Positions 1-25,195 of a stretch of DNA of 25,195 nt are shown piece by piece. The position numbers were made by a program, and so were the translations under genes. The DNA comes from a candidate division Zixibacteria bacterium SM23_81 (GTDB taxonomy: Bacteria > SM23-81): assembly GCA_001304015.1 (NCBI GenBank), contig LJUY01000039.1, forward strand, positions 1 to 25,195. The letters are read 5' to 3'. The notes beneath the pieces were generated by a model. It did not search any database. It was not told where the DNA came from and saw only the letters and a list, made by a program, of their open reading frames with translations. Numbering within the stretch: position 1 is the stretch's first letter; each line of letters opens with the position of its first letter.

Positions 1-1035
1 GTCACGGTTACCGATACCAGTGGTTTGTTTGACTCTGACACCTCCGATGCGGTCTTTTCCATCGACAATCCCGATGTTCCCAGTGTGATTGTCACCTATC
101 CTAACGGTGGAGAGACGCTATCTGACGCGGCCACCATCACCTGGTTGGCCACCGATCCAGATGTGGGTGATTCGGCTCTGTTGGTGGTGGATCTGGATTA
201 CAGCGATAACGGTGGCGGTTCCTGGGCATCCATCAATACTGGTGAGGTCAACGATGGTGCTTATTCTTGGGACATCTCCGGTCTGTCAGATGGCTTAGAC
301 TATCTGGTGCGGGTCACGGTTACCGATACCACCGGACGGTCAGATTCAGATGTCTCTGATGCTACTTTTTCAATCGATAATCCGAATGTTCCCAGTGTGA
401 CTGTCACCTATCCCAATGGTGGAGAGACGTTATCTGACGCGGCCACCATCACCTGGCTGGCCACCGATCCAGATGCTGGTGATTCGGCTCTGTTGGTGGT
501 GGATCTGGATTACAGTGATAATGGTGGTACCAACTGGTCGGTCATCGATTCGGGTCAAGCCAACTCCGGCGCACACTTCTGGGACATCTCTGGACTATCT
601 GATGGTGCTGATTATCTGGTCCGCATTACCGTGTCTGATACTGCTGGGCTGAGTGACTCCGATAGCTCAGATGCGGTCTTCACAATCAATAATCCGGAGC
701 CTCCGGCAGCTATCGCTGATCTGATGGTCGTGCTGGCGGATGGCGCTATCCATTTGAGCTGGACGCCGATCACCGAGGACACTCTAGGTGAACCCATCGT
801 CGTGGATCACTACAACGTATACCGGGATGACGATCCAGGCTTCTCCCCTAGTTCCTCAGATTCCATCGGCACCACCGCCGATACATTCTACATCGATTTC
901 ACCCCGGCTGTGAACGATACGAGCTTCAACCACTATTATGTGGTTAAGGCAGTCGATCCGGGCGGTAGGAAGTCGGCAGATTCCAACAGAGTTGGAGAGT
1001 TTGACCGGGGTTTGATCAGCGTGCCGCTGAAATAG
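1..1035 (+). CDS. Secreted Ig-like/FN3 repeat protein, 3' end only
   Basis: The reading frame is open from base 1, so the gene starts upstream of the window. The visible 344 residues hold the end of one Ig-like module (1-78), two full 104-residue modules (79-390 and 391-702) and a C-terminal fibronectin type III-like module (703 to about 1008). Each Ig-like module carries TYPNGGETLSDAATITW, an acidic GDSALLVVDLDYSDNGG stretch and WDISGLSDG. Modules with TYPNGGE are common in very long extracellular proteins of FCB-group bacteria and archaea and are thought to be structural or adhesive. The FN3 part has LSW and YNVYRDDD, usual for that fold. The protein ends at TAG shortly after FN3, with no sorting tail or membrane anchor visible, so any export signal must lie upstream. 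The exact function is unknown. Confidence 0.8.
   Translation, partial: VTVTDTSGLFDSDTSDAVFSIDNPDVPSVIVTYPNGGETLSDAATITWLATDPDVGDSALLVVDLDYSDNGGGSWASINTGEVNDGAYSWDISGLSDGLDYLVRVTVTDTTGRSDSDVSDATFSIDNPNVPSVTVTYPNGGETLSDAATITWLATDPDAGDSALLVVDLDYSDNGGTNWSVIDSGQANSGAHFWDISGLSDGADYLVRITVSDTAGLSDSDSSDAVFTINNPEPPAAIADLMVVLADGAIHLSWTPITEDTLGEPIVVDHYNVYRDDDPGFSPSSSDSIGTTADTFYIDFTPAVNDTSFNHYYVVKAVDPGGRKSADSNRVGEFDRGLISVPLK
79..702 (+). repeat. Two tandem 312-bp near-identical repeats
   Basis: Copy 1 is 79-390 and copy 2 is 391-702. They match at DNA level over most of their length, with scattered third-position changes and a divergent patch around 211-270 against 523-582. The last 78 bases of an earlier copy occupy 1-78. 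The period is exactly 104 codons, so unequal crossing-over changes module number without breaking the frame. Confidence 0.9.
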
Positions 1036-1063
1036 CGAAAATGACTACGGAGTGATTCTGTAA

Positions 1064-1090
1064 GGGCGATTCATGCATCGCCCTTTTTTT
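1064..1090 (+). terminator. Rho-independent terminator
   Basis: A perfect 7-bp stem, GGGCGAT (1064-1070) with ATCGCCC (1077-1083), has a 6-base loop and is followed by seven T residues. It lies 29 bases after the stop of the repeat protein. Confidence 0.9.
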
Positions 1091-1146
1091 GTAGCTGTTC
1101 TCATGAGAGCACAATTCCCAATTGATAACGGGGCTGCTTTTTCCCC

Positions 1147-1175
1147 TTGACATTGGACCTTCCAAGTGACATTAT
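1147..1175 (+). promoter_or_regulatory. Sigma-70 type promoter for the lipoprotein operon
   Basis: TTGACA at 1147-1152 is a perfect -35 box. After exactly 17 bases comes CATTAT (1170-1175), matching four of six -10 positions. It sits about 75 bases before the start codon of the next gene and downstream of a terminator. Confidence 0.55.
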
Positions 1176-1249
1176 TCCTGTATTCATGATGGCCATTTTC
1201 CGCAGATCTTCGAAGCAAACGGCTTATCTTTTGCCGACAGGAGGTGGAG

Positions 1250-2758
1250 ATGCACAGGCGTGAGGCTCAGGTATTGCTATTTCTGGCACTCCTGGGATTC
1301 TGGTTCGTCCAAGGGTGCGCTGGCGTGGCGCCTTATCCGGAGAGAGGAAAACAACTGGGCTGGAAGAGGGAATTGGGACCTTATCGGGTTACTTTCTACT
1401 ATCTCGTCGATGAGGCCGATGAGCGATTCTCTTGGCATCCTAAAGATGAACCCGTTCGAGACATCTTCGGGCAGACTATCGCGGTTGTTCCCCGCGAGTT
1501 TAAGCGTAAAGCTGACATAGAGGGGTCTGCTAAGCTGAGCGATGGACGCGTGATCAACTTCGCCGGCAGGGCCACCGATGGCATCCGCTATCGCGTGGTA
1601 AAGGGTGCCAAGTGGGGCTTGGGAGCCGCTAATGCTGAGCGGATTTCCAAGCTGGAGCCCTATATGCTGATCCCTCATCGAACCGTCGCGGTTGATCCCC
1701 AGAAGATTCCCCTGGGCAGCGTTCTATTCGTCCCCCAGGCCAAGGGTGTTCCCCTACCCGATGGCAGCGAACACGATGGCTACTTTCTGGCCCACGACGT
1801 GGGTGGAACCATCAAGGGAGACAGATTAGACTTGTTTGTGGGAATGGAGGAGGATATCCGTAATTCTTTTACCGAGAATGGCCTGACCAATAAATCCTCC
1901 GTGGAGGTTTTGCTGGTGGAGGGCCCTGAGGCCGAGGCAATCCGTGAGAAGTATTGGAAACAGTACACTTTGACGCCCAAGCAGATGTATCAGATGGTCT
2001 GGAAAGATCTGGAAACGGTCATGCACAACGTGACCGCGGTGGAAAAAAACCCTGACCAGCGTGTCATGTTTTACTCCGAGCTGGCCAAGGGAACTCCCTA
2101 TGTTATTTTCTGTCTGGGAGAGGGGCCGACGGGCGAATACGATAAAGATCCTCTTCTGGACATCGCCCGGGTGGATTGCATGACCTTCTGCGAGCAAATT
2201 CTGGCCCTGACGATATCCGGAGACTACGAGGAGTTCTTCAACAATTTGCAGCGAATCCGTTACCGGGACGGCATCATCGGGATGAAGACACGCAATCACT
2301 ATACCATCGCCGATTGGTTGCCCAATAACTCCTGGCTGCTGGAGGATGCCACCGAGCTCATCGGCGGAGAGCACTGCCTTCCCATGGCTAAAACCATCGA
2401 CCGCTCAAAGGACTTTGCCACTATGGGTGTCACAGATTTTTGGGACGTCCCCCCGCCGCAGACCATGACGGTGAAGTACATCCCCAAAGAACACCTGCTT
2501 CAGGTGGAGGAGAACCTGCGAGGCGGTGAGATCGCCAGTCTGATCCAAAAGAAAGAGGGGATTTTTTCCTCTCACATGGCCCTCATCGTAAAGGGCCGCC
2601 AGGGTGAGATCATCTTCCGTCACGCCTCCCGAACCGCTGGCGAGGTGGTAGATGAACCATACAGGGAATATGTGAAACGGCTGCAGGATTGGAAGAACAC
2701 TGCTGGGATGATCTTCATGAGGGTGAGAAGAGATTTTCCCTTGACGTTTGCTTTTTAG
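1250..2758 (+). CDS. Lipoprotein with 3D barrel and DUF1460 amidase-like domain
   Basis: The start is ATG 1250, five bases after GGAGG (1240-1244); an in-frame GTG at 1244 overlaps that ribosome site and is less likely. The 502-residue product has a short signal peptide and a lipobox-like VQGC with the acylated Cys at 23, so it should be a lipoprotein. Residues about 100-225 resemble the 3D (Asp-Asp-Asp) double-psi barrel of MltA-type lytic transglycosylases: VAVDP (D149), IPLGS, AHDVGG (D183), KGDRLD (D191). Residues about 270-500 resemble DUF1460, an NlpC/P60-like amidase family: RVDCMTFCE gives a candidate nucleophile C310 and SSHMALI a candidate H442. A role in cutting both glycan and peptide parts of murein is inferred; each domain alone is a family match by eye. 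It opens a three-gene plus-strand run. Confidence 0.8.
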   Translation: MHRREAQVLLFLALLGFWFVQGCAGVAPYPERGKQLGWKRELGPYRVTFYYLVDEADERFSWHPKDEPVRDIFGQTIAVVPREFKRKADIEGSAKLSDGRVINFAGRATDGIRYRVVKGAKWGLGAANAERISKLEPYMLIPHRTVAVDPQKIPLGSVLFVPQAKGVPLPDGSEHDGYFLAHDVGGTIKGDRLDLFVGMEEDIRNSFTENGLTNKSSVEVLLVEGPEAEAIREKYWKQYTLTPKQMYQMVWKDLETVMHNVTAVEKNPDQRVMFYSELAKGTPYVIFCLGEGPTGEYDKDPLLDIARVDCMTFCEQILALTISGDYEEFFNNLQRIRYRDGIIGMKTRNHYTIADWLPNNSWLLEDATELIGGEHCLPMAKTIDRSKDFATMGVTDFWDVPPPQTMTVKYIPKEHLLQVEENLRGGEIASLIQKKEGIFSSHMALIVKGRQGEIIFRHASRTAGEVVDEPYREYVKRLQDWKNTAGMIFMRVRRDFPLTFAF

Positions 2759-2775
2759 AAAGTTCGGAGAACGTT

Positions 2776-3336
2776 ATGTGGGAGCGTCATGCCAGAATTC
2801 TGAACCGGGAGCGGGTTGCCCTTCTGGTGGTGGATGTGCAGGAGAGATTATGGCCTGTTATGCGAGAGCGTCAGCGGCTTGTGGACCGGATCGTGATCAT
2901 GATCAAGGCTTGTGATCTCCTGAAGATCCCCATTTTCGTCACGGAGCAGTATCCCAAGGGTCTCGGCGTAACCGTCCCTCCCGTTAAGCAGGTTCTTGGA
3001 GGGAAAGAGCCCCTTGTCAAGATGACCTTCAGCTGCTGTGGCCTTACGAAAGTGCTCAAGGCGTTGGAGAAGAAGGGCATCGAGAAGGTCATCGTAGTCG
3101 GGATTGAATCCCACGTCTGCATATTGCAGACGGCCTTGGATCTTCTTGCTCGGGGATTCCAGGTGCACCTCCCCCGGGATGCCGTTTCATCGCGCCATGA
3201 AGAGGATGAGAGAACCGCATTGCAGCGCATGGCCAGGGAGGGAGTGGTGATTACCACGGTGGAGATGGCTCTATTTGAGCTTCTCAGGACGGCGGAGGCG
3301 CGGGAATTCAAACAGGTGTCGCGGTTGATCAAATAA
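2776..3336 (+). CDS. Isochorismatase-family cysteine hydrolase
   Basis: The start is ATG 2776, six bases after GGAG (2766-2769) and 17 bases after the previous stop; the longer reading from 2689 would overlap the upstream gene and lacks family sequence. The 186-residue product has the isochorismatase/nicotinamidase-like hydrolase pattern: LLVVDVQE with D20, PLVKMTFSCC with K82, and GIESHVCILQTALDL with C115, which together form the usual Asp-Lys-Cys triad. It is a cytosolic single-domain enzyme of normal family length. The family includes nicotinamidases, ureidoacrylate hydrolases and many enzymes of unknown substrate; the sequence does not let me choose. It is probably co-transcribed with the genes on each side. 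Confidence 0.88.
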   Translation: MWERHARILNRERVALLVVDVQERLWPVMRERQRLVDRIVIMIKACDLLKIPIFVTEQYPKGLGVTVPPVKQVLGGKEPLVKMTFSCCGLTKVLKALEKKGIEKVIVVGIESHVCILQTALDLLARGFQVHLPRDAVSSRHEEDERTALQRMAREGVVITTVEMALFELLRTAEAREFKQVSRLIK

Positions 3337-3364
3337 GCAGATCGATACCGCAGGAGGTGGGATC

Positions 3365-3553
3365 ATGAAAGTGGCAGAGGCCAGGAAGATTGCCAAAAAG
3401 ATAGGTTTGAAGGTGAGTTCCAAAACCCTGAAAGGAGATCTCATCCGCCAAATCCAGCGAGCCGAGGGGAATTTCGATTGCTTTGGGACAGCTACCGATT
3501 ACTGCGACCAGCTGCGATGTTGGTGGCGGGAGGATTGCCTGGGGAAGCGATGA
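3365..3553 (+). CDS. Small SAP-like, cysteine-rich protein (62 aa)
   Basis: The start is ATG 3365, preceded by AGGAGGTGGGATC. Residues 2-34 read as a short helix-turn-helix of SAP/Rho-N type (VAEARKIAKKIGLK, then LKGDLIRQIQRAEG), a fold usually linked to nucleic-acid binding. The tail has NFDCFGTA and four Cys (about 39, 47, 52 and 58), ending WREDCL, which could bind a metal. I recall small proteins of this kind with a conserved EGNFDCFGTA segment in several Gram-negative groups, always uncharacterised. Nucleic-acid or metal binding is inference. It follows the hydrolase gene by 28 bases and is the last gene before a terminator. Confidence 0.8.
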   Translation: MKVAEARKIAKKIGLKVSSKTLKGDLIRQIQRAEGNFDCFGTATDYCDQLRCWWREDCLGKR

Positions 3554-3591
3554 GCGGCAGGACCGATGTTTTCTCACCGGGATTGGGAAAG

Positions 3592-3627
3592 AGGCCGGTG
3601 CCCTTTTTGGGGGGACCGGCCTTTGTG
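3592..3627 (+). terminator. Probable rho-independent terminator
   Basis: AGGCCGGT (3592-3599) pairs perfectly with ACCGGCCT (3615-3622), and inner CCC/GGG can extend the stem. The following run TTTGTGT is only moderately T-rich. It lies 39 bases after the small SAP-like gene. Confidence 0.6.
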
Positions 3628-3756
3628 TAGGCTGTCGCGTTCAGTACAGAAAACGCAATGGGAAAGGCGTGGAGGGAGCAGGAGACTAACCTCTGAGTCC
3701 ACCCAGCCCTAAATAATCATCTGGACAGCCATTAAGTGGCAACCATATATCGCTTT

Positions 3757-4404
3757 TTACGGTAGGTGCAGACGACAGGTCTGGCTTTTCCGGTCATATA
3801 TGTCCAAAGACTGGAAAAGGCACATAGCAAAAGCCCTGTGCCCGTAAGCATTGGCATGAAGGCTGTTGCTCATCCAGAAAAAATGGCTCTCTGGTTGCTC
3901 CTTCCAATAATGGGCATGATCGATGAGTGGAAGTTCATGATCACAGGCCACATGGCGGATAGCGTCCATGTATCTGGCGAAATGAGTTTCTCTTTCAGGG
4001 AAAAGGTCAGGTAGGATGGGACAGGTGGTCTGCAGCACTGCCAGGGCTCCGATGTCCCCAATCTGCTGCACCAAGCTGTTGAGGTTGGATCTAAACTCCT
4101 CTAAAATAATACCATTTTGCCGATCGCAATCGTTCATCCCAATCATCACAAATACTACATCCGGTCTGAACTGAGCGACTCTCCAATTGAGTCCTTCCAA
4201 CAGACTACGCGAGGTATCCCCGCTGATGGCTGTGTTGATGATCACGTCCATGGTGCGGTCCAGCTCAAAACGAACGCGCTCTGCAAAGAGCTCCACGTAA
4301 TCCCTGCACCCGAAGGTATGTAGTGCGCCGTGAGTGATGCTGTCGCCATAAAAGATCCATTTGACCGGTTTCTCCGATATCAGCAAGGCTTTCACTCTGT
4401 CCAT
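3757..4404 (-). CDS. SGNH/GDSL-family hydrolase
   Basis: The product has 215 residues. The start at 4404 is supported by AAGGAGT a few bases upstream on the minus strand. The SGNH blocks are clear: YGDSITHG with the nucleophile S22, ISGDTS with G62, GMNDC with N91, and NSLHANAYGH with the catalytic H183. The family hydrolyses ester bonds in lipids, acylated sugars or aryl esters. No signal peptide is visible, so it looks cytosolic. The Asp normally three residues before the active His (DxxH) is Asn here (N180), so a Ser-His dyad or altered activity is possible. It follows the LolA-like gene by 58 bases on the same strand and may be its last operon partner, which would suggest a lipid-related job. 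The substrate is unknown. Confidence 0.85.
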   Translation of the reverse strand: MDRVKALLISEKPVKWIFYGDSITHGALHTFGCRDYVELFAERVRFELDRTMDVIINTAISGDTSRSLLEGLNWRVAQFRPDVVFVMIGMNDCDRQNGIILEEFRSNLNSLVQQIGDIGALAVLQTTCPILPDLFPERETHFARYMDAIRHVACDHELPLIDHAHYWKEQPESHFFWMSNSLHANAYGHRAFAMCLFQSLDIYDRKSQTCRLHLP

Positions 4405-4462
4405 ATATCACTCCTTATGATCTCTTATCTTGGAATTACCTTCACATTCAACCTCCGGTTGT

Positions 4463-5233
4463 CTATCCTCGCAGAGCTGCTTTGGTCAATTTGTGATCCG
4501 GTATTTCCACGTCAAAATCGATGTCATCGATGATGTATTCGGTGCCCTCACCTTTAGAGAGCATGTCCTTGAAGATCATCCTCTTGGGATACCAGCGACC
4601 GTCCACCCGAAAGACCTCGGTGATACGAGTGGTCTTCAACAACTTGCCGCTCTTGGCGTAGCGCTCTTCTCTGAGGGGCAGCCAGCGTTCCATGTCCACC
4701 CAGATGCGCCTCGAATGGTAGGCGACATCCTCGACTCGGGCGGTCAGATTCACCAGCCAGCACGTTCGTCCCTCGGCCTCCTGACTTCCCTCCACCTGAG
4801 CCTGATATAGATCGATGAGAGATTCATTTTCCATCATGTCTTCATAGGACAGGTCCGATCCCATCATCGACTGCCTTAGCAGGTGGCCCGCGATGGTGAT
4901 GATGCGGTCGGTGGGCTCCGGGGTGTAGGTCCATAGTTTGTCACCCAGCTTCAACATCTTCTTGCCCTTCTCCCGCGCCGGGGAGAGATACTCGACGAAC
5001 GTATTCTCGTCGCCCTTCTTCCAGAACCGGGAGGTTATGGACCGGCTGCCCCGGCGGCCGTGGATGATCATGGTGGACACGCCAGTGGCTTGATCGATAA
5101 CCAGGTTGCGGTCCACTCTCTCCAGAATATCCTCTCCCGTGGGTGCCCGGGAGACGATCGTGAGAGAATCCTGATGGGTCAGGGCAGGTGTGGTGATAAG
5201 AAGGATGCCCAATATGATGATGGCCTTTTTCAT
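4463..5233 (-). CDS. LolA-like periplasmic protein (lipoprotein-sorting family)
   Basis: This 256-residue protein starts at ATG 5233, overlapping the upstream permease stop by ATGA, with AAGGAG eight bases upstream. A signal peptide covers residues 1-19 (hydrophobic IIILGILLITTPALT). The mature part fits the LolA-like outer-membrane lipoprotein-sorting family (PF17131): GRRGSRSITSRFW, FVEYLSPAREKGKKML, LGDKLWTYTPEPTDR, MMGSDLSYEDMM, and a late TRITEVFRVDGRWYPKRM. LolA-fold proteins are half-barrels that carry a lipid moiety across the periplasm. Here it is translationally coupled to FtsX-type ABC permeases, so it probably accepts a substrate pulled from the inner membrane. Whether the cargo is a lipoprotein or a free lipid cannot be read from sequence. 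Confidence 0.85.
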   Translation of the reverse strand: MKKAIIILGILLITTPALTHQDSLTIVSRAPTGEDILERVDRNLVIDQATGVSTMIIHGRRGSRSITSRFWKKGDENTFVEYLSPAREKGKKMLKLGDKLWTYTPEPTDRIITIAGHLLRQSMMGSDLSYEDMMENESLIDLYQAQVEGSQEAEGRTCWLVNLTARVEDVAYHSRRIWVDMERWLPLREERYAKSGKLLKTTRITEVFRVDGRWYPKRMIFKDMLSKGEGTEYIIDDIDFDVEIPDHKLTKAALRG

Positions 5234-6504
5234 ACCTCCAGCTCCTTGAAAAGTTGAGCCGTCTGGCGTTTGAATATTCTGATGCCCGAAATGGCGCTGC
5301 CCACCAGGGTGGCCAGCAGCCCCGGCAGGAAGCCTATGTAGTAGCTTGCGGGGGTGATCTTGGCGCGCATAATGTTAGCCATCAGCATGTTGGATCCCTT
5401 CGTCATGCTCGAGATATCCAGTCCCACCTCCTGAAGATAGTAGGAGAATCCCAGTCCAATGGCCGTTCCCAGGATGGAGCCGACGGTCCCGATGAGGATC
5501 GATTCCCCCAGCAGGGAACGGTACACATGCCCCTTTGACTCGCCGATGGCCAGACGCACACCCATCTCGCCGTAACGCCGGATGCCGGACATGAGCCCGG
5601 CGTTCCACAGCACCAAAGACATGACGAAGAAGAAGCCGAACAGGATGATGGCAACCCTGGAGTTGACCGTGTCCAGGTATTCTCCCAGGCCGCCCTGCTC
5701 CCTGAGGGTCAGCATCACTGGGGAGAATTCGTCCTCAGGTTGATGGATTTTGGAGTTGAAGTCGCGAGCGGTCTTTTTAGCGATCTTGTCGTCATAGATA
5801 AGGTTGGGAAAGAATCCAAGAACCTCTCCGGCGCTGTCTTCCATGTCGAGAGCGTACTGGACGTCCGACAGATTGGCGATGATGGCGTTCCGGTCCATAG
5901 GAGCGATGCCAAAGCGGACGCTCCCCACGATGGTGAAGTTCTGAACGGCCATGCCCCCGTGCGCCGTGGAGCTGACCAGGGTGGCCAGGTCTCCCATATC
6001 AGCCCCCAGGCGATTGGCGAACTCTTCACTGATCAGGATCTCTCCAGGCGCCTGGGGCAGATGACCCCTCACCAGAGCCTTCTTGAGGCCGAGTCGATCC
6101 CGCTCTCTTGAATTGGGGCCGAGAAGATCAAGGGCTATCCCAAAGGACGGTCCCTGGGAGCGGGTCTCGCCATGTTCGTCTGGAAGGTCGATGAGCCCTC
6201 CGAATTTGATCCGTGCCGTCCACTCCATGTGGGGATAATCTCCTTCCAAGTCCCCGATGAGGTCGCCCACGTTCAAGATGGCCAGATCGTTGGGCAGCTG
6301 GCGGGAGATGTCCCCGTACGCCCGTGTCATGACCTTCACATGCCCCGTGTCCAGCTTGGCGTTGCTGCGGACCATATCATCTATGATGCCGTGCATGAAG
6401 CAGTATCCCAGGATGGATGTCATCACGCCCGCAGTGACGATAATGACTGGGAAAAGGCTCCGGTGATGGTCCCTGATTAAGCCTTTGAGCAGAAATCTGG
6501 TCAT
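5230..6504 (-). CDS. ABC transporter permease, FtsX/LolE type (second)
   Basis: This 424-residue membrane protein has one N-terminal membrane segment (about 18-40), a large periplasmic region with MacB-like periplasmic core character, then three C-terminal segments from about residue 285 (VAIILFGFFFVMSLVLW, ILIGTVGSILGTAIGLGF, GFLPGLLATLVGSAISG). The cytoplasmic loop IRRYGEMGVRLAIGESK is the FtsX-family coupling motif that touches the ATPase. The start at 6504 overlaps the upstream permease stop (ATGA), and the stop overlaps the LolA-like start, so translation is coupled on both sides. The four-segment topology with a big periplasmic domain marks mechanotransmission or lipoprotein-extraction transporters such as LolCDE and MacB rather than solute importers. 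Confidence 0.87.
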   Translation of the reverse strand: MTRFLLKGLIRDHHRSLFPVIIVTAGVMTSILGYCFMHGIIDDMVRSNAKLDTGHVKVMTRAYGDISRQLPNDLAILNVGDLIGDLEGDYPHMEWTARIKFGGLIDLPDEHGETRSQGPSFGIALDLLGPNSRERDRLGLKKALVRGHLPQAPGEILISEEFANRLGADMGDLATLVSSTAHGGMAVQNFTIVGSVRFGIAPMDRNAIIANLSDVQYALDMEDSAGEVLGFFPNLIYDDKIAKKTARDFNSKIHQPEDEFSPVMLTLREQGGLGEYLDTVNSRVAIILFGFFFVMSLVLWNAGLMSGIRRYGEMGVRLAIGESKGHVYRSLLGESILIGTVGSILGTAIGLGFSYYLQEVGLDISSMTKGSNMLMANIMRAKITPASYYIGFLPGLLATLVGSAISGIRIFKRQTAQLFKELEV

Positions 6505-7679
6505 GATGTTTTCCCCCTGAGGGCATCCGTGGGCTTCAGCCTGGCGATCTTCGAGGCCGGTAGGAAACTGACGATGGTGACTGCGATGAGTACCAGCAGC
6601 GTGGTGCCCACTAGCAGGCGAAGCCCATAGCTAGGGTAAAGAGATTGGGGAAGAGCGATGCCGAAATCGGCCTGCATCGCTGGCATGGGCAATCCCTTGG
6701 CGAAGGTCAGGGCCAGCACTGGAATGCCATATATGGCACCGACGACGAGCGCCAGAAAACCATGCATAGCTCCCTCTAAGGTGAACAGCCCGATGACCTT
6801 GACGCGCTCCATGCCAAGGGCCATGAAGGTTCCGATCTCCTTGCGCCGACGCCAGATGGCCAGGACCTGGGTGTCGAAGATGGCCAGCAACCCCATGAAT
6901 AGAAGCAGGCCGTACAGGATGTTCGAGCTACCCGATTTCATCCTGACCAGCTCGGTGATCTCTTTGAGCAGAAAATTCAGGTCCCGGTGAACCCATGTGT
7001 GATTGCCGGATGGGACATCCGAGACATCCTCTGCAAGGACGACCAGGCTGGCCTCTTGGGGGGTGCGTAACATCTCGCGCAGGCCCTCCAGGGGGAGCCA
7101 GATCTGCCCCACGTCCACCGATGGTGCTGAAACGTTCATGATCTGCACGATCCGAACGTCATTGGCGTCGAAGGTGCCGTGAACATCGCGCCACCGGATA
7201 GTGACTTCATCACCCACTCTCAGTTTCGTTTGCTTAGCCATCTGGGCTCCAATGAGAGCAGGGGTGACGTCATCGTCTTCTTTTGAAAGATAGGCACTGG
7301 GGAGCTGGAGGATCTGCTGTTCGGGATCGATGCCCCTGAGGACCACAGACTGGATGCGGCCCTCGGGGAATATGGCCCCGGAGGTCACCAGGATGGGCGT
7401 GGCTGCGCCTCGGGATATCAATTCTGCCAGAGCGGGGGAGAGGGGAGCGTGGCTGTCCTCAAAGGTCAGCGGATCGTAGGGGTCATAATCTTTGTGCCAG
7501 AACTGACCTCCGCCTGCCTCATAGTCGATGGTGGCCTGCATGGCATATTTGTTCATGCCCTGGATGAAGCCCTGAACCCAGATGATCATCACGAAGGCCA
7601 GCGAGAGGACGAAGACATTTAGCCAGGTCCTGATTCCCGCACCCATGAGATTGCGAAATGCCAACTTAGCGATTAACAT
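6501..7679 (-). CDS. ABC transporter permease, FtsX/LolC type (first)
   Basis: This 392-residue protein starts at ATG 7679 with GAGGTGA just upstream, 14 bases after the ATPase stop. Membrane segments lie at about 18-40, 255-275, 300-325 and 350-380; residues 41-250 form a periplasmic domain. The coupling motif RRRKEIGTFMALGMER is typical of the FtsX family, and the end LPASKIARLKPTDALRG is the usual MacB/LolC C-terminus. It differs clearly from the downstream permease, so the transporter is a LolC/LolE-like heterodimer rather than a MacB-type homodimer. Its stop overlaps the next permease start (ATGA). The presumed role is extraction of a lipidated or amphipathic substrate from the inner-membrane outer leaflet. 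Confidence 0.88.
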   Translation of the reverse strand: MLIAKLAFRNLMGAGIRTWLNVFVLSLAFVMIIWVQGFIQGMNKYAMQATIDYEAGGGQFWHKDYDPYDPLTFEDSHAPLSPALAELISRGAATPILVTSGAIFPEGRIQSVVLRGIDPEQQILQLPSAYLSKEDDDVTPALIGAQMAKQTKLRVGDEVTIRWRDVHGTFDANDVRIVQIMNVSAPSVDVGQIWLPLEGLREMLRTPQEASLVVLAEDVSDVPSGNHTWVHRDLNFLLKEITELVRMKSGSSNILYGLLLFMGLLAIFDTQVLAIWRRRKEIGTFMALGMERVKVIGLFTLEGAMHGFLALVVGAIYGIPVLALTFAKGLPMPAMQADFGIALPQSLYPSYGLRLLVGTTLLVLIAVTIVSFLPASKIARLKPTDALRGKTS

Positions 7680-7693
7680 CGTTTCACCTCATA

Positions 7694-8401
7694 TCAATTG
7701 TACTGCGGCGTCGTTTCGATGTCCTCGGCGACCCTGCCGTCGTTCAGGGTGATCTTCCGCCGCAGGTACCCGATGACCTTTTCGTCGTGAGTGGCGAAGA
7801 TGAACGTAGATTGGAACTCCTCGTTCAGCTTGGCCATCATCTGGAGAACGTTGTGGGAGTTTTCAGCATCCAGGTTAGCCGTGGGCTCATCCGCCAGCAC
7901 GACCTTGGGTTTTTTCACCATGGCTCGGGCCACGGCCACCCGCTGGCTCTCGCCGCCGGACAGCTGTGAGGGGCGCGATGCAGCTCTGTCGGCCAGTCCC
8001 ACCCGATCGAGGATGCCCATGACGGCCTTTTTACGATCCTCGGTATCCATTCCCAGAAGCAGCAGGGGAAACTCAACGTTTTCGAACACGGTATAGACCG
8101 GCAGGAGATTATAGGTTTGGAAGATAAAACCCAGGTGCTCGTTGCGCAGCCGAGCCGACTCCCGGTGACTGAGTTCCTTGGTGTCTGTACCTATGACAAT
8201 GGCACTGCCGCTGGTGGGATAATCGAGAGCGCCGATAATGTTCAGCAAAGTGGTCTTGCCGGAGCCGCTGGGTCCCACCAGCCCAAGGAACTCGCCTTTT
8301 TGGACAGTCAGGTTCACGTCGTTTAGGGCGGTGAATTTACGGCCGCCAATGGGATACTGCTTGACCAGGTTTTCAGCGGTGATCAGGGCGCCGTTGTTCA
8401 T
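7694..8401 (-). CDS. ABC transporter ATP-binding protein, LolD/MacB type
   Basis: The start is ATG 8401 with GGAGG seven bases upstream. All ABC ATPase motifs are intact in this 235-residue protein: Walker A GPSGSGKTT (43-51), Q-loop Q95 in FIFQTYNLLP, signature LSGGESQR (147-154), Walker B VVLADEP (167-173), D-loop ANLDAEN and the switch His in FATHDEK. The length and the QTYNLLP segment fit the LolD/MacB/YtrE subfamily that energises FtsX-type permeases. It is a cytoplasmic subunit, and two copies would sit under the permease pair encoded downstream. It is the first gene after the octamer-repeat intergenic region and may have its own promoter there or be read from the TetR promoter. Confidence 0.93.
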   Translation of the reverse strand: MNNGALITAENLVKQYPIGGRKFTALNDVNLTVQKGEFLGLVGPSGSGKTTLLNIIGALDYPTSGSAIVIGTDTKELSHRESARLRNEHLGFIFQTYNLLPVYTVFENVEFPLLLLGMDTEDRKKAVMGILDRVGLADRAASRPSQLSGGESQRVAVARAMVKKPKVVLADEPTANLDAENSHNVLQMMAKLNEEFQSTFIFATHDEKVIGYLRRKITLNDGRVAEDIETTPQYN

Positions 8402-8486
8402 GTTTTAACCTCCATTAATTCGAAAATCGAGTAGAGAAAAGTAGGATTCCACACCCCACCGTACCACTCCAGGGGAATATAAATCC

Positions 8487-8632
8487 AAGGATTCAAGGAT
8501 CCAAGGATTCTAGGATTCAAGTCCCACCCACCCCCCTCTTAGGTGCAAAGATTTTAACTGTTCGGTTTTTGCCCTCGAATCCTCGAATCCTGGTGATGAA
8601 GGGATGAGAGGATGGGGAATCCTTGAATCCTA
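8487..8632. repeat. Inverted clusters of an 8-bp unit (AAGGATTC)
   Basis: Four tandem units run from 8487 to 8518 (AAGGATTC, AAGGATCC, AAGGATTC, TAGGATTC). The reverse complement appears as two tandem pairs at 8577-8592 (GAATCCTC, GAATCCTG) and 8617-8632 (GAATCCTT, GAATCCTA). The arms can pair into alternative long hairpins. This fills the 277-base space between the beta-barrel gene and the ABC ATPase gene; there is no coding signal in it. Confidence 0.8.
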
Positions 8633-8678
8633 TTTGATAAATGACCATGTTCTTTTCTCTATCCAGTTTTTGCTTTTC

Positions 8679-9815
8679 TCAGTGATTAAAAACGACCAAC
8701 ACCTCCCCCCCATAGCCTGATGACAGGATGTCACCTCTATACGGTAATTCGACGTCATCCCAGGTGGGATAATGAAACAGGCTCAGCTTCAGAATCCAGT
8801 TATCCCAGGTGCGTTGCCAACAGAGATACTGTGAATACTCCTTCTCATCCCACGAGTAAAAGCCCATGGCTGACAGATTGTCGAGATATCCCAAGGGGTA
8901 GTTCATGGAATATGCTGAGACTTGGCGGTCATCTTCCCACCCGAAAGGCCCCTCCGATGAAACGATGGCCATGTGCTCTCCCAGGACATGCAGGCCGTTG
9001 CCGATCCCCAGAGTGTAGTCCATGCCCAGGGTCATCATCTCCGTCCACTCGAAGGGCAGCGTATCGGACCTCTGCCGCTGTAGGACTGACTCGAACCAGA
9101 GGCCGATCTCGATGTCCCAGCGCCCATCCAGGGCGAGGCGGTTTTCGCGGAAATCGCCGCTGTCCATGGGCGGGGCAAGTACTTTCCTTGTATGAAAGGC
9201 AAAAGCCAGCTCGCCATTGAGAAACGGATACTGCAGGCGCCCACCGAATTCAGGCTTTCCCTCAACAGTTGGCAGGAGCTCAAAACCTTTGGTCTCATCA
9301 TTGCCGTAAAGTCCCCAGAACCAGAGGCTGGCGTTGTTCAGAGCATCGTATTTGAATCGGAGACCGTAGACGCCGTCGGTCAGGTTCAAGGGATCGCGTG
9401 GGTCCAACCTGTCGAACCACCTCAGCGGGCGCAGCAGCTGGGCCGGGCCAAAGTTTATTTTCTGCAAGCCGACGCGAGTCTCAGTCTGAGCGGTGGCGAA
9501 GCGAATTTTGAGTCTATAGAGCTCCACATCGGAGTCATCGGCATGGTCTGAACTGCTGGCAGAGATGAATCCATTCAGGGATATTTCCAAATCCAGGAAG
9601 TGGTTTTCCGCCAGAGATTGGGCCAAAGTGAACTGGGGAATGTATCGGAGACCCTGGTTGTAATACCAATCTCCACTGTCTCTGCCTTCTAGGTGCCAGC
9701 CTGAGGCCTGTCCCCGCAGATCGTATTCAACTGCTTCGGCATGTATTCCTTCAAAAGCCCATCCGACTATAATTAACCAGACAAAAAGCAGACGCTCTAA
9801 AAGGGATAGTCTCAT
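8679..9815 (-). CDS. Outer-membrane beta-barrel (porin-like) protein
   Basis: This 378-residue protein has an N-terminal signal peptide (LLFVWLIIVGWAF, cleavage probably after HA at about 26). The mature part alternates polar and hydrophobic residues with many aromatics, as in outer-membrane barrels, for example LDLEISLNGFIS, ASLWFWGLYGND and WILKLSLFHYP. The segment GLQKINFGPAQLLRPLRWFD with RLDPRDPLNLTDG looks like a conserved plug or loop of a barrel family, but I cannot name the family with confidence. The start overlaps the TetR stop by ATGA at 9812-9815, so the two are translationally coupled. Its position upstream of ABC, LolA-like and regulator genes suggests an outer-membrane acceptor or exit channel for the same substrate. 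Confidence 0.75.
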   Translation of the reverse strand: MRLSLLERLLFVWLIIVGWAFEGIHAEAVEYDLRGQASGWHLEGRDSGDWYYNQGLRYIPQFTLAQSLAENHFLDLEISLNGFISASSSDHADDSDVELYRLKIRFATAQTETRVGLQKINFGPAQLLRPLRWFDRLDPRDPLNLTDGVYGLRFKYDALNNASLWFWGLYGNDETKGFELLPTVEGKPEFGGRLQYPFLNGELAFAFHTRKVLAPPMDSGDFRENRLALDGRWDIEIGLWFESVLQRQRSDTLPFEWTEMMTLGMDYTLGIGNGLHVLGEHMAIVSSEGPFGWEDDRQVSAYSMNYPLGYLDNLSAMGFYSWDEKEYSQYLCWQRTWDNWILKLSLFHYPTWDDVELPYRGDILSSGYGGEVLVVFNH

Positions 9816-10420
9816 TCCCTGTGCTCCTGTTTCTCTACAGGCAATATGCCGAAGAAGAAGAAGCTATTGACCTCGCGGATGAATTCGGCATAATCGGTGT
9901 AAATTTTTCGCAAATCCTCGTCCAAGATAAGCTCGAGCAGCTTATTGAAAACTGCCAGGATGAACTCAGGGCGCATTTTGCGAATGTCGCCTCTCCCTTG
10001 AGCTTTGGTGACGAAATCAATGAAGAGCTGGCAATTCTTGACCTGGATCTCCTGCCAGAAATCCATCGTCTCTGGGACGGGGCCCAGCATCTCGTTGATA
10101 AACTCCCGGTTCATCTTGGATCCAAGCTCGATCTTGTATTGGATGAGCTTTTGCATCTTTTCTCTGAAAGGGATGTCTATGGCATCGATCTCATAGAGCT
10201 TTTTATATCCGTCTTCGATCATTCCATTCATGATGTGCCTGAACAGCGCCATCTTATTGGGGAAATATTTATAGAAGGTCATCTTGCTGGCGCCGGCTCT
10301 CTGGCAGATTTCTTCCACCGTCACCCGCTTTAGTCCGTGTTTGGTAAATAGATCGGTGGCCGTTGACACGATCTGCCTTTTCTTTTTGGAGATTCTTTTA
10401 CCGAAGTCCTGGGCCATCAT
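9812..10420 (-). CDS. TetR/AcrR-family transcriptional regulator
   Basis: I chose ATG 10420 (or the adjacent ATG 10417), 4-7 bases after AGGAGG, rather than the in-frame TTG at 10438, giving 202 residues. Residues about 11-60 form the TetR DNA-binding domain: KKKRQIVSTATDLFTKHGL, then VTVEEICQRAGASKMTFYKYFPNK with the typical recognition helix and YKYFPNK end. The C-terminal helical ligand domain is not assignable to a subgroup. TetR proteins repress their own operon until a small ligand binds. This one starts an operon with the beta-barrel gene (ATGA overlap) and lies just downstream of a strong promoter flanked by possible operator repeats, consistent with autoregulation. Confidence 0.92.
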   Translation of the reverse strand: MMAQDFGKRISKKKRQIVSTATDLFTKHGLKRVTVEEICQRAGASKMTFYKYFPNKMALFRHIMNGMIEDGYKKLYEIDAIDIPFREKMQKLIQYKIELGSKMNREFINEMLGPVPETMDFWQEIQVKNCQLFIDFVTKAQGRGDIRKMRPEFILAVFNKLLELILDEDLRKIYTDYAEFIREVNSFFFFGILPVEKQEHRE

Positions 10421-10479
10421 GGCGCCTCCTGAGCCCAAAATATTTACAGTTTATTAGAGATTTTACTATATTCGTATAC

Positions 10480-10508
10480 ATTATAACAAATCGTATGACA
10501 TTTATCAA
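10480..10508 (-). promoter_or_regulatory. Strong sigma-70 promoter for the TetR operon
   Basis: On the minus strand TTGATA (10508-10503) is followed after exactly 17 bases by a perfect TATAAT (10485-10480), about 60 bases before the TetR start. The surrounding DNA is unusually AT-rich for the window. TCGTATACA and TCGTATGACA (plus-strand sense, near 10472 and 10491) flank the -10 box as direct repeats and could be regulator contacts; this last point is a guess. Confidence 0.75.
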
Positions 10509-10621
10509 GAGTAAATTTACGTTTTCTATTAATATTTACGGAATTAGTAAAAAATGTTTCATTTGTATATATCATTAAGATGTATTCGGAGATGAAAGGC
10601 CAAAGTGAGTGCTCAAATTTG

Positions 10622-10673
10622 TCATCAAGTAACCTTGATGAGCAAAGCCGATGACCTTTCAGGAACATCGGCT
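10622..10673. terminator. Two adjacent hairpins downstream of the WbqC-like gene
   Basis: TCATCAAG (10622-10629) pairs with CTTGATGA (10634-10641) around TAAC. AGCCGATG (10646-10653) pairs with CATCGGCT (10666-10673). They lie 32-83 bases past the WbqC-like stop on the minus strand. No long T run follows, so termination is probable but not proven. Confidence 0.45.
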
Positions 10674-10704
10674 TCTATGGTGCGAGAATCAAGACGATAT
10701 TATT

Positions 10705-11391
10705 TCAACAGGCATCGATAATCTGCCGGCTTTTCGGCCCGCAGTTGAACAAAAGGTCCACCACAGAAAGGTTAGGCAGGAAGGGGCCCCAGAGCTGGGG
10801 GTAGGCTGGCGGTCGGTAGTGAAAGTATTTTATGTCCAATCCTGCCTGCTGGAACATCTTCTCGTCAAGAAACTTCTTGCCGGGGGAGCTGGAGAGATAC
10901 ACATGTGCGCCCAACTTTTGGCAGATATCGACCAATAGCTGGGTGCCTTTTGTGTTCATCTCGAGCTCTGAGTTCAACTGGAAGGGAGTTTCGATCTCCA
11001 AGGCACTCCGCAGATAGTTCAAGATGGCCAAGTTGAGCTTTACTAAATAAGTCCACTCTTTTCGGAAGACCTCCTCGAAGAATGCACGATGGTCCGGGAA
11101 GTAGGGGGCGTGATGATAAGCATATTCCAGCCGCTGGCAGTGCCTTTTCCCCCAGTCACGCTCGTTGAAGATCTCCACGCGATCGATTTGCTGAAGACCG
11201 CGCCCCTTGCGCAGTACAGGCACCGAGATCCACAGCTGGCCGTCTTTGGTTTTTATTCTGTTTCGGCTCATCCAGGAGCTTCCCAGAGGAAACTGCACAT
11301 TGTCCAGCAGAACCAGGAGGTCTGCCTTCATAGCCTTGGCGAAGAATCCGGGCCAGGGCATGAAATAGGGCTGGTGGCAAGCGACGATCAT
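10705..11391 (-). CDS. WbqC-like family protein
   Basis: I take ATG 11391 as start because it overlaps the Smr gene stop in an ATGA and begins directly with family sequence, giving 228 residues. The N-terminus IVACHQPYFMPWPGFFAK is the hallmark HQP...PW.G of WbqC-like proteins (PF08889). It is followed by LLVLLDNVQF, the MSRNRIKT motif, and a C-terminal KYFHYRPPAYPQ and FLPNLSVVDLLFNCG. WbqC-like proteins are found in O-antigen and other polysaccharide loci and have been proposed to act in glycan or lipid-linked biosynthesis; the reaction is not established. It is cytoplasmic, with no membrane segment. The neighbours here are not sugar genes, so the context adds little. Confidence 0.88.
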   Translation of the reverse strand: MIVACHQPYFMPWPGFFAKAMKADLLVLLDNVQFPLGSSWMSRNRIKTKDGQLWISVPVLRKGRGLQQIDRVEIFNERDWGKRHCQRLEYAYHHAPYFPDHRAFFEEVFRKEWTYLVKLNLAILNYLRSALEIETPFQLNSELEMNTKGTQLLVDICQKLGAHVYLSSSPGKKFLDEKMFQQAGLDIKYFHYRPPAYPQLWGPFLPNLSVVDLLFNCGPKSRQIIDAC

Positions 11392-11756
11392 GGGCTCTTT
11401 TTTTCTGTCTTTAACAAAACCACAGTGGTGCCCCACCCTCCAGTTTCTGGCGGGGCATCACCAAAAGACTCCACGTACGGATTATCCTTGAGAACTTGAT
11501 GAACCTCCCACTTGAGCCTGCTCTTGCCCTTGCCGTGCACGATCCTGAGTCTGTGCAGCCCCAAAGCGCGGGCGTTTTGGATAAAATCTGGGACCATCTG
11601 GGGAATCTGCTCGGGAAAGAAACCGTGAAGATCCAAGGTGTCGGTGACCCGATAGGCCATTGAGCTTATGTTCTCTGGTGAGATCTTTTCATCCGTCTTC
11701 CCAGAGGAGAGTTGATCAGCTTTTCCAGAATTCTTCTTTCGTCGCCAAGTCCACAT
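11388..11756 (-). CDS. Smr-domain protein
   Basis: This 122-residue protein has a charged N-terminal tail (1-35) and one Smr domain (about 38-118): TLDLHGFFPEQ with LDLHG at 41-45, RIVHGKGKSRLK with HGKG at 74-77, and the closing GWGTTVVLL. Stand-alone Smr domains occur in nucleases such as those acting on branched DNA or collided-ribosome mRNA. The N-terminal MutS2 parts are absent. No strong ribosome site precedes ATG 11756; the best is AGGTGA about 11 bases away. It overlaps the WbqC-like start by four bases and follows the small lipoprotein gene by 46 bases, so the three are likely one operon. Nuclease activity is inferred from the family. Confidence 0.88.
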   Translation of the reverse strand: MWTWRRKKNSGKADQLSSGKTDEKISPENISSMAYRVTDTLDLHGFFPEQIPQMVPDFIQNARALGLHRLRIVHGKGKSRLKWEVHQVLKDNPYVESFGDAPPETGGWGTTVVLLKTEKKSP

Positions 11757-11802
11757 TGTTTTTGTTAATCACCTATAAGGTAAAAAGGAACGCTGCTCGT
11801 TT

Positions 11803-12240
11803 TCAGGGCAAGGGAGGGGGCGATGACGGTGGTTGTTTCCAGTATTTAGGCTTCTGCACTGGTGGAGGAATATGCCTTGGATAAATGCCAGCTTGCTTCA
11901 GGTGGCCTATGAGGGATTCCATGATTTGGTCCCGGTAAGCCAGCACTGTTCGAGGAATCACCGTGATGCGCAGCTCATGCGGTTTCGTCTGGGTGATGAC
12001 GATCTGGTACCGGATTGTCTCTCCCTTTTCGCCTACGAAGTCCCGAGTGGTCGTTTTCACCACACCTGTCGTCATCTCGAAGACGGTTATTTGATAACCC
12101 TGCTCCATAAGCACCTGGCGACAAATTCTTAGGGCTTGAGGTGGAGTATAGTCGTAGCCGAACAGATGGAGTTTGGGACCCGAGCAGGCCAAGAAGCCTA
12201 TCGTCAGCAAGACGGAGCAGAAAATGCCAAATTTTCTCAT
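11803..12240 (-). CDS. Small putative lipoprotein, unknown function
   Basis: I place the start at ATG 12240, which has AAGGT six bases upstream and begins directly with a signal sequence (MRKFGIFCSVLLTIGFLAC); a longer reading from 12273 adds non-signal residues. The lipobox-like FLAC puts the lipidated Cys at about 19, though Phe at -3 is not ideal. The 145-residue product has a compact alpha/beta middle (QALRICRQVLMEQGYQITVF, then RYQIVITQTKPHELRITVIP), reminiscent of small periplasmic lipoproteins that sense or bind, and a proline-rich C-terminus (PPPVQKPKYWKQPP, PPPLP). I do not recognise the family. It is first in the minus-strand run with the Smr and WbqC-like genes. Confidence 0.7.
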   Translation of the reverse strand: MRKFGIFCSVLLTIGFLACSGPKLHLFGYDYTPPQALRICRQVLMEQGYQITVFEMTTGVVKTTTRDFVGEKGETIRYQIVITQTKPHELRITVIPRTVLAYRDQIMESLIGHLKQAGIYPRHIPPPVQKPKYWKQPPSSPPPLP

Positions 12241-12474
12241 GATGACCTTATAAAAGCAGAGTGGAAGGGTCACTTCAATTCGAGCAATAACCCAATATAA
12301 TTAACCAAGAGAGTGGGGGAAAATCAAGAGTTTTTTGGCAGGTGGGGCAATATGCCTCCAACCTAAGTGAGGGGATAACCTTTCTGAAACATCTTGTGTC
12401 GAAATGGCGTATAAAATAGATGTTAGTCAGTTTATGGTTACGAAGCCAATTTAAGAAACACAGGAGGATTCATC

Positions 12475-13173
12475 ATGTCTATATTCAGAGCTGTAATAGC
12501 GATTATCTTGATCACTTTTCCCGTCTCTGTCGCGGCCCAGACCTTGACACTTGCTGAAAAGACGGAAACTACCAGTCCATCGGTCTCAAACTCGCTCCGT
12601 GGCAAACATGGTATTGAACTCAGCATAGGACTTTTAAGTGAAATAAGCGCTTCTAGTGAAGTATCGGCGGGCAACGTAACGACTAAAAGCGAAGCGAATG
12701 GACTTATGGGATCGATTGCTTACAATTATTGGCTGGAGAATGACTTGGCCATCAATGTCCTGGTAGGCTTACTTGACGTAGATGCCACCTCGACTGTGGA
12801 TGGTTCAGATACATTTGTAGAGTTCTCTTCAGTGAGTCCCATGCTGTTTGGAGTAAAATTCCAACCCTTCGGGCAAGCCGTCAGCGATGTTCTGAGACCC
12901 TATTTCTCGGCATCTGTGGGACCTTACTTTGGACATTCTTCAAATGTCCGAACTGGAGTGAACACTGAAACGGAATCTTATACGGAAACGGCATTGGGTT
13001 CGCGGTTTGGGGCAGGTGCAGATCTGTCACTCAGCAGATTATTTACGCTCGGCGTTGGCCTCGGTTATCATCTTGTGAACGATTTTAATAAGCGTATTGG
13101 TGCGAAGAAGAATTATAGCAGTCCCGATTTTTCTCTCTCTTTGGGAATCGTTTTTGGGAGGGGGAAGCAATAA
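12475..13173 (+). CDS. Small outer-membrane beta-barrel protein
   Basis: ATG 12475 has a strong AGGAGG eight bases upstream. The 232-residue product has a signal peptide (VIAIILITFPVSVAA, cleavage before Q22), then a pattern of alternating strands typical of an 8-stranded OmpA/OprF-like barrel: IELSIGLLSEISASSEV, INVLVGLLDVDATSTV, LRPYFSASVGPYFGHSS, LFTLGVGLGYHLV and a final FSLSLGIVFG. Strands end in aromatic or basic residues, and external loops are Ser/Thr-rich. No enzymatic motif is seen. Its coding DNA is more AT-rich than that of the large gene after it. The gap to that gene is 34 bases, so they may be co-transcribed. The exact role is unknown. Confidence 0.75.
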   Translation: MSIFRAVIAIILITFPVSVAAQTLTLAEKTETTSPSVSNSLRGKHGIELSIGLLSEISASSEVSAGNVTTKSEANGLMGSIAYNYWLENDLAINVLVGLLDVDATSTVDGSDTFVEFSSVSPMLFGVKFQPFGQAVSDVLRPYFSASVGPYFGHSSNVRTGVNTETESYTETALGSRFGAGADLSLSRLFTLGVGLGYHLVNDFNKRIGAKKNYSSPDFSLSLGIVFGRGKQ

Positions 13174-13207
13174 TGGATCATATCCTTTTTAACAGCAACT
13201 AATCCTT

Positions 13208-15421
13208 GTGATCCATGAAGGAGTGAGAAGTTCCCTGAAGAGCCTTGTGATAACTGTTGGTCCGTTGCTTTTGACAGCCTTCCTGATAGTTACGGCTGAA
13301 GCGAGTACTCGCTACTCCGGCAGGGATGGCCAGCTGGAGATCCCCGTTCCTCGCATCGGCCGCCCCCCCAAGATCGATGGTCGGTTGGATGAGGATGTAT
13401 GGCAGCAGGCTCCCATTCTATGTGGTTTCACCCAGTTCATGCCCACAGATGGCGTGCCAGCCTGTGAGGAGACAGAGGCGCTGGTCTTCTATGATCACCA
13501 GGCCATCTACTTCGGCTTGAAGTGCTATTACCAGGATCCCTCTACCGTCAAAGCCACCCTGACCAACCGGGATGAGGCCTTCGTGGACGACTACGTCGGC
13601 ATCTGCCTGGATACCTACAATGACCAGCGCCGAGCCTTCATGTTCGTGTTCAATCCCCTGGGTGTGGTTGGGGACGGGGTCCGCATCGAGGGAGGCGACG
13701 AAGATTACACCCCGGATTTCACCGTATACTCCGATGGTCGCCTCACCGATGGCGGCTATGTGGTGGAAGTGGCCATCCCCTTCAAGAGCCTGCGCTTCCC
13801 CGGCAACGGGCCCATGACCTGGGGATTGAACGTTTTTCGCAAGACACGATCCCAGTCCATTCGCCTCTCCTGGGCGCCCATCGATCGCAATGAGAGCAAT
13901 CTCTTAGCCCAGTCCGGCCATCTGGTGGGTATCCGGGATGTCCAGCACTCCCGCAACATTGAGCTCAATCCCGTGTTCACAGGAGCGATGACGGGCCAGC
14001 TGGATGACCCCGACGACCTCGGTTCCCGCTTCGAGCGGGACTCCCCGAAACCGGAATTGGGTCTGAACCTCAAGTACCTCCTGTCGACAAACCTAGCTTT
14101 GGATGCCACGGTCAATCCCGACTTCAGCCAGGTGGAGGCCGACGCCGATGTGGTCGATATCAACGAGCGTTTCGCCATCTACTTTTCCGAAAAACGCCCC
14201 TTTTTCTTAGAGGGTAAGGACATCTACCAAACGCCCTATGAGGTATTTTACTCCCGGCGGATAGTCGATCCCATAGTTGGGGCCAAGATCTCGGGAAAGT
14301 TGGGCCCGGCATCGCTGGGATTTCTCAGCGCGGTGGACGACGACAGTTTGGGCAACGCGGCTACCAACGTGGCCCGGCTGAAGTGGGACGTTATGAACGA
14401 CTCGCACCTCGGCTTCCTGGCCACCGATCGCCGCGTCACGGGTTATTACAACAGCGTGGCCGGGGTAGACGGAATAGTGCGCCTGACCAAGCAAGAAACG
14501 TTCAGCTTTCAAGGCCTGGGCAGCTGGACCGATGATGTTAACGATGGAAAACTCCGCGATCCTGCCTGGTTCGCCGAGTTGAACCATAGCAGTCGCCATT
14601 TTAATATTTTCTTCAGAATGCAGGACGTCTTTCCTGATTTTCGAGCCCAGCTGGGCTACATTCCTCGGACCGATCAGGTGGAGTTGGCCGGCTTTTCCCA
14701 ATATAGCTACTTCGGCCCTGAAAACGGCCTGGTGGAATCCTGGTGTCCGGCGGTGTTCTACAAGCTGGTATACAACCATAAAGCGACGGGCTACCTGGAC
14801 CGGAAGACCGATTGGATAGTATCGCCCCAGTTCAACCTGAATCTGAGAGGGGGATGGGAGTGGGGGATGAGCTACGATCGGCTCTATACCTATTATGAGG
14901 ACGCCGCGTTTCCGGATCAGACGCAGATTTACACCTGGGGCTGCACGCCCCGCTGGCAGAAGATCCAGTTCGGTTGTTTGAGCCACTTTGGCGACACGCC
15001 AATTTACGATGAGGTCGTGCCTGGTAAGTACTGGTACGCGGAGCCCTGGGTGGATCTCTACCCTACCTCTCGGTTGAAACTGAACATGTGGCTTTGGGCT
15101 CAAGATGTCACCCGCCGAGCCGATGACAGCTTCTTCGCAAGGGCTCGCATCGCCCGTGTGCGGGCTGCTTACCAGTTTTCCCGGGAACTTTCCTTCCGGA
15201 CCATCGTGGAGGCCTCCCGGCGAAAGTATTATGCTGAGGGTGGCACTCTAGATGAGCTGTCAAAAAATGTCGTCGTCGATGTGCTGCTGAAGTACCAGCT
15301 GGACCCGGTAACCATCTTCTACATCGGCTGGGGCAACGTCTTCGGCGCCGATCTAGGTAACGACTATCGTCGGACTCAGGAGGGGGTGTTCGCAAAAGCC
15401 AGCTACTTGTGGAGATTGTGA
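13208..15421 (+). CDS. DUF5916-type protein with CBM9-like N-domain
   Basis: The product is up to 737 residues. The start is uncertain: GTG 13208 has no good ribosome site, while GTG 13223 or a later codon is possible, since GAAGGAG lies at 13217-13223. A signal sequence (VGPLLLTAFLIVTAEAS) is followed at about 45-235 by a CBM9-like beta-sandwich with KIDGRLDEDVWQQAP, a Cys pair region, YVGICLDTYNDQRRAFMF and EVAIPFKSLRF. Residues about 260-737 match the DUF5916 type: NPDFSQVEADADVVDINERF, then FSEKRPFFLEG, and long alternating strands ending YLWRL. Such proteins are frequent in FCB-group genomes and are thought to be outer-membrane barrels with a periplasmic or surface domain, sometimes near peptidase or sugar-use genes. 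The substrate is not known. Confidence 0.85.
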   Translation: MIHEGVRSSLKSLVITVGPLLLTAFLIVTAEASTRYSGRDGQLEIPVPRIGRPPKIDGRLDEDVWQQAPILCGFTQFMPTDGVPACEETEALVFYDHQAIYFGLKCYYQDPSTVKATLTNRDEAFVDDYVGICLDTYNDQRRAFMFVFNPLGVVGDGVRIEGGDEDYTPDFTVYSDGRLTDGGYVVEVAIPFKSLRFPGNGPMTWGLNVFRKTRSQSIRLSWAPIDRNESNLLAQSGHLVGIRDVQHSRNIELNPVFTGAMTGQLDDPDDLGSRFERDSPKPELGLNLKYLLSTNLALDATVNPDFSQVEADADVVDINERFAIYFSEKRPFFLEGKDIYQTPYEVFYSRRIVDPIVGAKISGKLGPASLGFLSAVDDDSLGNAATNVARLKWDVMNDSHLGFLATDRRVTGYYNSVAGVDGIVRLTKQETFSFQGLGSWTDDVNDGKLRDPAWFAELNHSSRHFNIFFRMQDVFPDFRAQLGYIPRTDQVELAGFSQYSYFGPENGLVESWCPAVFYKLVYNHKATGYLDRKTDWIVSPQFNLNLRGGWEWGMSYDRLYTYYEDAAFPDQTQIYTWGCTPRWQKIQFGCLSHFGDTPIYDEVVPGKYWYAEPWVDLYPTSRLKLNMWLWAQDVTRRADDSFFARARIARVRAAYQFSRELSFRTIVEASRRKYYAEGGTLDELSKNVVVDVLLKYQLDPVTIFYIGWGNVFGADLGNDYRRTQEGVFAKASYLWRL

Positions 15422-15442
15422 TCGAGACGACACGGTAAGGAT

Positions 15443-15482
15443 AAAAAAGCCAGCCTGATGTCAATATCGGGCTGGTTTTTTT
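15443..15482. terminator. Strong, bidirectional-looking terminator
   Basis: CCAGCC(T)GAT pairs with ATC(G)GGCTGG (stem 15450-15459 with 15466-15475) around GTCAAT, giving a 10-bp stem with one T-G pair. Seven T residues follow (15476-15482) and six A residues precede (15443-15448), so it can work on both strands. It lies 22 bases after the DUF5916-type gene. Confidence 0.92.
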
Positions 15483-15842
15483 AATAGGATAACAGGTTGA
15501 TAAAGATGTAGGGACGGACACTCGCGCTGAGGGGTTGACAAGCGAAGAAAAAGTTTGATGGAAGAGCAGGCGTCGAAGTTATCCGATCATGTGTTGTTTT
15601 CAGTCGTCGGCATTCACTTTCTCTTCGTCGCTGAACCGGGCTTGCTTGCTCGTTGCCACACAGATCTTCGAATCTTCCTGAGGCGCACGACGTCTTCGCA
15701 AAGCGTGCATCCCATCCGACCATCATTCTAGAAACGAGGGGTGGGATGAGGGAGCACTTTTGAGTGCGCCGAAGGGAGCTTTCACCTCGCCTGTCCAGAT
15801 GTACGAGTGTCGTGCTCTTTCGGTGTTATATGCAGTTGCCCA
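15483..15842. other. 360-base stretch with no supported gene
   Basis: I see no credible coding region, tRNA or other structured RNA here. A reading frame on the minus strand (15481-15726) has no ribosome site or protein-like composition. A small perfect hairpin, GCACT-TTTG-AGTGC, lies at about 15756-15769 but has no T tail. The stretch separates the DUF5916-type gene from the decayed beta-helix gene. Confidence 0.6.
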
Positions 15843-17248
15843 TCAGCGCAACAACAAGAGCTTTTTTGTCCTCACATAGTTGTCAGCATGCAACGTGTAG
15901 AAATAAATCCCACTGCTGACACCGATGGGTTGCCACTGGCGTCGGTATCTCCCCGCAGGCAGCCTTCCGGCAACAAGTTTAGCGACTTCTTGTCCCAGGA
16001 TGTTATGAATCTTCAATAAGACGTTGCTTTTCTTAGGTAAGTCAAATTCAATGGTTGTAATTGGATTAAACGGATTCGGATATGCTTGTCGAAGAGCGTA
16101 TTCTTTTGGCATATCGGAAGAATTATCCTCATTGATTCCCACAGATATTACTCCCCTGCCCAATAACTGAATCGAGCATAGGCTGTCGTTGTTGCCGACC
16201 CAGAGAGTGTCATAGTATGCCACCGTGTCTGTTGGCGTAAAGGAAACTGTCAGAGCGAGACTATCGCCAGGCGGAATCAGGCTATCTGCAGGACTCCAGT
16301 CATGGGTAAATGCTGGTTGATGATTGATGATGGAATGCAATATTAAAGTATCCAAACCGATATTTCCAATGGTCAAAGGTAAGTGGTTCTGTTGACCGAT
16401 AGTCACCACCCCAAAATCAAGCAAAGAATCGGACATGGTGATTATGGGCATCCCCTGGTTAAAAAAGTAACAGCCCATGTCAGCCATGGTGCTGTCAGGG
16501 TCGAGAGGTGAACTCGGATCTCCCGCATCAATGCAGGGGGATTGACTCTGCAAATGGAAATCGCTCAAAATAGGAGCTACAAATAGCGGATCGAGGTAAA
16601 TGTTACTGTATACATCACAAGAATCACCGTTGGCGTTGACTCCAGTGAGTGTGCCCAGACCTGATGGTACAGTCCCACCAAAATTTGTTAATCCAGATTG
16701 AGGGAGAAAATCGCTGTAGGATATCATGGTACTGCTGCCGCTGGCAAAATAAATATTATACCACACATTCTCCTGGAATATACTATTTTGCAGGGTCATA
16801 GAATCCTATGATGAAACGTGAATCCCTGCATCTTGCTGTATCCCTGCTGAATTCTGAAAAAAGTCGCAGTGATCAATAGTGGGATTGCTGTTATCGCCCA
16901 CATAAATTCCTCCTCCGAAACCTCCGATCTGACCGTTATCAGAAAAAATGCAATGGGAAATTAGTGGACTGGAGTTCTCCACATAAATGGCATGTCCTCT
17001 ATTACTCATAACCGTATTTTCACTGAAATAACAGTCAGTAACCGATCCCGGGCAATTTGAGATCCAGATTCCACCGCCATCCCATTCTGCTGTGTTATTG
17101 GTAAAAATGCTTCCGGAAACAGATACATTGCTTTCACGCGCTGCAATACCACCTCCGGATGGGTTATAACTCGAAGTCGAAAAACTTGTATTATTGATGA
17201 AAGTGCAGTTTGCAACCACTAAATTACCGCCATTATTAATGTAAGTTC
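15843..17248 (-). pseudogene. Decayed beta-helix protein with T9SS-type sorting domain
   Basis: One reading frame runs from 17248 down to the TGA at 15843, interrupted by a single in-frame TAG at 16806-16808; without it about 468 residues remain. The 5' part, including any start and signal peptide, is missing where the IS element begins. The remaining domains are right-handed beta-helix turns rich in CxFxxN (VANCTFINNTSF, ISHCIFSDNG, IDHCDFFQNSAG), then LQNSIFQENVWYN and a LamG-free linker ending CIDAGDPSSPLDPDS. A choice-of-anchor/ASH-like domain follows (LLDFGVVTIGQQNHLPLTI), and a Por sorting domain (AYPNPFNPITTIEFDLP, NILGQEVAKL, SSGIYFYTL, ending LLLLR). The intact ancestor would have been exported by the type IX system. 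Two neighbouring genes end in TAG, so this amber codon is most simply a mutation. Confidence 0.85.
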
Positions 17249-18429
17249 GGTTGTGTCCCTAAATTGGTGTAAAATGATGGTGACATAGAAAAGGTCATCG
17301 CTTTCCTGAGGGAGAGGGTTATCTTTTGGTCATTCCAATCACCAAAAACCCTTTTCCCAGGAGGATGGCGATGACCCAGAAGAAAGATAACGCATCGTGT
17401 CCCTCAGTGCAAGAGGCTTTGATCAACAATCCTGATTTTCTCAGACAGATTGTTCAGCAGGTCTGTCAGGATCTTTTACAAACAGAACTGGATCGCTTTT
17501 TAGAAGCTGGTCCCTATGAACGCACTCAGAGCAGAAAGGGGTATCGCAACGGCCGGCGTCCCAGGACCCTGATGACGCGAGTGGGCTCTGTGGAGCTGCT
17601 GGTGCCCCGGGATCGGGAAGGTCGTTTTCAGAGCGAACTGTTTGAGCGCTATCAGCGCAGTGAGAAGGCCCTGGTGCTGACCCTGCAGCAGATGGTTCTC
17701 AAGGGGGTCTCCACCCGCAAGGTCCGGGAGATCACCGAGCGGCTCTGTGGCACTGAGTTCTCCAAGTCCCAGGTCTCTCGGTTGACCCAGCAGCTCGATG
17801 AGGTGCTCTGTTCATGGCGCAAACGCTCTTTGAAAGGCCACTATCGCTATCTGATCGTGGACACCCACTGCGAGCATGTCCGTCAGGATCACGAGGTTTT
17901 CTCCCAGGGGGTGTTGATCGTGATGGGGGTGCGTAAGTCGGGTCATCGGGAGATGCTGGCCGTGGACGTGGGTCTGACCGAGAACGAGGTATTCTGGTCT
18001 GATCTGTTTAAAGAGCTCCACCAGCGAGGGCTCAGAGGCGTCCAGCTGGTGGTCTCCGATGATCACCAGGGGCTGGTGGCTGCCATCAGGCGACATTTTC
18101 AGGGCTGTCAGTGGCAACGCTGCCAGGTGCACTTTTTGAGAAATCTCATGAAACTGGTCTCTCGCCAAAGGCGCCGGGCGCTGGCCCGGACCCTGAAAGA
18201 TCTCTTTGGGGCCCCGGATCTAACACAAGCCCTGGCGCGTCTCGAGGCTCTGGTCACCTTCTATGAAAAGCAGTATCCAAAGATCGCTGACAAGCTGGAA
18301 GCGGAGGCTGAGCAGACCCTGACCTGCTTCCACTTCCCGGAGTCACAGATGAAATCTTAGCTCCACAAATGGCAGTAACGGTCTCTTCCTCAGGATAGAC
18401 CTTTTTACACACAATTTTGGACTTGACCC
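17249..18429 (+). mobile_element. Internally deleted IS256-family element
   Basis: The element, about 1.18 kb, carries a mutator-type transposase gene. Imperfect terminal inverted repeats can be seen: left 17249-17274 (GTCCCTAAATTGGTGTAAAA) and right 18403-18429, whose reverse complement reads GTCCAAAATTGTGTGTAAAA. Complete relatives are usually about 1.3-1.4 kb, so about 0.2 kb appears lost near the 3' end of the transposase gene. No matching 8-9-base target duplication is evident in the flanks. The left end abuts the truncated beta-helix gene. Confidence 0.75.
17371..18360 (+). pseudogene. IS256/mutator transposase lacking its C-terminus
   Basis: The start is ATG 17371, six bases after AGGAGG (17359-17364). 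The 329 residues show the IS256/mutator family: RKGYRNGRRPRTL, RVGSVELLVPRDREG, the region LQQMVLKGVSTRKVREIT, YLIVDTHCEHVR with the first catalytic Asp (D164), LVVSDDHQGLVAAI with the second (D230), and GCQWQRCQVHFLRN. The family usually has about 400 residues, with the catalytic Glu in a C-terminal segment after FYDFP-like sequence (RTTN...E). Here the frame reaches CFHFPESQMKS and stops at TAG, so the Glu and about 70 residues are missing. It should be unable to transpose unless helped by an intact copy elsewhere in the genome. Confidence 0.85.
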
Positions 18430-18626
18430 AATATTACTACAGTAGTATTTGCCATAGTCTATACGGCTAACTTATAACTAGATGGTTTTCCTCACTAAGT
18501 CTTCATGCCGCCAGCTGTCCGCATAAGATGTTAAAAAACATTACACGTAAGGATCTTTTCTCGAATATGTTACGCCCGAATCGGACTTTATACTGAATGT
18601 TATCTGGAAAACCGCACTTCGGCCGT
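18430..18626. other. AT-rich non-coding stretch beside the IS right end
   Basis: No supported gene is present. Directly next to the IS right end lies a 13-base palindrome, TACTAC-A-GTAGTA (18435-18447). I see no reading frame continuing the beta-helix gene on the minus strand, so its 5' portion is not here. Confidence 0.55.
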
Positions 18627-18650
18627 AAAAAAAGGCGAGGTGACCTCGCC
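18627..18650 (-). terminator. Rho-independent terminator of the protease operon
   Basis: On the minus strand GGCGAGG pairs with CCTCGCC around a 3-base loop (18650-18634), followed by seven T residues (18633-18627). It lies ten bases past the protease stop. Confidence 0.92.
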
Positions 18651-18659
18651 CCTTCGATT

Positions 18660-21098
18660 TTATGCCCCTTTCTTCTTCTCCTGCTCTCCGAATTTCTTCA
18701 GCCCCAGGGCCATCTCCTGCAGCTTCTGGTTCACCAGGTAGTTCACCGTTCCCTTTGGGAACTTCCCATTTTTCCTGCGCCGGCCCGCTTTCACCCCGGT
18801 GAGGATCTCGATGCCCTGATCGATAGTCTTCACCGGGTGGATGTGAAATTGCCCGTTCTCAACGGCCCTGACCACGTCTTTACGCAGCATCAGGTCGGAG
18901 ATGTTCAGGTGCGGTATCATCACTCCCTGCTGACCCCTTAGCCCCTTAGTCCGGCAGACATCATAGAAACCCTCGATCTTCTCGTTCACTCCACCGATAG
19001 GCTGAATCTCGCCCTTCTGGTTTACAGAGCCGGTAACGGCGATGTCCTGTCGCAAGGGCAGGTCGGAGAGGCTGGATAGGATGGCGTAGACTTCTGTGGA
19101 TGATGCGCTGTCACCCTCCACACCCCCATATGATTGCTCGAAGCACAAACTGGCGCTCATGCTCAGGGGTTTGTCCTGGGCGTATTTCCCTCGTAGGTAA
19201 CCAGATAGGATGAGAACCCCTTTATTGTGCGTTTTGCCGCTCATCTCAGCCTCCCGCTCGATGTTTATCACTCCAGCACGACCCATGGCCGTTCGGGCGG
19301 TGATGCGGGAGGGGTGACCAAAGGAGTGTTGGCCTAAGTCAACCACCGAAAGCCCGTTTACTTGCCCCACCACCTTGGCACGGGTGTCGATCATGATGGT
19401 TCCATCTTGGATGAGCTCCTGAATCTTGTTCTCGATGAGGTTCACTCGATGAATCCGCTCTGCAATAGCCTTCTCCACATGTTCACCTTTTACTTTGGAG
19501 CTCCTTGCTTTTTCGGCCCAGTAGTTGGCCTCTCGGAGTACATCCGCGATAAGGTGAAAGCGGGTGGACAGCTTATTCCTGCGGCCGGCCAGCTTAACGC
19601 CGAACTCTACCACTTCGGCCACAGCGGTTTTATCGAAAGGCCGCAGTTCCTCATCGTGACAAATCATGCTGATGAAAGAGGCATATTGGGCCACAGTCTT
19701 TCCGTTCAGGGACATCACATTGTCGAAGTCCGCTTTGATCTTGAAGATCTTTTTGAAATCATTATCCAGGAAGTAAAGAAGTTGTTGGAGGTATGAGTCC
19801 CCAATCATCACCACCTTCACCTGGCACTTAATGGGCTCTGGTTTCAAGGCGGAGGTGGAGAACAGGTAAAAAGGATCGTAGGTTTGAATCTCCACGACAC
19901 CATTTCTTAGAGTGCGTTTCAGAGTTTGCCACACGCCCGGTTCGGTGAGAGCGTCCCTGGCGTTGATGATCAGAAAGCCCCCGTTGGATCGTAGAAAAGA
20001 GCCGGCCTTGATTCGTGTGAAGTCGGTTCGCCACAAACCTTGAGAGTCCACCGCCTTCTCGATAGAGCCGAACAGATTCTTATAGTTGGGAGTCGTCTCC
20101 AGGATCACCGGGAGTCCCTGCGCCTCGGAGTTATCCACCAAGAGATTGACCCGATACTCCAGAAAGGGATCCTCCTGTGCCGCTGGCATCTCGGGCGAGG
20201 TCGCCTCGGCAGCCTGTTGAAAGCGTCCCAGCTCCGACATCACATTGTTTTGAACCTCGTCTAAGTAAAGGTTTATCTTCTCGTTCCTGTATTTGTCCTT
20301 TATCTCGGTGACCAGCTCTTTGACTATGGGCAGAACCGCTTCGCCATTGAGTTTGATTAACTCCTCTCGAATTTGTTTTTCCAGGTTCTTGGCCTCTCGA
20401 TAGATCTCGGCCATCTCCTCCTGGAGATCGGATATTTTAGCGGTAATCTGTTGATATTGCTTCTTGCTAAGCTTGCCTTCTTGGACCATAACCGTCAAGT
20501 TCTCGAAGGGCACAGGTTCTCCATTGACGAGAGGTGCCAGAGCAGGTTTGACATAAGGCCCCATCTTCACCTGAACCAGCTTAAAATTTTGCGCCAGCAC
20601 TCTCTCCTCGAAGGCTTGGAGGGTGGCTTTTTGTTTCTTCTGAAACCTGTCAACAATTCGCTTTTTGCGCTCCTGATACTGTTCGCTCTCAAAAACCGCA
20701 GGAATGTCTCTACGAAGAGTGGCGACCAGCTCAGCCATGTCCCTTTTGAACATGCAGCCCTTCCCGGCCGGCAAGCTGATGGCCCTGGGCATATCGGGAT
20801 TCTTGAAGTTGTTCACGTAGCACTTGTCCTCGGGAATTTCCCTCTTCGCCTCCAGTCTCTCCAGCAGCCGCTTCACAGCGGTGGTGCGGCCTGTGCCAAC
20901 GGGTCCGGTGATGAAGACGTTGTAACCCACATGATCGATGTTCAAGCCAAGCCTCAATGCCTTGATGGCCCGCTCTTGACCGATGATCTCCTGGCAGACA
21001 TCCACATCCTTTGTGGTGGTCAGCTTGAGTTTTTCCGGTTCACAATGCCAGCGCAGCTTCTCCGGAGGCAACTCTTTGAAATTGGATACCTCAATCAT
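18660..21098 (-). CDS. Lon-related ATP-dependent protease (COG1067/AAA_32 type)
   Basis: I start at ATG 21098, since GGAGGAG lies six bases upstream; the ATG at 21113 overlaps that site. The 812-residue protein belongs to the Lon-related group with a split AAA domain: P-loop GPVGTGRTTAV (65 on, with Arg in place of Lys, as I recall for this group), then a long helical insert of about residues 120-300 with coiled-coil character, a second AAA part (RSNGGFLIINARDAL), and a C-terminal Lon protease domain. The catalytic Ser-Lys pair is S664 in GVEGDSASST and K707 in GGVNEKIEGFY. It lacks the Lon N-terminal substrate domain. It likely degrades or remodels cytosolic proteins. It is last in a minus-strand run, 27 bases after the nuclease gene, suggesting co-transcription. 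Confidence 0.92.
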   Translation of the reverse strand: MIEVSNFKELPPEKLRWHCEPEKLKLTTTKDVDVCQEIIGQERAIKALRLGLNIDHVGYNVFITGPVGTGRTTAVKRLLERLEAKREIPEDKCYVNNFKNPDMPRAISLPAGKGCMFKRDMAELVATLRRDIPAVFESEQYQERKKRIVDRFQKKQKATLQAFEERVLAQNFKLVQVKMGPYVKPALAPLVNGEPVPFENLTVMVQEGKLSKKQYQQITAKISDLQEEMAEIYREAKNLEKQIREELIKLNGEAVLPIVKELVTEIKDKYRNEKINLYLDEVQNNVMSELGRFQQAAEATSPEMPAAQEDPFLEYRVNLLVDNSEAQGLPVILETTPNYKNLFGSIEKAVDSQGLWRTDFTRIKAGSFLRSNGGFLIINARDALTEPGVWQTLKRTLRNGVVEIQTYDPFYLFSTSALKPEPIKCQVKVVMIGDSYLQQLLYFLDNDFKKIFKIKADFDNVMSLNGKTVAQYASFISMICHDEELRPFDKTAVAEVVEFGVKLAGRRNKLSTRFHLIADVLREANYWAEKARSSKVKGEHVEKAIAERIHRVNLIENKIQELIQDGTIMIDTRAKVVGQVNGLSVVDLGQHSFGHPSRITARTAMGRAGVINIEREAEMSGKTHNKGVLILSGYLRGKYAQDKPLSMSASLCFEQSYGGVEGDSASSTEVYAILSSLSDLPLRQDIAVTGSVNQKGEIQPIGGVNEKIEGFYDVCRTKGLRGQQGVMIPHLNISDLMLRKDVVRAVENGQFHIHPVKTIDQGIEILTGVKAGRRRKNGKFPKGTVNYLVNQKLQEMALGLKKFGEQEKKKGA

Positions 21099-21125
21099 GG
21101 ATGGCTCCTCCATGTCAATAATGAG

Positions 21126-22328
21126 TCACTTTTCCTTTTGTTTCTTTCTTAAACGGACCTGGGATTCTTCCTCTTCTTTGGCAAATTCCTTTACTTTCTG
21201 CAGCAGTTCCGGTTCCCATTCTCCCTTACGGATAATGTTATCTAGAGCTAAGCTGCTTAAACTGGAGATCTCGTTCCATTTTGCGGCTTTGTGCAAAAGG
21301 GCCTCCAGCTCTTTTCTTCTTTTGTCTGCTGATTCAGGAAATTTGAATTTCTTTTGAAAGAGTATGTTGACCAGATGCTCGCTGCCAGAAATCACCCTCA
21401 CGCCTTCCTGGCGAGAATAAGCGATCAATTGCTTTTTTATCTCATCGATGCGAGCTCTGATCTCTCGTTCCTGATCTTTAAGGTCAGCATATTGGTCTAC
21501 CAGCCGGACGCCATCGTCGGCGCGAAACTCCTTTGGACGGAGAGTTGAGATTTTCAGAGGATGCATCTTCAAGGGACAATTGTCTTGAAAATCACACCAG
21601 TCGCAAAGGTTGCTCTCTCTCGGATTGAAATCCCGATCTGCTTCGATCTCGTCGATAAGCTTCATGGTCCTTTGCTGCAATTCTTGAAGTCGAGAGACTG
21701 TCCAGGTAGTACTCAAGGCCGTATCGAAACGAAGGTAGTGCCAGACTAGGTTAACCTGCTGGATTTGAGGCCATTTTTGCTGGACGCCGATCTGATAGAG
21801 GGCCAGCTGGGGTTGCTCGTCAACATCTTCCTGAGTTGGCAATGCTGAGGAAGTCTTATAGTCGTGGATTTCCCAGATGCCGTCTTTGCCCCTGGCCAGG
21901 CGGTCGATAAAGCCCTTCATGCGATAGCGGCCATCGTGGTTCAGGCTGAAGTTCACTCGAACCTCTACTCCCAATGTGGTGTCGCCATCGAATGGCGAGT
22001 AGTGGGTGTAATATTTTTCGATGCACTCTCTGCCCGCGGTGCAATAATCCTCTGGGGTGTATTCCCGGCGGACAATTTTGATCCTTCCCTCTTTCCAGTG
22101 CCTATTCCATTGTTCTTCGTAATGGTTGAGGAGATCGGCTGGTTCGTTTCTTTTTCCGTTCAAAAGGTCTCGATACAATTTCTCCAGCGTCTCATGAACC
22201 CGGGATCCCAGGAAGGCCTCGATACCCTGTTTTTTTCTCTGTAGGCGGTCGACATACTGGAATTTGTACTGCAGGGGACAGTCTTGGTAAGTCTCGAGCC
22301 TGGAATGAGAGTAGATCGGCATGTTCAT
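21126..22328 (-). CDS. RecB-like PD-(D/E)XK nuclease with Fe-S cysteines
   Basis: This 400-residue cytosolic protein shows the RecB/AddB/Cas4-type nuclease fold (PDDEXK_1). The start SHSRLETYQDCPLQYKF carries C17, and FLGSRVHETLEKL gives H45. MKGFIDRLARG (D142), then IWEIHDYKTS (D156, K158), form the metal-binding active site, and EQPQLALYQ is the usual following helix. SNLCDWCDFQDNCP supplies C242, C245 and C251, so with C17 a 4Fe-4S cluster like that of AddB and Cas4 is likely. Residues about 270-400 add a long charged, coiled-coil C-terminal helix pair and an unusual EEEESQVRLRKKQ tail. There is no helicase domain. It follows the exonuclease gene by 25 bases, which suggests joint DNA processing; the start could also be the second ATG, six bases in. 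Confidence 0.9.
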   Translation of the reverse strand: MNMPIYSHSRLETYQDCPLQYKFQYVDRLQRKKQGIEAFLGSRVHETLEKLYRDLLNGKRNEPADLLNHYEEQWNRHWKEGRIKIVRREYTPEDYCTAGRECIEKYYTHYSPFDGDTTLGVEVRVNFSLNHDGRYRMKGFIDRLARGKDGIWEIHDYKTSSALPTQEDVDEQPQLALYQIGVQQKWPQIQQVNLVWHYLRFDTALSTTWTVSRLQELQQRTMKLIDEIEADRDFNPRESNLCDWCDFQDNCPLKMHPLKISTLRPKEFRADDGVRLVDQYADLKDQEREIRARIDEIKKQLIAYSRQEGVRVISGSEHLVNILFQKKFKFPESADKRRKELEALLHKAAKWNEISSLSSLALDNIIRKGEWEPELLQKVKEFAKEEEESQVRLRKKQKEK

Positions 22329-22353
22329 GAGCCCCTGTAAGTATTTTCGGTGG

Positions 22354-23049
22354 TCACCTCTTGTCCCAGATATTGAGCAAGCGTTCGTTCACTTCTTGGT
22401 AAAGACGTGCAGTAGCCAAGAGATCGGCCAAGTTGTAGTCAATAATATCGTCAATCTTTCCCTTCCGATATGCCTCCTGGACCTGAGAGCCATCGCCGAA
22501 CTTGGCCTTGGGATCTTCGATGCCCAGGGTCTGACACCAGAATTGAAGAGTGAACTTACGAGTGGCACCGAAAAAGGTAAGCACCTCCAGTAGGTCGCAA
22601 TGAGGATAGATGCTGTAGCGTCGTGTGTCCAGGTTGCGAGTGGGTTTAACTCCCTGAATAAGGGTTCGCAGCATCAGAAATGGGCAGTCGAAACCTTTTC
22701 CATTGAAAGTGATATAATGGTTATAGCTAGGGATTAACTCCCAGAACTTGGTCAGGATGGCAGTTTCGTCACCGCGGAAGTGGGAGACGAATATCTCACC
22801 CCTTTGGCCCTTAGCAGGTGTCTCGTCGGACGTTCCTTGGGAGAGAATCATAGCTCTGTTAGTGACGGGATTGAGCAATCCGATGACCACTACTTTAGAT
22901 AAAGGAGCCCATAGACCAAGGCTGCTTTTGGTTTTTTCCACATCCTTCTCTGTCTCGGCACGCTTGAGAAGGTATTCCTGGGTATCCTGAGGGATGGCGC
23001 TCCAATCCGCGCCTACCGTTTCGATGTCCAGGATGACTTTACTGGGCAT
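22354..23049 (-). CDS. DEDD-type 3'-5' exonuclease (PolB-exonuclease-like)
   Basis: ATG 23049 has GGAGG seven bases upstream, and family sequence begins at once. The 231-residue product fits the stand-alone DNA polymerase B exonuclease-like domain (PF10108 type): VILDIET (D8, E10), YITFNGKGFDCPFL (D121), HCDLLEVL (D152) and DYNLADLLATARLY (D204, D209), giving an intact DEDD metal site. No polymerase domain follows. It is a cytosolic exonuclease acting on DNA or RNA ends; the polarity is inferred from the family. It is first in the apparent operon with the RecB-like nuclease and the Lon-related protease, with a good promoter upstream at 23165-23192. Confidence 0.88.
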   Translation of the reverse strand: MPSKVILDIETVGADWSAIPQDTQEYLLKRAETEKDVEKTKSSLGLWAPLSKVVVIGLLNPVTNRAMILSQGTSDETPAKGQRGEIFVSHFRGDETAILTKFWELIPSYNHYITFNGKGFDCPFLMLRTLIQGVKPTRNLDTRRYSIYPHCDLLEVLTFFGATRKFTLQFWCQTLGIEDPKAKFGDGSQVQEAYRKGKIDDIIDYNLADLLATARLYQEVNERLLNIWDKR

Positions 23050-23164
23050 AGATGAGCCTCCGGACAGTGCAAAATTAAGGCCTTCGGGAGTTCGTGGATC
23101 AAGGAGCCAGATAGAAGGGTGGTGCCAGATTGACATATTGAGGGTGTGTGAAATTCTCGAAAAG

Positions 23165-23192
23165 AAGATACCACATTTCTTTGGGATGTCAA
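23165..23192 (-). promoter_or_regulatory. Promoter of the exonuclease operon
   Basis: On the minus strand a perfect TTGACA (23192-23187) is followed after 16 bases by TATCTT (23170-23165), four of six -10 positions. It gives a leader of about 110 bases before the exonuclease start. The 308-base space to the HTH-TPR gene holds this and the opposite promoter. Confidence 0.6.
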
Positions 23193-23276
23193 TGAAATTT
23201 TGGGCTCCACGGACGATTGTCCCAGAAGAGGAAATGAGCGAAGCAGAAAAAAAATTTTTAAATATGAAAAAAAAAC

Positions 23277-23305
23277 TTGACAAAAAAAGGGTAGGTGTGT
23301 ATAAT
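23277..23305 (+). promoter_or_regulatory. Perfect consensus sigma-70 promoter
   Basis: TTGACA (23277-23282), exactly 17 bases, then TATAAT (23300-23305): twelve of twelve consensus positions. It is preceded by A/T tracts at 23246-23275 that resemble an UP element. The start of transcription would be about 40-45 bases before the GTG of the HTH-TPR gene. Confidence 0.9.
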
Positions 23306-23357
23306 GGAGATTAATGGAGGTTATGAAAGATCAATTGTGATAGACAGGTGATGCCGA

Positions 23358-23915
23358 GTGGCTCGAGAGAGATGGTATTCCATTCAGGAAGCGGCTCAGT
23401 TTCTGGGAATCAGCACGGTGACTTTGCGTCGTTACCTCAAGGACCACAAGATTGGCGCTTACAGGATCGCCGGCCGGTATCGATTTAAAAAAAAGGCACT
23501 GGAAGATTATTTAGAGGCCTGTCGTCTAGGACCACAGAAAAGGGCTGAGCGCAGTAGCAAGAGGGACACCAACCCCTCTGACATAGCTGCCAGTAAACAA
23601 AACTTGGAGCAAACCGTAGAACTGGCCGATGAGGTTTTGAGGATCGCGCCGCGTCAGGTGAGAGGTCTGTACATCAAGGCTTTTACTGCTAGCAGATTGG
23701 GTCGATACGGAGAGGCCGAGGCATATTACAGAAAAATACTGAAGGTGAAACCTAAGGAAATCGCAGCCTATCTTTTTCTCGGATTGCTCTATCAAGAGGT
23801 AAAAAAGCTAGATCAGGCCTTGGAGATGTGGCGTCAGGTGGTGAATATCGATAAGACCTCGGACCTGGCCGAGGTGGCTCGATATCACATCACTCGCGCC
23901 CTCAGAACCAAGTGA
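23358..23915 (+). CDS. HTH (excisionase-type) plus TPR protein
   Basis: The start is GTG 23358, seven bases after AGGTGA; no ATG fits the frame nearby. Residues 5-55 form an excisionase/MerR-like helix-turn-helix of the HTH_17 type (YSIQEAAQFLGISTVTLRRYLKDHKIGAYRIAGRYRF in outline: SIQEAAQFLGIS, then LRRYLKDHKI and YRIAGRYRFKKKALEDYL). A polar linker of about 25 residues follows, then two or three tetratricopeptide repeats (about 85-180: ADEVLRIAPRQVRGLYIKAF, GEAEAYYRKILKVKPKEIAA, QALEMWRQVVNIDK). This suggests a DNA-binding regulator that senses through protein contacts. It shares the consensus promoter and strand with the sigma factor downstream (gap about 115 bases). Confidence 0.85.
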   Translation: MARERWYSIQEAAQFLGISTVTLRRYLKDHKIGAYRIAGRYRFKKKALEDYLEACRLGPQKRAERSSKRDTNPSDIAASKQNLEQTVELADEVLRIAPRQVRGLYIKAFTASRLGRYGEAEAYYRKILKVKPKEIAAYLFLGLLYQEVKKLDQALEMWRQVVNIDKTSDLAEVARYHITRALRTK

Positions 23916-24030
23916 CTTTAATGAAATCGTGGAGATATAAACCTAAGTAGTGGGGAGAGAAAAGTTCCGCTCCGCTGAAGTGGCCTAAGATCTAAAGGGT
24001 CTATTTCCCCAAAGCGCAGTGGATGGAAGA

Positions 24031-24861
24031 ATGGACGATCGAAGGGTATTCGAAAGGTATCTGCGGGATCTACAGGATCTTCCGCTCATATCTGCTCAAC
24101 AGGAGGCTGAGCTTGCCAACCAGATTAAGCAGGGTGATCGTGATGCCCTGAAAAGGCTGGTAGAGGCAAACCTGCGTTTCGTAGTCAGTGTGGCCAGGCA
24201 GTTTCAAGGTCAGGGCTTATCCCTGGCAGACCTGGTGGCAGAGGGTAACGTGGGTCTGATTGAGGCAGCCAAGCGATTCGACGGCACCAAGGGATATAAG
24301 TTTATCTCCTATGCCGTCTGGTGGATCAGACAAGCCATATTGGCGGCGTTGGCCAAGCAGTCCCGGATCGTCAGGCTGCCCCAAAACAAAATCGGACAAC
24401 TGCACAAAATTCAGCGGGAATCCAGCCGTCTTCAGCAGAAGCTTCATCGAGATCCTAAATGTGCGGAGGTGGCCAAGAAGCTGGACATAGAGGAAGAAAA
24501 CGTCTCCAGCACCCTGGCCCTTTCCAAGATGTATCTTTCTTTGGATGCCCCGCTGAGAAATGACAGCAAGGATGATCTCAAGAGTCTCTTAGTTGACAGC
24601 AGCCAACCGCCTCCCGATCGGGGTTTATGGAAGGAGAGTCTGGTCTCACAGGTCAAAGATAGTCTGAACACTTTGGATCCACGAGAATCGAAGGTGATTA
24701 AATATTATTTCGGCATTGACCGAGAGCAGGCCATGACCTTAGAGGAGATTGGCGATCGGCTTGGGCTAACCCGGGAGCGAGTGCGTCAAATCCGGAACAA
24801 GGCCATCTCCCGACTGCGCCATATTTCACGGAGCCGTTCCCTGCGACCATATCTGGAGTGA
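24031..24861 (+). CDS. Sigma-70 family RNA polymerase sigma factor
   Basis: I start at ATG 24031 (276 residues), but GTG 24019 is equally placed and neither has a convincing ribosome site. Region 1.2 is short (RYLRDLQDLPLISAQQEAEL). Regions 2.1-2.4 follow at about 45-118, with NLRFVVSVARQFQGQGL, DLVAEGNVGLIEAAKRFD and YKFISYAVWWIRQAILAAL. Region 3 spans about 119-200. Region 4 (about 235-265) carries MTLEEIGDRLGLTRERVRQ. There is no long region 1.1, so it is a group 2-like factor rather than the principal sigma factor, and variants such as RQAILAALAKQSRIVRLP replace RQAITRAIADQ-type residues. It probably directs RNA polymerase to a secondary regulon. Together with the HTH-TPR protein it forms a two-gene regulatory unit closed by a terminator. 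Confidence 0.92.
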   Translation: MDDRRVFERYLRDLQDLPLISAQQEAELANQIKQGDRDALKRLVEANLRFVVSVARQFQGQGLSLADLVAEGNVGLIEAAKRFDGTKGYKFISYAVWWIRQAILAALAKQSRIVRLPQNKIGQLHKIQRESSRLQQKLHRDPKCAEVAKKLDIEEENVSSTLALSKMYLSLDAPLRNDSKDDLKSLLVDSSQPPPDRGLWKESLVSQVKDSLNTLDPRESKVIKYYFGIDREQAMTLEEIGDRLGLTRERVRQIRNKAISRLRHISRSRSLRPYLE

Positions 24862-24910
24862 AAATTCGTCGTAAATTTGATTCCTCGAAGTGATAGTAAT
24901 ACATCGGGGC

Positions 24911-24945
24911 AAAAAGAGGCGAGCGTTATTGAGCTCGCCCTTTTT
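24911..24945 (+). terminator. Rho-independent terminator after the sigma gene
   Basis: GGCGAGC (24918-24924) pairs with GCTCGCC (24933-24939) around an 8-base loop and is followed by C and five T residues. Five A residues on the other side extend the stem. It lies 50 bases after the sigma stop codon. Confidence 0.88.
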
Positions 24946-24971
24946 ACATGCGAAATAGAGGAAAATTTTTC

Positions 24972-25000
24972 TTGCCGTTTGGGATTAGATCTTGTACTAT
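24972..25000 (+). promoter_or_regulatory. Sigma-70 type promoter for the last gene
   Basis: TTGCCG (24972-24977), 17 bases, then TACTAT (24995-25000), each matching four to five of six consensus positions. A transcript would start near 25007 and have a leader of about 150 bases before the CxxC gene. Confidence 0.55.
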
Positions 25001-25047
25001 ACGCCTGTAATTCTCAATGAGAAAAGAAATTTTTTTAGGAGTCTGCT

Positions 25048-25098
25048 ATGCCCAGAATACCAGCGAACTGTGATCGATCATCCTTAAAGATAAGGTAA
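25048..25098 (+). CDS. Possible 16-residue leader ORF
   Basis: ATG 25048 has a good AGGAG six bases upstream and lies 40 bases after the predicted transcription start. The 16 residues begin MPRIPANC and end at TAA. It could be a leader peptide controlling the next gene, or a chance ORF; the peptide has no run of a single amino acid that would suggest attenuation. Confidence 0.3.
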   Translation: MPRIPANCDRSSLKIR

Positions 25099-25136
25099 TA
25101 CCCCATTAAAATTGCACTAAATATCTTGATAACTCG

Positions 25137-25158
25137 CTGAAAGAACATTATCTTTCAG
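25137..25158. promoter_or_regulatory. Perfect hairpin over the ribosome-binding region
   Basis: CTGAAAGA (25137-25144) and TCTTTCAG (25151-25158) are exact inverted copies around ACATTA. The hairpin ends two bases before the next start codon, where a ribosome site should lie. It could control translation or be a DNA operator. Confidence 0.5.
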
Positions 25159-25160
25159 CC

Positions 25161-25195
25161 ATGAAAAAATGTCCTCGCTGCGGCCATCAAAAATT
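25161..25195 (+). CDS. Start of a CxxC zinc-ribbon protein (cut by window edge)
   Basis: ATG 25161 opens a frame that runs off the window after 11 codons. The visible start, MKKCPRCGHQK, has a CPRCG knuckle typical of zinc ribbons. There is no clear ribosome site because a hairpin occupies it. The family cannot be named from so little. Confidence 0.55.
   Translation, partial: MKKCPRCGHQK

Follow-up and report, generated by a model that had tools for sequence, protein, structure and literature searches.

An ABC operon with a LolA-like carrier and a predicted 18-strand outer-membrane barrel in a candidate division Zixibacteria bacterium: a putative exporter with an AmeABCD-related outer half

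Little is understood of how very hydrophobic molecules pass through the aqueous periplasm and then the outer membrane. The AmeABCD system of Castellaniella defragrans is composed of a DUF1302 barrel, a DUF1329 protein of the LolA superfamily, a YCF48-like protein and an HAE3 RND pump; its deletion lowers monoterpene tolerance and increases the accumulation of Nile Red (PMC6394551). Clusters with a related outer module are induced on long-chain alkanes (PMC6304351) or have been linked to benzene and phenanthrene (PMC13101534), and a homologue of the outer module is needed for growth on Tween 20 (PMC10866462). The engines found beside DUF1302 barrels with PF17131/DUF1329 carriers are of the MMPL/RND type, a large RND-like gene being located near 15 of 20 such loci. 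The locus described here lies in a 25,195-nucleotide stretch (the window; contig LJUY01000039.1) of candidate division Zixibacteria bacterium SM23_81 and, like AmeABCD and the MMPL/DUF1302/DUF1329 clusters, groups the genes for barrel, carrier and engine in a single cluster, the engine in this case being an ABC transporter. A search within open-licence PMC papers found no description of such an ABC-barrel-carrier operon, which offers a testable model for this passage.

Seven ORFs, all on the minus strand, specify in order of ascending coordinates an SGNH protein, a LolA-like protein, two FtsX permeases, an ATPase, the barrel and a TetR protein. The Pfam-type domains at the locus are TetR_N, ABC_tran, FtsX (twice, with MacB_PCD), PF17131 LolA_like and Lipase_GDSL_2, and the four-base ATGA overlaps at 5230, 6501 and 9812 are exact; the gene order, orientation and overlaps of the original prediction were confirmed throughout in ORFs, domains and coordinates. 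An exception to its reading of the locus is the SGNH/GDSL hydrolase (3757..4404, minus strand), which had been counted as part of the system: it carries the catalytic blocks, lacks a signal peptide and was not found beside the operon in relatives, on which grounds it is judged a neighbour and ruled out as a member.

The barrel (8679..9815, minus strand) possesses a signal peptide and has no match in Pfam, NCBIfam or PDB sequences, DUF1302 included at the Pfam cut-off. Its AlphaFold2 model (pLDDT 78.9) contains 18 strands, and the fold matches listed are channel-type, the closest being OccK/OprD, ChiP and AlgE (OccK/ChiP, Z 23.6; AlgE, Z 21.6), with Omp85 not among them. Conservation peaks at approximately residues 112-149, between strands 5 and 6, with the pattern GLQKINFG...RPL.WFD..DPRDPL.LTDGVYG. 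Profile comparison with DUF1302 gave 92% directly and 98.4% then 99.4% by way of divergent ABC-linked barrels, a remote link that depends in part on intermediates picked for their neighbouring ABC genes; seven unrelated control proteins all remained below 1%. On these profiles the protein is a remote relative of the DUF1302 barrels (AmeA).

The connection between the barrel and the ABC genes had been put forward as an inference, and gene neighbourhoods now bear it out. Barrel and ABC genes occur together, nearly always with the LolA-like gene, in 36 relatives belonging to the Krumholzibacteriota, Aminicenantes, Bacteroidota and further distant groups, and the barrel almost never lacks the ABC genes. 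In all 12 informative loci, from three phyla, it adjoins the ATPase. A 290-genome sample yielded 13 further barrel-ABC loci; the ABC part is present in 35 of its genomes and is therefore not rare. Another 11 were found among 395 Bacteroidota genomes, where the distribution is sporadic (12/395). Barrel distances track those of the ABC proteins and the carrier (r 0.85-0.88). The one true exception is a Bacteroidales genome with both parts present on different contigs (L010, L134). The barrel-ABC link is strong, and barrel, ABC and LolA-like genes constitute one conserved unit across phyla.

In the window the barrel and the ATPase are separated by exactly 277 bases, repeat-rich mainly because 8486..8631 (no strand assigned) is part of a dispersed repeat, of which the genome contains eight further and longer copies. 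The equivalent gap in relatives is mostly shorter than 100 bases; the spacer is mostly repeat inserted in this genome, lineage-specific and outside the conserved system. A weak terminator-like match at 8460-8440 adjoins the repeat, scans gave no excess over shuffles, and RNA folding returned a z of only -1.15. A conserved terminator between barrel and ABC genes is ruled out by the scans, the weak folding and the absence of this gap in relatives.

The LolD/MacB-type ATPase (7694..8401, minus strand) has intact Walker A, signature and Walker B motifs. PF02687 is above cut-off in both FtsX-type permeases (permease 1, 6501..7679; permease 2, 5230..6504; both minus strand), and PF12704 solely in permease 1, permease 2 scoring 17.1 against a cut-off of 27. 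With its FtsX C-terminal domains, a periplasmic core and an ATPase of LolD type, the locus has the features of the type VII (MacB/LolC/FtsX) ABC exporters. The two permeases, which differ from one another, likely form a heterodimer. The closest folds to permease 1 are LolE (Z 25.7) and LolC (Z 24.6), above a MacB-like fold (Z 20.9); at the LolC Hook site, sequence alignment reveals a hairpin that is shorter and bears the invariant motif RWRD..G.FDA, on which we base no claim. Against TIGR02212 (LolC/E; cut-off 362.45) the permeases score 52.7 and 27.3 bits, and against TIGR02211 (LolD; cut-off 307.75) the ATPase scores 248.1, all below cut-off. A separate canonical LolC/E-LolD pair is encoded elsewhere in the genome, where the other permease reaches 380.3 with TIGR02212; the genome's own lolD-like gene, at 286.9, misses the TIGR02211 cut-off, which is thus a weak test. 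Since ordinary LolC/E-LolD is also present, the locus represents a second, different system, as originally proposed.

The periplasmic carrier (4463..5233, minus strand) matches PF17131 with an E value of 2.9e-52 and has no match to PF03548 (LolA), a family with no hit anywhere in the assembly. A signal peptide without a lipobox Cys predicts that it is soluble. The locus holds no LolB-type outer-membrane lipoprotein; a DUF4292/LolB1-like lipoprotein is encoded elsewhere in the genome (C35). Both PF17131 and DUF1329 recognise the carriers that adjoin DUF1302 barrels; the carrier here is a remote relative of DUF1329 (AmeB) within a common LolA superfamily.

The TetR-family regulator (9812..10420, minus strand) has a mechanical start at TTG 10438 (listed ORF 9812-10438); ATG 10420, situated behind AGGAGG, fits better, and the stop codon overlaps the barrel start (ATGA). 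Upstream, TTGATA-17-TATAAT at 10508-10480 (10480..10508, minus strand) agrees with 11 of 12 consensus positions and has an extended -10 (TG); this putative sigma-70-like promoter of the operon is a consensus match only, from a scan that returned nine sites where 5.6 were expected. A search for operators revealed only one palindrome, imperfect, at 10516-10551 and, further upstream, some short inverted repeats, none of which is claimed as an operator. A TetR homologue, counted as present at >= 60 bits, accompanies 12 of 29 loci in relatives, so that the regulator is an optional component and control of the detoxification kind no defining trait. Inducibility through TetR, as first suggested, fits this locus but does not extend to the over half of the relatives examined that lack the gene.

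We surmise, with moderate confidence, that the six genes of the operon encode an inducible, ATP-driven trans-envelope exporter for a lipid or small molecule of hydrophobic or amphiphilic character. The LolA-like carrier would receive cargo in its hydrophobic cavity and traverse the periplasm; the barrel would accept the carrier, and cargo would exit via the 18-strand channel or laterally from it. TetR probably keeps the operon repressed as long as no ligand resembling the cargo is bound. In this arrangement a LolCDE-type ABC engine would take the place of the proton-driven RND pump behind the AmeABCD barrel-carrier module. With a channel-type, DUF1302-related barrel and an outer module that elsewhere accompanies RND pumps linked to apolar compounds, the likelier cargo is a lipid or a small hydrophobic molecule; of the earlier proposal of a lipid or a specific lipoprotein, the latter is weakened by the OprD/AlgE-like fold and these RND-linked compounds.

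An alternative, which we consider unlikely, is a dedicated anterograde transporter whose cargo is a lipid of the cell's own envelope, such as a glycolipid, hopanoid or sphingolipid, that reaches the outer membrane via the barrel as a membrane component. Extraction from a bilayer by a LolCDE-like complex and a LolA-fold carrier suit lipids, and the sporadic occurrence in Bacteroidota would fit a special one; however, inspection of relatives brought no conserved gene for lipid biosynthesis to notice next to the operon, and the listed barrel folds are not of LptD or Omp85 type. A second lipoprotein route, taking selected lipoproteins by the carrier to the barrel and perhaps the cell surface, is quite improbable. 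It has been proposed for the Borrelia BBJ23-29 cluster (PMC13078400) and agrees with the LolE/LolC-like fold of permease 1, but neither the ATPase nor the permeases reach the NCBIfam cut-offs for LolD and LolC/E, canonical LolC/E is already in the genome, an 18-strand OprD/AlgE-like barrel is no known lipoprotein exit, and RND versions of the outer module handle apolar compounds (PMC6394551).

The need for outer-module homologues during growth on some hydrophobic substrates is a point against an exporter, uptake being also conceivable. Import or retrograde removal, in which a hydrophobic compound enters through the barrel, travels inward on the carrier and is placed in the inner membrane by the ABC complex, would accord with the Tween 20 requirement (PMC10866462) and the alkane induction (PMC6304351); we regard it as very improbable, given that LolCDE and MacB, the structurally solved transporters related to this ABC complex, work outward and that AmeABCD mutants gather more dye, not less (PMC6394551). 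That the ABC-LolA and TetR-barrel genes are unrelated neighbours, as the repeat-rich gap and the split Bacteroidales genome might suggest, is largely refuted by adjacency in 36 other loci with mostly short gaps, the split genome still holding both parts and the gap being a dispersed repeat.

Returning to the exporter, LolABCDE has in common with the locus heterodimeric FtsX permeases, a LolD-like ATPase and a soluble LolA-fold carrier; it ends in the lipoprotein LolB, whereas the locus ends in a barrel, and the genes here score below the Lol family cut-offs, are TetR-linked and coexist with a separate canonical LolC/E-LolD. Borrelia BBJ23-29 has a permease proposed to be homodimeric and two TPR proteins, and probably differs also in its barrel, which is Omp85/BamA-like; no DUF1302-type barrel is reported for it (PMC13078400). 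MacAB-TolC is likewise a type VII ABC exporter with a path to the outer membrane, but it employs the MacA adaptor and the TolC duct where the locus has a carrier that is soluble and a barrel of monomeric type, and permease 1 is nearer to LolC/E than to MacB. The OprD/Occ channels and AlgE have the 18-strand fold in common with the barrel (Z 21-24) without detectable sequence similarity, and this analysis found none of them partnered with a LolA-like carrier and an ABC transporter. AmeABCD resembles the locus in its remotely homologous barrel and in having a LolA-superfamily carrier (PF17131/DUF1329 overlap), which here too lies in the barrel's operon; it differs in its HAE3/MMPL RND engine as against an FtsX-type LolCDE-like ABC, in the YCF48-like AmeC, which the locus lacks, and in barrel length (approximately 605 residues as against 378). 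The relationship of the outer half to DUF1302/DUF1329 implies that this module comes with one of two kinds of engine, RND or LolCDE-like ABC. Tentatively, and with conviction falling just short of even, we propose a widespread class of exporters in which a DUF1302-superfamily barrel and a soluble LolA-like carrier, the latter replacing by diffusion the periplasmic adaptor and duct of classical efflux pumps, are served by exchangeable engines, either RND or LolCDE-like ABC. The operon suggests that parts are interchangeable between the Lol pathway and the known hydrocarbon systems driven by RND pumps.

The seven co-oriented minus-strand genes of the original prediction were borne out by an ORF check, with the ATGA overlaps falling precisely at 5230, 6501 and 9812 and the gap at 8402-8678 measuring exactly 277 bases. 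TetR most likely starts at the ATG at 10420, which is preceded by AGGAGG, rather than at the TTG at 10438, and a good sigma-70-like promoter match is found upstream of it (10508-10480, minus strand). Pfam searches reveal TetR_N, ABC_tran, two FtsX permeases, LolA_like PF17131 (E 2.9e-52) and a GDSL lipase; the barrel had no match in Pfam or NCBIfam family-model searches. The contig is one of 99 in a 3.07-Mb assembly. It also carries a second outer-membrane gene pair (12475-15421), in which the gene for a small OMP_b-brl barrel precedes that for a CBM9/DUF5916 protein; a protein (15843-16799) that combines an Ig-like domain with a Por_Secre_tail sorting domain, a hallmark of type IX secretion; and a Mutator-family transposase (17326-18360) adjoining a right-handed beta-helix fragment (16806-17219).

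The association of the barrel with the ABC genes, originally proposed by inference, proved right and is well supported by neighbourhood searches, in which adjacency is kept across phyla. Querying genome contigs with the barrel recovered 14 loci, which belong to Krumholzibacteriota, Aminicenantes and Bacteroidota; the nearest barrels are those of Candidatus Krumholzibacteriota, making this the probable phylum of the window's own genome. The order barrel, ATPase, permease 1, permease 2, LolA-like is followed, to the contig end, in 12/12 loci with enough contig. At L009 the barrel lies at a contig end, with the ABC and LolA genes on a different contig of the same genome, and at L010 the TetR-barrel pair is separated from the ABC-LolA genes within one genome. 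In a 290-genome sample spread across the domain, 15 genomes possess the barrel profile; the window aside, the barrel lies beside ABC genes in 13, with a contig break in one. The ATPase was not recognised beside the barrel and permease of genome G058, and in G107 the LolA gene comes first and the barrel after. Among 395 Bacteroidota genomes, some possibly shared with that sample, the profile occurs in 12; one is the L007 locus itself and all 11 others have the cluster. Barrel and partner-protein pairwise distances agree over 29 loci (r 0.85-0.88, without species-tree control; 0/999 permutations as high), as is expected of co-inherited genes anyway.

Variant arrangements include a Bacteroidales genome whose ABC-LolA operon is disrupted (L134:1-8000), the two permease genes being separated by an MFS transporter and the barrel lying at another place in the genome; a single cluster with permease 1 twice in tandem (L149:7869-10378); and L100:810-3923, where a LolA-permease-permease-ATPase-barrel cluster has an MlaC gene and an MMPL/RND pump upstream of it, lipid machinery of both kinds standing side by side.

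A conserved terminator between barrel and ATPase was rejected: 8486-8631 (~146 bases) is a dispersed repeat, matching eight other, longer copies in the genome at 70-81% identity, and the spacing is <100 bases in most relatives, with long gaps in a few others too. The element has inverted arms of the AGGATTCAAGG type, is also present as several fragments, and is possibly MITE-like. The SGNH esterase was wrongly counted as a member, as it has no signal peptide and is not found beside the relatives. A TetR homologue (at least 60 bits) occurs in 12/29 loci, indicating that regulation of the system varies.

The operon is one of two systems in this genome. At a separate locus, a permease that exceeds the LolC/E cut-off (380.3 vs 362.45 bits) is encoded together with a lolD-like gene, which adjoins an ORF read as lysS. 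By that LolC/E model the two permeases of the window reach 52.7 and 27.3 bits. A DUF4292/LolB1-like lipoprotein is encoded apart from that locus. The only strong PF17131 match in the genome is that in the window; at L036:5233-6853, also in this genome, two adjoining LolA-like proteins match DUF5686 and may be a further carrier pair.

Permease 2 is found in 35 sample genomes (E at most 1e-20), 29 of which have this barrel kind beside ABC genes; some circularity enters this count, as neighbours were the source of the divergent-barrel profile. Profile comparison provides an independent test of kinship: window barrels matched ten divergent neighbour barrels at 98.4%, the latter matched DUF1302 at 99.4% over 349 columns, and window barrels matched DUF1302 at 92%, with seven unrelated control proteins at <1%. 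In the same sample, DUF1302 barrels have LolA-family carriers (window-type profile) beside 14/20 loci and RND-like engines beside 15/20; of those tested by Pfam, 5/5 engines contain MMPL and 5/5 carriers match both PF17131 and DUF1329. A single outer module is thus found with two kinds of engine. PF17131/DUF1329 carriers and RND pumps lie beside most DUF1302 barrels at loci L161-L187, and two RND genes beside those at L191 and L192.

The barrel model (pLDDT 78.9, pTM 0.72) has 18 strands, its most conserved segment lying between strands 5 and 6, partly at low model confidence. Among the matches listed, its nearest solved folds are all channels, namely OccK/OprD and ChiP (Z 23.6) and AlgE (Z 21.6). 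The permease 1 model (pLDDT 79.9) is nearest to LolE (25.7) and LolC (24.6), then MacB-like proteins (20.9). Solved LolCDE-type relatives extract lipidated cargo outward. The best reading of the operon, for which we infer cargo, direction and contacts, is ATP-driven export, in which the LolCDE-like engine would move a hydrophobic molecule or lipid via carrier and barrel. Of the lipid or lipoprotein cargo first suggested, a lipoprotein is now the less likely, and a lipid or hydrophobic small molecule the likelier.

None of the open-licence PMC papers searched describes this operon. Among published proposals, that for the Borrelia BBJ23-29 cluster, the barrel of which is of another type, comes closest to the ABC version (PMC13078400). 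The RND version has genetic support, in that Castellaniella defragrans lacking ameABCD tolerates apolar monoterpenes less well and accumulates more Nile Red (PMC6394551); related clusters have been linked to long-chain alkanes (PMC6304351), benzene and phenanthrene (PMC13101534), and Tween 20 (PMC10866462).
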